Below, one piece after another: positions 1 through 64,000 of a DNA stretch of 64,000 bases (the first letter of the stretch is position 1; each line of letters opens with the position of its first letter). Position numbers and translations under genes: made by a program. The notes under the pieces were generated by a model that saw nothing but the letters and a program-made list of their open reading frames with translations, was not told the origin of the DNA and did no database searches. The stretch spans positions 1 to 64,000 of the forward strand of contig JAFGYE010000002.1 in the NCBI GenBank assembly GCA_016936255.1. The letters are read 5' to 3'. Origin of the DNA: Marinifilaceae bacterium. Its GTDB lineage: Bacteria; Bacteroidota; Bacteroidia; Bacteroidales; Marinifilaceae.

Positions 1-41
1 GTCATTGCGAAGGAGCATAGCGACTGCGGCAATCTGTTCCC
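1..41. repeat. Interspersed hairpin-type repeat remnant
   Basis: The window opens with GTCATTGCGAAGGAGC followed by ATAGCGACTGCGGCAATCTG. The ends ATTGC (4-8) and GCAAT (29-33) can pair around an imperfect stem. I recall this layout from short dispersed repeats of the GTCATTGCGAGGAGC...GCAATCT type found between genes in many bacteria. It sits downstream of the ABC exporter's 3' end. Its left edge may lie outside the window. Confidence 0.5.
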
Positions 42-85
42 TTTTGAGAACAATCGAAAATTAATTTGAATACTGCAATTTGGTT

Positions 86-118
86 CCTTCTCCTTTAGGA
101 GAGGCTTAGGGTGAGGTG
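86..118. repeat. Second interspersed repeat (TCTCCTTTAGGAGA hairpin)
   Basis: The segment has an inverted pair, TCTCCTTTAGGAGA, followed by GGCTTAGGGTGAGGTG. It resembles the dispersed CTCTCC-TTTGG-AGAGGGCTGGGGTGAGG type repeat seen in Bacteroidota and other genomes. It lies about 45 bases after the first repeat, so the 200 bases beyond the ABC exporter stop seem to be repeat filler rather than coding sequence. Identification is from memory of the motif, not from a search. Confidence 0.45.
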
Positions 119-200
119 TTCGGTAAATTGATTTCAAGGAAGTACACAAAAATCAGTGCAAACCCTATGAAATCATAAGGATCTGCGTCTTATTTAATTT

Positions 201-1997
201 CTAATTCGAATACTGCAGCTGAATCAGTTTATTGTATTTCCCGTCAGTAATATTCATTAAGACCTCGTGCGTGCCTTGTTCTACAATCTCACCCTGTTCC
301 AATACAACAATTTCATCCGCCTTTCTAACAGTGGACAAACGGTGGGCAATCACGATCGATGTTCTTCCTGTCATCAGTTTCTCAAGAGCCTCCTGAACCA
401 GCATTTCCGATTCGGAGTCGAGTGAGGAGGTGGCTTCATCCAATATTAAAATTTTGGGATCATTAAGAATCGCACGGGCAATGGCAATTCTTTGGCGCTG
501 ACCGCCTGAAAGCTGAGTGCCTCGTTCTCCGACAATGGTTTCAAACTTTTCAGGAAAGCGCTCAATAAATTCCAGTGCATTGGCCTTTTGTGCGGCTTCG
601 AATATTTCCTGCCCGCTGGCACCCGGTTTTCCATAAGCAATGTTTTCACTGATACTTCCGCCAAATAGAAAAATATCCTGCGACACTAGTGAAATCTGAC
701 TTCGTAAAGCTGATAAGGGAAAATCATGACTATCATGCTGGTCAAAAAACAAGCTGTTTTTAGGTGGCCTGTGCAGCAACAGCAGGAGCGAGGCCATGGT
801 ACTTTTTCCGGCACCACTATGCCCAACCAGAGCAATCATTTTATTGCTTTCAATTTTTAAATTGATATTGTTTAAAACTGCTTGCTCACTTCTCGAAGGA
901 TAGGCAAAATTTAAATTTCTCAGGCTGATTTCTCCCTGCATTTTGAATTTGGGATCTATATCATTGACATCTTGAATGTCTTCAGGTTCTTCATCATAGA
1001 TTTTGAACAGGTCTTCGGTTGCACCGATAAATTTCTGAATGTTGGTATACACATTGGCCAGGCCGCTGATGGTTCCCCCTACAAAAACGGAATAAATTAC
1101 AAAGGAAAATAAATCTCCGGCCTGCATTTCGCCTGCTTGCAGTAAACGGGAACCCTGCCATACCATAGCGGCAATGGCACCAAAAAGTCCGAGAATAATA
1201 AAAGAGGAAAATGCTCCCCGGTATTTGCCCCGGGTGATGCCCAGATCGGCCATTTCCAAGGTTTTCTTTTTGTAACGGGCAATTTCGATATGCTCATTGG
1301 TAAAAGCTTTCACGCTTTGTATGCCTTGCAGGGTTTCTTCAATAATTGTGTTTGAATCGGCCAGTTTTGTTTGTACCTCTTTGGAGAATTTACGGATAAA
1401 CCGGCCAAAAAACCTGGCAACGATCATGGTTGGCGGCAAAGTAATCAGCATAAAGGCAGTCAGCTTTATCGAGATAATCCCCAAAAGGGTAATACCCCCT
1501 GTAATTACGATAATCTGACGGATGAATTCAGCCAAAGTACTGGTCATGGTTTCCTGCAGCAACACCACATCTGCCGATATTCTGCTGTTGAGTTCACCCA
1601 CTCTTCGTCGTTCAAAAAATTGCAGGGGGAGTTTTATTAAATGACGGTAGGTGGCTTGTCGCAGTGCGGCTAAAGATCTCTCTGTTACGTTCACAAACAA
1701 TACAATACGGAAATAGGAGAAGGTGGCTTGAAGAATCAATACACAGGCAATTAAAACAGCGGTTTGATTCAGGCTTTGGCCCAGGGTAGTATTATTGCCT
1801 GAGTTCACCAAATCACCCAAGAGCTTTGGAAAAGCCAGACTCGCCAAACTCGAACCCAATAAGAAAAAGATCCCTAAAAAGTATTGTCCCCGGTAGGGTT
1901 TAATGTATTTGTAAAGTCTAAAGGCACTTTGTAAACCACTTTTATTTATTTTCCCTTTCGGAACATTCGATGTATCTGCTGTATGTGTTCTTGCCAT
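201..1997 (-). CDS. ABC exporter half-transporter, fused permease and ATPase (MsbA/LmrA-like)
   Basis: A 598-residue type I ABC exporter with the membrane domain first and the nucleotide-binding domain second, at the usual length for a homodimeric or heterodimeric lipid or drug exporter. Residues about 35-330 hold roughly six membrane helices. The ATPase part shows Walker A GHSGAGKST (about 387-395), signature LSGGQRQR (about 490), Walker B ILILDEATSSLD (about 515) and the H-loop in IVIAHRLST. All catalytic elements are intact, so it should be an active ATPase. It stands alone, with no partner half-transporter in the window. The substrate cannot be told from sequence; lipid A-type lipid export and drug export are both possible. 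Confidence 0.9.
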   Translation of the reverse strand: MARTHTADTSNVPKGKINKSGLQSAFRLYKYIKPYRGQYFLGIFFLLGSSLASLAFPKLLGDLVNSGNNTTLGQSLNQTAVLIACVLILQATFSYFRIVLFVNVTERSLAALRQATYRHLIKLPLQFFERRRVGELNSRISADVVLLQETMTSTLAEFIRQIIVITGGITLLGIISIKLTAFMLITLPPTMIVARFFGRFIRKFSKEVQTKLADSNTIIEETLQGIQSVKAFTNEHIEIARYKKKTLEMADLGITRGKYRGAFSSFIILGLFGAIAAMVWQGSRLLQAGEMQAGDLFSFVIYSVFVGGTISGLANVYTNIQKFIGATEDLFKIYDEEPEDIQDVNDIDPKFKMQGEISLRNLNFAYPSRSEQAVLNNINLKIESNKMIALVGHSGAGKSTMASLLLLLHRPPKNSLFFDQHDSHDFPLSALRSQISLVSQDIFLFGGSISENIAYGKPGASGQEIFEAAQKANALEFIERFPEKFETIVGERGTQLSGGQRQRIAIARAILNDPKILILDEATSSLDSESEMLVQEALEKLMTGRTSIVIAHRLSTVRKADEIVVLEQGEIVEQGTHEVLMNITDGKYNKLIQLQYSN

Positions 1998-2146
1998 TCT
2001 TTGATATCACTATTTAAAACAATTCCTAATAATAAGAAAATTAGTCGGGATAATCTTTGTAAGTGATATCTTTTATTGACTGCCCATGATAAATACTTTT
2101 ATCTGCAAAATCTTTCTTTGGAGCAGTGGAGGACAAAAACAGATTA

Positions 2147-2578
2147 TTAGCCGACAAATAATTTTTCGATTTCTTTTGTCACATAGTTCAAATGGCAATT
2201 GTCAATGTTAAGCCATTTAATTGAGGCTTCTACAGTACTAAATGTTCTGTACTGAAGTGGTGATATGTTTTCGTTTAACGTGAACAGGATTGTTTTCGTA
2301 ACATGGTCGGGTGTAGAGGTTAATAAAACAAGCCGCATTAGTCCTGTTAGCTTTACGTTTTCTTTCACCCAATTGCCATATTCGAACAATTCATCTTCTG
2401 TCAGATTTATAGTTGCGTTTCTAAGATCAACAATAAAACCAAACTTAGGATTAAAATCTTTGTCGTTAATAATATCACTCTTTAGCTGTTGCATCTTGTT
2501 TTTAGTGATATTATTTTGATGATATTGAATAACCAGGCCAATATCTTTTAAAATAGAGTATTTGTATATGTCTCGCAT
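2147..2578 (-). CDS. Small STAS/SpoIIAA-like protein of unknown function
   Basis: A 143-residue soluble protein with no signal peptide or membrane segment. It has alternating predicted strands and helices, including FGFIVDLRNATINL followed by a helix and MRLVLLTSTPDHV. This pattern resembles the STAS-like proteins common in Bacteroidota that bind other proteins or small ligands; I assign the fold by pattern only. The start lies 80 bases after the stop of the PAS histidine kinase on the same strand, so the two are probably co-transcribed and this could be the kinase's partner. No catalytic motif is visible. Confidence 0.6.
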   Translation of the reverse strand: MRDIYKYSILKDIGLVIQYHQNNITKNKMQQLKSDIINDKDFNPKFGFIVDLRNATINLTEDELFEYGNWVKENVKLTGLMRLVLLTSTPDHVTKTILFTLNENISPLQYRTFSTVEASIKWLNIDNCHLNYVTKEIEKLFVG

Positions 2579-2658
2579 TGTCTGTGAAAATTTATTTACT
2601 GTTTTTTGAAACAGAATGGAAAATTACGATTGTTATTTGATCATAGCTTGTTTGCGGT

Positions 2659-3813
2659 TTAACTTGGATTGTGTAAAGGGAGGGTGAATTTGAAAACACT
2701 TCCTTTTCCTATTTCGCTTTCAACCCAAATGTCACCCTTGTGTTTTTCCACAAATTCTTTGCAAAGAATCAATCCCAAACCAGACCCTTTTTCCTTTTCA
2801 GTACCTTTGGAAGTTGTATTTTCAGAAATATCAAATAGCTTTTTAAGAGTTTTGTTATTAATCCCAACTCCATTATCCGAAACAGAAATTTCGACATACG
2901 TGTGTTTCGGAATTGCAGAAATGGTAATACATCCTTCGGGTTTATTGAATTTGATTGCATTGGAAATAAGATTTCGTAAAATGGTCTTCAACATATTTTT
3001 ATCGGCATTCACTGCAATCCCGTCAGTTTGAATTTGATTTATTGATATGTTTTTAATTTTTGCAGTTGCATTTAAATTTTTTACTGTCTCTTTGATAATG
3101 GATGATAAAACTATTTTTTTTGGCTTATAAATTATAGGTCCAGTTTGTGATTTTGCCCAATTCAATAAATTGTCAAGCAAAACAAGAGTGCTTTTGGCAG
3201 TTGTATTTATTAACTTTAAATACTCTTCCGTTTCTAACTCATCAAAATCATTTGCGTCTTCAATCAACAATTCCGAAAATCCCAAAATACTCGAGAACGG
3301 CGTTCTTAAATCGTGCGCAATTATTGAAAAAAGTTTGTCTTTTGTTGCATTAAGTTCTATTAAGCGCTTTTGGTTTTCTTTTAAAGCTTGTTCTGCATCT
3401 TTATATTCAGTAATGTCAAGTATGATACCAACAATTCCGCAAAACTCATTTTTCTCATTAATTATATTGGCCTTATGAAAAATGATATCATGAAAAGTCC
3501 CGTCAGCATATTTCACATTGCATTCATAGGTTTGATTTTCCAGACTGTCACGTAATTCGCAATCGGCATTGTAATATTTGTCTGCAAGTTCCTTTGATGC
3601 AATCTCGTAAACACTTGAATTTATAATTTTAGTTTTGGGCAGTCCCAGATAACTTGCAAAAGCATCATTACAATTGGTATAGATAAAGTCTTTGTTTTTT
3701 ACAAACAAGGGATTCGGAATCGTATTAATCATCTTGTCCTGAATTTTTAATTCAAGCTTTAATTTGATTATTTCTTTTTCCAGATCTTGATATGTAGGTT
3801 TGCCCTGGGTCAT
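2659..3813 (-). CDS. Soluble PAS-domain sensor histidine kinase
   Basis: A 384-residue cytoplasmic kinase without membrane segments. A short coiled-coil-like N-terminus (about 8-28) leads to a PAS domain (about 30-140, ending in the PAC-like GIVGIILDITEYKDAEQ), then a HisKA dimerisation helix with the phospho-acceptor His in FSIIAHDLRTPFSS (about residue 166). A HATPase_c domain follows with LISNAIKFNKP (N box), DNGVGI (G1) and KGSGLGLILCKEFV (G2). All expected catalytic residues are present. There is no receiver domain and no response regulator gene nearby, so the partner is elsewhere or is the small downstream protein. The start overlaps the preceding small ORF by four bases (ATGA). Confidence 0.92.
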   Translation of the reverse strand: MTQGKPTYQDLEKEIIKLKLELKIQDKMINTIPNPLFVKNKDFIYTNCNDAFASYLGLPKTKIINSSVYEIASKELADKYYNADCELRDSLENQTYECNVKYADGTFHDIIFHKANIINEKNEFCGIVGIILDITEYKDAEQALKENQKRLIELNATKDKLFSIIAHDLRTPFSSILGFSELLIEDANDFDELETEEYLKLINTTAKSTLVLLDNLLNWAKSQTGPIIYKPKKIVLSSIIKETVKNLNATAKIKNISINQIQTDGIAVNADKNMLKTILRNLISNAIKFNKPEGCITISAIPKHTYVEISVSDNGVGINNKTLKKLFDISENTTSKGTEKEKGSGLGLILCKEFVEKHKGDIWVESEIGKGSVFKFTLPLHNPS

Positions 3814-4016
3814 TTTTTGTTCTTAAGATATTTGTAAATATGCACAATAGACTTTTGTACGGTAAGCCTTGTGCTCTTGTTTGTATTTTGAGTTTTTTTT
3901 GTTGCTTTAAAATTCTTCTTAGCCACATTCAACAGTGAACTCCGCAGCTTATTTTCTATAACGGCCTCTTCTGGTGTTTGTATTGGGTTTTTCCGAAGAA
4001 CTGATTTTTGCGGCAT
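3810..4016 (-). CDS. Possible small basic protein, 68 residues
   Basis: An ORF of 68 codons rich in Lys, Thr and Asn, with no recognisable domain. Two things argue for it: its TGA overlaps the histidine kinase ATG as ATGA, a common translational-coupling arrangement, and it fills an otherwise empty stretch between the GIDE-like gene and the kinase. Against it, its first 68 bases overlap the end of the GIDE-like gene in another frame, and its composition is what one expects from AT-rich non-coding DNA. An internal start would shorten it. I treat it as unproven. Confidence 0.3.
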   Translation of the reverse strand: MPQKSVLRKNPIQTPEEAVIENKLRSSLLNVAKKNFKATKKTQNTNKSTRLTVQKSIVHIYKYLKNKK

Positions 4017-4677
4017 TTTTTACTGTAGTATCAGGATCATCGCTTAAGTAAACGGCATCCTCAGTGCTGGATGTAATTGCAAGAATCTGTCCGTACTTTT
4101 CAGGCAGGTTTACACTTGCAGCATCTTTCCATTCTCCCTTTCCAAACACAGCAACTTTTTCTCCCTGTTCAAGAATTCCCTCTTTGTACCGAAGTGTTTT
4201 ATTAAAGCCCCAGGAGTTCTCACTTTTAACTCCTTTGCTATTCAGGTAATTTTCAAGATTCTGTGGTGCGTCGGTAAAAAATCCGGTAGAATAGCTTTCG
4301 TCCTGAACAATATAAGATTTAATTCTGCTGTCATTTATAAATGCATAGCTGGTTTCTTCCCGAATTAAAAAATTGTTTGATATTTCCTCCTCAATAATCG
4401 TTTTCCATTTTGAACTATTGCCTGATGCCACTTTTTGCTCGATATGCACATAGTAATAAGAACATTCACGGTTCGAAAGAGGAGATAGAAGGGGAGCATC
4501 AACAAATTCAACGGTTCCTACAATCCTAGCCAGCTCACCATCTTTAAAATCTGCAATTTTCCGAAGCTCCGATTTTTTTAGCTTTCGTTTAATAATGGCT
4601 TTTTTACTGAAAAAAACTGCTGATAGTAAAACTGTAACGATTATTGCAAAAATAATAAAGAAGAATACTGGTCCCAT
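3949..4677 (-). CDS. Membrane-anchored GIDE-domain-like protein
   Basis: A 242-residue protein beginning with a single strong membrane helix (about 2-25), followed by a basic segment and a domain with the pattern LSPLSNRECSYYYVHIEQ. That pattern is typical of the GIDE family, which is named for eukaryotic mitochondrial E3 ligases but is found widely in bacteria without the RING finger. No RING or other Cys-rich ligase motif is seen here, so ubiquitin-type activity is not expected. The C-terminus is polar and low in complexity. The bacterial role is unknown. It is first in a minus-strand run with the small ORF and the histidine kinase. Confidence 0.65.
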   Translation of the reverse strand: MGPVFFFIIFAIIVTVLLSAVFFSKKAIIKRKLKKSELRKIADFKDGELARIVGTVEFVDAPLLSPLSNRECSYYYVHIEQKVASGNSSKWKTIIEEEISNNFLIREETSYAFINDSRIKSYIVQDESYSTGFFTDAPQNLENYLNSKGVKSENSWGFNKTLRYKEGILEQGEKVAVFGKGEWKDAASVNLPEKYGQILAITSSTEDAVYLSDDPDTTVKNAAKISSSEKPNTNTRRGRYRK

Positions 4678-5140
4678 TTCTGTTGATTTATTTAGGGGGT
4701 GAGATTATAGATTTTCTGATTGGATGATAAGGTGCGTCGCATTTAGTTTTTTATCATATCAGCTTGTTATCTTATCGTTCATAACCGGCATTGAAAGTAA
4801 AGGTTTTTTATGATAGTTCCAACGGTTAAATGCTTACTCAAGCTAAGGCCTGAACGAAAACTGTTTTGTTGTTTTTCCCCGTGTACCCCGTGCTCAATTC
4901 TATTTTAATCTCTTCTATGTACTATTTATCAGATTTTTCTACCACAGAAGGCACGGAGTTGCACAGAGAATAGTAGGTTGATCTGTACTTTTACCAGAAT
5001 CCTATTTTATTGTCTTTCCGGCGCTTCCTCTAAATAAGCAAGTCTTTCCGCTCTGAGCCGAAGAGATTCCGATCCTGAGAAATTGGGGTGCCTGTATGAG
5101 AGGGAAGCTTCCCAATTTAAATTATAAAATTGAATAAAAG
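4678..5140. other. Gene-free spacer with repeat remnants
   Basis: No supported gene is seen in this stretch. It contains CCCCGTGTACCCCGTGCTC (about 4877-4896) and ACCACAGAAGGCACGGAG (from 4941), which resemble the opposing halves of a dispersed CCACAGAG-type repeat. It also holds an inverted pair, AAATTGGG (5080-5087) and CCCAATTT (5111-5118), separated by 23 bases. The rest is low-complexity AT-rich DNA. It looks like an area where short repeats have accumulated and decayed. Confidence 0.5.
4941..4968. repeat. CCACAGAG-type dispersed repeat remnant
   Basis: ACCACAGAAGGCACGGAG followed by TTGCACAGAG matches the rhythm of the widespread ACCACAGAG-ACACAGAG-CACAGAG intergenic repeat, with several substitutions. 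The upstream CCCCGTGTACCCCGTGCTC has the complementary sense, as if an inverted pair once flanked about 45 bases. Identification is from memory; a genome-wide search would be needed for copy number. Confidence 0.4.
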
Positions 5141-5172
5141 CAAAAAGAGACCATTCCTTGCGGAACAGTCTC
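5141..5172 (-). terminator. Rho-independent terminator of the metalloprotease gene
   Basis: On the minus strand GAGACTGTTCC-GCAA-GGAATGGTCTC forms a hairpin with one internal mismatch and is followed at once by TTTTTG. It lies 24 bases past the metalloprotease stop codon, as expected for its terminator. Confidence 0.85.
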
Positions 5173-5195
5173 AATCCTCTATTTTAATAAGTTTA

Positions 5196-7238
5196 TTACT
5201 TCAATTCTTCCAAAGCTTCTTTAGCTGCTTTCAATAAAGGTTGTGCTGATAAATCGTTACCGGTAGCTTCAACCATCCATTGGTTGGGAGTCAAACGTCC
5301 TTGTTTAAATATTCTGTCTATTTCGGCAGGGAAATTCTTTCCTTTTAATTGTTGCTCCAATTGGAACTCAATTACATTGCCAAAAGCATAGTTCGATAAG
5401 TACAGCGGACTGTTTAGCATGTGTGAATAAATGGCCAAAATAGTCTGATCTTTTACGCCGTAAACAGGAGCGTAGAATTCATTCCAAACTTCTTTTGCAA
5501 TTCGCATGGCAGCATCGCGCAGCTGAGCTGCATCAGCTTCAGGATTTGCATACAGCCATTTCCACATGCGGATATCCAATACCGAAACACCCATTATTTC
5601 GTAGGCACTCCAGAATAAGTCAAGTTTTTTTAAAGCATCTTCCTGAGGTGAATCGTTATGAATTCCCAGCAATAACATGTCTCTTTTTTGGAAGATAAAC
5701 GCCAATGCTTCAGTAAATGCAGTGTTTGGAACGCCATTCATTACAAAGTTGTCAACATCATAAAGCGATATGGTTTGCTCCACATTGTGCCCAAACTCAT
5801 GAACCGCAATGTTGTAGCCTTTGTAATCCATTCCTTTTTCACCAATTCGGGTACGTAAATGAGCCTTTTGTCCTTTGGCAGCACCACCCCAGGCGTGTCC
5901 CGAGCCTCTTGCCGGATCAACAGCAATATGAGCTCCCAACCATTGTGCTCTTTCCTTATCGTAACCCAGTTTTACCAATAAATTTGGTAAATCAGCTTCC
6001 AAAGCGGCCGCGTCAGGGTACAATTTACGGGTCTGGGCATCCAGCTTCGACTCATCCATTCCGCTGCGGGCTTTAAAACCATCGTACCAAATGTCGAATG
6101 GTTCCAAATCACGACCTAATCTTTGCTTAATTAGCTCACCAACTTTTTTGGTTTCCTCGGAGCGCATAAAATCCGTAAAGATTTTTTCAGTCGCTTCTGC
6201 AGATATTTCTTTGGCTCCGTCATATTGCCTTTTAATAAAGGTGTTTTGATCCGGATAGTAAGGATCGATTGCTTTATTGGCATGGAAATTATTTAGAATT
6301 TGCTGATATCTTTCATTTGGTTCAGGTGTTGCTTCAATTGTTTTTCCATCCTGATAAACCAGATTGGTATACGGATCCCACTCCAAATTCCCATTGTTGA
6401 TTACCTTTTCAGGGATTTCCTGAGAAATAATGCGCTGCATCACCTGATAAATCATCTTCTGCTTTTCCAAACCATCTGTTTTGTTGGCGTAGTTGGCTTT
6501 AAGCTCATCACGCAGGTTCCAGTGCGACAAAAGAACTTTATCTTCAGGGAAGAAACGATTTCCTTTGGCATCAGTTAAATGTCCAACATGAATGTTATAG
6601 TCCATAATGTAAACATCGGTGTTAGCGGCCATTTTTCCGACTTCCTGTAGGAGTTCAGCAGGTACTCTTGCTGTAAAATAATCACCCAAACGGGCATAAG
6701 CCCATTGCTGACGAGTCCATTCTTTAGCATTTGTTTCTTTTTCTTCCAAACTGAACGGAGGAAAATTCAAGGCAATAATAAAAGCAATTTTATTTTGGTA
6801 GAAATCATTCATCCAGTGAGAATCTACACTGTAAGCACCAAAGGCATTGTCAATAGGATGCTGCTCGAATGTATTTAAATGCACCGGTTCTAATAAATCA
6901 AGTGTTATTTTATTAAAATGACCGGTTATAATTTCAATGTTCCTTGATATTTTTTGAAAAACAAGCTCTTTTTCTGATTGATCAACAATAAAGTTCTCCT
7001 TACAGAAAGTTGTAAATTCTTCCTCTGTTCCGTCACTTGCACGCCATAGGTTGGCAGCATGTTTTACTCCTTTTTCAACAAGGTGTTTATCCGCATTGCT
7101 TGTGCTTAGTATTTCAATCGTTCGATTGATGTTTTCGCTTGAGATGTTCGAAACATCCGCCTTTTGTTCTGCTTTTGCTTGATTACCAGAAGCTGATAGT
7201 ACTAGTAAAGCAGAAAACAAAATGATCATCTTTTTCAT
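5196..7238 (-). CDS. Exported HExxH zinc metalloprotease (M3-like gluzincin)
   Basis: The chosen start gives 680 residues beginning MKKMIILFSALLVLSASG, a clear signal peptide ending near AKA; the ORF extends 21 codons further upstream but that extension is polar and would hide the signal. The catalytic motif HEFGHNVEQ lies near residue 480 and a candidate third zinc ligand, the Glu of TEALAF, follows about 28 residues later. This is the spacing of gluzincins such as M3 oligopeptidases. The protein is mostly helical elsewhere and lacks a C-terminal sorting domain. It is probably a periplasmic peptidase acting on short peptides. It is monocistronic, with its own terminator. The exact family is uncertain. 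Confidence 0.8.
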   Translation of the reverse strand: MKKMIILFSALLVLSASGNQAKAEQKADVSNISSENINRTIEILSTSNADKHLVEKGVKHAANLWRASDGTEEEFTTFCKENFIVDQSEKELVFQKISRNIEIITGHFNKITLDLLEPVHLNTFEQHPIDNAFGAYSVDSHWMNDFYQNKIAFIIALNFPPFSLEEKETNAKEWTRQQWAYARLGDYFTARVPAELLQEVGKMAANTDVYIMDYNIHVGHLTDAKGNRFFPEDKVLLSHWNLRDELKANYANKTDGLEKQKMIYQVMQRIISQEIPEKVINNGNLEWDPYTNLVYQDGKTIEATPEPNERYQQILNNFHANKAIDPYYPDQNTFIKRQYDGAKEISAEATEKIFTDFMRSEETKKVGELIKQRLGRDLEPFDIWYDGFKARSGMDESKLDAQTRKLYPDAAALEADLPNLLVKLGYDKERAQWLGAHIAVDPARGSGHAWGGAAKGQKAHLRTRIGEKGMDYKGYNIAVHEFGHNVEQTISLYDVDNFVMNGVPNTAFTEALAFIFQKRDMLLLGIHNDSPQEDALKKLDLFWSAYEIMGVSVLDIRMWKWLYANPEADAAQLRDAAMRIAKEVWNEFYAPVYGVKDQTILAIYSHMLNSPLYLSNYAFGNVIEFQLEQQLKGKNFPAEIDRIFKQGRLTPNQWMVEATGNDLSAQPLLKAAKEALEELK

Positions 7239-7482
7239 TTGAGTAGGGTTGTTATTTGTTTGACTAAGTGTTGCTAAAAATACGAATTCAAGCTCATTCA
7301 AACAATGAGCTTTTTCATGCTTTATGGTTGTATCGTGGAATTGGGATTAGAAGAAATGAAATATAATTTGTACTGCAAATAAATCATTGAAACACAACAT
7401 TTCTAATTCACTCTTTCACTCAAATCTCAATTACTATCTTAAAAAAAATGTATTTTCGCTTTACAGATTGGATAACATGTGC

Positions 7483-7490
7483 TATTTTTG
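7483..7490 (+). promoter_or_regulatory. Promoter -7 element of the yebC-like gene
   Basis: TATTTTTG matches the Bacteroidota -7 consensus TAnnTTTG exactly and lies 22 bases before the start codon. A clear -33 TTTG at the usual spacing is not seen; the nearest candidates are TTG at 7468-7470 (too close) and TTTTCG ending at 7458 (too far). Confidence 0.5.
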
Positions 7491-7512
7491 CGCAAAATTA
7501 TATACATAAATT

Positions 7513-8220
7513 ATGGGAAGAGCATTTGAATTTAGGAAAGCGCGAAAAATGAAGCGTTGGGATAAGATGGCTAAAGCTTTTACGCGTATTGGTAAAGATA
7601 TCGTAATGGCAATTAAAGAAAGTGGCCCCGATCCCGCGACTAATTCTCGTTTGCGTGCAGTTATTCAAAATGCAAAGGCAGTAAATATGCCTAAGGAAAA
7701 TGTTGAAAGAGCAATTAAAAAAGCAACATCTAAAGATCAGAAGGACTATAAGGAAATTATTTACGAAGGATATGCTCCTCATGGTATTGCTGTATTAGTT
7801 GAAACTGCTACCGATAACCATACTAGAACGGTTGCAGATGTTCGCTCTTATTTTTCAAAATGCAAAGGTAGTTTAGGTACTGCCGGTAGTGTTGAATTCA
7901 TGTTTGAACACAAATGTCATTTTCAGATTGAAAACAAAGGTCAGGATATTGAAGAATTGGAGTTCGAATTAATCGACATAGGAGTAGAGGAAGTATTTGC
8001 AGAGGAGGAAGGAATCATGCTTTACGGTAACTTCCCTGATTTTGGAAAAATACAGGCTTACCTGGAAGAGAACGAAATTGAGGTAATTTCATCAGGTTTC
8101 GAAAGAATTCCAATGGATACAAAAGAATTAACTGAGGAACAAGTTGCAGATGTTGAAAAATTGCTGGAAAAACTGGAAGACAACGACGATGTTCAGAATG
8201 TTTATCACAATATGGCATAA
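7513..8220 (+). CDS. yebC: YebC/PmpR (TACO1) family protein
   Basis: A 235-residue protein with the family's start MGRAFEFRKARKMKRWDKMAK, the conserved helical N-terminal domain (RLRAVIQNAKAVNMPKENVERAIKKA) and the two alpha/beta domains containing YEGYAPHGIAVLVE and TDNHTRTVADVR. Length and motif order match the family throughout. Members have been described as DNA-binding regulators (PmpR) and more recently as ribosome-associated factors that help translation through difficult motifs, as does mitochondrial TACO1. It is monocistronic, with its own -7 element and a strong terminator. Confidence 0.95.
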   Translation: MGRAFEFRKARKMKRWDKMAKAFTRIGKDIVMAIKESGPDPATNSRLRAVIQNAKAVNMPKENVERAIKKATSKDQKDYKEIIYEGYAPHGIAVLVETATDNHTRTVADVRSYFSKCKGSLGTAGSVEFMFEHKCHFQIENKGQDIEELEFELIDIGVEEVFAEEEGIMLYGNFPDFGKIQAYLEENEIEVISSGFERIPMDTKELTEEQVADVEKLLEKLEDNDDVQNVYHNMA

Positions 8221-8256
8221 GAAAATCGCCGTTTAATTTATAATTTCATGATACAG

Positions 8257-8290
8257 AGCCTGATTCGTTTAACGGATCAGGCTTTTTTAT
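8257..8290 (+). terminator. Rho-independent terminator after yebC
   Basis: AGCCTGAT-TCGTTTAACG-GATCAGGCT forms a stem ending in TTTTTTATTTT, 36 bases after the stop codon. It isolates yebC from the catabolic cluster that follows. Confidence 0.9.
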
Positions 8291-8528
8291 TTTGCTAAAG
8301 TGAATAAAAAGAATTAAGGGTCTTTTTTTGACTTTTTTTATTTTCTTAAAGCCTTGTAAATGTTGGTGGTGTGAGCTAAAGGCGTGTTAGTCAGAAATCT
8401 TACCTTTTGAATGTTAAGAGTTTTTATTATATTTAGATATGTAGATGAAAAAACGTCTCATAACACACCTATGAAACCTTCATCTTTGAATACTTATGAA
8501 TTTTATTTTAAAATTAAAAAATTCAAAG
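8291..8528. other. Leader region of the catabolic cluster, no gene seen
   Basis: About 240 bases of AT-rich DNA between the yebC terminator and the shared palindromic element. No ORF with coding character is present. The promoter of the acyl-CoA cluster must lie here or upstream, but I find no exact TAnnTTTG element; CATCTTTG near 8480 is one base off. Confidence 0.4.
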
Positions 8529-8553
8529 CATGATAAGTTCCATGTGGCAACTA
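8529..8553 (+). promoter_or_regulatory. Shared palindromic element, copy 1 (before enoyl-CoA hydratase)
   Basis: The core AAGTTCCATGTGGCAACTA is nearly palindromic, with arms AGTTCC and GGCAACT around ATGT. It differs at only three positions over 25 bases from the element at 55398-55422 before the RND pump gene. In both places the element ends 18-19 bases before the ATG. Position and symmetry suggest an operator or a leader RNA structure. The factor that binds is unknown. Confidence 0.5.
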
Positions 8554-8571
8554 TAATTGAATTATATACAC

Positions 8572-9348
8572 ATGCACTTTAATTATTTAAAATTTGAAAA
8601 AAGAGACAAAATAGGAATTTTGACTCTTAACCGTCCCGAAGCCTTGAATGCCTTAAATGAGGGTGTTTTTAAAGAGCTGGCCTGTTTTTTCAACAGCAAA
8701 GAAATTATCCAAAGTATTAGAGTATTAGTGATTACGGGAGAAGGGAAAGCCTTTGTTGCCGGTGCTGATATTAAAGCCATGCAGGAATACTCTCCACAGG
8801 CAGCCTATGATTTTTCTGAAATAGGAAAACAGGTTTTTGATCAGATTGCTAAATTGGAGATCCCGGTTATTGCTGCAATTAACGGTTTTGCCCTTGGGGG
8901 AGGGTTAGAACTGGCGCTTTCATGTGATATACGTGTAGCCAGTGAAAAAGCCAGGTTGGGTTTGCCCGAAGTGAATTTGGGTCTGATACCCGGATTTAAC
9001 GGCACTCAAAGATTGCCGCGTTTGGTTGGAGCCGGAAATGCTATGTATCTTATGATGCTTGGAGAAGGCATAACAGCTGAAGAAGCCTATCAATTGGGAG
9101 TGGTTCAGAAATTGGCGCCGCCGGAAACACTTCTCGAAGTGAGTTTGGATTTGGCCGGAAAAATAGCCTCTAAAAGTCCTAATGCTTTGCGGCTAATCAA
9201 AGAAATGGTTCGCAATGGTTTGGAATTGTCGGGTAAAGATGCAGGCAAAATGGAATCCAAAGAATTTGGCCGTCTTTTTAAGGAGGATCAGACAGAAAGG
9301 GAAGAAGGCATAAACGCCTTTTTAGAGAAACGCAAACCAAACTGGTAA
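8572..9348 (+). CDS. Enoyl-CoA hydratase (crotonase family)
   Basis: A 258-residue crotonase from ATG 8572; the longer reading begins with a TTG five codons earlier. It has the N-terminal ILTLNRPEALNALN, the oxyanion-hole segment GKAFVAGADIKAM and both catalytic glutamates, in GGGLELALSCD and GLPEVNLGLIPG. With both glutamates present it should hydrate trans-2-enoyl-CoA such as crotonyl-CoA to the 3-hydroxyacyl-CoA. It is the first gene of the acyl-CoA cluster and is followed by the dehydrogenase and thiolase of the same beta-oxidation spiral. The shared palindromic element lies just upstream. Confidence 0.93.
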   Translation: MHFNYLKFEKRDKIGILTLNRPEALNALNEGVFKELACFFNSKEIIQSIRVLVITGEGKAFVAGADIKAMQEYSPQAAYDFSEIGKQVFDQIAKLEIPVIAAINGFALGGGLELALSCDIRVASEKARLGLPEVNLGLIPGFNGTQRLPRLVGAGNAMYLMMLGEGITAEEAYQLGVVQKLAPPETLLEVSLDLAGKIASKSPNALRLIKEMVRNGLELSGKDAGKMESKEFGRLFKEDQTEREEGINAFLEKRKPNW

Positions 9349-9484
9349 TAATCAAAATTTGTAGGGAGACTTGTTGTTTTTGAAACAATAAGCAGGACGT
9401 GTAGATGGGTTTTTGATTTAGCTCAAATGGGAAACATGTATCATATCAAATAATAGTAAAATCAAAATTTAAACAATAAGCAAT

Positions 9485-10813
9485 ATGGATTTGATCCGAA
9501 AAATGGAAAATGTTAGTGTTTTAGGTGCCGCAGGAAAAATGGGAAGCGGTATTCTTGTATTATTATCTTTTGAAATGGCCAAATTAAAAATTGGTAAGAA
9601 AGAAGATAAAGAGTTTGTCTTAAACGCTATTGATGTATCACAATCTGCTTTAAACAGTTTATTGGGTTACGTAAAATCACAATTGGTAAAGCACGCAGAA
9701 AAAAATATAGTCGAATTGCGTACTTGGTATCAGGATCGTGAAGATTTAATTGATAATGATGAAATTATTAGTCAGTTTGTGTATGATGTGATGGAAATGA
9801 TACAAACATCAACCCGTATAGAAACAGCCTATGGCTCACAATTGATTTTTGAAGCCATAAAAGAGGATAAAGCTCTAAAAGTAAAGTTGTTTTCTCAAAT
9901 CAAAAAAAATAATCCTGATGCTTGGTTTTTAACCAATACGTCATCGATTCCAATTGGAGGAATTGAAAAAGAAGCTAAATTAAATGGAAACATCATTGGT
10001 TATCATTTTTACAATCCTCCGGTAATTCAAAAATTGTTAGAGATCATTAAAACGGATCATACGAATGATGATTTAGCATCCTTTTCGGTAAATTTAGCCA
10101 AATCGATGCGCAAAATTGTTGTTCAATCAAGAGATGTTGCCGGATTTATCGGTAATGGTCACTTTATGCGTGATGCTTTGTATGCGCTTAATCTGGCTGA
10201 AGAATTAGCAAAAACAGAAGGATGGGCAAAAGCCTTTTTCTTAATTGATACCATAAGTCGCGATTTGTTGGTGCGGCCAATGGGAATCTTTCAATTGCTG
10301 GATTATGTGGGGATTGACGTTACCCGATTTATTTTGGAGAGTATGCAGCCCTCATTTCCGAATGAAAAATTATCGCATGCAGCCTTGAATCAATTGTTCG
10401 ATAACAATGTGAAAGGGGGTCAGTTTGCTGATGGTTCTCAAAAGAACGGTATTTTCAAATATCAGAAAGGCCGGATTACAGAAGTTTATGATTTGGAAAA
10501 CGCGAAGTACATTCCAACTGAGAATATCGAAATGGATTGTGCTGCTTTGTTGGGAGAACTGCCAACTCTTAAAATCTACTGGAAATCTGTTGTTCGTGAT
10601 GCGAAGAAAGCCGATCATCTAAAGAAGTTTTTTAATGAACTGCATCAAATAGATAGTGTTGGCGCTAATTTGGCGATTGCGTACGGTAAAAATTCCAAAG
10701 CAATTGGTCAGATGCTTGTTGATACAAAAGTTGCGGAATCAAAGGCTGATGTAAATACCGTTTTGGAAACAGGTTTCTTCCATGCCTATGGTCCAATTAA
10801 CGAGTATTTTTAA
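9485..10813 (+). CDS. 3-hydroxyacyl-CoA dehydrogenase
   Basis: A 442-residue NAD-dependent dehydrogenase. The Rossmann motif GAAGKMGSGI is at about 14-23 and the substrate/catalytic segment follows as TNTSSIPIGGI and GYHFYNPPVIQKLLEII, with the family's His in YHFYNP. The 3HCDH C-terminal region includes DVAGFIGNGHFMRDAL. It is longer than the 280-310 residue single-domain enzymes, owing to an extra N-terminal insertion and a long C-terminal domain. It oxidises 3-hydroxyacyl-CoA, probably 3-hydroxybutyryl-CoA, to the 3-ketoacyl-CoA. A shorter start at the second Met (9503) would also keep the Rossmann motif. Its neighbours supply the steps before and after. Confidence 0.9.
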   Translation: MDLIRKMENVSVLGAAGKMGSGILVLLSFEMAKLKIGKKEDKEFVLNAIDVSQSALNSLLGYVKSQLVKHAEKNIVELRTWYQDREDLIDNDEIISQFVYDVMEMIQTSTRIETAYGSQLIFEAIKEDKALKVKLFSQIKKNNPDAWFLTNTSSIPIGGIEKEAKLNGNIIGYHFYNPPVIQKLLEIIKTDHTNDDLASFSVNLAKSMRKIVVQSRDVAGFIGNGHFMRDALYALNLAEELAKTEGWAKAFFLIDTISRDLLVRPMGIFQLLDYVGIDVTRFILESMQPSFPNEKLSHAALNQLFDNNVKGGQFADGSQKNGIFKYQKGRITEVYDLENAKYIPTENIEMDCAALLGELPTLKIYWKSVVRDAKKADHLKKFFNELHQIDSVGANLAIAYGKNSKAIGQMLVDTKVAESKADVNTVLETGFFHAYGPINEYF

Positions 10814-10962
10814 AATAGATTAAAGATGTTGGAAGTGAGATTCATAAAACAAATCTCATTTCTAACACTGAATTAATGTTTGATTTAATGGATTGCCGAA
10901 ATTTTATTTGTAACCGATGCTAGATGATTATCTGATGTTTTGAAATTTTTCTCACGTCTCAT

Positions 10963-10984
10963 ATCTATTATCTCATATCTAAAA
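10963..10984 (+). repeat. 22-bp leader repeat, copy 1
   Basis: ATCTATTATCTCATATCT followed by AAAA ends two bases before the thiolase ATG. The identical 22 bases occur at 14493-14514 before etfA. Nearby text repeats CATATCTA again, so this is a small AT-rich repeat family occupying leaders inside the cluster. Confidence 0.6.
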
Positions 10985-10986
10985 CA

Positions 10987-12231
10987 ATGAACGCATTACG
11001 CAAAAAAATATACATGCTGGCCGGTTACAATACCATTTCGATGGGAACCGGAAGAAATGAATTTCATCCAAAGAAGCCTCGTCCGGATTTGGAACACTAC
11101 ATTAAGGAAGCTGGCCAAGCTAGCTTAAAAATGATTGGTGGAGCCAAAAATGTTGATGAGGGTGTGATTGGAAATTTTATGGCTTCCCGTTTTAATAGGC
11201 AAGCTAATTTGCCTGCGTTTTTGTCTTTAATAGATGAAGGCTTAAAGTACAAGCCATCTGTGAGAGTGGAAGGTGCTTGTGCATCAGGAGGTTTAGCGCT
11301 GACTACAGGGATGAAATCGATTCTTGCAGAAACAGCAGATGTGGTGCTTGCTCTTGGCTTTGAGGTTCAGAATACTATGAAAGCGGTGTATGGAGCGGAT
11401 GTTTTGGCTGGTGCCGGATGGCAAAAAACACGTAAAGAGGGACATGCTTACTTTTTTCCTGGTGTGTTTAGTGACCGGGCAGGTGCTTATTATGAAAAAT
11501 TTGGCAGGGAAATTACCCGCAAAGCAATGGCGAAGTGGTATTGTAATGCCATTGAAAATGCACGTTTGTGCAAAACTGCTCAGGAATTTCACAATACAAA
11601 TAAGGATTTGGAAGGGACTGCAAACACACCTGTAAATCCAAAAGGTTTTGTGGATCATTTAAATGTTTTTGACTGTTCTAAAGTTTCTGACGGAGCTTCA
11701 GCGATTGCGATAGTATCTGACGAAGGATTAAAAAGAATTGGATTAAAAGCAAAAGATGCAGTTGAAGTTGTTGGTTTTGCTCATGTTGCAGCAGATATTA
11801 CTCAAAAACCAGAGGTGATGACCAGTTTAACTACCATGAAGGTGGTGGCAGAAAAAGCAATGCAAATGGCTGGAATTACTGTTGATCAATTGGGAACTGT
11901 TGAAGTACACGATTGTTTTTCTATTGCCGGAATAATGGCTTTGGAAGCTATTGGTTTAGCCAAAGAAGGAAAAGGGCCTGAATTTGTTTTGGCAGGACAC
12001 ACCTCCAGATATGGAAAAATACCTGTAAACACAACGGGCGGATTAATTGGTTGGGGACATCCAACCGGTGCTACCGGAGTTCATCAGGCTGTAACCATTT
12101 GGGAGCAATTGACAGGTAATGCCGGTGAGGCGCAAATTGAAATTACGAAGGAAAAACCATATGCAATGTCTGTAAATATGGGAGGAGACGATAAGTCTTT
12201 AGTTGCTATAGTTTACAAACGGGGGGAATAA
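10987..12231 (+). CDS. SCP2-type thiolase (acetyl-CoA acetyltransferase)
   Basis: A 414-residue thiolase-family enzyme. The acyl-accepting Cys lies in EGACASGGLAL (about residues 97-107), the HDCFSIAGI segment carries the second active-site region, and the C-terminal GGLIGWGHPTGATGVHQ holds the conserved Gly/His loop. The pattern matches SCP-x/SCP2-type thiolases more than classical FadA. It probably cleaves 3-ketoacyl-CoA, such as acetoacetyl-CoA, with CoA to acetyl-CoA, completing the spiral begun by the two preceding genes. Chain-length preference cannot be read from the sequence. Confidence 0.9.
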   Translation: MNALRKKIYMLAGYNTISMGTGRNEFHPKKPRPDLEHYIKEAGQASLKMIGGAKNVDEGVIGNFMASRFNRQANLPAFLSLIDEGLKYKPSVRVEGACASGGLALTTGMKSILAETADVVLALGFEVQNTMKAVYGADVLAGAGWQKTRKEGHAYFFPGVFSDRAGAYYEKFGREITRKAMAKWYCNAIENARLCKTAQEFHNTNKDLEGTANTPVNPKGFVDHLNVFDCSKVSDGASAIAIVSDEGLKRIGLKAKDAVEVVGFAHVAADITQKPEVMTSLTTMKVVAEKAMQMAGITVDQLGTVEVHDCFSIAGIMALEAIGLAKEGKGPEFVLAGHTSRYGKIPVNTTGGLIGWGHPTGATGVHQAVTIWEQLTGNAGEAQIEITKEKPYAMSVNMGGDDKSLVAIVYKRGE

Positions 12232-12275
12232 ATGGATGTATTACTGAATAATTAAATTGTTACATCATGTAAATC

Positions 12276-12310
12276 AGCTAAAAACTAATTGCTGTCAGCT
12301 AATAGCTTTT
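12276..12310. repeat. AGCTAA-type low-complexity spacer repeat
   Basis: The spacer contains CAGCTAAAAACTAATTGC then TGTCAGCTAATAGCTTTT, with repeated AGCTAA units and an internal AGCTAATAGCT palindrome. It looks like another family of short intergenic filler repeats in this cluster. Copy number elsewhere is unknown. Confidence 0.3.
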
Positions 12311-12335
12311 AATATCACACCTAAAAATTAAAACT

Positions 12336-13475
12336 ATGAATTTTGAATTTACCGAAGAGCAGTTAATGATAAGGGATGCGGCACGGGATTTTGCCCAACG
12401 CGAGCTCTTGCCCGGAGTAATAGAACGAGATGAGAAATCAGAGTATCCAACTGAGCAGGTGAAACGTTTGGCTGAGTTAGGTTTTCTGGGAATGCTTGTT
12501 GGATTGGAATACGATGGTGGTGGAATGGATACCATATCCTATGTTTTGGCAATGGAAGAAATTTCAAAGGTCGATTCCTCGGTATCAGTAATCATGTCGG
12601 TAAACAATTCATTGGTTTGTTGGGGGGTTGAAAAATATGGAACTGAAGCTCAAAAGCAGAAATTTTTAAAACCGATGGCCCGGGGTGAGAAAATAGGAGC
12701 CTTCCTGTTATCGGAACCTGAAGCAGGCTCTGATGCGACTTCACAAAGAACTACTGCCGTTGATATGGGAGACCATTATTTGGTGAACGGCACCAAAAAT
12801 TGGATTACAAACGGTAAATCAGCTTCTACCTACATTGTAATGGCTCAAACTCATCCCGAATTAAAACACAAAGGAATTAATGCTTTGCTTGTCGACTCGA
12901 AATCCGAGGGAATTACTGTTGGTCCTCATGAAAATAAAATGGGAATGCGGGCATCAGATACCTGTTCGGTAATGTTCAATAATGTAAAAGTCCCAAAGGA
13001 AAATCGTTTGGGTGAAGAAGGCTTTGGATTTAAACTGGCCATGCAGTCGCTCGAAGGCGGTAGAATAGGAATTGCCTCGCAGGCTTTGGGGATTGCTTCA
13101 GGAGCATACGAATTGGCGTTAAAATATGCACAGGAAAGAAAAGCTTTCGGGAAAGAGATAATTCATCATCAGGCAATCGCATTTGAATTGGCTGATATGG
13201 CCGTTGAGATTGAGGCTGCGCGCTTTTTCTGTTTAAAAGCAGCATGGTTAAAAGATCAGGGCAAACCGTACGGACAGGCAAGTGCCATGGCCAAACTATA
13301 TGCTGCCGAAACTGCAATGAAGGTAACCACTGAGGCAGTTCAGATTCACGGAGGATACGGATATGTAAAGGAATATCATGTGGAACGCTTAATGCGTGAT
13401 GCAAAACTAACACAGATTTATGAAGGGACTTCTGAGATTCAAAAGATTGTGATTTCAAGAGGATTAATGGATTGA
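12336..13475 (+). CDS. Short-chain acyl-CoA dehydrogenase (butyryl-CoA dehydrogenase-like)
   Basis: A 379-residue FAD enzyme at the family's usual length. It has the N-terminal helical domain starting FTEEQLMIRDAARDFA, the FAD/substrate segment AFLLSEPEAGSDA and WITNGKSAS, and the C-terminal QIHGGYGYVKEYHVERLMRD. The catalytic base is present as the Glu of YEGTSEIQ, the position used by short- and medium-chain enzymes. It should oxidise butyryl-CoA or a related short acyl-CoA to the enoyl-CoA and pass electrons to ETF, whose two genes follow immediately. Confidence 0.92.
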   Translation: MNFEFTEEQLMIRDAARDFAQRELLPGVIERDEKSEYPTEQVKRLAELGFLGMLVGLEYDGGGMDTISYVLAMEEISKVDSSVSVIMSVNNSLVCWGVEKYGTEAQKQKFLKPMARGEKIGAFLLSEPEAGSDATSQRTTAVDMGDHYLVNGTKNWITNGKSASTYIVMAQTHPELKHKGINALLVDSKSEGITVGPHENKMGMRASDTCSVMFNNVKVPKENRLGEEGFGFKLAMQSLEGGRIGIASQALGIASGAYELALKYAQERKAFGKEIIHHQAIAFELADMAVEIEAARFFCLKAAWLKDQGKPYGQASAMAKLYAAETAMKVTTEAVQIHGGYGYVKEYHVERLMRDAKLTQIYEGTSEIQKIVISRGLMD

Positions 13476-13643
13476 CAGAATATTTGGAGCTCTGTATTTG
13501 TTTTGATGTAAGTAATTTTTATAGAGTTTTTTAATGTGTGTTTTTTGAAGAAATAGATTAATTGGATGATTAATAATAACTGTTGTGGCCGTAATTAATC
13601 TTTGTGATATAATCCCGGTACCAGATACTAAAATTTAATGCAT

Positions 13644-14393
13644 ATGAAGATATTGGTCTGTATAAGTAATGTTCCTGATACCACAACTAAAGTGAAGTTC
13701 AAGGAAGATAATACTCTGTTTGATGATTCAGGTGTTCAGTGGATTATTAATCCATGGGATGAGCTGGCCTTGACACGTGCTTTGGAATTGAAAGAGGATG
13801 CCGGCAATTCGGTAGATGAGGTTTGTGTGATTCATGTTGGCGGTGCCCAAACGGATGCGACCTTAAGAAAAGCTCTTGCTATTGGTGCTGATAAGGCGAT
13901 TCGTATTGATGCCTGTGCAGCAGATGCGTACTATGTGGCCGGACAAATTGCGGCATATCTTAAGGAGAATCCTTTCGATATTGTTTTTAGTGGAATAGAG
14001 TCAAGCGATTACAATGGTTCATCAGTAGGTGCAATGATTGCAGGGTTCATGAATTATTCCGGAGTTTCGTCTGTTTCCAGTGTAGGTTTTGATGGCGATG
14101 ATCTTATTCTTTATCGGGCAATCCCAGGAGGAAAACAAAAAATTAAGGCCGAAGTACCGTTAGTTGCTGTAGTTCAGAAAGGAATTGCAAAAGAACCAAG
14201 GATTCCTGCTATGCGCGGAATAATGATGGCACGTAAGAAACCTTTGGAGGCGATAGCAGCAACAGAGATAGAAATGCTGACTAAATCGGTGAAATTTGAA
14301 TTGCCAAAAGCCAAAGGAGCTTGTAAGATGATTGATGCCGGGAATGTAGAGCAACTGGTAGAGCTTTTGAAAAACGAAGCTAAGGTATTATAA
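13644..14393 (+). CDS. etfB: Electron transfer flavoprotein beta subunit
   Basis: I choose ATG 13644, giving MKILVCISNVPDTTTKVKF, the typical N-terminus; the ORF has a Met two codons earlier. At 249 residues it is the normal length. It shows the ETF beta pattern with INPWDELALTRALELKE, ALAIGADKAIRI and the nucleotide-binding loop region FSGIESSDYNGSSVGAMIAGFM, and ends with the family's MMARKKPLEAI segment. With EtfA it accepts electrons from the acyl-CoA dehydrogenases of this cluster and delivers them to the membrane Fe-S pair encoded downstream. No separate promoter is evident. Confidence 0.94.
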   Translation: MKILVCISNVPDTTTKVKFKEDNTLFDDSGVQWIINPWDELALTRALELKEDAGNSVDEVCVIHVGGAQTDATLRKALAIGADKAIRIDACAADAYYVAGQIAAYLKENPFDIVFSGIESSDYNGSSVGAMIAGFMNYSGVSSVSSVGFDGDDLILYRAIPGGKQKIKAEVPLVAVVQKGIAKEPRIPAMRGIMMARKKPLEAIAATEIEMLTKSVKFELPKAKGACKMIDAGNVEQLVELLKNEAKVL

Positions 14394-14492
14394 GTGATAA
14401 GATTACCATGTTTAATCAAGTATGATGGATGGTAGATTAGAAATTAATGAGTCGGAAAGCCTTGTTTTTTTGTGTTAAGTATCATATCTAAA

Positions 14493-14514
14493 ATCTATTA
14501 TCTCATATCTAAAA
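14493..14514 (+). repeat. 22-bp leader repeat, copy 2
   Basis: Identical over 22 bases to the copy at 10963-10984 and also set just upstream of a start codon, here nine bases before the etfA ATG. It is preceded by a further ATCATATCTAAA unit. Confidence 0.6.
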
Positions 14515-14523
14515 GAAAAGCCT

Positions 14524-15489
14524 ATGTCAGTAATTGCATTTGCCAAAAATTGGAACGGGAAGTTTAAGAATTCCACCTATGAATTGGTATCCTATACGAG
14601 AAATTTAGCCAGCCAATTAAATACACAGCTTATTGTTGTTTCTATCGGTGAGGTAAAGGAGGAAGAATTGAAAAGTTTGGGGAAATATGGTGCGGAGAGA
14701 ATTATTTCCGTGAATGATCCACAAATGAATACGTTAACAAGCCGTGTTTATGCTCAGGTAATTTCTGAATTAGCAGAAATAGAAGGCGCAGACACAATTG
14801 TTATGAGCGATAATGAGAGTGGCAAAGCCATAGCTCCAAGAATTTCAGTTAAAATGAAAGCTGGAATGGTATCTGCCGTCTTGGAACTTCCAATATCTAT
14901 GAATCCGTTTGTAGTTAAAAAAGGTGCTTTTTCAGGAAAAGCTTTCGAACATGTTCAAATTGATTCACCTGTAAAAGTGATAACCATTGCTAAAAATTGT
15001 TTCGGTCTTATAGAAAATCAGGTTGATGTATCGATTGAGGAATTTTCGCCGGATTTGGACGCTGCTCATTTCACAATTCAGGTACTGGAGGAAGAAAAGC
15101 AAACAAATAAAGTTGATCTTGCTGATGCAGATATTGTTGTTTCTGCAGGAAGAGGAATGAGAAGTCCTGATAATTGGGGTGTTGTGGAAGATCTTGCCGG
15201 GATACTAGGTGCCGCAACTGCTTGTTCTCGTCCGGTTTCGGATGAAGGATGGCGCGGACACGAGGAGCATGTTGGACAAACAGGAAAAGTAATAGCACCG
15301 AATTTATACTTCGCAGCGGGTATTTCAGGAGCCATACAACACGTTGCTGGTATCAGCAGGAGTAAATGTATCGTGGCCGTTAATACAGATCCTGAGGCGC
15401 CGATTTTTGGTGTTGCTGATTATGGAATCATTGGTGACGTTATGGAAGTATTGCCAAAATTGACAGAAGCAGTCCGAAATTCAAAATAG
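14524..15489 (+). CDS. etfA: Electron transfer flavoprotein alpha subunit
   Basis: A 321-residue ETF alpha with the conserved C-terminal FAD domain: SAGRGMRSPDNWGVVEDLA, GAATACSRPVSDEGW, HVGQTGKVIAPNLYFAAG, GISGAIQHVAGI and FGVADYGIIGDVMEVLP. Order and spacing are normal. It forms the heterodimer with EtfB. The downstream genes encode a membrane Fe-S protein and a CCG-domain protein, indicating that this ETF feeds the quinone pool rather than a bifurcating hydrogenase or nitrogenase. Confidence 0.95.
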   Translation: MSVIAFAKNWNGKFKNSTYELVSYTRNLASQLNTQLIVVSIGEVKEEELKSLGKYGAERIISVNDPQMNTLTSRVYAQVISELAEIEGADTIVMSDNESGKAIAPRISVKMKAGMVSAVLELPISMNPFVVKKGAFSGKAFEHVQIDSPVKVITIAKNCFGLIENQVDVSIEEFSPDLDAAHFTIQVLEEEKQTNKVDLADADIVVSAGRGMRSPDNWGVVEDLAGILGAATACSRPVSDEGWRGHEEHVGQTGKVIAPNLYFAAGISGAIQHVAGISRSKCIVAVNTDPEAPIFGVADYGIIGDVMEVLPKLTEAVRNSK

Positions 15490-15545
15490 TATAAGCCTGT
15501 GAAAGGGGCTAAGAGTTTGTTACTAATCACATTAATTGCTGAACC

Positions 15546-16805
15546 ATGATAAAACAAATCCTCTTTATCATCACATTATTAATCACATTTGGCGTTTTTG
15601 CCTACTCAGTAAAGCGTTTGTGGGGATTCTTTAAGCTGACAAAGCCTGCTTATCCGATTAAAAATATTGGTGCAAGAATATCTCATACCATGAATGTGGC
15701 ATTTGGGCAAGCCAAAATATTTCGGAAGCCTGTTATCGGTTTGATGCACGCATTGGTGTTTTGGGGCTTTCTTGTGATCACTCTCGGCAGTATCGAAATG
15801 CTTGTAGATGGCGTTAGCGGATTGGACAGGGTTTTTGCCTTTACTGGATGGTTTTATGATGTAGTTATTGCCTCAGGAGATGTGTTTGCCTTGTTGATTA
15901 TCATTTTTATTAAGCTTTTTATCCTTCGTAGAATGTTTTTAAGAATAAAACGTTTTACTGGAGTAGAAATGACTGCAAAAGCCAATCAGGATGCTCTTTT
16001 ATCCCTTTATTTTATTGGGTTTTTAATGGTTTCCCTGATTTGTTTCAATATGGGATACATTAGTAGTCACCCAAATGCTTACGAAGGGGTTTATCCTGTT
16101 TCTGCCACTTTGGTTAATTTATTAGGGTGGGATTTTAGCTGGCTTCAAGAGCCGGGTTGGTGGGTGCACTTGTTACTGATATTCACATTTGCTAATTATT
16201 TGCCATACTCGAAGCATTTTCATGTTTTTCTATCCATACCAAATGTATTTTTGGCGAATTTGGAACCGCTTACTAAATATCCAAATTTGGAAAGTATAAC
16301 CCGTGAAGTTAAGCTAATGCTTGATCCCGAAGCGGCTTATGACGAAAGTGCCGAAGTTGCTCGTTTTGGTGTTAAAGATATCGAAGATGTGAGCTGGAAA
16401 AATTATATGGATTCTTTATCCTGTACACAGTGCGGTCGTTGTACGGATGTTTGTCCGGCCAATATTACGGGTAAACTTTTGTCGCCAAGGAAAATATTTG
16501 TTGATCTGCGAAAGCGCATGGATGAGAAAGGACCTTTAGCCATAGCAGGTAAAGATGATAACAAATCACTTTTACGCGATTATATTTCTGAAGAAGAAAT
16601 TTGGGCCTGCACAACCTGTAACGCCTGCGCTCAGGAATGTCCGATAGATATTAGTCATCCCAATTTTATCATGGACATGAGAAGGTATTTGGTGATGGAG
16701 GAATCGGCGGCACCATCAGGATTAAATGTCATGTTTGCAAACATTGAGAACAATGGCGCACCGTGGCAATACTCACCTGAAGACAGAATGAAATGGAGTG
16801 AATGA
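15546..16805 (+). CDS. Membrane Fe-S oxidoreductase, ETF:menaquinone oxidoreductase-like (part 1)
   Basis: A 419-residue protein. The first half (about 1-240) carries around five to six membrane helices of the nitrate-reductase-gamma/HdrE type, with histidines suited to haem b. The second half has two 4Fe-4S motifs, CTQCGRCTDVCP (about 297-308) and CTTCNACAQECP (about 357-368). It resembles the N-terminal two thirds of the fused DUF224 proteins proposed to pass electrons from ETF to menaquinone in syntrophic and metal-reducing bacteria. The missing CCG domains are in the next gene, so the two proteins probably act as one complex. Confidence 0.88.
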   Translation: MIKQILFIITLLITFGVFAYSVKRLWGFFKLTKPAYPIKNIGARISHTMNVAFGQAKIFRKPVIGLMHALVFWGFLVITLGSIEMLVDGVSGLDRVFAFTGWFYDVVIASGDVFALLIIIFIKLFILRRMFLRIKRFTGVEMTAKANQDALLSLYFIGFLMVSLICFNMGYISSHPNAYEGVYPVSATLVNLLGWDFSWLQEPGWWVHLLLIFTFANYLPYSKHFHVFLSIPNVFLANLEPLTKYPNLESITREVKLMLDPEAAYDESAEVARFGVKDIEDVSWKNYMDSLSCTQCGRCTDVCPANITGKLLSPRKIFVDLRKRMDEKGPLAIAGKDDNKSLLRDYISEEEIWACTTCNACAQECPIDISHPNFIMDMRRYLVMEESAAPSGLNVMFANIENNGAPWQYSPEDRMKWSE

Positions 16806-16877
16806 TTGTATTAATCGGTTGTTTTTAAGTTGATTGATGTGCTTTAGGATAAGTTTTACTTTAATTGCTGTTTTAAA

Positions 16878-17675
16878 ATGACAATAGAAACAAAAATAGA
16901 TGTGCCTGTTATGGCGGACGTAACTGCGAAAGGCGAAAAACCTGAATATCTGTATTGGGTTGGTTGCGCCGGAGCTTTTGATGACAGATACCAGAAAGTC
17001 GCCAGAGCATTTGCTAAAATATTGAATCATCTTGGTGTAAGTTATGCTGTTTTGGGTACAGAAGAAAGTTGTACTGGTGATGCAGCAAAGCGGGCAGGAA
17101 ACGAGATGCTTTTTCAGATGCAGGCGATGCAAAATATAGGGGTTCTTAACGGATATGAGGTAAAAAAGATCATTTGTACTTGTCCGCACTGCTACAATAC
17201 CCTGAAAAATGAATATCCTGATTTGGGAGGAAACTACGAGGTGATTAATTACACGGTGTTTTTGGATGAGATGATTCGAACCGGGAAACTGAAACTGGAG
17301 AACAACCCGTTTAAAGGCGAAAGCATCACTTACCACGATCCATGTTATCTGGGAAGAGGAAATGGAATTTATGATGCTCCCAGGAATGTAGTGAAAGCAG
17401 TTTTTGGAGAAGTGAAAGAGATGAAACGGGCGAGAAGCTTTGGTCTGTGCTGTGGTGCTGGTGGTGCTCAAATGTTTAAAGAAGCCGAAAAAGGTGATAA
17501 AGAGGTGAATATCGAACGTACCGAAGAAATTATCGAACGAAAAGTAGATAAAGTTGCTTCAGCTTGTCCTTTTTGCATGACTATGCTGACAGATGGAATT
17601 AAATCAAAAAACAAAGAAGCGGAATTGCAAAATTTAGACATTGCAGAAATTATCGGGAAAGCCTTGAACTTATAG
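16878..17675 (+). CDS. CCG-domain Fe-S protein (HdrB/HdrD-like), part 2 of the ETF oxidoreductase
   Basis: A 265-residue soluble protein with two cysteine-rich CCG-type modules: an N-terminal one around YWVGCAGAFD, EESCTGDAAKRAGNE and CTCPHCYNTLKNEYP, and a C-terminal one with HDPCYLGRG, GLCCGAGGAQMF and ACPFCMTMLTDG. In HdrB/HdrD and GlpC such motifs bind a special 4Fe-4S cluster that handles single-electron chemistry. It follows the membrane Fe-S gene by 72 bases and precedes icmF by 16. It probably completes the ETF-to-quinone route as a separate subunit. Confidence 0.88.
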   Translation: MTIETKIDVPVMADVTAKGEKPEYLYWVGCAGAFDDRYQKVARAFAKILNHLGVSYAVLGTEESCTGDAAKRAGNEMLFQMQAMQNIGVLNGYEVKKIICTCPHCYNTLKNEYPDLGGNYEVINYTVFLDEMIRTGKLKLENNPFKGESITYHDPCYLGRGNGIYDAPRNVVKAVFGEVKEMKRARSFGLCCGAGGAQMFKEAEKGDKEVNIERTEEIIERKVDKVASACPFCMTMLTDGIKSKNKEAELQNLDIAEIIGKALNL

Positions 17676-17691
17676 ATTTTACAACTAAAGC

Positions 17692-20600
17692 ATGACAGCA
17701 AACACGACATACAAGCTTAAAAATACGGTTCGCATTGTAACAGCAACTTCGCTTTTCGATGGACATGATGCTTCGATTAATATCATGCGAAGAATTATTC
17801 AGGCTTCAGGAGCAGAAGTGATTCATTTGGGACACAACCGCTCTGCCGAAGAGATTGTAGATTGTGCTATTCAGGAAGATGTACAAGCCATTGCCATAAG
17901 CTCTTACCAGGGTGGACATATGGAATTTTTTAAGTACATGTATGATTTGCTGCAGCAAAAAAATGCAGGTCATATTCGTATTTTTGGTGGTGGCGGCGGC
18001 GTAATCCTTCCCTCTGAAATTAAAGAGTTGGAAGCATATGGAATTGCAGGTTTGTATTCACCTGATGATGGTCGTAATCTTGGGTTACAAGGCATGATTA
18101 ATGAGGTTTTGGAGAAATCGGATTATTCGTTGAATGAGTTTGAATTGCCAAAAGCATCAGAAATTACCAGTGAGAATGTTAATTTACTATCAAGATTAAT
18201 CACCTTGGCAGAACACGATCTTTTGCAGGATTCTGATTTGTATCTTGAATTAAAGAACAGTGCCAAAATCAATCACACACCGGTTATCGGAATTACTGGT
18301 ACAGGCGGAGCAGGAAAATCTTCCTTAACGGATGAATTGATTCGCAGGCTTCATATCGATTATCCTGAATTGAAACTGGCAATCCTTTCTGTTGATCCAT
18401 CGAGAAAAAAGAGTGGCGGGGCTTTATTGGGCGATCGTATTCGTATGAATGCCATAAATCATCCAAACATATATTTAAGGTCTTTGGCTACTCGTCGGGC
18501 AAATCTGGCATTGTCGAAACATGTTGACGATGCTTTGATTTTGATGAAATCGGCAGGGTTTGACTGTATTTTCCTTGAAAGTTCAGGAATTGGACAGTCG
18601 GATACTGAAATTGTTGATTACAGTGATGTGAAAGTGTATGTGATGACACCTGAATTTGGAGCAGCAACACAGCTGGAGAAGATCGATATGCTCGATTTTG
18701 CTGATTTAATTGCCATCAATAAGTTCGACAAACAAGGTGCACAGGATGCTTTACGCGATGTGAAAAAGCAATATCAGCGAAACAACCTTCTGTGGGATCA
18801 AAATCCGGACGATATGCCGGTTTATGGAACAGTGGCCTCTCAATTTAACGATCATGGCGTAAACGAGCTCTATCATGCCTTAATTGAGTTTTTAATTGCA
18901 GGTAATGCATCAGGTTTTGCTCAGAATGGAAAACCGCTCCTCGAGGCGAGCCAAAAAATTGAAATTGTACCGCCAGCCAGGGTAAGATACCTTTCAGAGA
19001 TCTCAGAAACGGTAAGAAGATACAATACAAAGGCTGAAGAGCAATCTGAAATTGCAGATCAATTGTATGCTTTAAATAAGTCTGTTAAAATTATTGAAGG
19101 AGAATCTGTTAAGAGATTATTTTTTGATAAAGCAACTGATCTTTCGAAAGATTTTAAGCATCAGAATATTATAGATTCATGGGAAGAAAAGAAAAAGAGA
19201 TACAAAGAGGATATATTCAAATATAAGGTTCGTGGTAAAGAATTATCCGTGGAGACGCACTTTGAAACCCTTTCACAGAGCAGGATTCCTAAGATTGTAT
19301 TGCCAGGCTACAGAAGTTGGGGTGATATCGTAAAATGGAATCTAAAAGAAAATGTTCCCGGCGAATTTCCTTACGCAGCAGGTGTTTTCCCGTTCAAACG
19401 GGAAGGGGAAGACCCAACAAGAATGTTTGCAGGAGAAGGATCGCCTGAAAGAACGAATAAGCGATTTCATTATTTGGCTGCAGGGCAACCTGCGGTTCGA
19501 TTATCAACTGCATTCGATTCAGTTACCTTGTATGGAGCTGATCCCGATTACCGGCCGGATATTTACGGAAAAGTTGGTAATGCAGGTGTTTCTGTCGCTT
19601 CGTTGGATGATGCCAAGAAACTATACAGTGGTTTCGATTTGTGCGATCCGAAAACTTCGGTATCCATGACGATTAATGGGCCGGCACCTATGTTGGTAGC
19701 CTATTACATGAATGTAGCTGTCGATCAGGAGTGTGAGAAGTACATTCGGGCAAATGGACTGGAAGAAGAGGTTAAAGTAAAACTTGAAGCAATCTTCGCT
19801 GGGAAAGACAGAGTGTGCTATGTAGGCGATTTGCCAAAAGAAAATAACGGCCTGGGACTGTTGTTATTAGGAACAACCGGAGATCAGGTATTGCCTGCTG
19901 AGGTTTATCAGAAAATTAAGGAAGAAACCATTTGTAAGATTCGGGGAACGGTTCAGGCAGATATGCTAAAAGAGGATCAGGCGCAGAATACCTGTATATT
20001 TTCTATTGATTTTGCTCTGAAAATGATGGGAGATATTCAGCAGTATTTCATCGAAAATGAGGTTCGGAATTTCTATTCGGTTTCTATTTCAGGATATCAT
20101 ATTGCGGAGGCCGGAGCTAACCCAATTACTCAATTGGCTTTTACATTATCAAACGGATTTACCTTGGTTGAATATTACATTTCAAGAGGTATGAAAGTTG
20201 ATGATTTTGCACCGAATCTTTCCTTCTTTTTCTCGAACGGCATGGATCCGGAATATACCGTAATTGGTAGGGTAGCGAGAATAATATGGGCGAAGGCCAT
20301 GAAATATCTTTACAAGGCTAATAGTCGCTCACAAAAATTGAAATATCACATCCAAACTTCGGGCAGATCGCTGCACGCACAAGAAATTGAATTCAACGAT
20401 ATCCGAACTACATTGCAGGCTTTAACCGGAATTTATGATAATTGTAATTCGCTTCATACGAATGCTTACGATGAGGCTGTCACGACACCAACCGAAGAGT
20501 CGGTAAGAAGGGCAATGGCGATACAAATCATCATTAATAAAGAACTGGGTTTGGCCAAAAATCAGAATCCTTTGCAGGGATCATTCGTTATTGAAGAATT

Positions 20601-21042
20601 AACCGATTTGGTGGAAGAAGCTGTTCTGGTAGAATTTGACCGGTTAACGGAACGTGGCGGCGTATTGGGTGCTATGGAAACCATGTATCAAAGAAGCAAA
20701 ATACAATCTGAATCTTTATTGTATGAGAGCTTGAAGCACAGCGGAGAGCTTCCAATTGTTGGTGTTAATACATTTTTAAGCTCGAAAGGTTCTCCAACGG
20801 TTCAACCCAAGGAGGTTATTCGTTCCGATGAGGAAGAGAAAATTAATCAGGTGAAATTTAAAGACCTGGTACAGAGGAATCAGAAGGAAAAGGCTGTAAT
20901 AGCATTAAAAGAGCTAAAAGAGACAGCCTTGAAGAATGAAAATGTATTTGCCTCCTTAATGGAAGTTTGCAAATTCTGCACTTTAGGACAGATAACCAAC
21001 GCCTTATACGAGGTTGGTGGTCAGTACAGACGAAATATGTAA
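17692..21042 (+). CDS. icmF: Fused isobutyryl-CoA mutase IcmF
   Basis: A 1116-residue fusion with the three-part order of IcmF. The N-terminal cobalamin-binding domain has DGHD at 23-26, with the lower-ligand His 25, and the SSYQGGH loop. Next is a MeaB-like G-protein chaperone with Walker [13 protein letters not shown] (about 200-211). The large mutase domain follows from about residue 510. The substrate region shows [15 protein letters not shown] near 565, where IcmF enzymes have Phe and methylmalonyl-CoA mutase has Tyr. The reaction is adenosylcobalamin-dependent interconversion of isobutyryl-CoA and butyryl-CoA; some IcmFs also turn isovaleryl-CoA to pivalyl-CoA. Placement between the ETF route and the carboxylase links valine-type substrates to butyryl-CoA oxidation. 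Confidence 0.95.
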
Positions 21043-21049
21043 TTATTAT

Positions 21050-21077
21050 GTAGGGACATAAGATCTTGTGTCCGTAC
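21050..21077. repeat. Long palindrome (GTAGGGAC...GTCCGTAC) between icmF and the carboxylase gene
   Basis: The 28 bases form an almost perfect palindrome centred on AAGATCTT, with outer arms GGGACAT and GTGTCC. I recall similar GTAGGGAC-type hairpins as dispersed repeats in Bacteroidota. There is no U-tract, so it is not a classic terminator. It ends 16 bases before the presumed TTG start of the next gene and could fold as RNA next to that start. Confidence 0.55.
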
Positions 21078-21093
21078 TAAAAACAATAAAGTT

Positions 21094-22701
21094 TTGAATC
21101 AGATCGAATCAAAAATAAACGTAAAATCTGAGGATTTCTTGAATAATAAGAAGTCCTACGGGAAATTGATGGAAGAATATCGCCATCGGTTAAAATCAGT
21201 ATTGCAAGGTGTTGATAAAAAAGCCAAAGAGCGTCATTTGAAGCGTGGAAAATTATTGGTAAGAGATCGCATTGAGCTGTTATTGGACAAGAACACTCCT
21301 TTTTTGGAACTCTCAGCAATGGCAGCTTGCGACCAATACGAAAATCAATTTCCTTCAGCGGGTATTGTGACTGGTATTGGGGTAATTCACGGCAGAGAAT
21401 GCGTGATTGTTGCTAATGATGCAACAGTAAAAGGCGGAACATATATTAAAGAAACCATCAAAAAACACATTCGGGCGCAGGAGATTGCTCTGGAGAATCA
21501 TTTGCCATGTATCTATATGGTTGATTCGGGAGGTGTTTTTCTTCCTGAACAATCGAAAGTGTTTCCTGATAAGTATGATTTTGGACGGTTTTTCTTTAAT
21601 CAATCAAAAATGTCGGCCAAAGGAATTCCTCAAATTTCCATCGTAATGGGATCGTGTACCGCAGGTGGTGCCTACGTGCCGGCCATGAGTGATGAAACTA
21701 TTATTGTAAGAGGACAAGGAACTATCTTTATCGGCGGACCACCATTGGTGAAGGCCGCAACAGGAGAGGACGTTACGGCTGAGGAATTGGGCGGAGCCGA
21801 GATGCACACTTCTATTTCCGGAGTAGCAGATCATTTAGCTGAAGATGACCGGCACGCGGTTCAAATTTGCAGAAACATATTTGAATCGATGCCTAAGCTG
21901 CGAAAACATGCACTTGAAAGAGAAGAAGTAAAAGCCCCGGCGTATCCTGCTGATGAATTGTACGGTTTGGCTCCAATCGATTTGAAGAAATCTGTTGATG
22001 CCCGAGAATTGATTGCCAGAATAGTAGATGGAAGTTCTTTTCATGAGTTTAAAGAACGTTATGCTCCAACCATAGTTACTGGTTTTGCAAAGATCATGGG
22101 CTTTCCAGTTGGAATTATAGCTAATAATGGCATTATTTTCTCCGAAACATCGCTTAAAGCGGCACATTTTATTGAATTGTGCTGTTTTCGTAAGATTCCA
22201 TTAATCTTTCTGCAGAATATTACTGGTTTTATGGTTGGGAAAGAGTATGAGCACAAGGGAATTGCGCGGGATGGAGCCAAAATGGTTCATGCAGTTGCAA
22301 ATGCACAGGTTCCTAAATTTACCGTAATTATTGGTGGTTCTTTTGGTGCTGGAAACTATGCCATGGCCGGGCGTGCTTACGAACCAAGATTGTTGTTTAT
22401 GTGGCCCAATGCCAAAATTTCGGTAATGGGTGGCGAACAGGCGGCTGGTGTTTTGGTGCAGGTGAAAGAACAACAACTTCAGAAAAGAGGGAAGGAATTC
22501 CTCCTGGAAGAACAAAATCAGTTGAAGAATAGCATTTTAGAAAAATATGAAGAGGAAGGTTCTGCCTACTACAGCACTTCGCGCTTATGGGATGATGGTA
22601 TTATTGATCCTGTAGATACAAGAAAAGTTTTGGCAATGGGAATAGCAGCTTCGGTAAATAAAGAGTTTGGGGAACCTGATTTTGGAGTGTTTAGAATGTA
22701 A
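21094..22701 (+). CDS. Biotin-dependent acyl-CoA carboxylase, carboxyltransferase (beta) subunit, methylcrotonyl-CoA carboxylase type
   Basis: 535 residues, the same length as typical methylcrotonyl-CoA carboxylase beta subunits. It has KAKERHLKRGKLLVRDRIELLLD at the N-terminus, the first oxyanion region GSCTAGGAYVPAMSDE, AEELGGAEMHTSISGVADHLAEDD, and in the C-terminal half FLQNITGFMVGKEYEHKGIARDGAKM and GGSFGAGNYAMAGRAYEPR. The start appears to be TTG at 21094, since no ATG gives the usual N-terminus. It transfers carboxyl from biotin to an enoyl-CoA, most likely 3-methylcrotonyl-CoA. The alpha subunit is two genes downstream. Geranyl-CoA carboxylase is a close alternative. Confidence 0.88.
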   Translation: MNQIESKINVKSEDFLNNKKSYGKLMEEYRHRLKSVLQGVDKKAKERHLKRGKLLVRDRIELLLDKNTPFLELSAMAACDQYENQFPSAGIVTGIGVIHGRECVIVANDATVKGGTYIKETIKKHIRAQEIALENHLPCIYMVDSGGVFLPEQSKVFPDKYDFGRFFFNQSKMSAKGIPQISIVMGSCTAGGAYVPAMSDETIIVRGQGTIFIGGPPLVKAATGEDVTAEELGGAEMHTSISGVADHLAEDDRHAVQICRNIFESMPKLRKHALEREEVKAPAYPADELYGLAPIDLKKSVDARELIARIVDGSSFHEFKERYAPTIVTGFAKIMGFPVGIIANNGIIFSETSLKAAHFIELCCFRKIPLIFLQNITGFMVGKEYEHKGIARDGAKMVHAVANAQVPKFTVIIGGSFGAGNYAMAGRAYEPRLLFMWPNAKISVMGGEQAAGVLVQVKEQQLQKRGKEFLLEEQNQLKNSILEKYEEEGSAYYSTSRLWDDGIIDPVDTRKVLAMGIAASVNKEFGEPDFGVFRM

Positions 22702-22745
22702 ATTGAATTGCCCCGTTATTTATGTGGGAGATTAACAAAAAGAAA

Positions 22746-23546
22746 ATGAAAGAATTTCAAACGATAGAGTTTAATATAGAAGATAAAATTGGAACGATTA
22801 CATTGAATCGTCCCGGGATACACAATGCTTTTAATGAGGTAATGATTGGCGAAATCATTGATTGTTTCGAAGAAATTGAGAAGATGAATTACGGTAGTAT
22901 TCGAGTTGTGATCATAAAAGGAAAAGGAAAATCTTTTTGTGCGGGTGCTGATCTGAAATGGATGAAAAGTGTTGCCAATTATTCTTATCAGGAAAATTAT
23001 CTGGAGAGTTATCAACTCTCAAAATGCTTTAATGCTGTATATTCCTGTAAGTTTCCTACAATTGCGATTGTTCATGGCGCAGCTATTGGTGGAGCAAATG
23101 GTTTATTGGCAGCCTGCGATTTTGTTCTGGCACATAAAAACACCGTTTTCTCATTAAGTGAAGTAAAAATTGGTATTGTTCCAGCTTGTATTTCTCCATA
23201 CGTGATGAAACGGGTTGGCGAATACAAATCGAAAGAGTTGATGCTTACTGGAATGAGATTCGATGGAAAAGAGGCGCAACAAGCAGGTTTGGTGAATTGG
23301 TCGTTTGGTGAAAAGAAACTAAACGAAAAGTTAGAGGATCTGATTTTAAAATTAAAATCGAGTGGTCCCATAGCAGTTTCTACTTGCAAAAAATTGCTTT
23401 ATGATGTTGAGAACGTTTGGAATCATGAAGAAGCGATGGAAAATACAGCGAAAATGATTGCTGAGCTTCGTCAGTCGGATGAAGGTCAGGAAGGAATGAA
23501 TTCATTTTTGGAGAAACGGAAACCCAATTGGACTCTTGATAATTAA
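22746..23546 (+). CDS. Enoyl-CoA hydratase, methylglutaconyl-CoA hydratase-like
   Basis: The start at 22746 gives MKEFQTIEFNIEDKIGTITLNRP and 266 residues; an upstream ATG adds eight polar residues. It is a crotonase with GKSFCAGADLKWMK, GGANGLLAACDF and LSEVKIGIVPACISPYVMKRVG. The first catalytic Glu of classical crotonases is absent (GGANGL in place of GGGLEL) while the second, in SEV, is kept. I associate this pattern, with SEVxxGxxPA.ISPYV, with AUH/LiuC-type methylglutaconyl-CoA hydratases. Lying between the carboxylase beta and alpha genes, it probably hydrates their carboxylated product to an HMG-CoA-type compound. Confidence 0.85.
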   Translation: MKEFQTIEFNIEDKIGTITLNRPGIHNAFNEVMIGEIIDCFEEIEKMNYGSIRVVIIKGKGKSFCAGADLKWMKSVANYSYQENYLESYQLSKCFNAVYSCKFPTIAIVHGAAIGGANGLLAACDFVLAHKNTVFSLSEVKIGIVPACISPYVMKRVGEYKSKELMLTGMRFDGKEAQQAGLVNWSFGEKKLNEKLEDLILKLKSSGPIAVSTCKKLLYDVENVWNHEEAMENTAKMIAELRQSDEGQEGMNSFLEKRKPNWTLDN

Positions 23547-23601
23547 AAATTAATAATGTGTAATTAATAATTATTCATTGTCAATTACTAAGTGAATTTG
23601 A
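23546..23601. repeat. AATTAATAATTATTCATTGTCAATTA-type spacer
   Basis: The 55-base spacer is built of repeated AATTAAT and ATTCATTGTCAATTAC units. Such strings are common as decayed dispersed repeats between Bacteroidota genes. It differs from the other filler types in this cluster. No promoter is evident. Confidence 0.3.
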
Positions 23602-25608
23602 ATGTACTACAAAAGACTATTAATAGCGAATCGTGGCGAAATTGCCTTAAGAATCATGCGAACAGCAAGAGAATTAGGCATTCATACTATTGCGCTATAT
23701 ACTGAAATCGATCGGCAGGCAGAGCATGTTTTGCAGGCCGACGAGGCATATCCTTTAAGGGGAAATAATTTACAGGAAACATACCTGAATTTAAATCAGA
23801 TTGTTGAAATTGCACAAAGAGCAAAGGCAGATGCTATTCATCCGGGGTACGGATTTTTAGCCGAGAATGCTGTTTTTTCACAATTATGCATCGATAATGG
23901 AATCGATTTTGTGGGGCCTGATGCTCATGCTATCCTGTTAATGGGAAATAAGGTGAATGCACGGGAATTTGCCAAATCCATTGGTGTTCCGGTTTTGGAA
24001 GGTGTTGTTGGAGACTCCGTGAGATTGATAGAGGAAGCGGAAAAAATGCAGTTCCCTCTTTTGATTAAAGCTGCCTCTGGTGGTGGTGGCAAGGGAATGC
24101 GGATCGTTTATAAAAAAGAAGAACTGTCAGCTGCTTTGGAGTCAACATCGCGCGAAGCTGCAAGCTATTTTGGCGATGGCACCGTTTTAATCGAAAGATA
24201 CATACAAAATCCCCGACATATCGAAGTTCAGATTTTAGCTGACCAACATGGGAATGTAGTGCATTTATTTGAGCGTGAATGCTCGATACAGCGACGCTTT
24301 CAAAAGGTGATTGAGGAAGCTCCTTCGCCAACATTAACGCCTGAATTGAGGAAGGAAATGGGCAATATGGCTGTTTTTCTGGCTCAGGAAATGAATTACA
24401 CCAATGCAGGAACAATTGAGTTTTTGGTAGATGAAGACTTGAATTACTATTTTCTGGAGATGAACACCAGAATTCAGGTGGAACATCCGGTAACAGAAAT
24501 GATTACAGGAATTGATTTGGTGGAAAAGCAGTTGTCGATAGCTTCGGGGCGAAAACTGAAGTTGAGGCAAGAAGATATTCACATGAAGGGACATGCCATT
24601 GAAGCCAGAATTTATGCTGAAGATCCTGAAAAGGAGTTTATTCCATCGCCGGGTGAAATCAGTTTTTACAAAGCCCCCAAATTGTTCGATGGGCGATTAC
24701 GTTTGGATTCAGCTGTAACGGGGCCATGCACAATTCATTCCGATTACGATCCAATGATTGCGAAGTTGGTTGTGTGGGATGAAAACAGGGATCTGGCCAT
24801 TGAAGGATTGCATCACGCCTTGCACAGTTATGAAATACATGGAATCAAGAATAACATCATGTACTTGCATACTTTACTGAATACTGATCATTTCAGACAA
24901 AATAAAATCTCAACACATTTTTGTCAGAATCATAATGATACGTTGATGCGAAAAATGCAGGAAGATAAACTTGAAATTCCTGCAGCTCTTTTCCAAATCA
25001 GTTTTGCTTTGTTCGAATTAAAAAGAGATAAGGCCAATTCAATTTGGGAAGAAATTGGCTATTGGAGACAGCAGGGAACAAAACTTAGAATTGTAGATGA
25101 GGAAGTACTTGATATTGAAATCATCAGTAAAAATCCATATGATATAAAAATAAATGATGCATGCTATACTGTTGAAAATGTGAATATTGACAGATGCCAT
25201 CTGATGCTGGAGTTTAATAGTGTCAGATATCTGTTCTATCAATCTAAAAATACAGAAGGAAAGAGTTTTGTGAGTTGTCAGGGGATTGTTCGTGAACTGA
25301 TGAGATGGTCGGAGATGCAATCCAATATAGGATATATTGGGTTTACTGACCTGAAGGAAAGTGATGGAAGGATTTTATCGCCAATGCCTGGCAGAGTTGT
25401 TAAAATTGAAGTCAAAACAGGTCAAATTGTTGCTAAAGGTGATGTATTGATTATAGTTGAAGCTATGAAGATGGAGAACAGTATTCTTGCACCTTTTGAA
25501 GGAATTGTTGAAGTTGTATTTGTTAGCGAGGGTGATCAGGTACAAAATAGAATGGAACTAATAATCCTGAAAAACATAAAAAGCAAACCCTCAGATATAT
25601 CAAGCTAA
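23602..25608 (+). CDS. Biotin-dependent acyl-CoA carboxylase alpha subunit (biotin carboxylase plus biotin carrier)
   Basis: 668 residues in the order seen in methylcrotonyl- and geranyl-CoA carboxylases. Biotin carboxylase occupies about 1-450 with RLLIANRGEIALRI, the ATP-grasp glycine loop GGGGKGMR, EMNTRIQVEHPVTE and PGEISFY. A BT-like linker follows, and then a biotinyl domain ending near 660 with the biotin-accepting Lys in VEAMKMENS. It carboxylates its own biotin with ATP and bicarbonate, and the beta subunit then transfers the carboxyl to the acyl-CoA. Motifs are complete. The split alpha/hydratase/beta layout resembles liu and atu clusters of pseudomonads. Confidence 0.92.
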   Translation: MYYKRLLIANRGEIALRIMRTARELGIHTIALYTEIDRQAEHVLQADEAYPLRGNNLQETYLNLNQIVEIAQRAKADAIHPGYGFLAENAVFSQLCIDNGIDFVGPDAHAILLMGNKVNAREFAKSIGVPVLEGVVGDSVRLIEEAEKMQFPLLIKAASGGGGKGMRIVYKKEELSAALESTSREAASYFGDGTVLIERYIQNPRHIEVQILADQHGNVVHLFERECSIQRRFQKVIEEAPSPTLTPELRKEMGNMAVFLAQEMNYTNAGTIEFLVDEDLNYYFLEMNTRIQVEHPVTEMITGIDLVEKQLSIASGRKLKLRQEDIHMKGHAIEARIYAEDPEKEFIPSPGEISFYKAPKLFDGRLRLDSAVTGPCTIHSDYDPMIAKLVVWDENRDLAIEGLHHALHSYEIHGIKNNIMYLHTLLNTDHFRQNKISTHFCQNHNDTLMRKMQEDKLEIPAALFQISFALFELKRDKANSIWEEIGYWRQQGTKLRIVDEEVLDIEIISKNPYDIKINDACYTVENVNIDRCHLMLEFNSVRYLFYQSKNTEGKSFVSCQGIVRELMRWSEMQSNIGYIGFTDLKESDGRILSPMPGRVVKIEVKTGQIVAKGDVLIIVEAMKMENSILAPFEGIVEVVFVSEGDQVQNRMELIILKNIKSKPSDISS

Positions 25609-25657
25609 AGAAAAAAAGGGTGTACGATTGAAACATGATAATTAATACTTTGAAAAT

Positions 25658-27463
25658 ATGAAAGACAAAATCAGAATTGCAAATGCCGGTGGTTTTTGGG
25701 GTGATGACCTTGGTGTACTTCGAAGACAGTTGGAAGGTGGAGATGTGGATTACATATCTTCTGATTTTTTAGCAGAAGTAACGATGAGTATTCTTCGTAA
25801 ACAACAGTTAAAAAACGAATCTTTAGGCTATGTTACTGATTTTGTGGATCAGATTGTAGATGTGGCTGATTTGATGAAAGAGAAAGGTGTTAGAATGATT
25901 ACAAATGCCGGAGGCATTAATCCGATAGGTTGTGCCCGTAAAATTCTCACGGAACTCAAAAAGAAAGGGATTTCAATTAAAATAGCAGTAGTTGAAGGTG
26001 ATAATATCATTGAACGGATAGATGAGTTTTATCCTTCTAAAGCTAATTTTAAGAACATGGATACCGGAGATGAGTTTAAGGATATCTTAGAAAACATACA
26101 AAGTGCGAATATTTATTTGGGTGTGCCACCTTTATTAAAAGCTTTGGAAAGCGGAGCTGATTTAATATTGGCAGGCCGTGTAACCGATACTTCGGTAACC
26201 ATGGCGCCAATGATCTATGAATTGGGCTGGAAACTGGATGATTGGGATAAATTGGCTGCAGGTTTGGTTGCCGGTCATATTATTGAATGTGGAGCTCAGT
26301 CAACAGGTGGTAATTTTACCGATTGGCAAAAAGTGAAGCGCTGGGATAATATGGGATATCCGATTGTTGAAATGAAGCAAAATGGTGAATTTACGGTATA
26401 TAAACATGAGAACACGGGAGGTTTAATCAGTATTGACACCATTCGCGAGCAATTGGTATACGAAATGGGCAATCCGGCCCAATATATCAGTCCCGATGTT
26501 GTAGCCGATTTTAGTCAGTTGGAGTTAGAACAGCTTGGCGAGAATAGGGTATTAGTGAAGAATGCAAAGGGTCATCCATCTACACCATATCTGAAAGTGT
26601 CCATGGCATATGAAGATGGATACAAAGCAACAAGTTCTATTGTAATTAGTGGTGGAAAAGTTTTGAACAAAGCACAAGAGTTTGAAAAAATATTTTGGGA
26701 GCGTTTAAAACATACTTATTTAAAGAAAAACACTGAATTTGTGGGATACAATGCCTGTCACCAACATTTGGCTGAGGATATTGATCCCAATGAAATATTA
26801 CTTCGATTATCTGTTTACGATAACGATGTTTCAAAAATCAAAGACTTTTCGATGAGTATTGCACCATTAATTTTGAGCGGACCTCCGGGAGTTGCCGTAA
26901 CAGGTGGCAGGGCAAGAATGCAGCAGGTAATTACGTATTGGCCTACTTTAATCCCAAAAACTTGTATCTCATCAATTGTATATGTTTTAAATGAAGATGG
27001 AGAAATTAAAGAAACATCAGAAATACCTTCTGTTTTAGGAAATGAACAGGAATTAGTAACTGCACAATCATCGGATTTTTATCATGACAATGTAAAAAAG
27101 AAGAAAGCTGAAAAAATGTGTGCTGTCCCATTCAGGGAAATTTGTTTGGCCCGTTCAGGAGATAAAGGAGATACTGTAAATATTGGAGTATTGGCTCGAT
27201 CGAAAGCAGTATATGAATTCTTAAAAGCAGAATTAACTTCGGAAAGAATTGCCGATATGTTTTTCGGCTTATCAAAAGGAAAAGTTACAAGATTCGAAAT
27301 TGACAATTTAATGGCTTTGAATTTTCTGTTGGAGGAAGCTTTGGATGGTGGTGGAACAAAATCATTAATGATTGATGCTCAGGGTAAAACATTTGCATCA
27401 GCACTTTTGAATCAAGAAATTGTGGTTCCTGAAGATGTTTTAGGCTCGATATTCTCTGATTAA
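25658..27463 (+). CDS. AtuA family protein (DUF1446)
   Basis: A 601-residue protein starting IRIANAGGFWGDD, with ITNAGGINPIGCA and LAGRVTDTSVTMAPM in the N-terminal DUF1446/AtuA domain. A C-terminal ferredoxin-fold-like domain (about 485-590) is marked by ARSGDKGDTVNIGVLARS. AtuA is required for acyclic terpene (citronellol) use in Pseudomonas, but its biochemical function is unknown. Here it follows the carboxylase alpha subunit and precedes an acyl-CoA dehydrogenase, paralleling the atu order. No HMG-CoA lyase gene is visible in the window, so this protein is a candidate for a missing step, though that is only inference. Confidence 0.88.
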   Translation: MKDKIRIANAGGFWGDDLGVLRRQLEGGDVDYISSDFLAEVTMSILRKQQLKNESLGYVTDFVDQIVDVADLMKEKGVRMITNAGGINPIGCARKILTELKKKGISIKIAVVEGDNIIERIDEFYPSKANFKNMDTGDEFKDILENIQSANIYLGVPPLLKALESGADLILAGRVTDTSVTMAPMIYELGWKLDDWDKLAAGLVAGHIIECGAQSTGGNFTDWQKVKRWDNMGYPIVEMKQNGEFTVYKHENTGGLISIDTIREQLVYEMGNPAQYISPDVVADFSQLELEQLGENRVLVKNAKGHPSTPYLKVSMAYEDGYKATSSIVISGGKVLNKAQEFEKIFWERLKHTYLKKNTEFVGYNACHQHLAEDIDPNEILLRLSVYDNDVSKIKDFSMSIAPLILSGPPGVAVTGGRARMQQVITYWPTLIPKTCISSIVYVLNEDGEIKETSEIPSVLGNEQELVTAQSSDFYHDNVKKKKAEKMCAVPFREICLARSGDKGDTVNIGVLARSKAVYEFLKAELTSERIADMFFGLSKGKVTRFEIDNLMALNFLLEEALDGGGTKSLMIDAQGKTFASALLNQEIVVPEDVLGSIFSD

Positions 27464-27603
27464 TTCACAAAATAAATACGAGATAGGATTTGTGAAATCA
27501 TTGATAGTTGCTAACTTAATATTTATGAATGGGGAAGTTTAAAGATTGAAGTGACAGGATTTATTCCTCATTCCGGGATTATTAATTACTAATTGAAATA
27601 TAT

Positions 27604-28749
27604 ATGTTTCCATATTTGAATGATGAACATGATACGATAAGAAAGGCCGTTCGTGATTTTGCAGAGCGGGATATAAAACCATTGGCTCAGGAATTGGATG
27701 AGAAAGAGGAGTTTTCAATTGAATTGACTCGAAAAATGGGAGAAATGGGATTATTTGGCATGACACTTCCTGAAAAGTATGGCGGACATAAAACCGATTA
27801 TTTATCTTATATAATTGCTGTTGAGGAGATTGCACGGGTTGATGGCTCGCACGCAGCAACACTTGCAGCTCACAATTCGCTTGGAATAGGGCCGTTGTAT
27901 GAATTTGGCAGTGAAGAGCAAAAATTAAAATACTTGCCTGGACTTTGTTCCGGAAAAGAGTTGTGGGCCTTTGGATTGACTGAACCTGAGGCTGGTTCAG
28001 ATTCCCGGGGATCAAAAACATTTGCTAAAGACAATGAAAATAACTGGGAGATTAACGGATCGAAAATCTTCATTACAAATGGATCAACTCCTTTGTGTTC
28101 GGGGGTTACAGTTCAGGCTGTAACAGCAATAAACGGTAAGGATAAAGAATTTACCACCTTTATTGTTGAAAAAGGAACACCGGGTTGGAAATCAAAAGCC
28201 ATGCATGGCAAAATGATGTGGAGGGCTTCAGATACCTCGGAAATGTTCTTTGATTCTTGCTGCATACCAAAAGAAAATATGTTGGGCGAACGTGGTATGG
28301 GATCTAAGGTGATGTTAAAAACTTTGGATTCAGGAAGATTATCGATTGCAGCCATGGGACTCGGATGTGCTCAGGGCGCATATGAATTGGCTCTGGCTTA
28401 TGCCAAAGAGAGAAAACAATTTGGAAAAGCATTGTCTAAATTTCAGGCTGTTTCGTTTAAATTAGCTGATATGGCTTTGAAAATTGAGTTAGCAAGAAAC
28501 CTGTTGTATAAAGCATGCTGGTTGAAAGATACAGGGAAAGAATATGGAAAAGAGGCTGCTATGGCTAAATTGTATTGTTCAGAAATTGCAAAGGAAGTTG
28601 CCGACGAAGCTGTTCAAATTCACGGTGGATATGGTTTGATGAAAGAATATCCGGTAGAACGGTTTTATCGTGATCAACGTCTTCTTCAAATTGGAGAAGG
28701 AACATCTGAAATTCAAAGATTGGTCATTTCAAGATATATTGGATGTTGA
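27604..28749 (+). CDS. Acyl-CoA dehydrogenase, second copy
   Basis: A 381-residue acyl-CoA dehydrogenase with AFGLTEPEAGSDSRG, IFITNGS, WRASDTSEMFFD and QIHGGYGLMKEYPVERFYRD. Its position suggests an isovaleryl-CoA dehydrogenase feeding the carboxylase. However, the catalytic base is a Glu in GEGTSEIQ, as in short-chain and short-branched-chain enzymes. Isovaleryl-CoA dehydrogenases have Ala or Gly there and place the base in an earlier helix. The substrate may therefore be isobutyryl-, 2-methylbutyryl- or another short acyl-CoA. Electrons should go to the ETF encoded in the same cluster. It follows AtuA by 140 bases. Confidence 0.9.
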   Translation: MFPYLNDEHDTIRKAVRDFAERDIKPLAQELDEKEEFSIELTRKMGEMGLFGMTLPEKYGGHKTDYLSYIIAVEEIARVDGSHAATLAAHNSLGIGPLYEFGSEEQKLKYLPGLCSGKELWAFGLTEPEAGSDSRGSKTFAKDNENNWEINGSKIFITNGSTPLCSGVTVQAVTAINGKDKEFTTFIVEKGTPGWKSKAMHGKMMWRASDTSEMFFDSCCIPKENMLGERGMGSKVMLKTLDSGRLSIAAMGLGCAQGAYELALAYAKERKQFGKALSKFQAVSFKLADMALKIELARNLLYKACWLKDTGKEYGKEAAMAKLYCSEIAKEVADEAVQIHGGYGLMKEYPVERFYRDQRLLQIGEGTSEIQRLVISRYIGC

Positions 28750-28846
28750 GATGTATTACAATAGAATGCATGGAAAATAAATAAAAGTATAAGACAAACG
28801 GAAGAGACTGTTGTTTCTAATTTTAAGTTATATAACTACAAACACT

Positions 28847-29923
28847 ATGAGTAGAGAACTGATACTTGCTTTAAATCCGCGAATGCAATTTACACGAATA
28901 GCAGTTTATCGGATGAACTCTCCGGTTTTTTTAAAGAAAATTAACCATAAGCCAGAGGAGATTGATGATTTTAAATGTTTTTGCGATCAAACAAAATTTC
29001 GGGCAAAAGTGATTATGGATGAGTTAAAGGCCAATGATATTGCTATTGATGAAATAAAAATTATTATTGGCAGAGGAGGACTTATCAAGCCGTTAAAATC
29101 TGGTGTTTATCGCGTTAATGAGGCCATGATTAAAGACCTCTCGAATTGTGAGTTTGGCAATGATGTTGTGAATCTTAGTGGATTACTCGCCTATACGATT
29201 TCAGAACAAATTGATGGTGCAGAAGCCTTTGTTGCCGACCCTGTTGTGGTTGATGAATTGGAAGATATAGCAAGAATAACAGGTCGTCCTGAGTTTAAAA
29301 AGCGTTCTATTTTTCATGCATTGGATCAGAAAACAAGTGCAAGAAGGTATGCTAAGAGCATTTATAAAAAATATGAAGAATTGAATCTGATAATTGCTCA
29401 CTTAGGTGGAGGAATAAGCATTGGAGCTCATAAAAAGGGGAGAGTAATAGATTCAAATCAGGCATACGATGGTGATGGGCCGTTTTCACCGATTAGAAGT
29501 GGAAGTTTGCCAATGGGAGAGATGATTCAAATGTGCTTTTCAGGAAAATATACTCAGGAAGAGATGATGAAAATGCAGACAGGTGAAGGTGGTTTGTATG
29601 CTTATTTTAAAACTTACAGTGGATTTGATGTTTGTAAAATGAGGGATGCAGGTGATTCTAAAGCTACAGAGGTGTTATCAGCAATGGCTTATCAAGTTGC
29701 TAAGTCAATAGGTTCAATGTATCCTGTATTTGGTGATGAAGCTGTTGATGCGATTATTATTACAGGTGGTTTGGCTAAAGATGAAAGATTAGTGAAAGAA
29801 ATAAGAACAAGGGTTGAAAAAATTGCTCCCGTTACTATTTATCCCGGAGCAGAAGTACTGAGTGCTCTTAGTGATTATGGTAGAATGATTTTACGAAATG
29901 AGACAGAAATATTAGATTACTAG
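28847..29923 (+). CDS. Butyrate kinase homologue with altered N-terminal phosphate loop
   Basis: From ATG 28847 it has 358 residues, the normal length of butyrate kinase. The ORF extends to an upstream TTG but those codons are unlike the family. The ASKHA fold is clear: IAHLGGGISIGAHKKGRVID, DGDGPFSPIRSGSLP, MAYQVAKSIGSMYPVFG, ITGGLAKDERLVKEI and PGAEVLSALSDYG. The usual N-terminal loop NPGSTSTK, which contacts phosphate and substrate, reads NPRMQFTR here, losing Gly and three Ser/Thr positions. It may be inactive, regulatory or altered in substrate. No phosphate butyryltransferase gene is adjacent, unlike the usual ptb-buk pair. It ends the acyl-CoA cluster. Confidence 0.85.
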   Translation: MSRELILALNPRMQFTRIAVYRMNSPVFLKKINHKPEEIDDFKCFCDQTKFRAKVIMDELKANDIAIDEIKIIIGRGGLIKPLKSGVYRVNEAMIKDLSNCEFGNDVVNLSGLLAYTISEQIDGAEAFVADPVVVDELEDIARITGRPEFKKRSIFHALDQKTSARRYAKSIYKKYEELNLIIAHLGGGISIGAHKKGRVIDSNQAYDGDGPFSPIRSGSLPMGEMIQMCFSGKYTQEEMMKMQTGEGGLYAYFKTYSGFDVCKMRDAGDSKATEVLSAMAYQVAKSIGSMYPVFGDEAVDAIIITGGLAKDERLVKEIRTRVEKIAPVTIYPGAEVLSALSDYGRMILRNETEILDY

Positions 29924-29951
29924 AAGAATTTATTTTAATTTATAATCAATA

Positions 29952-29978
29952 AAAATCAGCTTTGGCTGATTTTTTTAT
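29952..29978 (+). terminator. Rho-independent terminator of the acyl-CoA cluster
   Basis: AAAATCAGC-TTT-GGCTGATTTTTTTAT forms a compact hairpin with a long U-tract, 28 bases after the butyrate-kinase-like gene. It is the first terminator seen after the one following yebC, which supports a long transcription unit from 8572 to 29923. Confidence 0.9.
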
Positions 29979-30269
29979 GCTTCAAACGAAATTCAATCCT
30001 AGTTTTTGTTCAATTGCATACTATTAATAACCAGATAGCTAGAGTGTTGAATGTTTGACCGACAAAAATCGCCCATTAAATGATAAATGTCGATTTAAAA
30101 ACCAAATTCCTCGTTTTTTAAACAAAACAAACCTCTTTCTTGTAGTTTATAAATCTCGCCAGCCATTTATTGATAAGGCATTTGCATTCATATATATTTA
30201 AAAAGTATAAGGAGATGCACTCTTTGTGCCAAAAAAGGAACTACTAAATTTAATCTTATATTTTTTATT
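29979..30269. other. Upstream region of the hexahaem cytochrome gene
   Basis: About 290 bases with no ORF. It holds the 16-bp Crp/Fnr-like motif at 30081-30096 and AT-rich DNA. No exact TAnnTTTG element was found. AAGGAG (30209-30214) is too far from the start codon to act as its ribosome binding site. Confidence 0.4.
30081..30096 (-). promoter_or_regulatory. Candidate Crp/Fnr-type operator before the hexahaem cytochrome gene
   Basis: TGATAAATGTCGATTT matches exactly, in opposite orientation, the sequence at 38439-38454 upstream of the cytochrome set and the Crp/Fnr gene. The core TGAT-AAAT-GTCGA is an imperfect form of the FNR dyad TTGAT-N4-ATCAA. It lies about 175 bases before the start codon. 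Confidence 0.5.
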
Positions 30270-31328
30270 ATGAAAAAAACTCGCTTATTTTTTCAATTTG
30301 TAGGAATTGGTGTTTTCACCATTTCTCTGTTAATAGCTGGTTGTACAAAGGAAGGACCTATGGGACCTGCTGGTGCTGACGGAACTAATGGAACCAATGG
30401 AACTGATGGAAATTCAACATGTTTAGATTGTCATGCTACAGAAGTTAAATCTAATATTGAGGCTCAATTTGCAATGTCCGTTCATAGCAGTGGTATCAAT
30501 GCTGTTGATTATGCTGGGGGACGCGCTTCTTGTGCACAATGTCACTCTCATCAGGGGTTTGTCCAATTCGCTAATACAGGTGAAGTTGCTGGTAATATTA
30601 GCAATCCTACGGCATGGGAATGTGCAACATGTCATGGTTTGCATGAGTCGTTTGGAGGCAGCGATTATGCTTTAAGACTTAAAGATCCAGTACATCCAAT
30701 ATTTGATCCTAGTATTACTATGGATTTAAATGGAAACTCAAATTTATGTGCAAATTGTCATCAGTCAAGAAGAGCTGAGCCTATTTTTGACGTGCCAGGA
30801 GAAACATACAAAATTACAAGTACTCATTACGGGCCTCATCATGGAGCACAGGCTAATGTAGTTGCTGGTGTTGGCTTTGCTGAAATTGAAGGTTCTGTAA
30901 CTTATCCTGTGGCTGGATCTGCAACTCATTTAGCACAAGCTTCTTGTACCGGTTGTCATATGGCAGAATTTGATAATGATGAAGATCAAGGTGGACATAC
31001 ATATAATCCTTCTCTTTTAGCATGTAATACATGTCATGGTGTTGAAGAGGCAGATTTTAATTATGGAGGAGTACAATCAATTGTTGAAGGTCAACTTGAA
31101 ACACTTAGAGACGAATTAATCCGTTTAGGTGTTGTGGTTTGGGTTGAAGCTGATGCAGCTTACGAACCAGTTGTTGGAACTTATCCTATGGTTCAGGCAC
31201 GCGCATTCTTTAATTGGGCTGGATTAGAAGAAGATCGTAGTTTAGGAGTACACAATCCAAAATATGTGAAAGCTTTATTGCAAAATTCAATTGAAGCATT
31301 AGAAGCAGAGCCAACTCCAGGTATCTAA
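30270..31328 (+). CDS. Hexahaem cytochrome c lipoprotein with collagen-like stalk
   Basis: A 352-residue lipoprotein. The signal ends in LIAGC with the lipidated Cys at 25. Directly after it, residues 29-49 are seven Gly-X-Y triplets (GPM, GPA, GAD, then GTN/GTD types), a collagen-like spacer. Six CxxCH haem motifs follow at 51, 88, 118, 160, 226 and 252, and extra histidines such as STHYGPHHG can serve as axial ligands. The C-terminal 80 residues are haem-free. It probably sits at the outer membrane, held away from it by the stalk, and carries electrons. It is monocistronic, with its own terminator, and shares a 16-bp upstream motif with the cytochrome set at 34893-38296. Confidence 0.9.
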   Translation: MKKTRLFFQFVGIGVFTISLLIAGCTKEGPMGPAGADGTNGTNGTDGNSTCLDCHATEVKSNIEAQFAMSVHSSGINAVDYAGGRASCAQCHSHQGFVQFANTGEVAGNISNPTAWECATCHGLHESFGGSDYALRLKDPVHPIFDPSITMDLNGNSNLCANCHQSRRAEPIFDVPGETYKITSTHYGPHHGAQANVVAGVGFAEIEGSVTYPVAGSATHLAQASCTGCHMAEFDNDEDQGGHTYNPSLLACNTCHGVEEADFNYGGVQSIVEGQLETLRDELIRLGVVVWVEADAAYEPVVGTYPMVQARAFFNWAGLEEDRSLGVHNPKYVKALLQNSIEALEAEPTPGI

Positions 31329-31354
31329 TTTGCTTACAATATTAATAATAAAAG

Positions 31355-31392
31355 AAGTTGCTCATCTGAAAAGATTGAGCAACTTTTTTATG
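31355..31392 (+). terminator. Rho-independent terminator after the hexahaem gene
   Basis: GTTGCTCA and TGAGCAAC form an 8-bp perfect stem around TCTGAAAAGAT, followed by TTTTTTA. Confidence 0.9.
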
Positions 31393-31472
31393 CAGCAAAA
31401 ACGGTTGTAATTTAAGGAGAGATTTGCTCTGAAAGGATATTATAGACAAGAACCTAAATATAAAAGGGAAAT

Positions 31473-31502
31473 AAAAAAACCGGGAATACCCCGGTTTTTT
31501 TA
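31473..31502 (-). terminator. Terminator of the HMA/TonB module (bidirectional form)
   Basis: AAAAAACCGGGG-TATT-CCCGGTTTTTTT on the minus strand is a GC-rich hairpin with U-tracts on both sides. It lies 29 bases past the HMA gene's stop and would also stop plus-strand read-through from the hexahaem gene. Confidence 0.9.
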
Positions 31503-31530
31503 TTTCTTAAATACTGCTATTATTAAGGTT

Positions 31531-31848
31531 TTATTTACTAGCTTCTTCTTTTACTTTAAATTTTAATTTTTCAAGAGCTTCTTTTAAATTTTTTTTATTG
31601 GTTACTTTGGTTTTATAGGTAACAGTCACTTGTTGCTTTTTGAAATCAATCTTTAAAGCTTTTACTCCTTTCTCATAAGGAATGTTTTTTTCAATTTTAC
31701 TGGCACATCCCATACAATCCATTTCAACCTTGAAAATTACAGTATCAACTTTCTTCTCTTCTTTGCTATTTGCAAAAGTAGTACTTGTAAGCAAAACGAA
31801 ACTTAAGGCCATTATGGATGTTCTAAGATTTCTTGTAATTTGTTTCAT
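31531..31848 (-). CDS. Exported heavy-metal-associated (HMA) domain protein
   Basis: A 105-residue protein with a signal peptide (MALSFVLLTSTTFANS) followed by one HMA ferredoxin-like domain. The metal motif is MDCMGC, and the usual beta-alpha-beta pattern follows to the C-terminus. Such domains bind Cu(I) or similar soft metals. Export means it works in the periplasm as a metal chaperone or scavenger, not as the cytosolic CopZ type. It is last in a three-gene minus-strand set, 32 bases after the TonB-dependent receptor, so it likely hands over metal taken up or sensed by that receptor. Confidence 0.88.
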   Translation of the reverse strand: MKQITRNLRTSIMALSFVLLTSTTFANSKEEKKVDTVIFKVEMDCMGCASKIEKNIPYEKGVKALKIDFKKQQVTVTYKTKVTNKKNLKEALEKLKFKVKEEASK

Positions 31849-31880
31849 GTTTATTATTATTTGAACTGGTAAATATTTCT

Positions 31881-34100
31881 TTATTCAATTGTTAGGCGAA
31901 CACCTAAATAAAATTTTCTTTCCTGAATCGGTCCCCAGATCATAGTAGCATCAAAGTGCTCTCCAAAAGGGTTTTCTGCTTCTATAATAGGATTCTTTTG
32001 AGTATAATTGCCAAGATTTTCTCCTCCAAAATACAATTCCCAAATGCGAAAACGTTTTGTGATTTGGGCGTTCATCAAAGCATAAGCCGGAGATTTTTCT
32101 CTTCGTTGAAAATCACTTGGATTTTCCTGAGTAGATGGAATTTTCATATCACCGTTAAACTGAGTGGTAAAATCAAATTGCCATTTGTTAAAGTTGGTTG
32201 CATATGACAAATTGATTAAACCTTTGTAACGATTCACGTATGGAACTTTTCTGAATTCATTATTAATATCCGCCTTAACATCCGAAAAGCGAATTCCAGT
32301 AGTAACATCAAAACGTTCTACAGGCTCAAATTTTAGTTCTATTTGAAAGTTGTTTGCCCATGATCGTCCATCCATATTGTAAAATTTAACTGAATTCAGA
32401 TTGTTATCCAGATCAACAATTACCTGGTTACTGAATGTAGTTCTATAGCAATCAGCCGAAGCTGTAAAACTTTTTTCAAATAAATTGAAATCCTGAGTTA
32501 AGCTTAAGCCAAAGTTCCATGCTTTTTCCTGTTTTAAATTATCCTGGATATAAAAAGACCTGCTTGAAGCTAGCAGAAAGCTGTTTTCAGCAATTGGATT
32601 AGAGGTTCTTCTGCCACTGCCACTTGCCATGCGAATTGTTGATGTAGGAGTAAATTGATATCTGAAATGAACTCGTGGAGTTACAAAATCACCAAAAATA
32701 TTGTGATTGTCATACCGCAAGCCTGTTTGCAAAGTGATTTTGTCATTAGGGAGCCATGAGTACTCTACATAAGCACCTGCAACTTTTTTGGTTTGGTTAG
32801 TACCAAGATTGTCTCCAGATAAATAATCTTTGAAGTCATCGTAAACATACGATAAGCCGGCAGTGTATTTGTGTTTCAAATTCCCAATATAAGATTGAAA
32901 AAGCAAATTGGCATAAAAATATTTCTGATCCGCATCGTAATTTCTTAATCCGTAAAATGATTTTTGCTCGTGCGCGGCAAAATTAGTGATCAATGCAATG
33001 CTCTTATTGCCATCTTTTGGAAACATGTATCCCATTTTTGCAAATGCTTCATATCTGCGTGTGTCAATATTAATTCGGTAGGCATTGCTGAGATCATTAG
33101 GTTGATTTGTATTATATCCTTTTTGACCACCAGTTCGTTGTTCATCAATGAATTTAATGCCAAATTGGGCTTTCAGATTTTTACCGGCGTCCCAATTCCA
33201 ACGGTTCACAAAATTGTATTGTGACACCATTGGATCGTCTAAAAAATGATCATGGTTCATATCTATTTCCCGATCATTATCTTGAACATGGGCGAGGATA
33301 GAAGTTGATAATTTTGGCGAAAACTTAACGGAAGTAATTGCATTAACCTCAGTCATTCCCATACTGTTGGCATAAGTGTTTAGATAGAATTTTGGCGATT
33401 TTTGTGGTTTCAGATATTCTATATTGATTTGACCGGTTATGGACTCATATCCATTAATAACAGATCCAACTCCTTTAGAAACCTGTATGGATTCCATCCA
33501 AGGTCCGGGAACATACACCATGCCGTAAACAGATGCCAATCCCTTAAAATTTGGATTTTTTTCAGTCATCATTTCGATATATTTCCCGGTAAGTCCAAGC
33601 AGCTTAATTGATTTCGCACCTGTCGCGGCATCGGCGTACGAAACATCAACCGAAGCATTTGTTTCAAAGCTTTCGGAAAGATTGCAGCAAGCTGCTTTAC
33701 ACAGTTCAGCACCTGTTATATTTTGCGACTGTATCGGGTTTTCCCGATCTGTAACAGTTCCCAATTTACGCTTCGAAATTACAACTTCGTTTAGTGCAAT
33801 ATTAGGAATAAGTTCTACGATGATTTCTTTTGTGCCAATTTGTTCAAGAGTTATTTCTTTTGTTTCATAACCAACAAATTGTATCACCAGTGTTTTGGAT
33901 TTCGTACTTGAATTTAAAGTGAAAATACCATCAGCGTTTGCGGCTGTGCCAATTGTTGTGTTTTTCCAAAATATCGAAGCTCCGGCTAATGGGATAATTT
34001 CTCCGGAAACAGGTTTTTCAATTATTTTTCCTTTGATATCTTCAGCAATTGAGAAAATTGGAAGCAGAGATAGGATTATTGTTAGAATTCTAATCTTCAT
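31881..34100 (-). CDS. TonB-dependent outer-membrane receptor, probably metal-related
   Basis: A 739-residue receptor with a signal peptide (about 1-19), a carboxypeptidase-regulatory-like beta-sandwich (about 20-95, PLAGASIFWKNTTIGTAANADGIF), a plug domain (about 110-230) and a 22-strand-type barrel ending in aromatic GVRLTIE. The plug contains three cysteines at 134, 138 and 139 (ELCKAACCNLSESFETN), a feature I associate with receptors next to HMA proteins. There is no SusD partner, so polysaccharide import is unlikely. Flanking genes encode a Cys-rich HYC_CC_PP protein and an HMA protein. Copper or another soft metal is the likely ligand. Confidence 0.9.
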   Translation of the reverse strand: MKIRILTIILSLLPIFSIAEDIKGKIIEKPVSGEIIPLAGASIFWKNTTIGTAANADGIFTLNSSTKSKTLVIQFVGYETKEITLEQIGTKEIIVELIPNIALNEVVISKRKLGTVTDRENPIQSQNITGAELCKAACCNLSESFETNASVDVSYADAATGAKSIKLLGLTGKYIEMMTEKNPNFKGLASVYGMVYVPGPWMESIQVSKGVGSVINGYESITGQINIEYLKPQKSPKFYLNTYANSMGMTEVNAITSVKFSPKLSTSILAHVQDNDREIDMNHDHFLDDPMVSQYNFVNRWNWDAGKNLKAQFGIKFIDEQRTGGQKGYNTNQPNDLSNAYRINIDTRRYEAFAKMGYMFPKDGNKSIALITNFAAHEQKSFYGLRNYDADQKYFYANLLFQSYIGNLKHKYTAGLSYVYDDFKDYLSGDNLGTNQTKKVAGAYVEYSWLPNDKITLQTGLRYDNHNIFGDFVTPRVHFRYQFTPTSTIRMASGSGRRTSNPIAENSFLLASSRSFYIQDNLKQEKAWNFGLSLTQDFNLFEKSFTASADCYRTTFSNQVIVDLDNNLNSVKFYNMDGRSWANNFQIELKFEPVERFDVTTGIRFSDVKADINNEFRKVPYVNRYKGLINLSYATNFNKWQFDFTTQFNGDMKIPSTQENPSDFQRREKSPAYALMNAQITKRFRIWELYFGGENLGNYTQKNPIIEAENPFGEHFDATMIWGPIQERKFYLGVRLTIE

Positions 34101-34255
34101 ATGAAATAAATAAACACAATAGATAAGTAAAGTCTTATATTGAGACTTTTGATCTAAAGAGTAGTTAAATAAGTGATTATTTTTGGTACTGAAATTTACA
34201 AGATCTCTTATGGATAAGAAATCATGGTATTAAATGAAGCAGAAATGGTAGGAAA

Positions 34256-34693
34256 TCAACAAATAAAGCAACACAACACCTCTGGTTTTATGCGCTTGTT
34301 TCTGTCTGAATTACTGTCTTCAAATTCATGAAGATACCTTTCAGGTGCAAAAATTATTTGTGAGTTTATTGTTTGCGATGTGAAAAGTACTGTTTCTGAG
34401 GCAATCGGAGCCTTGTTTGCTTTTGTAATTACAGTTGTTGGGTTTGTTTTCAGATAAACTAAATCAAAATCACAACATACATTGTGATCTGAATGCACGA
34501 TATACGTATTTGTTGATTTTTTATTTTCCTTGCAACAACAATTGGTACAAGAAGTATCAGAATTTATTGAGATTGACATCTCGGAATAATCGCAGGTTGG
34601 GCAACTGTGCTTTAAAAGATGAATACCGCAAAATCCTGCAAGGTAGAATACCAGCAGAACAATAGATATGATATTTTTTATTCGTTGCAGCAT
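34256..34693 (-). CDS. Cys-rich membrane-anchored protein, HYC_CC_PP type
   Basis: A 145-residue protein with an N-terminal hydrophobic segment (about 8-24) and the pattern GIHLLKHSCPTC. Twelve cysteines fall in clusters at 22, 31, 34, 49, 52-54, 73-74 and 141, 142 and 145, ending in CCFIC. The layout matches the HYC_CC_PP family, small proteins found beside TonB-dependent receptors in Bacteroidota; their function is not established. Cysteine clusters of this type could bind soft metals. It is first in the set with the receptor and HMA protein, although the 155-base gap to the receptor leaves room for another promoter. Confidence 0.75.
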   Translation of the reverse strand: MLQRIKNIISIVLLVFYLAGFCGIHLLKHSCPTCDYSEMSISINSDTSCTNCCCKENKKSTNTYIVHSDHNVCCDFDLVYLKTNPTTVITKANKAPIASETVLFTSQTINSQIIFAPERYLHEFEDSNSDRNKRIKPEVLCCFIC

Positions 34694-34842
34694 CTTTAAA
34701 TAGACAGCTTTATTTGTTTTTTGTTATTGGTAAGACAATTATTATTCTAAATAGGGTGAAGCGTGATTGCAATTTTTTTGCTGTTTTTATATGAATACGT
34801 AAAAATAGTAATGATTTCTAATTGTTTTTTTATTTTTTGTCA

Positions 34843-34873
34843 AAATAAAAACCGAATCCAATGGATCCGGTTT
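34843..34873 (-). terminator. Terminator of the cytochrome b gene
   Basis: On the minus strand AAACCGGATCCA-TTGGATTCGGTTTTTATTTT forms a hairpin with one mismatch and a U-rich tail, 20 bases past the cytochrome b stop codon. Confidence 0.85.
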
Positions 34874-34892
34874 GTTATTTAAGATGGGGCTG

Positions 34893-35507
34893 TTAATGCC
34901 AACCCGTTATCATGCTTTTAAAATTACTGCTAATAGAACTTCCTATTGTACAAACATACAAATGTATAAACAGAAAAAGAGATAAAACAAAACCGATAAT
35001 CACATGTACTATCGCCGTAATTAATAAACCGCTGAATCCAAATATTTGAGGAATAATGATTTCAGGAAATAACATTGCCGTGCCACTTGCTATAATAATA
35101 GGAAATCCAACATACATAGCGGTTGAGTAAATGAAACGTTGCATTGGATTAAATTTATTTTCAGCCGATATCGGATAGGGAGAATCCTGCTTTTTAAACA
35201 TTCCAAAAAGGTAGTATACCGATTGGTTGTAGATTCGGGTCAGTAAGCCTTTGGTTTTCATTTTGTATTGTTTTCCATTTGATGTAAACAGATTTCCAAA
35301 AATAAAAAGAAGGTAATTAAGACTTATCAGTATGCCGCAAAGGTTATGGAACTCAACAGATCGTTCAAAGGAAATCAACAGAGGATTCTCAGGATTTGAA
35401 TATTGCATACTAACTCCCGTAACCAAAAGAGTAATAAAAAGGATTGCATTCATCCAGTGCCAGATACGAATCCAAATTGGATATAAATAAAGTTTTTCGC
35501 TAGCCAT
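34893..35507 (-). CDS. Cytochrome b561-type membrane protein
   Basis: The start at 35507 gives MASEKLYLYPIWIRIWHWMN and 204 residues. The longer ORF runs back into the heptahaem gene. Four membrane helices carry histidines typical of di-haem hydrogenase/thiosulfate-reductase cytochrome b subunits: IRIWHWMN, VEFHNLCG, AIVHVIIG and LFIHLYVC. It begins one base after the stop of the heptahaem cytochrome gene, so the two are tightly coupled. It probably exchanges electrons with menaquinol and passes them to, or takes them from, the anchored heptahaem protein in the periplasm. No catalytic molybdenum or hydrogenase subunit is nearby. Confidence 0.85.
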   Translation of the reverse strand: MASEKLYLYPIWIRIWHWMNAILFITLLVTGVSMQYSNPENPLLISFERSVEFHNLCGILISLNYLLFIFGNLFTSNGKQYKMKTKGLLTRIYNQSVYYLFGMFKKQDSPYPISAENKFNPMQRFIYSTAMYVGFPIIIASGTAMLFPEIIIPQIFGFSGLLITAIVHVIIGFVLSLFLFIHLYVCTIGSSISSNFKSMITGWH

Positions 35508-35508
35508 A

Positions 35509-36471
35509 TTATTTACGTTTAAAGATTCTGAAAATGGTGTGAATGAAAATTCCAGATAGCACCAACCCAAAAATAATTACACTTAATATATTCAAATACT
35601 TATTACGGTTCGCACCTATAACGTACGATTCATTTATAATTACCGCGTTAATGAAACCGTTGCTTTTGCGTGATTCCATACTTTTGTACTTATACAGACT
35701 AGCCATTAAGCGTGAGTTTTCAGAATGACATTTAGTACATTCCCGAATAGCATTCTCTTTTGGCATAACAACGTGGCTTATCAGCAGGCTGTCATTTAGT
35801 TGTGTATGACACTCGATGCATCTAACATTCTTAAAATGAAGCTCTTGATTTGGCAGCCAGTCGTGTGTCTTAAGAATATTGATGTTTTCCCTTTCGGTGA
35901 GTAATTCAAATTGACTTATATCAGCATGACATTTTAAACAAATATTATTGTCGTAAGTAACTGTTTCTGAAATTTTCCCACCTTTACTTGCCTGTGTTTT
36001 GTAGGAGTGTGGATTGTGGCAGCTCCAGCAGTTGAAGGCATCAGGTGCCCGATTGTAATGCATACTCTCATTAAAAGCAACTTCAATCTCATCAAAATGA
36101 AATTTAGCATACTCAGGATCACCGCCATGGCAATCATTACATGCGTACATTAGTCCCATTCTCAAATTGCCATCATGAGGGAATGTTTGATATTCAGGCG
36201 AATGGCAATCAGTACAATCAAACATTCCATGATTGGATTGCACATAAGCGATGGTATCAATTACTCTATTGTCACACATTGCTTCTTTTATCTCAATGCC
36301 AAAATCTTCATTCATATATTTGAATGTGTGATTTCCATGGCATTTAAGGCATTTTTGGTTTTTGTCGTTGCCAGACTGATTTTCTTCATTTGTTTCCTGC
36401 CCGAAACCAAAAGAAACAGTGCAAAGGAAACTAACAATCAGAATAATATGTTTAAAATTGCTTAGGTTCAT
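35509..36471 (-). CDS. Heptahaem cytochrome c with C-terminal membrane anchor
   Basis: From ATG 36471 it has 320 residues; the ORF can be read from a TTG two codons earlier. A signal peptide (1-24) is followed by seven CxxCH motifs at 41, 86, 111, 148, 178, 218 and 245, then one membrane helix at about 293-312 with a basic tail. Many further histidines could be axial ligands. It should lie in the periplasm anchored to the inner membrane. It overlaps in function with NapC/NrfH-type or Cyc2-like donors but is larger and different in spacing. The adjoining cytochrome b suggests a quinone-linked module of two subunits. Confidence 0.9.
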   Translation of the reverse strand: MNLSNFKHIILIVSFLCTVSFGFGQETNEENQSGNDKNQKCLKCHGNHTFKYMNEDFGIEIKEAMCDNRVIDTIAYVQSNHGMFDCTDCHSPEYQTFPHDGNLRMGLMYACNDCHGGDPEYAKFHFDEIEVAFNESMHYNRAPDAFNCWSCHNPHSYKTQASKGGKISETVTYDNNICLKCHADISQFELLTERENINILKTHDWLPNQELHFKNVRCIECHTQLNDSLLISHVVMPKENAIRECTKCHSENSRLMASLYKYKSMESRKSNGFINAVIINESYVIGANRNKYLNILSVIIFGLVLSGIFIHTIFRIFKRK

Positions 36472-36515
36472 GCTCAAGTTATTAAGTGTTGCAATTTGGC
36501 TTTATTAAATTTTCA

Positions 36516-36543
36516 GAAAAAAAGGGTATAAAAATTATACCCC
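36516..36543 (-). terminator. Terminator inside the cytochrome set
   Basis: On the minus strand GGGTATA-ATTTT-TATACCC is followed by TTTTTTTC. It lies between the monohaem cytochrome gene and the heptahaem gene, all on the same strand, so it should end or attenuate transcripts of the first three genes before the last two. Confidence 0.85.
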
Positions 36544-36564
36544 TTTTTAATGTCTGAATATCGA

Positions 36565-36969
36565 TTACTTTTTAAATGTACGCATGTAGTTTACAAGAGC
36601 CCATCGATCTTTTTTGCTTGGAATTTTAGTTTCATAGTTAGGCATTTCATCTCTTCCGAAAATAGCTTTGTACATCATTTCGCCATCAGTTTGAGCTTGA
36701 AAATCAGAATCTGAAAAATCACCAGGGAAGGTTTTAAGACGAGCTGCTTTTGGTCCGTCTCCTAATCCTGCATTACCATGGCATGAACGACAATGTTTCA
36801 TGTAAACCATTTTTCCTGTGTTCACACTGGCTTTATCATTAGCTAATGGGTTTTCCATGCTTTTATATTCTGCAGGTACTTCCCAGGCTTCAGCTTTTTT
36901 TTGTTGTGCAGTAAATGCAAATCCTACCACCGCAATTGCAATAAGGATAAAAAATTTCATCTTTTTCAT
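36565..36969 (-). CDS. Monohaem class I cytochrome c
   Basis: A 134-residue exported protein with a signal peptide (about 1-20) and one haem motif, CRSCH, at 60-64. The distal Met is probably Met 109 in GRDEMPNYE, and the closing helix RWALVNYMRTF is typical of class I cytochromes. It is likely a small soluble electron carrier in the periplasm. It is third in the set after the lipoprotein cytochrome and the DUF5777 barrel and could shuttle electrons between the inner-membrane module and the outer membrane. A strong terminator follows. Confidence 0.92.
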   Translation of the reverse strand: MKKMKFFILIAIAVVGFAFTAQQKKAEAWEVPAEYKSMENPLANDKASVNTGKMVYMKHCRSCHGNAGLGDGPKAARLKTFPGDFSDSDFQAQTDGEMMYKAIFGRDEMPNYETKIPSKKDRWALVNYMRTFKK

Positions 36970-36998
36970 AAGTAACTTTTTTTAATTAAGAGAATTAA

Positions 36999-37913
36999 CT
37001 AGAACCTTACTAAGATATTAAATCCTACAAGAAAGTCGCCGTCTCCAATTTTATTTTTATTGTATAAAATGTTCCTTTGTGGAGTAATTCCCTCATAGTT
37101 CGACATAAACACCTGGAACACGTGAGTACTAGTACCAATTTCCATACCAAAAGTTAAATTGGCTTCAGGATCGGTTTGATCTGAATTGGTAAATTCTCTC
37201 ATATCATCAATGTTTAATGGCTGATCATATTCAAAAAATACAGACATCGAAGGTGTTACTTTAGCTCTACCAGAAAGGGTAATTGCTACCTTGTCATGTT
37301 CAACTAAAGAATCTGTTTTATTAAAATGCGTAAAACTTGGAGCTAATTGCAACGAGATATTCTCATTAAATTTGTGTGCTACTATTAACTGAGAAAAATA
37401 TCCCAATCTATCTGAGAATGCATAGTCATTACCAAAAACTACTTCATCTTGAGAGTTAATTGATAGATTTCCATACAATGCTACAGAAACAGGAATTGAA
37501 TTCGATTCTGTTTGTGTGAAAAGTCTGTATTTTCCATGAAATTCCTGCAGTTTAAATTCTTTAGTATATCCGTAACCCAACATGAATTTTTCGGTAACAC
37601 CATAATTTATTCCCATGCGAATGTTTGAGGTGGCATAAATACCAAAAACATCTTCCAATCCATTTTCGATTAATCCAAAACGGTGTTGAATATGTAATTC
37701 AAATTCGCCGGCAAATGGAGTTACTGTAGTTTGAGTTTCTCCAAGAAGTCCAGACTCAAAAGTACCGGTAACAGGATCGTTTGCAAATTCATCTTCTTGA
37801 GCAAAGCAATTTTGTGATGCACTCAAGACGATAGCAAGAAACAAGAAGAAAGGGAACATCCATGAAAAAGTCATTTTCATAAATTTTTGAATTGAATATT
37901 TAGATCTTATCAT
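36999..37913 (-). CDS. DUF5777-type outer-membrane beta-barrel protein
   Basis: The start at 37913 avoids overlap with the upstream gene and gives 304 residues with a signal segment (MFPFFLFLAIVLSAS...CFAQ). The rest is a run of amphipathic strands alternating with turns and ends in the aromatic FNILVRF, as outer-membrane barrels do. The pattern fits DUF5777, a Bacteroidota family often found near cytochrome genes; its function is not established. Set between a lipoprotein cytochrome and a soluble cytochrome, it may be a porin-like partner for moving electrons through the outer membrane. No haem motif is present in the barrel itself. Confidence 0.75.
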   Translation of the reverse strand: MIRSKYSIQKFMKMTFSWMFPFFLFLAIVLSASQNCFAQEDEFANDPVTGTFESGLLGETQTTVTPFAGEFELHIQHRFGLIENGLEDVFGIYATSNIRMGINYGVTEKFMLGYGYTKEFKLQEFHGKYRLFTQTESNSIPVSVALYGNLSINSQDEVVFGNDYAFSDRLGYFSQLIVAHKFNENISLQLAPSFTHFNKTDSLVEHDKVAITLSGRAKVTPSMSVFFEYDQPLNIDDMREFTNSDQTDPEANLTFGMEIGTSTHVFQVFMSNYEGITPQRNILYNKNKIGDGDFLVGFNILVRF

Positions 37914-37924
37914 AGTGTATAGTT

Positions 37925-38296
37925 TTAATTGTCGTTGGCACCTCGGGTTATCCACTCAAGAATTAATTGTTTTTCAGTTAATGAAGCTCGGGTACTGTGA
38001 GATCCTGATTGTAATTTTGTATACAATTCGCTGGAGCCTGGAAGATCAACATTTATATAACCTCCGGTAGTTAATGCATTAAATGCATTGGATGCTCTTA
38101 GATCCGGATTAATTCCACCATCATGACAGCTAATGCAATTGGAAGTGAATATGGGTACGATATCCGTACTAAAGGAGATTTCCTGGTCAGGTGGTATAAC
38201 GATTTGATCCACTTCAATGGTATCGTATTCGCACGAAACAAAACACAGAGTTGTCAGGAAAACCAGTAAAAGACTTACTAAGTTGTTCTTTTGCAT
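37925..38296 (-). CDS. Monohaem cytochrome c lipoprotein
   Basis: A 123-residue lipoprotein whose signal ends CFVSC (lipidated Cys 22). It has one haem motif, CISCH, at 54-58 in the context FSTDIVPIFTSNCISCHDGG, a form seen in the cytochrome domain of planctomycete-type and Bacteroidota lipoproteins. The C-terminal LTEKQLILEWITRGA helix is also typical of that family. It is the first gene of the cytochrome set and would be anchored in the outer membrane near the DUF5777 barrel. The shared 16-bp motif lies about 145 bases upstream. Confidence 0.88.
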   Translation of the reverse strand: MQKNNLVSLLLVFLTTLCFVSCEYDTIEVDQIVIPPDQEISFSTDIVPIFTSNCISCHDGGINPDLRASNAFNALTTGGYINVDLPGSSELYTKLQSGSHSTRASLTEKQLILEWITRGANDN

Positions 38297-38438
38297 AGTA
38301 TTGAGGTTTTTAAATTTAAGTACTAATTAGTGATAGCAAGGATTTAACCTTATCCAATAAAGATAAATATTTGTCTTTAGCGCGATTGTATTGTTACGCC
38401 GAGATTTATTTTATGAAAAAAAGGAATTTGTCTAATAC

Positions 38439-38454
38439 AAATCGACATTTATCA
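38439..38454 (+). promoter_or_regulatory. Candidate Crp/Fnr-type operator in the divergent region
   Basis: AAATCGACATTTATCA is the exact reverse complement of 30081-30096. Its core is an imperfect TGAT-N4-ATCA-type dyad. It lies between the Crp/Fnr-family gene and the cytochrome set, suggesting autoregulation and control of the cytochromes. Confidence 0.5.
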
Positions 38455-38483
38455 GTCTTTTACTAGGCTTATATCAGTCTTTT
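38450..38483 (+). repeat. Direct repeats TATCAGTCTTTT, 22 bases apart
   Basis: TATCAGTCTTTT occurs at 38450-38461 and again at 38472-38483, a period of two DNA helical turns. The first copy overlaps the end of the candidate operator. The phasing suggests two proteins bound on the same face of the helix. Confidence 0.45.
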
Positions 38484-38635
38484 TTTTTATATTTAATAGT
38501 TGTTAAAAAAATTTAAAAAATATGCAAGTGTGCTAAGAAGCATTTTTTATTAGAAATTCACTATTTGTTTTTGTAAAATTTTCAAATAGATTTGACGGCT
38601 GACTACTAATTTGTACCCTATATCTCTAAACTACT

Positions 38636-39340
38636 ATGGCTAAATTCTCAAAATCGGATAATTGCAAAAATTGCCTTGATTGCAATATGCGCATCCCGAT
38701 GTTAAGTACTCTTTCCCGCCCGGAACTAATTGAATTGAATGAAAACAGGTTTGAAGTAAAGTTTAAGGCTGGAGAAACAATATTTAAACAAGGAACTTCT
38801 GCAACTCATCTATTAATTTTGACAACAGGTTTGGCAAAATTATACGTGGAAGGTGTTCAGGATAAACAGTTGATAATTAGAATAATTAGACCTTGGGAAA
38901 TCATTGGGCAGGCATCTTTGTATTTTGATAACAGACATCATTATTCGATTGCCGCACTTGATAATACTACTGCTTGTTTTATTGAAATAAATGCTTTTAA
39001 AAAAGCCATTCAATCAAATCCACTATTTGCCGAGGAATTCATTAAGAATTGCACGCAAAAAGGAATCTTTTCTTTTGAAAAAATGGTGAGTTTATCGCAA
39101 AAACAAATGCACGGTCGCATAGCCGACGGACTTATTTATCTTTCGGGCAAAGTGTATGAAGCCCTGAACTTTGATTTACATCTTTCAAGGCAAGATGTTG
39201 CAGATCTGACAGGCATGTCGAAGGATAGTGCGATTAGAATTCTAAAAGAATTTCATAATGAAGGTATTATTGAATTGGATGGCAGGAAGTTAAAAATATT
39301 AAATTACGGACAGCTGGAACGAATTAGCGAAACTGGTTGA
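38636..39340 (+). CDS. Crp/Fnr-family transcription regulator with N-terminal Cys cluster
   Basis: A 234-residue regulator. The cyclic-nucleotide-binding-like barrel spans about 20-140 (FKAGETIFKQGTSATHLLILTTGLAKLY) and the winged helix about 150-225 (LSRQDVADLTGMSKDSAIRILKEF). The N-terminus has CKNCLDC (Cys 10, 13, 16), with another Cys in TTACFIEI, resembling the four Cys of oxygen-sensing FNR although with different spacing. The recognition helix keeps Arg but replaces the Glu and Ser of FNR's ExxSR with Asp and Ile. It is divergent from the cytochrome set and has candidate operators in the shared upstream region. The likely signal is redox or oxygen, but this is inference. Confidence 0.9.
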   Translation: MAKFSKSDNCKNCLDCNMRIPMLSTLSRPELIELNENRFEVKFKAGETIFKQGTSATHLLILTTGLAKLYVEGVQDKQLIIRIIRPWEIIGQASLYFDNRHHYSIAALDNTTACFIEINAFKKAIQSNPLFAEEFIKNCTQKGIFSFEKMVSLSQKQMHGRIADGLIYLSGKVYEALNFDLHLSRQDVADLTGMSKDSAIRILKEFHNEGIIELDGRKLKILNYGQLERISETG

Positions 39341-39352
39341 AAAATATAATAG

Positions 39353-39387
39353 AACGGGAGGAAATATCCTCTCGTTTTTATTTTATA
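39353..39387 (+). terminator. Terminator after the Crp/Fnr gene
   Basis: AACGGGAGGA-AATA-TCCTCTCGTT, with one mismatch, is followed by TTTATTTTAT. It lies between convergent genes and may act for both, though the minus-strand tail is weaker. Confidence 0.8.
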
Positions 39388-40358
39388 AGAAGTTCATCAA
39401 GATTTCGTTCAATTACTTTTTTATTCAGATTTTTGCCAATTATTACAATTTTATTTTCTTTTAATTCACCTTCTTCCCAAACTTTTCCAACAGTGGCTTG
39501 TATTTGAGTATGTACGGATTGAAGAATAATTCGTTTGTTAATTCCTTTTAAAAATAGAATTCCTTTAATTCGGTAAATACTATCCTGATTAAATTTAAGA
39601 AATGCGTCTAACCACATGCCTAATTTCATTTGATCCATTGGAGTTGATGAAGTGTAACACATGCTTTCAATTTTATGTGTTGTTTTGTTCGCGGTATTTG
39701 AATTTGCTTCAAGTCCTAATACAAATTGGAAAACCTTAGCTGGATCATAAGAGAATGAATCAAGTAAATTTTTGTTTGCCGGTTTTGCAAATACGCATTC
39801 TTCAATTCGGGCAAACTTGTTAATCTTTTCAATTTCCGTTTTAATCGCACCTGTTTTTTCACGACCAGCTGCATCTGTTTTATTTATTAATATCTGATCT
39901 GATATTGCTATTTGCTTAGTTAGAACAGTTTCCTTCTCCAATAGATTAAATGCATTTTCAGCATCAACCAAACAAATTACTGCGTCCAATTCAAATTCTT
40001 TTTTTATGAACGGATCGGTAATAAATGAAGCTAAAATACTACCCGGATCCGCAATTCCGGTAGTTTCTATAAGCAGGTGATTGAATTGATGATTTGATTG
40101 AATCAGATTTTTTAAAACGACATACAATTCATCATTCAAACTGCAGCAAATACAACCATTACTTAATTCAAAAATGTTTTCGTTTTTAACGTTGGCAACT
40201 AACTCGGAATCAATGTTTACTTCACCAAATTCATTTTCGATAACGGCGAATTTTTTATTAGGATAGCTCGATATTAAGTGATTAAGCAGACTGGTTTTTC
40301 CTGCACCTAAGAAACCGGTAATTACAGTAACTGGAATTTTTGACATAATCATATTCAT
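39378..40358 (-). CDS. CobW/COG0523-family GTP-binding metallochaperone
   Basis: A 326-residue G3E GTPase. Walker A GFLGAGKTS is at about 15-23, the metal-binding CxCC motif is GCICC at 68-72, Walker B lies in HLLIETTGIADP, and the base-recognition motif is NKTD. A CobW C-terminal domain with SMCYTSSTPMDQMKLGMWLDAFL follows. Known relatives deliver zinc, cobalt or iron to client proteins or help in metal-limited growth; which metal applies here cannot be told. It starts directly at the end of the nitroreductase gene (an ATG at 40346 is also possible), so the two form an operon. No Zur box was recognised. Confidence 0.9.
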   Translation of the reverse strand: MNMIMSKIPVTVITGFLGAGKTSLLNHLISSYPNKKFAVIENEFGEVNIDSELVANVKNENIFELSNGCICCSLNDELYVVLKNLIQSNHQFNHLLIETTGIADPGSILASFITDPFIKKEFELDAVICLVDAENAFNLLEKETVLTKQIAISDQILINKTDAAGREKTGAIKTEIEKINKFARIEECVFAKPANKNLLDSFSYDPAKVFQFVLGLEANSNTANKTTHKIESMCYTSSTPMDQMKLGMWLDAFLKFNQDSIYRIKGILFLKGINKRIILQSVHTQIQATVGKVWEEGELKENKIVIIGKNLNKKVIERNLDELLIK

Positions 40359-40874
40359 TTAAAACTTTTCCCAGTGAACAATTTCATTTAATGATTTTCT
40401 TTTCTTTTGAGGTGGTATCCTGTCCGATGGATATCCTAAGGATAGAATCGCAACAGGCTCAATATAATCAGGCAGATTAAAAAAATCAATGCATTTCTGA
40501 ACGTGAAAATTACAGATCCAACAAGTTCCCAAGCCAAGTTCTGTTGCCTGAAGAGTCATGTGATCGATAGCAATTGCAACATCAATATCACAATGATCTT
40601 TGCCGTCTTCACTTCTTTTCCATGATTGAGAGTGATCGCCACAAATCACGATATAAACAGGAGCTTCATTAAACCATTCACGATGATAAATTTCAGAGAA
40701 TTTTCTGTGATTCTCAGGTTCACGAATTAGAATAAAATGCCAAGGCTGATTGTTCACTGCTGAAGGCGCAATTTGTCCGGCTTCTAATATTTTAATTAAT
40801 TTTTCATGCTCTATCTCTTTCGGTTGATAGGAGCGGACTGAATATCTTTTCTGGATAAGTTCTTTAAAATTCAT
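40359..40874 (-). CDS. Nitroreductase-family flavoprotein
   Basis: The start at 40874 gives MNFKELIQKRYSVRSYQPKEI and 171 residues, the usual N-terminus; the longer ORF adds 13 residues of leader. The family's FMN-binding segments are present: KRYSVRSY, AGQIAPSAVNNQPWHFILI and TELGLGTCWICNF, ending GYPSDRIPPQKKRKSLNEIVHW. It should use FMN and NAD(P)H to reduce small oxidised compounds; the natural substrate is unknown. It is paired with the CobW-type GTPase downstream and divergent from the MFS transporter. Confidence 0.9.
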   Translation of the reverse strand: MNFKELIQKRYSVRSYQPKEIEHEKLIKILEAGQIAPSAVNNQPWHFILIREPENHRKFSEIYHREWFNEAPVYIVICGDHSQSWKRSEDGKDHCDIDVAIAIDHMTLQATELGLGTCWICNFHVQKCIDFFNLPDYIEPVAILSLGYPSDRIPPQKKRKSLNEIVHWEKF

Positions 40875-41000
40875 TTCAACATTTATTGGTGCCTGCTGCA
40901 ATATTTTCCACAAAAATGTGAAATTAATAAGACATGATGCTTATGATTTTTCATTTTGTTTGGCATGTTTGTTTTGTCTGTGCCATTCATAACATTTTTG

Positions 41001-41008
41001 TACCTTTG
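41001..41008 (+). promoter_or_regulatory. Promoter -7 element of the MFS operon
   Basis: TACCTTTG matches TAnnTTTG and lies 27 bases before the ATG. The nearest TTTTG upstream ends 24 bases before it, longer than the usual spacer. An AGAGGAG Shine-Dalgarno-like sequence lies between it and the start codon. Confidence 0.5.
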
Positions 41009-41035
41009 GCAATCAATTTTTAGAGGAGAATATCG

Positions 41036-42178
41036 ATGACGCAAGAGCTTAAAAAAAATATCATGTTCCAATATCTGATGTTGTTGGTAATAGCTGCCAC
41101 GGCGGGACATCAGGGATGGAGAACCTTATTTAACAATTTCGCGGTAGAGGAAGTTGGAATTAATGGATTTCAGGTTGGAGTTATTCAATCGGTAAGGGAA
41201 ATACCTGGTTTTCTGGCTCTTTTGGTTGTGTATCTGTTACTAGTGATCAAAGAACATCGTTTGTCGGCATTAGCGGTTTTATTTGTTGGTTTGGGAGTTG
41301 CTTTAACCGGCTTTTTTCCTTCGTTTTTAGGTTTAATAATTACAACAGTTATCATGTCTGTTGGATTTCATTATTTCGAGACAACAAATAAATCTTTAAC
41401 ACTTCAGTATTTTACGATTGAGCAGGCACCTGTTGTATTTGCTAAGCAAAGAAGTTGGTCAGCCATAGCAAATATTAGTATGGGTGCTTTTGTTTATGCA
41501 ATTGCGCATTTTATTTCACTGCAAGCAAGCTTTATTTTAATTGGTGCGGTTGTTTTTTGTCTTGGCATTTGGGCATTTTTCTGGGATCCGGCAGATAAAA
41601 ATATTCCACTTCAAAATAAGGGGATGGTTGTAAGAAAAAGATACTGGCTTTTTTATGTTTTGAATTTTTTGAGTGGTGCCCGTCGTCAGATTTTTGTTGT
41701 GTTTGCTGTTTTTATGCTGGTGCAAAAGTATTATTATACCGTTCAGGATGTAGCAATTCTATTTGTAATGAATAACGTTATAGCCTATTTTGTTTCACCC
41801 ATGATTGCAAAAGGAATCAATCGATACGGAGAACGAAAAATGTTATCACTGGAATATATTGGATTGGTTTTCGTCTTTTTAGGGTATGCTTATATTGAAA
41901 ATGCTCTTATTGTAGCCGGATTATATATTTTGGATCATATCTTTTTCGGTTTTTCAATGGGAATCAATACGTATTTTCAGAAAACAGGTGATGCAAAAGA
42001 TATTGCGCCATCAATGGCGGTGGGTTTTACGATTAATCACATATCTGCAGTAGTTATACCTGTTGTTGGAGGTTTGTTGTGGATGGTAAACTGGAGAATT
42101 CCGTTTGTATTTGGCGCCATCCTTTGTCTTGTATCACTTGGATTTGTTCAAAAAATAAGAACAAATACTAAAATTTAA
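41036..42178 (+). CDS. Major facilitator superfamily transporter
   Basis: A 380-residue protein with about eleven to twelve hydrophobic segments, in two halves joined by a short polar loop near residue 190 (DPADKNIPLQNKGMVVRKR). Unlike many MFS proteins the loop 2-3 motif is weak, being replaced by IKEHRLSALAVL; the second half has ININRYGERKML-like spacing at KGINRYGERKM. No substrate can be assigned. The start is preceded by AGAGGAG, one of the stronger ribosome binding sites in the window. Two bases separate it from the next gene, so the following helical protein and YchJ protein are probably co-expressed. Confidence 0.85.
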   Translation: MTQELKKNIMFQYLMLLVIAATAGHQGWRTLFNNFAVEEVGINGFQVGVIQSVREIPGFLALLVVYLLLVIKEHRLSALAVLFVGLGVALTGFFPSFLGLIITTVIMSVGFHYFETTNKSLTLQYFTIEQAPVVFAKQRSWSAIANISMGAFVYAIAHFISLQASFILIGAVVFCLGIWAFFWDPADKNIPLQNKGMVVRKRYWLFYVLNFLSGARRQIFVVFAVFMLVQKYYYTVQDVAILFVMNNVIAYFVSPMIAKGINRYGERKMLSLEYIGLVFVFLGYAYIENALIVAGLYILDHIFFGFSMGINTYFQKTGDAKDIAPSMAVGFTINHISAVVIPVVGGLLWMVNWRIPFVFGAILCLVSLGFVQKIRTNTKI

Positions 42179-42180
42179 TT

Positions 42181-43032
42181 ATGAAAGAAAAAGAAAAAAT
42201 ATATCAGTCTCTGATTGAGATGTACAATCATGGGATTCAATCGAAAGACCAAAAAAAAATTCGTGAATTCTTAAATGACAATTCTGTTGATCTTCTAAAA
42301 GAAGAAGCTCGGTTTTATTTGGAAATTCTTCAATTACGTGCGGCTTCATTTTCTTTGTTTGGAGAATTAAATGAGGCCGGAGAAGAGTATCGTAAGGGAT
42401 ATTCATCTTGTTCTACAAGTGGGAAGTGGGTTTATGGTCTGAATTGGGCTTTGCAGTTTATGGCAGAATTTTCGTTTAAGCGCGGTAAGGAGAAAATTCA
42501 CGAATCAATGAACAATGGAATTAAAGTTCTGGATCAGGCGCTAATTGATTTGCCGTTCGATAAATACCGCGACTTTTATTGTTTGTGTCTTTCAAATGTG
42601 AAAGCATTTATGCTTTTAAATTCTGATAGAAGAGAAGAAGGATTAGGAGTTTATGCCGATTGTAAATTTATTCCTGTTCCTATTCCGGAATACAATGATA
42701 AGGAATCTTTACAGGTACTTTTTGCTCATTTCACAAAGGGGATTGCCGTAGCCATTGAATTGAAAAATTATGATCTATTAATGAATCTGATGAAGGTAAT
42801 CTCTATCGATGATCAAACCTTACAATCTGAAGGAAGTTTATTCCGGATTTTCTACGAAACACTGGTAAGTGCTTTCGATATGCGTGCTGAATTTATAACA
42901 GAGTTTAATGCGATGTTTAAAATAAAGGAAGTTTTAGAAAACACAACTCCTCATTTTGCTAAGTTTTTAGGTTTGATCGGGGAACAGGATTTGGATAAAT
43001 TGGATCTGTTTTTTAAGGAATCTTATAGTTAG
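42181..43032 (+). CDS. Helical-repeat protein of unknown function
   Basis: A 283-residue soluble protein, almost entirely alpha-helical by composition, with TPR-like stretches such as YLEILQLRAASFSLFGELNEAGEEYRKG. I do not recognise the family. There is no signal peptide, membrane segment or catalytic motif. It begins two bases after the MFS transporter and ends six bases before the YchJ protein, which indicates a three-gene operon. A scaffolding or regulatory role linked to the transporter is possible but not shown. Confidence 0.75.
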   Translation: MKEKEKIYQSLIEMYNHGIQSKDQKKIREFLNDNSVDLLKEEARFYLEILQLRAASFSLFGELNEAGEEYRKGYSSCSTSGKWVYGLNWALQFMAEFSFKRGKEKIHESMNNGIKVLDQALIDLPFDKYRDFYCLCLSNVKAFMLLNSDRREEGLGVYADCKFIPVPIPEYNDKESLQVLFAHFTKGIAVAIELKNYDLLMNLMKVISIDDQTLQSEGSLFRIFYETLVSAFDMRAEFITEFNAMFKIKEVLENTTPHFAKFLGLIGEQDLDKLDLFFKESYS

Positions 43033-43038
43033 TTTTTG

Positions 43039-43527
43039 ATGGCGAATAATTGTTTTTGTGGCAATAACATAGCATACAATGTGTGTTGTGGTGCAATTCA
43101 TTCCGGCAAAAGAAAAGCGGTTACGGCAGAAGATCTAATGCGCAGCAGGTATTCTGCTTTTGTTCTTGCTGATGTTGATTACATTTTAGCTACTTATTCA
43201 TCTGAAACATGTCCTTCCGATCAGAAAAAGGAGATTCTCGAATGGACTCAGTCCGTTGAGTGGCTTGGATTGAAAGTGATTCACACCGAGAAAGGAAAAG
43301 AATTTGATTCAGTTGGATGGGTAGAATTTCAGGCCGGTTTTATAGAAAAAGGACAGAAGCAAATTATGCACGAAAAATCCTTTTTCCATAAGGAGAGTGG
43401 AGTTTGGGTTTATGTTTCCGGTGAATATCCAAAGCTTAATAAGGAGGGAAAAGAGAATTTACCAAATAGAAATGATCTGTGTTTTTGTGGAAGTGGCAAA
43501 AAGTTTAAAAAGTGTTGTTTAAAATAA
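43039..43527 (+). CDS. YchJ-like protein with SEC-C zinc motifs
   Basis: From ATG 43039 it has 162 residues. The N-terminal cysteine-rich motif CFCGNNIAYNVCCG and the central NTF2-like domain (AEDLMRSRYSAFVLADVDYILATY) are those of the UPF0225/YchJ family. A second SEC-C motif closes the protein: RNDLCFCGSGKKFKKCC. SEC-C motifs bind zinc and, in SecA, contact SecB and ribosomes. The role of YchJ proteins is not settled. It is last in the MFS operon and is followed by a strong bidirectional terminator. Confidence 0.9.
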   Translation: MANNCFCGNNIAYNVCCGAIHSGKRKAVTAEDLMRSRYSAFVLADVDYILATYSSETCPSDQKKEILEWTQSVEWLGLKVIHTEKGKEFDSVGWVEFQAGFIEKGQKQIMHEKSFFHKESGVWVYVSGEYPKLNKEGKENLPNRNDLCFCGSGKKFKKCCLK

Positions 43528-43540
43528 CAATGAAATAATA

Positions 43541-43570
43541 AAATGGCTGTTTCCAATAAAACAGCCATTT
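43541..43570. terminator. Bidirectional terminator between convergent genes
   Basis: AAATGGCTGTTT and AAACAGCCATTT form a 12-bp perfect stem around CCAATA. It serves the YchJ gene on the plus strand and the ACT-domain gene on the minus strand. Confidence 0.9.
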
Positions 43571-43586
43571 CCATTTAAATATATTT

Positions 43587-44246
43587 CTAATTCTTTCCCA
43601 TATTCTTCAGTACAGAAAAAGTTTTATCGATATCAGTATCATTTACAACAAGAGTAAATTCATTTGTAGTTGAGATTACTTCACGAATGTTGATGCCGGC
43701 CCATGCGATGTTCTTAAGTATAAAATAGTAAAAGCCAAGCTGTTGACTGTTTGTTGAAGGTAATTTTAATGTAACAGATGATAAATCTTCGCTTTTACTT
43801 ACGAGCATTTCAGTATTAAATACTTGTTCTACTTTTTCTCTTAAAGTATTGCTTACAACTAAATTGGATTCGAAAACCCCCTGAACCATGGTGTAGAAAA
43901 ATTCTTGATTCGGACCAATAGATTTTAACAATTCTGTGTGTTTTTCAATCAGGGTATTTGAGTTTTTATAAGTGAAATCGACTAATTGTGAGCGAACAAT
44001 AATATCACCTACATTGGTAATAACTTCCTTTAAACCTGGATTGATTTTTACTTCCAGACTTGGAGCTAATCTGTTCAGTGCCATGATGATTGCGCCGAGT
44101 TTAACCGGCTTTTTTACGCTCTGTTCAACCTGATCCTGAATTTTACGCGCCAATGACGAAATGTTTATTAAACCATCTACCAAAGCTTCTGCCAAAAAGG
44201 GTTGTGAGCTAACTATTTTTTCTACAACTTGTGGAATTGTTATCAT
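43587..44246 (-). CDS. ACT-domain-like regulatory protein next to dapA
   Basis: A 219-residue soluble protein. The N-terminal half is helical and HTH-like (FLAEALVDGLINISSLARKIQ and KKPVKLGAIIMALNRLAP). The C-terminal segment (about 165-215) reads GFYYFILKNIAWAGINIREVISTTNEFTLVV then NDTDIDKTFSVLKNM, which strongly resembles the ACT domains of aspartate kinases, including the SxxN-like ligand turn. It lacks any kinase domain. Lying divergently from dapA, it may sense lysine or another amino acid and regulate the pathway. DNA binding is only suggested by the N-terminus. Confidence 0.65.
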   Translation of the reverse strand: MITIPQVVEKIVSSQPFLAEALVDGLINISSLARKIQDQVEQSVKKPVKLGAIIMALNRLAPSLEVKINPGLKEVITNVGDIIVRSQLVDFTYKNSNTLIEKHTELLKSIGPNQEFFYTMVQGVFESNLVVSNTLREKVEQVFNTEMLVSKSEDLSSVTLKLPSTNSQQLGFYYFILKNIAWAGINIREVISTTNEFTLVVNDTDIDKTFSVLKNMGKN

Positions 44247-44330
44247 GAATTGAAGTTTGTGTTGAAAAACTACACAAAGATGTTCAAAAATTAACAGAAT
44301 GTAGAATTAATGAATAAATTTTCTAAAAAT

Positions 44331-44361
44331 TTCGTTCATTTTATTGTAGAATCTATATTTG
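44331..44361 (+). promoter_or_regulatory. dapA promoter
   Basis: TTCG at 44331-44334 and TATATTTG at 44354-44361, with a 19-base spacer, fit the Bacteroidota -33/-7 layout with one mismatch in the -33. The dapA ATG is 57 bases downstream and is preceded by AAGGAG. Confidence 0.6.
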
Positions 44362-44418
44362 CAGCCGTTAACAAAATCTTGCGGATGTCTGCAAGTAATA
44401 ATCAAGGAGTATATATAA

Positions 44419-45306
44419 ATGAGAAAAGCTTGGCAAGGATCTATTGTTGCTATTGTAACACCTTTTAATATTGATGGCAGTATTGATTATACTGCATTTG
44501 ATAGTTTGATTGATTTTCATTTGAAAAATGAAACTGACGGAATTGTAGTTTGCGGAACCACTGGGGAAGCTGCTACGCTTACTAAAAAGGAGTATGCGGA
44601 ATTAATTAAATATACAGTTGAAAAGGTAAACAAACAAATTCCAGTGATAGCCGGTTCCGGGACAAATTCAACATCAGAAGCAATTGAAAATTCCTGCCTG
44701 GCTGAATCTCTTGGTGTTGATGCAATTTTGGTTGTTTCGCCTTATTACAACAAACCAACAAGAAATGGTTTAAAAGATTATTTTTCTCAAATTTCCAAGG
44801 CAGTTACAGTTCCAATTATTCTGTATAATGTTCCTGGAAGAACTGCTGGCAACATTCCTGCTGATTTGGTTGTAGAATTAGCAGTGGAATTTGAGAATAT
44901 TGTGGGTATCAAAGAGGCATCTGGGAACTTAGAGCAAATGGCCTGTATTTTGAAAGATAAACCATCTGATTTTATGGTCTTTTCTGGAGATGATGCTTTG
45001 GCTTTTCAAGCTGTTTGCATGGGAGCAGATGGTGTTATTTCAGTTGTTGCCAATTTAATCCCTAAGGAGTTTCATAATTTAATGGCGGCAGCCTCTAAAG
45101 GCGATTTGACTAAATCGAAAGAAATTTATTTTAAATATCTGAGATTAATTCAATTGTGTTTTATCGAGTCGAATCCAATACCTGTAAAAACAGGTTTGGC
45201 AATAATGGATAAGTTAAGCGAAGAGTTTAGATCACCTATGTCCAGAATGATGGACGAAAACAGAATTTTATTAGTAAATGAAATGACCAAACTGAAAATG
45301 GTTTAA
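44419..45306 (+). CDS. dapA: 4-hydroxy-tetrahydrodipicolinate synthase
   Basis: A 295-residue class I aldolase-fold enzyme at the normal length. It has GTTGEAATLT (substrate loop), VVSPYYNKPTRNGL, the catalytic Tyr in LYNVPGRTAGN, and the Schiff-base Lys in GIKEASGN (about residue 163), followed by FSGDDALAF. It condenses pyruvate with aspartate semialdehyde in the lysine and diaminopimelate pathway. AAGGAG lies about 12 bases before the ATG. It is monocistronic, with its own promoter and terminator, and divergent from a free-standing ACT-domain gene. Confidence 0.96.
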   Translation: MRKAWQGSIVAIVTPFNIDGSIDYTAFDSLIDFHLKNETDGIVVCGTTGEAATLTKKEYAELIKYTVEKVNKQIPVIAGSGTNSTSEAIENSCLAESLGVDAILVVSPYYNKPTRNGLKDYFSQISKAVTVPIILYNVPGRTAGNIPADLVVELAVEFENIVGIKEASGNLEQMACILKDKPSDFMVFSGDDALAFQAVCMGADGVISVVANLIPKEFHNLMAAASKGDLTKSKEIYFKYLRLIQLCFIESNPIPVKTGLAIMDKLSEEFRSPMSRMMDENRILLVNEMTKLKMV

Positions 45307-45332
45307 ACACTTAAAGTTATAAATTGAATATA

Positions 45333-45362
45333 GAGCCACTTTTTAAGTGGCTTTGTTGTTTT
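45333..45362 (+). terminator. Terminator after dapA
   Basis: AGCCACT-TTTTA-AGTGGCT is followed by TTGTTGTTTT, 27 bases past the stop codon. Confidence 0.8.
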
Positions 45363-45713
45363 GGGGAATGTAAGTGTGGCTTTTTAATTTAATTTGCTCT
45401 TTTACAGCTCAATAGCTTTGTTGTGATAGAGTTGTTAATTTCATTTAATTAGGAAAAACAGCTTTGTTTTTAAAATTCACAATGATAAATTGAAACCAAT
45501 CAGACGATAATAAGTACAAGTGTTTAGAATAACAGTGTTTTTCAATAAAGTGAAGATTGCCTGATTTGGAATTCATTTGACTGAAATTCTTATCGAATGT
45601 AATTATGTATTTTAATAAATTGTTGATGAAATGCTCTGATAATTACAATGAAAACTGTCATCCTGTTAATAAATTTAGTTGCTGTAAAATGATTTAAAGG
45701 AAGTTTACCAAAT
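45363..45713. other. Gene-free spacer before the Cys-motif protein
   Basis: About 350 bases of AT-rich DNA without a supported ORF or recognisable promoter element. AAAGGAAG lies 13 bases before the next start codon and may act as its ribosome binding site. Confidence 0.4.
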
Positions 45714-46496
45714 ATGAATAAAGATTTACTCTTTGCCTTAATTCAAAATCCTTACTTAATTCCCGGTATTTATAATTATTGTGACGGCTGGTGTGAAAGA
45801 TGCAGTTTCACTGGTAATTGTCTTAATTATAAAATGATGGAAGAGGGGGTTCCTGATATAGATACTTCCAATAAAGATGCTTCTTCTGCAATGGATAATT
45901 TGGATGAGATGTTTCAGTTAAGTATGGAGTTGCTGAAACAGGCTGCAAAGGATTTGGGAATGGAAATGCCTGAACAGGCTGAAAATTTTGATTCTGTAGA
46001 AGAGGAGAAAAAAGATGATTTGATATTTAAAGGCCAAATAATGAGACAGGCTGATAAATATTCTGAATTAGTAGACAACTGGTTTGCCGAATTTGAAGCA
46101 CTTCTTTTTATTGGAAGTATTAGCCTAAAAGAGTTACTGGACTATAAGGATGAAGAGGAGATGAGCGAAATTGAAAAAACAGTCTTTAATTCTTATGAGA
46201 TAATTCGCTGGTATCAATTTATTATTCCGAGCAAGCTCTTTCGCTCGCTTAGGAGTAAGATAAATACAGAAGAAACAGGAAATGAATTTTACAAACATGA
46301 TAGTATTGCATCAGGCAAAGTGGCATTGCTGTCTATTGATGAATCTATTGAGGCCTGGACTTGTTTTATGCAGAAATTTCCCGAAACAGAAGATAGAATG
46401 CTGCCATTGTTGCTGATTCTATCCGGTTTACGAACTATAGTCGAGAAGGTATTCCCCGAATCCAGAGATTTTATAAGACCTGGTTTCGATATCTAA
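45714..46496 (+). CDS. Conserved-type protein with N-terminal CxxxCxxCx5C motif
   Basis: A 260-residue soluble protein. Near the N-terminus, NYCDGWCERCSFTGNCLNY places Cys at 23, 27, 30 and 36, a probable zinc or Fe-S site. The middle is acidic and low in complexity (about 50-115) and the C-terminal half is helical with many aromatic residues (EIIRWYQFIIPSKLFRSL). I recall similar uncharacterised Bacteroidota proteins with this CDxWCxxC start, but no function. It stands alone between dapA and the VWA protein, with a terminator after it. Confidence 0.75.
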   Translation: MNKDLLFALIQNPYLIPGIYNYCDGWCERCSFTGNCLNYKMMEEGVPDIDTSNKDASSAMDNLDEMFQLSMELLKQAAKDLGMEMPEQAENFDSVEEEKKDDLIFKGQIMRQADKYSELVDNWFAEFEALLFIGSISLKELLDYKDEEEMSEIEKTVFNSYEIIRWYQFIIPSKLFRSLRSKINTEETGNEFYKHDSIASGKVALLSIDESIEAWTCFMQKFPETEDRMLPLLLILSGLRTIVEKVFPESRDFIRPGFDI

Positions 46497-46602
46497 TCAA
46501 TCCACAGTTGATAGAATCATACGTTTAAACCGTTTCACCTTATTCAAATGAATTTTAGAAGATAGTTTTTGTTCCCAATAGGGAAGCATATCACACAAAA
46601 AA

Positions 46603-46628
46603 AAAAGTCGGTAACCAGCCGACTTTTT
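46603..46628 (+). terminator. Terminator after the Cys-motif gene
   Basis: AAAGTCGG-TAACCAG-CCGACTTT is followed by TTCT. A run of A precedes it, so it would also work on the minus strand. It lies about 105 bases past the stop codon. Confidence 0.75.
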
Positions 46629-46656
46629 CTATTCACTTTAAACCCTAATCTACTAT

Positions 46657-46758
46657 ATGAAAAAACTACTTTTTGTTCTTTTGTACATTACAAATGTATG
46701 CATGAATCAAGTTAATTGGTCTAAACAAGTGTTAAAGAAGATTAAATCTTTAATTTAA
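46657..46758 (+). CDS. Possible 33-codon small ORF or gene-start relic
   Basis: ATGAAAAAACTACTTTTTG opens a 33-codon ORF whose first 15 residues (MKKLLFVLLYITNVC) look like a signal peptide, followed by a basic helical tail ending KKIKSLI. The leader AACCCTAATCTACTAT before it resembles leaders of exported-protein genes in this phylum. It may be a small secreted or membrane peptide, or the remnant of a larger gene's start. No ribosome binding site is obvious. Nothing else supports expression. Confidence 0.25.
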   Translation: MKKLLFVLLYITNVCMNQVNWSKQVLKKIKSLI

Positions 46759-46878
46759 CCTGATTTTAAGATTAAATCCATTGGATTCTTAGTCCAGATT
46801 GTTTGATTTTAAACCAGCATTTAAAGTTTGTTTGTTATTTTTGTTAAAATTCTAAAATTCTTTAAATTGAATATTACC

Positions 46879-48960
46879 ATGGTTACAGAATACTCATTAT
46901 GGTGGGTATTGCCCTTTACTTTAGTTTCTTTCTTACTTATTGTTTTGGTTTATTTTTTCAAAAAACCATATCATAAGAATCTTTCCCTTCCTAAAATTTA
47001 CATTTTAGCTTTTTTGAGGGGGCTTTCCATTTTATTACTTCTGATATTACTTTTGGAACCGAAAATTAAATATTCTTCAAAAAAAATTGAAAAACCATTA
47101 TTAATTTTTGCTCAGGACAACTCAAAGTCTCTCAAATTAAATAATGATTCTTTATTTTATATGAATGAATATTCTTCTGAAATAGAAAAGTTTCTTGAGA
47201 CTTTGAATCCTGAATTTGAGATAAAGAAAATTAGTTTTGGAAGTAAAGTAGCAGAACTATCTACTTATAATTATTCTGAGACGAATACAAACTTTTCGGA
47301 TTTGTTTGAATTTTTGAAGAACAATTATGGAAATTTGGATAATGTTCAGGTTATTCTTGCCAGCGATGGACTTTACAATAAAGGAGGTAATCCCAGATAT
47401 GATGTACAAGGATTAAATTTTCCCATTCATACGTTACAATTAGGGGATACTGCGCGTATTGAGGATGTTTCAGTTATATCAGTTAAAACAAATAAATTAG
47501 GTTTTGTAAAAAGTAAATTGCCGGTTAGAATTGGCGTTAAAGCAAGCAATTTAGATTCGGAATTAGTACAATTGAAAATTTACAGTGGTTCGGCGATATT
47601 GATTGATGATGAAATTCAGATTAATAGCAATTCATTTTTTATCGAAAAAGATTTTTTTATTTCCCCGGAAAAGGCAGGTTTGCAAAAGTTTAGGGTTGAA
47701 GTGATTGCAAAAATAAAGGAAAGTTCCAAGAGTAATAACCAATACGAGTTTGTGGTTGATGTATTGGATAATCAGAGGAAAATAGCAATTTGTTTTGATA
47801 AATATCATCCAGATATCGCAGCAATTCAATCTGCGATAAATGAGAATTTAAATTTTACTGTTGAGTTAATTAATCTTACCCAGAAACAAGCCGGTCTGGA
47901 GAAATACAATCTGCTGGTTTTGTATCAAATTCCATCTCATCTCAATTCGTATTCAGGTTTTTTTCAGCAAATTCAACAAAAGGAAATTCCTATTCTAATG
48001 GTTGTTGGAGGTAATTCGGATATTGAAGCTTTAAATAAGTTGAATTTGGGTGTGAATTTGTTGAGAAATGAAGGTTTATTTTCCGAGTCGGGTTTTGTAG
48101 GCGATGAAACTTTTAACTTATTTGATTTAAAGAAATCGAAGGTGGAAACTTTAGAAAAAATGCCACCCTTGTTATCTCCTTTAGTGAATTGTGAATTTAC
48201 GTCTGAGCATCATATTGTTGGATATCAGAGTATTAAATCAATACAAACTGAAAAGCCTCAAATTGCATTTTCGTATGCTGATAATCAGAAGATAGCGTGG
48301 GTTTTTGGTGAGGGAATCTGGCGATGGAAATTGCACTTGGCTCGAATGAATGATTCTCCCGAAGTGTTTTTTGATTTGATTAATAAAATGGTACAGTATC
48401 TATCTTTGAATATTAATCGTAATCAATTGGTGGTTAATTATTCCAAAAACATCTTAGAAGGAGATGAAATTGTGTTTGATACTGAGATATACAATAAAAG
48501 TTACGAGCTGGTTAATCAAGCGAATTTGGATTTTACCTTGATAAATCAAAAAGGAAAGTCTTTCAATTATAATTTCGAAAAGCGCTCAGATAAATATCAA
48601 TTAAGAATAGGCTCTTTGCCAAAAGGCAATTATTCATTTGTTGTTAAAACCCACGATAGTGAAAATGTTTTGGAGCAAACGGGACAGTTTATTGTTAGTT
48701 TAAATAGTAATGAAGCTAAAAATTTACAGGCCGATCATAAAATACTTTCACAAATTTCAAGTTTAACAGGAGGTACGGTTTTTAGACTTCACGAACAATC
48801 AGAGATGCGAACCAACATTAGAAAAAATGAGCATTCAAAATCTATTTTATCAGAGGAAACGAAATATGGTAATTTAGCTGAAATGTTATTTTTATTGATT
48901 ATAATTATCATATTAATGATATTGGAATGGTTTTTGCGAAAGTATTGGCTTGGGATTTAA
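46879..48960 (+). CDS. VWA-domain membrane protein
   Basis: From ATG 46879 it has 693 residues; a TTG-initiated reading adds 17. Two membrane helices lie near the N-terminus (about 8-28 and 40-60). A von Willebrand A-like domain follows, with the metal site DNSKS and the later ASDGLYNKGGNP. The middle contains beta-sandwich-like repeats and a glutamine-amidotransferase-like Rossmann segment (LLVLYQIPS). A last membrane helix with basic tail ends the protein (about 665-688). It resembles Bacteroidota VWA proteins of the BatA type in layout only. No MoxR ATPase or other Bat gene is nearby, and the function is unknown. Confidence 0.75.
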   Translation: MVTEYSLWWVLPFTLVSFLLIVLVYFFKKPYHKNLSLPKIYILAFLRGLSILLLLILLLEPKIKYSSKKIEKPLLIFAQDNSKSLKLNNDSLFYMNEYSSEIEKFLETLNPEFEIKKISFGSKVAELSTYNYSETNTNFSDLFEFLKNNYGNLDNVQVILASDGLYNKGGNPRYDVQGLNFPIHTLQLGDTARIEDVSVISVKTNKLGFVKSKLPVRIGVKASNLDSELVQLKIYSGSAILIDDEIQINSNSFFIEKDFFISPEKAGLQKFRVEVIAKIKESSKSNNQYEFVVDVLDNQRKIAICFDKYHPDIAAIQSAINENLNFTVELINLTQKQAGLEKYNLLVLYQIPSHLNSYSGFFQQIQQKEIPILMVVGGNSDIEALNKLNLGVNLLRNEGLFSESGFVGDETFNLFDLKKSKVETLEKMPPLLSPLVNCEFTSEHHIVGYQSIKSIQTEKPQIAFSYADNQKIAWVFGEGIWRWKLHLARMNDSPEVFFDLINKMVQYLSLNINRNQLVVNYSKNILEGDEIVFDTEIYNKSYELVNQANLDFTLINQKGKSFNYNFEKRSDKYQLRIGSLPKGNYSFVVKTHDSENVLEQTGQFIVSLNSNEAKNLQADHKILSQISSLTGGTVFRLHEQSEMRTNIRKNEHSKSILSEETKYGNLAEMLFLLIIIIILMILEWFLRKYWLGI

Positions 48961-49011
48961 ATCTGAAACGATGAAAATCAAACGAATTAATTTTAATCAG
49001 CAGTAAAATAT

Positions 49012-50040
49012 ATGAAAAGGATATTTATAATTGTCACCTCATTATTTTTGTTATCATCTTGTCAAACTCTTTCGTTGTACAGTTTTCAAGGACTTAATGC
49101 ACCAAAAGTTTTAATTCCTGCTGATGTAAAAACAATAGGCTTTGTTGATAGAAATACCAGTTTTAAGATTGATACTGTGAGTCAATATTATCTTGTAAAC
49201 AGTAATCTTTTAACAGATACAACAGATTATTCTACAGATATTTCCATGAATTGCTATTTGGGTTTTACAGAGAACTTATCGGAGTATTTAGTTATGGATA
49301 CTATTCCATTTATTCAGTTGGGTAAAAAGGAAATTTCAGGTGACAGAGATTATACACCAATGAAATGGGAACAGGTTGATAGCATCTGTGAGAGTAATGG
49401 ATCCGATATTTTAATATGTCTTGAGGATATACAGTTATACAATAAATATACAGTATTCGAAGATGTGCTGATTTATGGAATTACCGATGCTAATTATTAT
49501 GCTGTTTGGAGGATTTATGATCCTTTAAATAAAACATTTCTTGATGAGCAAATCGTGATTGATAGTTTGTTTTCGGAAGTTACATCACCGTCGTACACAC
49601 GATTAATAGAGGAAGAATTGCCAAAAAGAAAAGATCTTTTTAAGGATGTTTCTTATCAGATTGGCAATCAATATGCAGACATGCTTTCACCTAAATGGAT
49701 TGATATAAACAGAAAGTATTTTACTTCCGGAGATGATCGTTTAGCCATTTCAAAATACTATATTGATAATGGAGATTGGGAGACTCCAATTACGCTGTGG
49801 ACTGAGATTTCAGAGGAGAAAGATGATAAACTTGCAGGAAGAGCTTCTTATAATTTAGCCATAGCTTATGAAATTAAAGAAGATTATAAGCAGGCAAATC
49901 ATTGGATTCGAAAATCAATTTCTCATTATAAAACATTAAAGTCTTTGCCATCCGAATTTAAATTAGTTAAGGCATACACATTAGAACTTCTGGAGAGAAC
50001 CAAAAACAAAGAGAAATTGGATCTTTTTTTTGGAGAGTAA
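49012..50040 (+). CDS. DUF6340-type lipoprotein with TPR-like C-terminus
   Basis: A 342-residue lipoprotein; the signal ends LLSSC with the lipidated Cys at 17. The first 200 residues are mixed alpha/beta, including KTIGFVDRNTSF and YYAVWRIYDP. The last 110 (about 230-340) are TPR-like (ASYNLAIAYEIKEDYKQANHWIRKSI). It fits the DUF6340 family of Bacteroidota, whose role is unknown; it is likely anchored in the outer membrane or inner-membrane periplasmic face. It follows the VWA gene by 51 bases, and the two may share a transcript. Confidence 0.75.
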   Translation: MKRIFIIVTSLFLLSSCQTLSLYSFQGLNAPKVLIPADVKTIGFVDRNTSFKIDTVSQYYLVNSNLLTDTTDYSTDISMNCYLGFTENLSEYLVMDTIPFIQLGKKEISGDRDYTPMKWEQVDSICESNGSDILICLEDIQLYNKYTVFEDVLIYGITDANYYAVWRIYDPLNKTFLDEQIVIDSLFSEVTSPSYTRLIEEELPKRKDLFKDVSYQIGNQYADMLSPKWIDINRKYFTSGDDRLAISKYYIDNGDWETPITLWTEISEEKDDKLAGRASYNLAIAYEIKEDYKQANHWIRKSISHYKTLKSLPSEFKLVKAYTLELLERTKNKEKLDLFFGE

Positions 50041-50059
50041 TTTTATTTTAAAAAATATA

Positions 50060-50100
50060 CAAGCCTGATGAGTATTATTCTATCAGGCTTGTTTAATTTT
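50060..50100 (+). terminator. Terminator after the DUF6340 gene
   Basis: CAAGCCTGAT and ATCAGGCTTG pair perfectly over 10 bases around GAGTATTATTCT, followed by TTTAATTTT. Confidence 0.9.
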
Positions 50101-50128
50101 GAGAGCTTAAATTTTAATACAAAACTAC

Positions 50129-51367
50129 ATGACATCAACGATGCTGCTTTATATCATACTGGGAATTTTAACTGCAGATTTTCTTTTAGAACGATTTCTT
50201 GAATTTTTGAATCATAAGAAATGGTCGCCAATTCTTCCTAAAGCATTAGAAGGGATTTACGATCAGGAAAAATATAGCCAGTCACAAAATTATCAGAAGG
50301 ACAAATTGATGCCTTCGTTAATTTCATCGGGACTAGGTTTCATTGCCACGGTACTAATGATTAGTCTTGGTGGTTTTGCATGGGTTGATGAGTTCGTCAG
50401 GAATTATTTTGAACATCCAATAACAATTGCCTTAGCCTTTTTTGGTGTGATTTTGTTTTTTTCCAGTTTGCTGGGATTGCCTTTTTCTTACTATTCAACA
50501 TTTGTAATTGAGGAGAAGTATGGTTTTAACAGAACAAGCTTAAAAACCTTTGTATTGGATAAATTAAAAGGTGGATTGCTTAGTATTGTAATTGGCGGTG
50601 GCATATTGGCTTTATTAATATGGATTTATTTGCAGACCACAACAAACTTCTGGTGGATGGCGTGGTTGGTAATTGCATTTTTCATGATTTTTATGGCTAT
50701 GTTTTATTCTTCCTTGTTGGTGCCTTTATTTAATAAGCAAACACCTCTGGAAGATGGAGAATTAAAAGATGAGATTAGCAGGTTTGCAGGTAAAGTAGAT
50801 TTCAAATTGGATAATGTCTATGTAATGGACGGTTCTAAACGATCATCGAAAGGAAACGCATATTTTAGCGGACTTGGATCAAAAAAGAGAATTGTCCTGT
50901 TTGACACATTAATTAATGATCTGACAAAGGAAGAGATTGTTGCGGTTTTGGCGCATGAAATTGGACACTATAAAAAGAAACATACACTTAGCGGCATATT
51001 TTTATCCTTACTGCAAACCGGACTGATGTTTTACATTTTTTCTTTGATTATTGCTAATCCCTTGCTTTCGGAAGCATTGGGAGTGAAGCAACAAGGATTT
51101 CATTTGGGATTGATTGCCTTTGGAATTTTGTATTCTCCGATATCAACCTTTTTAGGTTTGGGAATGAATATTTTATCACGAAAGAATGAATATGAGGCCG
51201 ATGATTATGCCTTAAAAAATTATGATGGGAAAGCTTTAGGAGATGCTTTAAAGAAACTATCTGTTAGTTCTCTTAGCAATTTAACGCCACATCCGGTTTA
51301 TGTGTTTTTTTACTATTCACATCCAAGTCTTTTACAACGATTAAAAGCATTACAGTTAATAAAATAA
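50129..51367 (+). CDS. M48 family membrane metallopeptidase (Ste24/CAAX protease-like)
   Basis: A 412-residue protein with a long multi-helix N-terminal part (helices near 5-20, 65-85, 100-125, 150-205) and the zinc motif HEIGH near 275-279 in AVLAHEIGHYKKKH. The third ligand is in NEYEADDYA at about 353. The layout is that of the Ste24/CAAX prenyl protease group; in bacteria these act in membrane protein quality control rather than prenylation. All catalytic residues are present. The stop is four bases before cinA, so the two are co-transcribed. Confidence 0.92.
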   Translation: MTSTMLLYIILGILTADFLLERFLEFLNHKKWSPILPKALEGIYDQEKYSQSQNYQKDKLMPSLISSGLGFIATVLMISLGGFAWVDEFVRNYFEHPITIALAFFGVILFFSSLLGLPFSYYSTFVIEEKYGFNRTSLKTFVLDKLKGGLLSIVIGGGILALLIWIYLQTTTNFWWMAWLVIAFFMIFMAMFYSSLLVPLFNKQTPLEDGELKDEISRFAGKVDFKLDNVYVMDGSKRSSKGNAYFSGLGSKKRIVLFDTLINDLTKEEIVAVLAHEIGHYKKKHTLSGIFLSLLQTGLMFYIFSLIIANPLLSEALGVKQQGFHLGLIAFGILYSPISTFLGLGMNILSRKNEYEADDYALKNYDGKALGDALKKLSVSSLSNLTPHPVYVFFYYSHPSLLQRLKALQLIK

Positions 51368-51371
51368 GCAA

Positions 51372-52610
51372 ATGCAAGCAGAAATAATTACAATTGGTGA
51401 CGAAATTCTGATTGGTCAAATAGTGGATACCAATTCAGCATGGATGGCCAAAGAATTAAATGGAATAGGTATTAATGTTGGGAAAATAACCAGTATATCC
51501 GATCAGGAAGCTGATATCGTAAGTTCCCTGAAACAGGCAATGGAAAGAGTTTCCCTTGTTTTAATTACGGGAGGTTTAGGACCCACGAATGATGATATTA
51601 CTAAAAAGACATTGAGCGATCTTTTTGAAATGAATCTGGTGCAGGATGATTTTTTATTTGCCAAAATTGAACAAAGACTCTGGCAGAGAGGGATTCCTAT
51701 GAATCGTTTCAATCGGGAACAGGCTTTGGTTCCCGATGGCGCAAGAATAATAACCAATAACTATGGTACAGCTCCTTGCATGTGGTTTGAGAAAGATGGT
51801 AAGGTAGTGATCTCGATGCCTGGAGTTCCTTTTGAAATGAAGGGAATTATGCAGGACGAAATTTTACAATCATTAAAACAACATTTTTCTACACCGGTTA
51901 TTGTGCACAAAACAGTAATGACTCAAGGTATTGGAGAATCTGTTATGGCGGAAATGCTTGAAGATTGGGAAGGGAATTTACCAGCTTGCGTAAAATTGGC
52001 ATATTTGCCTTCTCCAGGAGTTTTGCGATTACGAATGAGTCTTTTGGGAGATAATTTGGCAGAATTAGAGAAAATTATAGAGGAGCAGTTGTCTGCGTTG
52101 AAAAAAATAATTTCCGCAAATATATTTGGCTATGATGATGAACCCATGGAATTGACCATAGCTAAACTTTTATCCGATAAGGGAAAGACTTTGGGCACAG
52201 CAGAGAGCTGTACCGGGGGGAAAATTGCTCACCTAATAACATCTCATGCGGGTAGTTCTTCTTATTTTAAAGGTGGTGTGGTAGCCTACTCAAATGAGGT
52301 GAAGGAAAATATCTTGCGTGTGAATGGTGAGGATTTGGAGAAATATGGTGCGGTAAGTCAGCAGGTAGTGGAACAAATGGCTATTGGTGCCAGAAAAGTG
52401 CTGAATACCGATTATGCAATTGCAACATCAGGAGTTGCAGGACCGGATGGTGGAACTGAGGAAAAACCGGTTGGAACTGTTTGGATTGCTGTTGCGGGAC
52501 CCAATGACCTTATTTCTCATCGATTTGATTTGTATAAAAATAGAGAACGAAATATTCAGGTGGCATCTTTAAATGCACTAAATATGCTGCGGAATTTACT
52601 TCAAAAGTAA
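51372..52610 (+). CDS. cinA: CinA family nicotinamide-nucleotide amidohydrolase
   Basis: A 412-residue two-domain CinA. The N-terminal MoCF-binding domain starts MQAEIITIGDEILIGQIVDTNS and has ITGGLGPTNDDITKKT; the C-terminal amidase domain has GTAESCTGGKIAHLIT, VAYSNEVKENIL and ATSGVAGPDGGTEEKPVGTVWIA. It hydrolyses nicotinamide mononucleotide in NAD salvage; the N-terminal domain can act on ADP-ribose in characterised members. Length and motifs are complete. It follows the M48 protease by four bases and is followed by a terminator. Confidence 0.96.
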   Translation: MQAEIITIGDEILIGQIVDTNSAWMAKELNGIGINVGKITSISDQEADIVSSLKQAMERVSLVLITGGLGPTNDDITKKTLSDLFEMNLVQDDFLFAKIEQRLWQRGIPMNRFNREQALVPDGARIITNNYGTAPCMWFEKDGKVVISMPGVPFEMKGIMQDEILQSLKQHFSTPVIVHKTVMTQGIGESVMAEMLEDWEGNLPACVKLAYLPSPGVLRLRMSLLGDNLAELEKIIEEQLSALKKIISANIFGYDDEPMELTIAKLLSDKGKTLGTAESCTGGKIAHLITSHAGSSSYFKGGVVAYSNEVKENILRVNGEDLEKYGAVSQQVVEQMAIGARKVLNTDYAIATSGVAGPDGGTEEKPVGTVWIAVAGPNDLISHRFDLYKNRERNIQVASLNALNMLRNLLQK

Positions 52611-52634
52611 AGAATAATATTGTTTTTATATTGA

Positions 52635-52668
52635 GAGGCTTTCCGTTTAGTGGAGAGCCTTTTTTTTA
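52635..52668 (+). terminator. Terminator after cinA
   Basis: AGGCTTTCC-GTTTAGT-GGAGAGCCT, with one mismatch, is followed by TTTTTTTATC, 25 bases past the stop codon. Confidence 0.85.
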
Positions 52669-52679
52669 TCAATTTTGAA

Positions 52680-52695
52680 TGTGATAAATTTCACT
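52680..52695 (+). promoter_or_regulatory. CRP-like palindrome upstream of the efflux operon
   Basis: TGTGA-TAAATT-TCACT differs from the classic CRP half-site pair TGTGA-N6-TCACA at one base. It agrees at 13 of 16 positions with the motif at 30081-30096 when aligned from TGATAAAT. It lies just past the cinA terminator and about 170 bases before the TolC gene. A Crp/Fnr-type regulator is a fair candidate to bind it. Confidence 0.45.
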
Positions 52696-52862
52696 TTTAC
52701 CAAGTTTAGTATTGCAATTGGTATCTTAAATATCTAAATTTCAGTTACTATAAATAAAATCAAAGTTAAGATAGAAATATAATAAAGCTACAAACATATA
52801 GATATTTGGATATATAAATATTGTTGCTTAGATTTGAACCGAAATCAAAAGAATTAATAAAT

Positions 52863-54197
52863 ATGCGAAACCTTAAAATTTATTTCATTTTACTCTTAGT
52901 TGCAGGCTTTTCAATAAAAGGGAAATCACAAGCTGTAGAAATGAAGTTAAGTTTGAAAGAAGCTTTAGTGAAAGCTTCCGAAAACAATTGGGAAATTAAT
53001 AAGGCGAAGGCTGAGGGAAGAGTTGCCAAAGCCGAATTCCGTCAAACAAATTCCGTTTTTTTACCGATAGTGAATCTTTCACATTCGGGAGTTGTAACAA
53101 ACGATCCGTTGAGCAGTTTTGGATTCAAATTAAAGCAGGAGATAGCTACACAGGCTGACTTTAATCCACTCTTACTAAATGCTCCTGGTCAGACTAAAAA
53201 TTTCAATACTAAAATTGAGGTTCAGCAGCCATTAATTAATATTGATGGAATTTATGGCAGAAGAGCCGCGAATGCAAAAATGCAGGCTGTTGATTACAAA
53301 ACAGAGAGAACAATCAATTTTACAAAGTTTGAGGTGAAGAAAGCCTATTATCAGCTCGAATTGGCTCAAGAGGCAGTTTCAGTTCTTCAATTATCAAAAA
53401 AGGCTGCTGCTGAAGCACTACAAGTTACTGAAAATAATTTGGCGCAAGGCTTTGTGCAGGAAGCAGATCTGTTATCTGCAAAGGTGCGGGTTTTGGAATT
53501 GAATAATCAGTTAGCAGATGCAAGTAATAATCAGAAGAGTGCAGGAGAGTTTTTGGCCTACCTTTTGGGTTTGGATATTAATGTGGTGATTGTTACTACA
53601 GATTATTTGGAGAAAAAGCCTTCCTTGTTAAATGGCTTGGAGCAAGATTTTCAAATTGAAAATCGTTCGGATTTGAATGCCTATAGAAAGAGCGTTGAAG
53701 CAAGAGAAAGTATGCTGAAATCAGAAAGAATGCAGTTCCTTCCCCGATTAAATGCATTTGGTGCATACGAATGGAATGACGATAAACTTTTTGGAACATC
53801 AGCAAATAATTACATGATTGGAGCAAGTTTATCATGGAATTTATTCAGCGGGTATAAAAATATTGGAAAGGTTCAGAAAGCGAAGGCCGAATTAAAAATA
53901 TCGGAGTTGAACTTCGCTGAATACTTATCCAAAAACAGTATGGAAATTCAATCTGCCAAAAGAAATCTGAAAGTGGCATATGATAAAATTGAATTGAGCA
54001 AATTAGCCAAAGAGCAGGCAGAAGAAGCACTTCGAATACGTACTAACAGATACAAGCAAGGATTGGAAAAAACTACTGATATCTTATATTCTGAAACGGT
54101 TTCGATGGCACGGAATCTTGATTATATAAACAGTTTATACAATTATCATGTTGCAGTTTTCCAATTGGAGTTATTACTGGAAAAAGAATTACAATAA
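52863..54197 (+). CDS. TolC-family outer-membrane efflux channel
   Basis: The start at 52863 gives MRNLKIYFILLLVAGFSIKGKSQ, a clear signal peptide, and 444 residues. The two outer-membrane-factor repeats are visible, each starting with LSLKEALVKASENNWEI-like and LNAFGAYEWND-like segments separated by long helices (LAQGFVQEADLLSAKVRVLELNNQLADA and RYKQGLEKTTDILYSETVSMA). It forms the trimeric exit duct of a tripartite pump with the adaptor and RND transporter encoded next. The operon's candidate CRP-like site lies upstream. Confidence 0.92.
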   Translation: MRNLKIYFILLLVAGFSIKGKSQAVEMKLSLKEALVKASENNWEINKAKAEGRVAKAEFRQTNSVFLPIVNLSHSGVVTNDPLSSFGFKLKQEIATQADFNPLLLNAPGQTKNFNTKIEVQQPLINIDGIYGRRAANAKMQAVDYKTERTINFTKFEVKKAYYQLELAQEAVSVLQLSKKAAAEALQVTENNLAQGFVQEADLLSAKVRVLELNNQLADASNNQKSAGEFLAYLLGLDINVVIVTTDYLEKKPSLLNGLEQDFQIENRSDLNAYRKSVEARESMLKSERMQFLPRLNAFGAYEWNDDKLFGTSANNYMIGASLSWNLFSGYKNIGKVQKAKAELKISELNFAEYLSKNSMEIQSAKRNLKVAYDKIELSKLAKEQAEEALRIRTNRYKQGLEKTTDILYSETVSMARNLDYINSLYNYHVAVFQLELLLEKELQ

Positions 54198-54223
54198 ACA
54201 ATCATACTAAAGAATCTACAGAT

Positions 54224-55309
54224 ATGAACTCAAGGAATTTTTTAATTATAGCACTGATCACTTTAAGTGGATTATCATTACAATCCTGTGGAAGAGAAAG
54301 CAAGGTAAAGGAGACAGAGAAGGCTGATGTTAGCGTAGCGGTAGGAACAGCTAAATTAACAAATCAAGCTGAAACAATGAGTTTTTCAGGTAAACTGGAA
54401 GCTGAAACACATTCGAATCTTAGTACACGGATTATGGGTCAAATTGCTAAGATCAATGTAGAAACGGGTCAAAAAGTACATGAAGGTCAGGTTTTGGTTG
54501 AGATCCATGCAAAAGATATTCAGGCAAAAAAAGCACAGGTAAAAGCTAATAAACAGGAGGCAGAAGCTGCTTTTGCAAATGCAAAGAAAGATTACGATCG
54601 TTTTACTGTGTTGTTTGAGCAAAAGAGTGCTTCGCAGAAAGAGTTGGATGATGTAACAACACAATACAATATGGCAAAAGCCAGATTGGAAGCTGTTAAC
54701 GAAATGGGTGTTGAGGTAGAGGAAATGCTTAGGTATACCACGATTAAAGCTCCTTACAATGGTGTAATTACCAGAAAATATATGAACGAAGGTGATTTGG
54801 CATCTCCGGGAATGCCATTGGTTGCTATTGAAAAACAAGGTGAATTTATGGTGATGGCCCGAATTCCTGAATCTGAAATTTCGAAAATTAAACAAAATGA
54901 TCCGGTATTTGTTCAAATTAGTGCATTGGGAGATGCCAAAATACCTGGTTTTGTCTCGGAAGTTAATCCATCTTCTCAGTATACAGGAAATCAGTTTGAA
55001 GCCAAAATTGTTTTGAGACCTGCCAACGAACAAAAAAGTAATTTGTACAGTGGTATGTATGCAAATGTTTTGATTGAAAAAGGCGGGATGCCATCTATAA
55101 TGATCCCAACAGATGTTTTGGTTCACAAAGGACAATTGACAGGAATATATGCAGTTAGTCAGGGAGGAACAGCAATGTTACGATGGATAAGACTGGGTAA
55201 AACCATTGGTGATCAAGTTGAAGTTTTATCGGGCTTAAACGATGGCGAGAAATACATTATTTCCTTTAAAGGGAAAATTTGGGATGGAGCAAAACTTACT
55301 ATTCAATAA
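54224..55309 (+). CDS. RND efflux periplasmic adaptor lipoprotein
   Basis: A 361-residue membrane-fusion protein with a lipoprotein signal ending LQSC (Cys 22). It has the lipoyl-like hairpin (ETHSNLSTRIMGQIAKINVETGQKVHEGQVL), a helical hairpin (about 95-150), the beta-barrel domain with GVITRKYMNEGDLASPGMPLVAIE, and the membrane-proximal domain. It links the inner-membrane RND pump with the TolC-like channel. It lies 26 bases after the channel gene and 132 bases before the pump gene; that gap contains the shared palindromic element. Confidence 0.93.
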   Translation: MNSRNFLIIALITLSGLSLQSCGRESKVKETEKADVSVAVGTAKLTNQAETMSFSGKLEAETHSNLSTRIMGQIAKINVETGQKVHEGQVLVEIHAKDIQAKKAQVKANKQEAEAAFANAKKDYDRFTVLFEQKSASQKELDDVTTQYNMAKARLEAVNEMGVEVEEMLRYTTIKAPYNGVITRKYMNEGDLASPGMPLVAIEKQGEFMVMARIPESEISKIKQNDPVFVQISALGDAKIPGFVSEVNPSSQYTGNQFEAKIVLRPANEQKSNLYSGMYANVLIEKGGMPSIMIPTDVLVHKGQLTGIYAVSQGGTAMLRWIRLGKTIGDQVEVLSGLNDGEKYIISFKGKIWDGAKLTIQ

Positions 55310-55397
55310 TTACAGCCGGTAGTTACAATCAAAATAAAGACATATGAAACGTCCATGCTAAAGTGATTTTGACACACAAGGGGATTGATTATTCCAG

Positions 55398-55422
55398 CAT
55401 GGTAAGTTCCATATGGTAACTA
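55398..55422 (+). promoter_or_regulatory. Shared palindromic element, copy 2 (before the RND pump)
   Basis: The core AAGTTCCATATGGTAACTA is centred on CATATG with arms AGTTC and GTAACT. It differs at only three positions over 25 bases from the element at 8529-8553. It ends 19 bases before the ATG. Further upstream, CCATGCT (55350s) is the inverse of the AGCATGG that opens this element, so an RNA stem is also possible. Confidence 0.5.
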
Positions 55423-55441
55423 AAAAACAAATTATAATCAT

Positions 55442-58400
55442 ATGAAAACAGGATTTGCAGGCCAAATGGCCAAATTATTCATAAATTCTAAATTAACTCC
55501 GCTCTTGATGGTTGCCTTTATGGTAATTGGTATGTACAGTGCCTATTTAACGCCAAGAGAAGAAGAACCACAAATCGATGTTCCCATTGCTGATATCTTT
55601 TTAAGATATCCAGGTGCCAGTCCGGCAGAAATTGAATCGAGAGTAATGCAGCCACTTGAAAAAGTAGTGGCAAATATTCCTGGTGTTGAATATGTTTATT
55701 CTACATCAATGCCGGGGCAGGCAATGTTAATTGTTCAGTTTTATGTTGGTGAAGACATTGAAAGATCTCTGGTTAAGATGTATAATGAGATCATGAAACA
55801 CATGGACGAAATGCCAAAAGGCACTTCCATGCCTTTAATTAAAACACGTGCAATTGATGATGTTCCGGTATTGGGATTAACTTTTTGGAGTGAGAACTAT
55901 GATGATTTTCAATTAAAGAGAATAGCAGAGGAAGTAAACAACGAAATAGAAAAAGTAAATGAGGTTTCGGAAACCAAAATAATTGGCGGACGTTCACGTC
56001 AAGTGAGAGTTATTCTCAACCGGGCACAAATGGCAGGCTATAATGTTGATGCTTTGAGTATTGCCAGACAAATTGAAATATCTAATCAGCAAACAGGATC
56101 GGGAGCATTTAATAATCATGACACTGAATATATAGTTGAAACAGGTCGGTTTCTTGAAAATTCAGAAGATGTTGCAAACCTGGTTGTAGGTGTATACAAT
56201 GGCAGTCCAATTTATTTGAAACAAGTTGCAGAGGTTATCGATGGTCCGGAAGTACCTTCACAATATGTGAGTTTTGGTTATGGAAAAATAAATGAGGCTA
56301 AGGAACTTGCAAAAGGAAATTACCCTGCTGTTACCATTTCGGTGGCCAAACGACGGGGTGCTGATGCAATGAAAGTAGCGGAACAAATTTTAACAAAGAT
56401 CGCCGTTTTGGAACAGGAATTAATTCCTGCCGATGTTCATGTTGAGGTTAGCAGGAACTATGGTGAAACGGCTTCAGACAAAGTTTCCGAGCTGTTGATG
56501 CACCTTTTAGGAGCAATTATTGCAGTTACATTTGTTGTGATGCTGGCCATGGGATGGCGTGGTGGATTGGTCGTATTTTTGTCAGTACCCATCACATTTG
56601 CCTTAACCATGTTTAGTTACTATTTTCTGGATTATACATTGAACCGGATTACCTTGTTTGCTTTGGTCTTTGTTACCGGAATTGTGGTTGACGACTCCAT
56701 TATTATTGCGGAGAACATGCACCGGCATTTTAAAATGAAACAGTTACCGTTTATGCAGGCTGCCTTACGTTCTATCGACGAAGTAGGAAATCCAACGATT
56801 TTGGCAACTTTCACAGTTATTGCCGCTGTTTTGCCAATGGTATTTGTGTCTGGTTTGATGGGGCCTTACATGAGTCCGATGCCAATTGGAGCGTCCATTG
56901 CAATGATTTTTTCCTTGCTGGTAGCTCTTACGATTACTCCTTATTTGGCATATCGCTTGTTACGATTTAAAGAAAAAGAAGATGCGGACAAGAAGGCTTT
57001 TAAGTTGGAAGACTCGATGGTGTACAAACTTTATTCAGCTACGATTTCGCCCATGCTGGAATCAAAATGGAAGAGATGGAGTTTTATAGGTACTGTGATT
57101 TTTCTTTTACTGGCTTCAACCACATTGGTTTATTTTAAAATGGTTGCTGTTAAAATGCTTCCTTTTGATAATAAGAATGAATTTCAGGTGGTTATTGATA
57201 TGCCGGAAGGAACAACTCTTGAGCGTACTGCAGTAGTTGCTAAAGAATTGGCAGCTTACATTTCTCAACAGGAAAATGTAGTTGATTATCAGACTTATGT
57301 GGGGACAGCAGCACCAATAAATTTTAATGGTTTGGTTCGTCATTACGATTTGCGTCGTGGTTCGAATGTTGCTGATATTCAGGTGAATTTAACTCATAAA
57401 AATGAGCGTGATGAGCAAAGTCATGACATTGCTAAGTTAATGAGACCTGCATTGCAGGAGATTGGAACGAAATTTAATGCAAATGTAAAAGTTGTTGAAG
57501 TTCCACCAGGACCACCGGTAATGTCAACTTTGGTTGCAGAAATTTATGGTCCTAATTTAGAGGAACAACAAAAAATTGCAGCTCAGGTAAAGACTCTTTT
57601 TGCAAAAACGGATGATGTTGTTGATGTTGATTGGTTTGTTGAAAATGATCAAACGGAATTTCAGTTTAATGTGAATAAAGAAAAGGCTATGTTGGCCGGA
57701 GTTTCGACTCAGCAAGTGGTTCACACATTAAATATGGCATTACGCGGGCATGAAATTACTCAGTTGTATCAAGAATCTGAACACAATCAAGTTGGAATTG
57801 ATTTACGACTGCATGAGAAGGATAGAAGCAGTGTTGCCGATCTGAAGAGAATCAATATTTTGTCTCAATCGGGGCAGTTAGTTGCTTTGGGAGATATTGT
57901 TGATATTATTGAGAGAATTAAGGAGAAAAGTATCTATCGAAAAAATCAGAAACGGGTGGTATATGTTACTGCCGATGTAGCCGGGAAATTGGAAAGTCCG
58001 GTATACGGAATTCTGAACATAGCCAAAAATCTTAGTGATGTTAAGCTTCCTGAAGGTTATGATTTAAAAGAGGAGTATACTCAACAACCGTTTTTAGAAG
58101 ATAATTACAGTTTGAAGTGGGATGGGGAATGGCAGATTACATATGAAGTTTTCCGCGATTTGGGAACTGCCTTTGCGGTGGTATTGCTGGTAATCTATTT
58201 GTTGATCATCGGATGGTTTCAGAATTTTAAAGTCCCTTTTGTGATGATGATTTCAATTCCATTATCTCTTGTAGGTATTTTGGTTGGACACTGGTTGATG
58301 GGGGCTTTCTTTACCGCTACATCTATGATTGGATTGATTGCCCTTGCAGGGATAATGGTAAGGAATGCCATTCTTCTTATCGACTTTATTAATCTTCGGC

Positions 58401-58681
58401 TTGATGATGGGATTCCGTTAAAAGAAGCTGTTATTGAAGCTGGAGCAGTACGTACAACACCAATTCTACTTACAGCAGGAACTGTTGTAATTGGAGCTGT
58501 TGTAATCCTGTTCGATCCTATTTTTCAAGGCTTGGCCATATCACTTATGGGAGGTTCTATTGCTTCAACATTTCTGACTTTGGTAATTGTACCACTTATT
58601 TATTATATGACTGAAAAGAAAAAATATCCTGTAATTAAAATAGAAGAAGGTATTGTTAAAGAAGGAGATGAAATTTCTTAA
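55442..58681 (+). CDS. RND efflux pump, inner-membrane transporter
   Basis: A 1079-residue pump of the AcrB/MexB superfamily at normal length. It has two repeats of one plus five membrane helices flanking large periplasmic loops. The proton-relay motif in helix 4 is VVDDSIIIAENM (about 415-426), with two adjacent Asp as in the hydrophobe/amphiphile (HAE) group rather than the heavy-metal group. The conserved GRP-like and PFD segments of the porter domain (AVKMLPFDNKNEFQVVIDMPEG) are present. Drugs or other amphiphiles are likelier substrates than metals, but this is inference from motif type. Confidence 0.93.
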   Translation: MKTGFAGQMAKLFINSKLTPLLMVAFMVIGMYSAYLTPREEEPQIDVPIADIFLRYPGASPAEIESRVMQPLEKVVANIPGVEYVYSTSMPGQAMLIVQFYVGEDIERSLVKMYNEIMKHMDEMPKGTSMPLIKTRAIDDVPVLGLTFWSENYDDFQLKRIAEEVNNEIEKVNEVSETKIIGGRSRQVRVILNRAQMAGYNVDALSIARQIEISNQQTGSGAFNNHDTEYIVETGRFLENSEDVANLVVGVYNGSPIYLKQVAEVIDGPEVPSQYVSFGYGKINEAKELAKGNYPAVTISVAKRRGADAMKVAEQILTKIAVLEQELIPADVHVEVSRNYGETASDKVSELLMHLLGAIIAVTFVVMLAMGWRGGLVVFLSVPITFALTMFSYYFLDYTLNRITLFALVFVTGIVVDDSIIIAENMHRHFKMKQLPFMQAALRSIDEVGNPTILATFTVIAAVLPMVFVSGLMGPYMSPMPIGASIAMIFSLLVALTITPYLAYRLLRFKEKEDADKKAFKLEDSMVYKLYSATISPMLESKWKRWSFIGTVIFLLLASTTLVYFKMVAVKMLPFDNKNEFQVVIDMPEGTTLERTAVVAKELAAYISQQENVVDYQTYVGTAAPINFNGLVRHYDLRRGSNVADIQVNLTHKNERDEQSHDIAKLMRPALQEIGTKFNANVKVVEVPPGPPVMSTLVAEIYGPNLEEQQKIAAQVKTLFAKTDDVVDVDWFVENDQTEFQFNVNKEKAMLAGVSTQQVVHTLNMALRGHEITQLYQESEHNQVGIDLRLHEKDRSSVADLKRINILSQSGQLVALGDIVDIIERIKEKSIYRKNQKRVVYVTADVAGKLESPVYGILNIAKNLSDVKLPEGYDLKEEYTQQPFLEDNYSLKWDGEWQITYEVFRDLGTAFAVVLLVIYLLIIGWFQNFKVPFVMMISIPLSLVGILVGHWLMGAFFTATSMIGLIALAGIMVRNAILLIDFINLRLDDGIPLKEAVIEAGAVRTTPILLTAGTVVIGAVVILFDPIFQGLAISLMGGSIASTFLTLVIVPLIYYMTEKKKYPVIKIEEGIVKEGDEIS

Positions 58682-58704
58682 ATACTAATCTAAATTCTGA
58701 ATAT

Positions 58705-59013
58705 ATGAAAGTTGTAATCATATTTTGTGTGAGTTCCTTTTACGATGATCTGAAAAAAATCTATCAAAATTCAAATGTTGAGGCATATAGTGAATTTGAT
58801 GTAAAAGGATTCACCCGAAAATACGATAAGGATGGCGCAGCTACTAATTGGTTTGCCACAAGTAAGGAATACTACGATTCAATAGCAACATTTGCCTTTT
58901 TAGATGAAGAAAAAGGTTTTGGCTTGTTGAATCAAATCTCTAAATTCAATAAAGAATTAGATTGTTGCAGTCCAATGCATGCTTATATGCTGGATGTTGA
59001 AAAGTTTATTTAA
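58705..59013 (+). CDS. PII-like small protein in the efflux operon
   Basis: A 102-residue soluble protein. It starts MKVVIIFCVSSFYDDLKKIYQN and ends HAYMLDVEKFI, with a beta-alpha-beta/beta-alpha-beta pattern and length like PII signalling proteins; the middle GFTRKYDKDGAATNWF would be the T-loop. It could belong to the DUF3240-type PII-like proteins found near RND pumps. It lacks the exact PII signature sequences. It follows the pump by 23 bases. A role as a sensor that binds a small ligand and modulates the pump is plausible but unproven. Confidence 0.65.
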   Translation: MKVVIIFCVSSFYDDLKKIYQNSNVEAYSEFDVKGFTRKYDKDGAATNWFATSKEYYDSIATFAFLDEEKGFGLLNQISKFNKELDCCSPMHAYMLDVEKFI

Positions 59014-59033
59014 ATGATTTAGTCTAAAATAAC

Positions 59034-59222
59034 ATGAGAGAGAGAATTATTAGAGGCATTGCAGGAACATTAGTTTTGGTAAGCATTTTATTGGCATTTT
59101 ATGTAAATATTAACTGGTTATTACTAACAGCGTTTGTTGGTTTAAATCTGTTACAATCATCAATTACTAAATGGTGTTTGATGGATGATATTTTAAAGAA
59201 AGTTTTTAAAATGGATAATTAA
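59034..59222 (+). CDS. DUF2892 (YgaP-like) membrane protein
   Basis: A 62-residue protein with two hydrophobic helices and the family pattern: RERIIRGIAGTLVLVSILLA, then INWLLLTAFVGLNLLQSSIT and KWCLMDDILKKV. DUF2892 proteins are short inner-membrane hairpins often found with rhodanese or transport genes. The Cys in KWCLMD is at the position where many members have CP. Its role is unknown. It is last in the efflux operon, 20 bases after the PII-like gene, and is followed by a terminator. Confidence 0.88.
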   Translation: MRERIIRGIAGTLVLVSILLAFYVNINWLLLTAFVGLNLLQSSITKWCLMDDILKKVFKMDN

Positions 59223-59246
59223 TTCATTTTAATTCTAGTTTGGGTG

Positions 59247-59282
59247 TAAAGCTCTGAATGTAAATTCAGGGCTTTATTTTTT
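59247..59282 (+). terminator. Terminator of the efflux operon
   Basis: AAAGCTCTGAAT-GTAA-ATTCAGGGCTTT, with one mismatch, is followed by ATTTTTTG. Confidence 0.9.
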
Positions 59283-59336
59283 GTTGAATTCTGCTGTAAA
59301 GAATGGTCTATATTCATGAAAAGCCTGAATATTCTA

Positions 59337-59344
59337 TATCTTTG
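59337..59344 (+). promoter_or_regulatory. Promoter -7 element of the SEC-C protein gene
   Basis: TATCTTTG matches TAnnTTTG and is 17 bases before the ATG, so the leader would be very short. No -33 TTTG is seen at the usual spacing. Confidence 0.5.
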
Positions 59345-59361
59345 CCGGATAATATAGAATT

Positions 59362-60192
59362 ATGATACGATCTACTGAGCACGCATTCGAAATAATCGAT
59401 ACCCAAGTTAAGGGAATTCCATATGAAGCAATTGATTTCTTGAGAAATCAGGAAAACAGCGAAGGATTAACTAAAAAAATGGTTTTCGCTTTTAAAAATG
59501 CTTACAATGGTGAAACATACTATTCTGATGAATATAGAGTTATGTTGCCGGCACCATTATGGTATTGTATTGTTGCAGAGAAACACTTGTCAGAGGAATT
59601 ATTTGAGCCGTTGTTAAATATGTTCACTGTTGAGGAAGATTGGGATTTAATGAACGAACAGGCTGTTTATTTGGCAGGACTGCTTGCCAGAAAATATCCG
59701 GAACGATTTGTTGGTAAAGTGCTCGATTTTATTGAAGAAAACATCAAATCAGATAATAGAAAGCCTTATCTGTATTGTTTTGAGGCTTTATATTATGCAA
59801 CAGATGAACAGTTCGATCGAATACATTCCATATTGGATAAGGAGAATTTTCATTGGGTAGACCACTATATTCGTGTATTGGGTGATTTACAACGTGATGA
59901 TACTTTTCAAAAATTCAAGGAGATTCTGCCAAAATTTGAAGGCAAGCACACTGCGGTTGAGTTACAATATTATATCGATGTGATTGAAGGTAAAGTTGAT
60001 GATTTTCAGAAAGGAACAGCTTTTTGCGAAATGCGCGATCCGGAATGGAAGAACCATTACCAACATATGGAGTATATTTTTGCTTCTTCAGAATCACCGG
60101 TTGAACAAGGAGTAAAAGTGAACAGAAACGATCCATGTCCTTGTGGTTCAGGGAAAAAATACAAGCAGTGCTGTTTGAAAAAACAATGTTGA
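59362..60192 (+). CDS. DUF1186-like helical protein with C-terminal SEC-C motif
   Basis: A 276-residue soluble protein. Residues about 1-240 are HEAT-like helices of the DUF1186 type ([43 protein letters not shown]). The C-terminus is a textbook SEC-C zinc motif, [18 protein letters not shown]. The SEC-C module suggests contact with ribosomes, SecB or nucleic acid, as in SecA, but no function is established for this combination. This is the second SEC-C-ending protein in the window, after the YchJ homologue. The gene has its own -7 element. Confidence 0.85.
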
Positions 60193-60292
60193 TCATGTAA
60201 TTTTATTTCTGTAAGATAATAAGAATGGAGTGAAGTAATATTCCTATCTTTAAGTGTATAAGTCCTTTATCCGCGGAAAATTAAATTGAATT

Positions 60293-60754
60293 ATGAGTGA
60301 ATTGGCAAGCATCAAAAAGGAATTGTTTCAGATTGCCAATCGCATGGTGGCAGAAAAGCTGGAATTCAATAGAAAAGCTTTGCAGGAATTAAAGGACTCA
60401 GCAGGAAGTGAAACCAAGAGCAGTGCGGGTGATAAGCATGAAACCGGACGGGCAATGGTTCATTTGGAACAGGAGAAAATGGCTCAGCAATTAGCAAGCA
60501 ATCAAAGCATGCAAAGTGTATTGGCTAAAATTGATCCTGAAATTTTAAATCCGGTTATTTCTCTGGGATCTCTTGTAATTACTGATAAACTTCGATTTTT
60601 TGTGTCTGTTGCTTTGGGGAAAGTTGAATTAAACAAAAAAGAATACTACTTGGTTTCTCTAACCTCACCACTTGCCAAACAATTTGTTAGTAAACAAAAA
60701 GGGAATACCGTCTCATTTAACAATCAGGACTATCTGATTGAGGAGACTGCATAA
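60293..60754 (+). CDS. GreA/GreB-like protein
   Basis: A 153-residue protein. The N-terminal helical part contains SSAGDKHETGRAMVHLEQEKMAQQL, a motif I recall from a Bacteroidota family often mislabelled 3-oxoacyl-ACP synthase. The C-terminal part (about 85-150) resembles the FKBP-like domain of GreA: GSLVITDKLRFFVSVALG and YLVSLTSPLAKQFVSKQKGNTV. The acidic tip residues of the coiled-coil in true GreA are not evident. It might act on RNA polymerase as a Gre/Rnk-type factor. It has its own upstream gap of 100 bases. Confidence 0.7.
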   Translation: MSELASIKKELFQIANRMVAEKLEFNRKALQELKDSAGSETKSSAGDKHETGRAMVHLEQEKMAQQLASNQSMQSVLAKIDPEILNPVISLGSLVITDKLRFFVSVALGKVELNKKEYYLVSLTSPLAKQFVSKQKGNTVSFNNQDYLIEETA

Positions 60755-60786
60755 GTAATTTTGAAGAAGATAAACTTGTGATATGA

Positions 60787-61185
60787 TTATGCGCTTACCA
60801 CGCATGTTTTATGCGCAATTTTGCTTATTTCCTGAATGGCTCCAAATAAGTCAACTAAATCTTCATCAGTAGGTTCCGACCTGTGATACTTTTCCAAAGA
60901 GCAAATAGATTGGATGTTTTCGTATTTTAAGATGCGCTTTTTAAGTGTTGCATCAATTGGCATCACTTCTTCCAGACTATAAATAAGATCACTGTAAGTG
61001 TGATTTTGAGGCATATTTTGATGATAATCCAGTATCGCCATAATGTATCCTTCTAATGACATTGATAACAAATTGTATCGAATAGTATTTCCCAGAATGC
61101 TTTTTTCACCTTTTGGTGTTGCACTTTTTAGAAATTGATCTCCATCCTGCATCCATCGGTTCCAGTTTAATTTTCTTGTTGTCAT
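60787..61185 (-). CDS. HEPN-like helical protein
   Basis: A 132-residue protein, helical throughout. The pattern ILGNTIRYNLLSMSLEGYIMAIL, NHTYSDLIYSLEEVMPI then QSICSLEKYHRSEPTDEDL and a final helix resembles HEPN domains, but no RxxxxH ribonuclease motif is seen, so catalysis is not expected. It lies 56 bases downstream of the NifX-like gene on the same strand, so the two are probably co-expressed. I do not know a function for the pair. Confidence 0.6.
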   Translation of the reverse strand: MTTRKLNWNRWMQDGDQFLKSATPKGEKSILGNTIRYNLLSMSLEGYIMAILDYHQNMPQNHTYSDLIYSLEEVMPIDATLKKRILKYENIQSICSLEKYHRSEPTDEDLVDLFGAIQEISKIAHKTCVVSA

Positions 61186-61241
61186 ATCAGGTTATTTACG
61201 TGTAATGATTAGTAATGGAAACTAATTGGGAATTAATATAA

Positions 61242-61643
61242 CTAGCATCCGGAGTTGCATGATCCACAAGATGTACTGCAATTTGAAACGTGTATTTGTG
61301 TGACATTTCCATTTACTATTGTGAGAGGACTCAATTCTTCTTTGTCGAACAGTTTAATGTTTTCGTCTAAATTATTTCCCTGAGCAGAATATAATGCAAT
61401 TCCCATTTCGCTAAATAGATGAATGGCCATGATTGGCATTTCTCTTATTATTACTGAAAGAATACCCTTGCGTTTTAATGCAAAACTGATGTTGCCAATT
61501 TTGCTTGTTAATGCATTCGTAGGAAGCCATTCATAAGTTTTATTCAAGCTATCGTATATGCAGTAAGAGGCCGCATCATCAAATTCTTTAGTAATCTTGT
61601 TTTTTGCATTTTCATGATCAACCACAGGTATCAATACTTTCAT
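61242..61643 (-). CDS. NifX/NifB-domain-like protein with Cys-rich tail
   Basis: A 133-residue protein starting MKVLIPVVDHENAKNKITKEFDDAASYCIYD, like dinitrogenase iron-molybdenum-cofactor domain proteins (COG1433). The central IREMPIMAIHLFSEMGIALYSAQG matches the cofactor-binding region. The protein ends with four cysteines at 122, 126, 129 and 133 (NCSTSCGSCNSGC), an unusual tail that could hold an Fe-S cluster or metal. No nif genes are present, so a role in nitrogen fixation is not implied. It is followed by the HEPN-like gene. Confidence 0.8.
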   Translation of the reverse strand: MKVLIPVVDHENAKNKITKEFDDAASYCIYDSLNKTYEWLPTNALTSKIGNISFALKRKGILSVIIREMPIMAIHLFSEMGIALYSAQGNNLDENIKLFDKEELSPLTIVNGNVTQIHVSNCSTSCGSCNSGC

Positions 61644-61854
61644 AATTCATTTATTTGTAGTTCTAAAAAAGATTTAAGCTAACAATCAAAATGAGTACCG
61701 TAAACAGATATCTGTTCTGTTTCAGAGCATTAACGAATTATAGGGGCAAGAAAAATTTCATTTTTGTAGGGATTTTAATTCAAAATCTACAAAAATGTAT
61801 GATGCCTGCCGGATTGGTACAAGGCCCGGGAATTGATGTTGCGAAGAGTAAAGT

Positions 61855-63027
61855 TTATTTAGCACCTAACCATGTCGCTTTGTGCCAAATGGCCTCCAAG
61901 GGTCCGTGAGAATGTTTTTTATCCCACCAGGTACAAAACACTCCGAGAAATAGAGCTAGACTGATACCGATTAACAAAGCATAAGTTGCACCTGTGTATT
62001 GATACATTCCCAAACCAAACCCGTAATAGATGCTTGCACCTAAAATGGATTGAAATACATAGTTGGAAAGGCTCATTTTACCTATTGCTGAAAATGGAGT
62101 CAGAACTTTTCGAAATAGATTGGTGTTGAACAGCAAAACAAATCCTGATACAAGGATTACCATGAATGAAAGATTAGCCCACGAGGTTTCGATGGTTTGC
62201 ACTGAGCGACGAATGGCTTCACTACTAATTAATCCTCTAAGGTTCTTTTGAAGAATAAACAGGGGAATAAACACAATTATCGAAATAAGAAAAGTCTTTG
62301 TCCAAAATCTGGTGTTTTTATCTGATTTAGTAAAAAGATTCATACGGCCGGCAAGCATCCCGAATAGAAAAGTTGAAAGAATATGAAAAAAACGACCATT
62401 CTCCCAGCTCCAGGCAATAACGGCTCTCTTCCCATTCGTTAAATTGCCGTATACAGTACTTAAAAATGAATCAGCTTTTACGTATTCATCCATTTTGCCG
62501 AAATAGGTCCACGATATTGGATTGGGCATTTTAATATCAGGATTTTGTATGGCTTTAAAAAGGCTAAATAATTCGTAAGGTTGAACAAACAGGAGTAAAG
62601 CTATAGCCAATATCCACTTGTTGTTTAGTTTCACCAAGGGGATCAAAAACAAACCTACAAAAGCATAAAGTGTAAGTATATCACCTTGATAAAATGCTGA
62701 GTTTATGATCCCGAAAACAAAAAGAAGCACTAAGCGCCATGCAAAGCGTACTCTAAAATCATTGCCTCGTTTGTTTTGATTGTTGGTCTGAATAAAAAAG
62801 GTTAAGCCAAAAAGTAAGGCGAATATTGCGTAGGATTTTCCCCCAAAAAGGAAAAATAAGGAATCCCAAATTATTTTATCTAAAGAAACCATCCATGCAG
62901 GAAGGTTTGCCGGCGAAAAATAAACATCGAAATGCTCAATATTGTGAAGGAGCATAATAGAGACAAGGGCAAAACCTCGTAAAGCATCTACAACGTGCAG
63001 ACGGTTTTTAATTGCAGGGGCATTCAT
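61855..63027 (-). CDS. DUF418-domain integral membrane protein
   Basis: A 390-residue protein with about ten to eleven membrane helices. It opens with RLHVVDALRGFALVSIMLLHNIEHF, the acyltransferase-3/DUF418 type start, and the C-terminal DUF418 region contains FSAIGKMSLSNYVFQSILGASIYYGFGLGMY. A similar segment in NodO/OpgC-like proteins carries acyl transfer, but DUF418 proteins have no proven activity. It is monocistronic on the minus strand; about 210 bases of non-coding DNA separate it from the NifX-like gene. Confidence 0.88.
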   Translation of the reverse strand: MNAPAIKNRLHVVDALRGFALVSIMLLHNIEHFDVYFSPANLPAWMVSLDKIIWDSLFFLFGGKSYAIFALLFGLTFFIQTNNQNKRGNDFRVRFAWRLVLLFVFGIINSAFYQGDILTLYAFVGLFLIPLVKLNNKWILAIALLLFVQPYELFSLFKAIQNPDIKMPNPISWTYFGKMDEYVKADSFLSTVYGNLTNGKRAVIAWSWENGRFFHILSTFLFGMLAGRMNLFTKSDKNTRFWTKTFLISIIVFIPLFILQKNLRGLISSEAIRRSVQTIETSWANLSFMVILVSGFVLLFNTNLFRKVLTPFSAIGKMSLSNYVFQSILGASIYYGFGLGMYQYTGATYALLIGISLALFLGVFCTWWDKKHSHGPLEAIWHKATWLGAK

Positions 63028-63161
63028 TTGTGCATGGTTTGGTTAAATAGAGGATGCTAATTTAACTAAATTTTTTGTTTGTAAAAAGAGGGAAGATAAT
63101 GTTCAATAAAATGGTGCATAAATAAGTTCCAACCAGCCTAAATCAGAATGTTTCTGAAATC

Positions 63162-63188
63162 AAAAAATCCGATCAAATTGGATCGGAC
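63162..63188 (-). terminator. Terminator of the outer-membrane barrel gene
   Basis: On the minus strand TCCGATC-CAATTT-GATCGGA is followed by TTTTTTG, 32 bases past the stop codon. Confidence 0.9.
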
Positions 63189-63219
63189 TTTGTTTTATAT
63201 TTTAGAAAAATAGGATGAA

Positions 63220-63795
63220 TTAAAACGATGCAGCTATTCCAATTTGAAAAACGGAATTTTTAGCATCTATTTCAACATAGTCATTATTGAATATTTTAGT
63301 CAATCCAAAATTGTAGCGGGCTTCGATGCTAAATTGTTTGTTAAGGTCAAATTCAAGTCCAAAATCTAAGGATAAATCGAAATCTCTCATGGCTTTGTCA
63401 TAATCAGCAGTTTCACCGTCTTCTTCAAATTCAGAACTTAAATGAATGCCGATTTGAGGCCCTGCAACTGCAAATAGTTTATCGGTTCCAAACATTTTTG
63501 TGCGAAGCAATAGAGGAATATTTAAAAAGTTGGTTTTAAATTGCAAATTACTTCCTGCAAGATCATCTTTAGATCCTTGACGGGAATAAATCAACTCAGG
63601 CTGAAAAGCTAACGATTCCGTAAGACCTATTCTCATAAAACCACCAAAGTAAATGTCGGCTCTAGAATCACCGTTCATGTCATCTCCACTAAAGTTTGCA
63701 AGATTTAAACCTCCTTTTATTCCGTATTTTACATCCTGAGCAAATGAAGATGTGCCAATTGCGATAATGGCAAATAGTAGTACAATTTTTTTCAT
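63220..63795 (-). CDS. Small outer-membrane beta-barrel protein (PorT/OmpA-like barrel)
   Basis: A 191-residue protein with a signal peptide (MKKIVLLFAIIAIGTSSFAQ) and eight amphipathic strands, beginning YGIKGGLNLANFSGDD and ending in aromatic IGIAASF. This matches the outer-membrane beta-barrel family (PF13568) of Bacteroidota. Such small barrels are usually monomers with structural or unknown roles. It is the last gene of the window and has its own terminator. Confidence 0.85.
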   Translation of the reverse strand: MKKIVLLFAIIAIGTSSFAQDVKYGIKGGLNLANFSGDDMNGDSRADIYFGGFMRIGLTESLAFQPELIYSRQGSKDDLAGSNLQFKTNFLNIPLLLRTKMFGTDKLFAVAGPQIGIHLSSEFEEDGETADYDKAMRDFDLSLDFGLEFDLNKQFSIEARYNFGLTKIFNNDYVEIDAKNSVFQIGIAASF

Positions 63796-63823
63796 GTGAT
63801 TTAGTTTAATAATTATTAAAGTT

Positions 63824-63831
63824 CAAACATA
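63824..63831 (-). promoter_or_regulatory. Promoter -7 element of the barrel gene
   Basis: On the minus strand TATGTTTG matches TAnnTTTG, 28 bases before the ATG. A TTGACA-like hexamer lies 24 bases further upstream, too far for a standard spacer. Confidence 0.45.
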
Positions 63832-64000
63832 CAAAATGATATTGTATTTTGTGGCTGTCAAGTTTGCCAAGTTAATTGATGTTGATCAATGATCCTTTTT
63901 ATGTTGCTAAGATGTTTTGCTGATTGATTAAGGAAAATGCCATAGCTTGACGGCGTTAAGTTTAGATAACCTGCATGAGATGGTAAATTAAGAGTTATCT

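Follow-up and report, generated by a model that had tools for sequence, protein, structure and literature searches.

Our tentative reading of the locus, to which we give a little less than an even chance, is that it encodes a respiratory chain in which electrons start at menaquinol and reach a multihaem reductase of the outer membrane that acts on extracellular or poorly soluble acceptors, by which we mean Fe(III), Mn(IV) and possibly electrodes or shuttles. In such a chain, CYTB would oxidise menaquinol and pass electrons to the membrane-anchored, CbcBA-like HEPTA; MONO would carry them across the periplasm to an outer-membrane unit of LIPO and BARREL; and HEXA, an OcwA/NrfA-type lipoprotein, would take the last step as terminal reductase (Table 1). 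The proposal is built on the gene set, its haem motifs, conserved ligands, linkage, co-occurrence and family matches.

Within the window - the whole stretch of 64,000 nucleotides that was analysed - the five minus-strand open reading frames reported by the initial annotation are borne out, and all but LIPO, whose CBB3 match stays below threshold (18.2 bits, cut-off 27), score above their Pfam cut-offs. The likely starts lie slightly inside the open reading frame calls for BARREL (ATG 37913), HEPTA (ATG 36471) and CYTB (ATG 35507). The extent first given to the unit, 34893-38296, covers these five genes and is too short, as both HEXA and a Crp/Fnr-type gene lie beyond it; HEXA stands 3.6 kb from the operon, on the opposite strand and in its own transcription unit. 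The possible operator is exact, with identical letters, in the Labilibaculum rows of a 12-locus alignment and imperfect in the Marinifilum rows; allowing one mismatch, its class occurs twice in the window against 1.1 expected. Terminator-like hairpins number two in the region, with 2.1 expected from shuffles.

Table 1. Features of the locus, with positions in the window.
Feature	Position	Strand	Basis
LIPO, monohaem lipoprotein cytochrome	37925..38296	-	lipid Cys22; one CXXCH
BARREL, DUF5777 beta barrel, respiratory clade	36999..37913	-	PF19089 2.4e-72
MONO, monohaem class I cytochrome c, signal-peptide-like start	36565..36969	-	PF13442 (Cytochrome_CBB3) 5.8e-11; one CXXCH; hydrophobic 1-24
HEPTA, heptahaem cytochrome, C-terminal membrane helix	35509..36471	-	Cytochrome_C7 6.8e-15; 7 CXXCH; hydrophobic 291-318
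CYTB, cytochrome b of b561/HydC type, probably dihaem	34893..35507	-	PF01292 1.3e-25
HEXA, candidate terminal reductase; hexahaem lipoprotein whose C-terminal half is of OcwA/NrfA type, with a collagen-like spacer	30270..31328	+	6 CXXCH; PDB profile matches; locus shared with LIPO-BARREL in 16/20 order loci
Divergent Crp/Fnr-type regulator gene	38636..39340	+	PF00027, PF13545
Inverted repeat ATTTGT-N5-ACAAAT, possible operator	38426..38442	.	conserved block in 12-locus alignment
Terminator-like hairpin 3' of CYTB	34849..34873	-	hairpin scan; number not above chance

The protein on which the proposal turns is HEXA, single-copy in the genome of the window. Alongside its six haem motifs it holds five further invariant histidines, and its profile finds 6qvm (3.3e-15) and OcwA (6i5b, 1.9e-14) as the best PDB matches, with octahaem and NrfA enzymes and MtrC also among them. 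One of the invariant residues, His190, is followed by His in 12 of 18 rows and by Tyr in the other six; it aligns with the VHHP of 6qvm and falls near an HH of 6i5b. In a structure model from 11 rows (overall mean pLDDT 42.5), three C-terminal helices are called (ten-residue blocks at pLDDT 52-89), and a fold search with this model ranks OcwA/NrfA family members at the top, but at E >= 0.6, so that it adds no proof. HEXA belongs to the OcwA/NrfA multihaem family, to judge from how its haem motifs are arranged and from the three-helix bundle at its C terminus, and from its profile matches it is likely a terminal reductase. The earlier statement that no known terminal reductase is encoded here therefore probably fails, a member of such a family having been overlooked. 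Could this simply be a classical NrfHA system? We rejected this: NrfA has no match in the genome, and of its NapC/NirT proteins one is fused to an FGE-sulfatase domain and the other is ImcH-like. Nevertheless, the HEXA matches include reductases of soluble substrates, and the models of HEXA and BARREL are both of low confidence, which weakens our reading.

On the quinol side, HEPTA and CYTB look like a CbcBA-like quinol oxidase, because CYTB has four invariant histidines (38, 75, 189 and 203, counted along the longer open reading frame; 16 rows), which fits two b haems, and HEPTA has seven further invariant histidines for its seven haems, plus one in the helix (14 rows). The HEPTA profile matches the PDB entry 28pb, 'Cytochrome c', at 4.1e-8, and nitrite reductases from 4.2e-7. 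CYTB as the membrane subunit of a thiosulfate reductase was rejected, with PRK15006 at 169.8 bits under a cut-off of 204 and a scan of ten genes giving no match to molybdopterin proteins. LIPO and HEXA each combine a lipid-type cysteine with one or more haem motifs; in LIPO, Cys22 and the haem-motif Cys57/His58 are invariant across 15 rows, some of which have CX4CH, and the axial ligand is possibly Met in some rows and His in others, including that of the window. Elsewhere in the genome are two more proteins resembling quinol oxidases: the ImcH-like protein, of 504 residues, and a 19-haem CbcL-like protein that is 60% identical to one adjoining the operon in a related locus (L101).

Gene order and strand of the five genes are identical in all 13 Labilibaculum and Marinifilum (Marinifilaceae) loci, Labilibaculum being the closest named genomes to the window, and the Crp/Fnr-type gene adjoins the operon in each of them. 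Among 20 lower-tier loci of the order, which were chosen by score so that the counts describe the chosen set (one, L103, falls in the other clade), homologues of HEXA, HEPTA, CYTB and the regulator occur in 16, 18, 17 and 16, respectively. Related loci additionally hold NapC/NirT, NrfD/FeS, CbcL-like and giant haem proteins, and one haem protein with a type IX tail. Across 247 genomes of the order, HEPTA is present in 56, HEXA in 66 and both in 51 (Fisher value 2.6e-33, a comparison that ignores shared ancestry), counting one place per genome for HEXA (six second places dropped) and 56 places for HEPTA (a second piece in G345 dropped). A DUF5777 gene lies within 3 kb of HEPTA in at least 47 of the 56 places, on the same strand in all 47; the comparison drew on 150 listed DUF5777 places, covering 100 of 103 positive genomes. 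HEXA and HEPTA together could hence serve as a marker pair for spotting further candidates. Our reading is weakened, on the other hand, by 15 genomes with HEXA alone and five with HEPTA alone, by the separate transcription unit of HEXA, and by two sampled genomes of the same family (G388 and G477) in which DUF5777, HEXA and HEPTA are all absent.

What do the relatives breathe? Reduction of Fe(III) is reported for L. manganireducens and close relatives, and that of Mn(IV) for L. manganireducens as well; the authors, naming no established machinery, singled out a predicted ferric reductase and a cytochrome that had been annotated as NrfHA. Metal reduction in the genus is reported to take a minor share of electrons (2-16%), and both this share and the alternative ferric reductase count against our reading. 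The initial suggestion of a conduit for extracellular electron transfer or metal oxidation or reduction is strengthened by these relatives and weakened on the side of the barrel, where DUF5777 proves not to be specific to electron export. The family occurs in 259 of 295 genomes of the class, and the survey of its neighbours that had been called for, covering 80 neighbourhoods, confined the respiratory genes to the respiratory kind: HEXA, HEPTA and CYTB homologues are found in none of the 60 loci selected outside it, and DUF5777 alone was rejected as a marker of electron export. Taken together, the conserved operon, the co-occurrence, the HEXA profile matches, the ImcH- and CbcL-like proteins and the metal-reducing relatives support a chain ending in HEXA, from which we infer the direction of electron flow, the surface location of HEXA and its substrate; with a conserved module and a single-copy OcwA-like protein, the way in which these bacteria reduce metals becomes testable gene by gene.

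The most serious competitor, which we hold to be doubtful rather than improbable, leaves the rest of the chain unchanged and turns HEXA towards the periplasm, where the acceptor - a small oxyanion, a nitrogen compound, a peroxide or an Fe(III) chelate - would enter through a small DUF5777 channel. In Bacteroidota, lipoproteins that lack an export signal generally stay on the periplasmic side, and surface export of HEXA is not evident, because only one acidic residue follows its lipid cysteine in 22 of 26 rows (in the other four the cysteine is misplaced or the row truncated). The probably small BARREL, the matches of HEXA to NrfA and octahaem nitrite reductases and the adjoining Crp/Fnr-type regulator all fit this alternative, as does the larger flow of electrons to Fe(III) citrate than to Fe oxides reported for three strains. 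However, what HEXA matches best by profile, 6qvm and then OcwA, are not nitrite reductases; the CXXCK catalytic haem of classical NrfA is absent from the HEXA of the window, where all six motifs are CXXCH, and PF02335 scores under its threshold there (22.3 bits versus 24.1). Giant, type-IX-tailed and CbcL-like cytochromes adjoin some related loci, and nitrate, nitrite and sulfate were reportedly not reduced by the strains tested.

The barrel itself bears on two further, improbable alternatives. PF19089 is named a 'membrane bound beta barrel', with a domain of 247 residues, and our literature search for DUF5777 found no paper. Profile comparison of BARREL with PDB sequences gave a single match (E 0.42), two scans of viral contigs found no further barrels, and a model from 14 rows (mean pLDDT 38.6) has 11 strands called; judging from this model, BARREL is probably small and seemingly too narrow to house a cytochrome. 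The initial annotation had envisaged a route from menaquinol through the periplasm to the outer membrane, with a porin-cytochrome-like unit at its end; in a classical conduit of this kind, a cytochrome inside the barrel links periplasm and surface. Of this, the chain gains from the CYTB and HEPTA ligands and from the finding that, in 70 of the 79 loci analysed for BARREL (L069 has no barrel open reading frame), at least one of the four genes preceding the barrel gene on its strand encodes a cytochrome. The conduit fares poorly and we consider it quite unlikely: a predicted outer-membrane protein with putative redox lipoproteins would supply two of the three conduit elements, but the apparently small barrel and the lack of any multihaem cytochrome soluble in the periplasm from the cluster, which has only a monohaem and the membrane-anchored heptahaem, make it doubtful, as do the 18 to 21 strands predicted for Geobacter Ext barrels, the nine loci with no cytochrome gene in that position and the absence of MtrB/PioB (PF11854) matches from the genome. 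Just as improbable is that BARREL helps to assemble or export the cytochrome lipoproteins and carries no electrons itself, with the cytochromes a chain of unrelated purpose: similar pairs that accompany YceI and an OB-fold protein where HEPTA/CYTB are lacking, the wide spread of DUF5777 and the secretion barrel FapF (5 of 6 Foldseek matches at E <= 0.001) speak for it, whereas the FapF matches come from that same poor model and the BARREL of the window sits in a separate, well-supported respiratory clade tied to HEXA/HEPTA (24 rows, support 100/100).

A broader form of our proposal seems unlikely, if less so than these two: the pair of cytochrome lipoprotein and DUF5777 would be a new minimal outer-membrane redox unit across Bacteroidia, coupled in a Bacteroidales clade to a CbcBA-like oxidase and the OcwA-like HEXA as an extracellular respiration unrelated to Mtr/Pcc. 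Like the Mtr/Pcc/Ext conduits, the locus encodes a predicted outer-membrane barrel together with putative redox lipoprotein(s), whereas its barrel is apparently smaller and without an MtrB match (a search for the Mtr type only), its lipoprotein LIPO is monohaem and a soluble periplasmic multihaem is missing from the cluster. The YceI-type DUF5777 clusters of Bacteroidia also place cytochrome lipoprotein(s) beside the barrel, yet these barrels form a separate clade, often beside genes for an OB-fold protein and YceI, and HEPTA, CYTB and HEXA are absent in 60/60 loci. Geobacter CbcBA and CbcL likewise pair cytochrome b of the HydC/FdnI type with a multihaem c-type protein, CbcA being a separate heptahaem; the likeness is one of description, and in the window HEPTA/CYTB are linked to DUF5777 and HEXA. 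Homologues in Bacteroidetes have already been counted, five of CbcL type and one of ImcH type (PMC6295460). A seven-gene bioanode cluster of Bacteroidetes_1, an electrode-enriched member of the Bacteroidetes, is described as six cytochromes, all called multihaem, and one beta barrel, three having membrane helices (PMC8258643); compared with that description, the cluster of the window may be different, its only multihaem proteins being HEXA, HEPTA and the ImcH-like protein, beside two monohaem and one b-type cytochrome. Finally, OcwA of Thermincola potens, described as a reductase that works at the cell surface with electrodes and iron oxide, and the NrfA/octahaem family match the C-terminal half of HEXA, its haem motifs and the helices at its C terminus; relative to OcwA, HEXA has six haems instead of nine, and adds an N-terminal lipid anchor and a collagen-like spacer in a Gram-negative host.

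The locus most likely encodes a respiratory chain, which would run from menaquinol to the outer membrane and end in an OcwA-like lipoprotein. The initial annotation had noted five genes (34893-38296) and proposed for them a porin-cytochrome-like conduit from menaquinol through the periplasm to the outer membrane. Open reading frames are present there, on the minus strand, domain matches agree with the five assignments, and the set is enlarged by a sixth gene, the hexahaem lipoprotein HEXA. The interpretation is partly supported: the respiratory route stands as the most likely reading, whereas a classical porin-cytochrome arrangement is doubtful, as the barrel is probably small and a cytochrome would then hardly fit inside it. 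The nearest relatives of BARREL are from Labilibaculum (L. manganireducens, L. euxinus and strain K2S in the species scan; 95-97% identity), and all 13 Labilibaculum and Marinifilum loci share the gene order and the divergent Crp/Fnr-type gene. A conserved block between this regulator and the operon holds an inverted repeat, a pattern which by itself is not rare within the window.

Features of the locus, of the same genome (G000, contigs C43 and C118) and of relatives (L-numbered loci)
Feature	Position	Strand	Description
LIPO	37925-38296	minus	lipoprotein, one CXXCH
BARREL	36999-37913	minus	DUF5777 barrel, domain match 2.4e-72
MONO	36565-36969	minus	class I cytochrome, monohaem, domain match
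HEPTA	35509-36471	minus	cytochrome, seven CXXCH
CYTB	34893-35507	minus	cytochrome b, b561-type, domain match
HEXA	30270-31328	plus	lipoprotein, 352 residues, six CXXCH
Crp/Fnr-type regulator	38636-39340	plus	divergent from operon
Inverted repeat	38426-38442		ATTTGT-N5-ACAAAT
Probably metal-related genes	31531-34693		between operon and HEXA
19-haem CbcL-like protein	L137:8183-10981 = G000:C118 66182-68980		932 residues, 19 CXXCH, C-terminal cytochrome-b-like membrane part
Its L101 counterpart	L101:11152-13953		beside operon, 60% identity to G000 protein
NapC/NirT-FGE fusion	G000:C43 118985-120385 = L134:6986-8386	minus	466 residues, four CXXCH in NapC/NirT domain, FGE-sulfatase domain
Giant cytochrome	L104:1040-6946		1968 residues, 26 CXXCH, beta-helix domain
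One-haem proteins	L087:4324-5118; L091:6922-7716		upstream of operon, type IX secretion sorting domain

The genes between operon and HEXA encode a TonB-dependent receptor, an HMA protein and a protein of 145 residues that is rich in Cys and has no Pfam match; since they are absent from the corresponding place in L003, they probably form a separate metal-related unit. HEXA itself is linked to the operon across relatives. Neighbourhoods were fetched for 20 lower-scoring and 20 high-scoring DUF5777 loci at order level and for 40 at class level. Among the 20 lower-scoring loci, 16 contain a HEXA homologue (immediately preceding LIPO in 11, following CYTB in L088-L090, and at other places in L093 and L104), 18 HEPTA, 17 CYTB, 16 MONO, 16 the Crp-type gene and seven an ImcH-like cytochrome; HEXA, HEPTA, CYTB and the ImcH-like protein occur in none of the remaining 60. 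Within Marinifilaceae, HEXA lies near the operon in 10/13 loci, and in the other three, L002, L007 and L008, the sequence fetched does not reach that far. Across 247 Bacteroidales genomes, HEXA (E <= 1e-25) is found in 66 and HEPTA (E <= 1e-35) in 56, with 51 holding both, five HEPTA only and 15 HEXA only, although any p-value for this co-occurrence would be inflated by kinship among the genomes. At least 47 of the 56 HEPTA places lie no more than 3 kb from a listed DUF5777 gene, in all 47 cases on the same strand (the other nine have none listed at that distance), and at least 47 of the 66 HEXA places lie within 8 kb of one. Two other genomes of the family, G388 and G477, lack HEXA, HEPTA and DUF5777.

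DUF5777 is itself common, occurring in 259 of 295 Bacteroidia genomes and 103/247 at order level, and in none of 14 control genomes in either search. A survey of its neighbours, as the initial annotation had suggested, finds, in 70 of 79 loci, a cytochrome-type gene (a LIPO homologue or any gene with a CX2-4CH motif) on the strand of the barrel gene and no more than four genes upstream of it; three of the other nine have one downstream. The motif is carried by 52-58% of genes at positions -1 and -2, by 13% at -4, and by 8% or less from -5 and from +3 outward. In the barrel tree, a clade of 24 rows (support 100/100), which includes the window's BARREL, stands apart from 60 rows of another kind; 23 of the 24 have HEPTA and one (L104) has HEXA only. 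Loci of the other kind often contain YceI, an OB-fold protein and planctomycete-type cytochrome lipoproteins (L113 among those scanned), and in L046, L113 and other class-level loci CX2-4CH cytochrome lipoprotein(s), OB-fold protein, YceI and DUF5777 form a recurring cluster. The giant cytochrome of L104 adjoins a HEXA-LIPO-BARREL locus without HEPTA and CYTB. The one-haem proteins of L091 (sorting domain above cut-off, 32.8 bits) and L087 (just below, 26.6 of 27) are possible secreted partners.

Conserved residues suggest how the haems may be held. HEPTA has, besides its seven invariant motifs, seven further invariant His (14 rows), which would suffice for seven bis-His haems, and one more in its C-terminal helix; the four invariant His of CYTB (16 rows) fit the expected two b haems; and LIPO conserves its lipid Cys and haem motif, with a sixth ligand that, as we read the alignment, possibly varies between Met and His from row to row. 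HEXA has five further invariant His for its six motifs (18 rows; the first is missing only in L100, a truncated row, and the last is CX4CH in some), which may leave one haem with an open site or with another kind of ligand. Against PDB sequences, the HEXA profile best matches 6qvm ('Multiheme cytochrome cf', 3.3e-15), presumably OmhA of Carboxydothermus ferrireducens, and 6i5b (1.9e-14); next come nitrite reductases of the octahaem and pentahaem kinds (from 4.5e-11) and, more weakly, MtrC (from 2.5e-05). HEXA His190 is invariant, is followed by His in 12/18 rows and Tyr in 6/18, and aligns with VHHP of 6qvm and near an HH of 6i5b. The paper on OcwA (PMC6703420) contains the code 6I5B once; in its accessible text OcwA is a cell-surface reductase with nine haems that belongs to the NrfA family, works with electrodes and amorphous iron oxide, and has His-His pairs over two open haems. 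The HH of 6i5b would be residues 380/381 in that numbering if the chain starts ~29 residues into the precursor. Unlike classical NrfA, HEXA has no CXXCK haem. Its structure model is poor (mean pLDDT 42.5) save around three C-terminal helices; Foldseek ranks ONR, NrfA and MccA chains as the top seven matches, though only at E >= 0.6, and this comparison of folds agrees with the family without proving it.

The barrel is the weak point of the proposed chain. The BARREL model (14 near-identical rows, mean pLDDT 38.6) has 11 strands called, and this low-confidence model gave six Foldseek matches at E <= 0.001, five FapF and one OmpC model, with general porins next. FapF is a 12-strand barrel, and by usual geometry we calculate a backbone radius near 11 Angstrom for 12 strands, too small for a cytochrome domain. 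A barrel of this size leaves two options: either electrons or a shuttle cross in an undescribed manner, or HEXA sits in the periplasm and reduces a soluble acceptor entering through BARREL. A larger true barrel would weaken the objection, and on sequence alone HEXA could face either way.

On the quinol side, the genome appears to encode counterparts of three Geobacter quinol-oxidase types. The HEPTA/CYTB pair is CbcBA-like. A 504-residue NapC/NirT protein (six CXXCH motifs plus a single CX3CH, hydrophobic stretches near the N-terminus as judged from the sequence, 52.6% identity to its L086 counterpart) is ImcH-like, ImcH being described with three helices and seven haem motifs (PMC6295460); CbcL is described there with nine haems and six helices, and the 19-haem proteins of G000 and L101 (932-933 residues; cytochrome b match below cut-off in G000, 26.4 of 30.1 bits, and above it in L101) are CbcL-like with many more haems. 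Five CbcL-type and one ImcH-type homologues had been counted in Bacteroidetes, as far as the accessible text goes (PMC6295460). The genome has no match to NrfA or MtrB; a further multihaem gene lies in what we read as an alternative-complex-III-like cluster on contig C120. The NapC/NirT-FGE fusion is an unusual joining of a quinol-oxidase with a sulfatase-modifying domain, and its neighbours resemble, in our reading, a SusC/SusD-type locus.

According to the accessible text of PMC5760507, the four described Labilibaculum strains reduced Fe(III), both as citrate and as oxides, and 59.10-2M (L. manganireducens) reduced Mn(IV) as well, whereas nitrate, nitrite and sulfate were not reduced; its authors bring up a predicted ferric reductase along with an NrfHA-annotated cytochrome. 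A Marinifilaceae survey repeats these facts and finds putative metal-reductase genes highly transcribed (PMC9765461). The literature searched, a limited collection of papers, contained no mention of DUF5777 and no description of the operon. Seven genes of a bioanode-enriched Bacteroidetes MAG are rated a likely uncharacterised cluster for extracellular transfer (PMC8258643); one encodes a barrel, and of the six that encode 'multiheme cytochrome proteins' three have membrane helices. In L086 and L094, six cytochrome genes and a barrel gene likewise stand in a row, and we read membrane helices in three of the cytochromes, but two of theirs are monohaem and one is b-type, so the MAG cluster may be a different one. 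In Zoogloea, a b-type and a seven-CXXCH cytochrome stand beside MtrB and DmsE homologues (PMC8258643), an arrangement consistent with such pairs taking part in electron export. Compared with the Geobacter chains, the chain proposed here would be related in logic, with an unrelated and probably small barrel: 18 to 21 strands are predicted for the Ext barrels (PMC6148476), against the 11 called in our low-confidence model.
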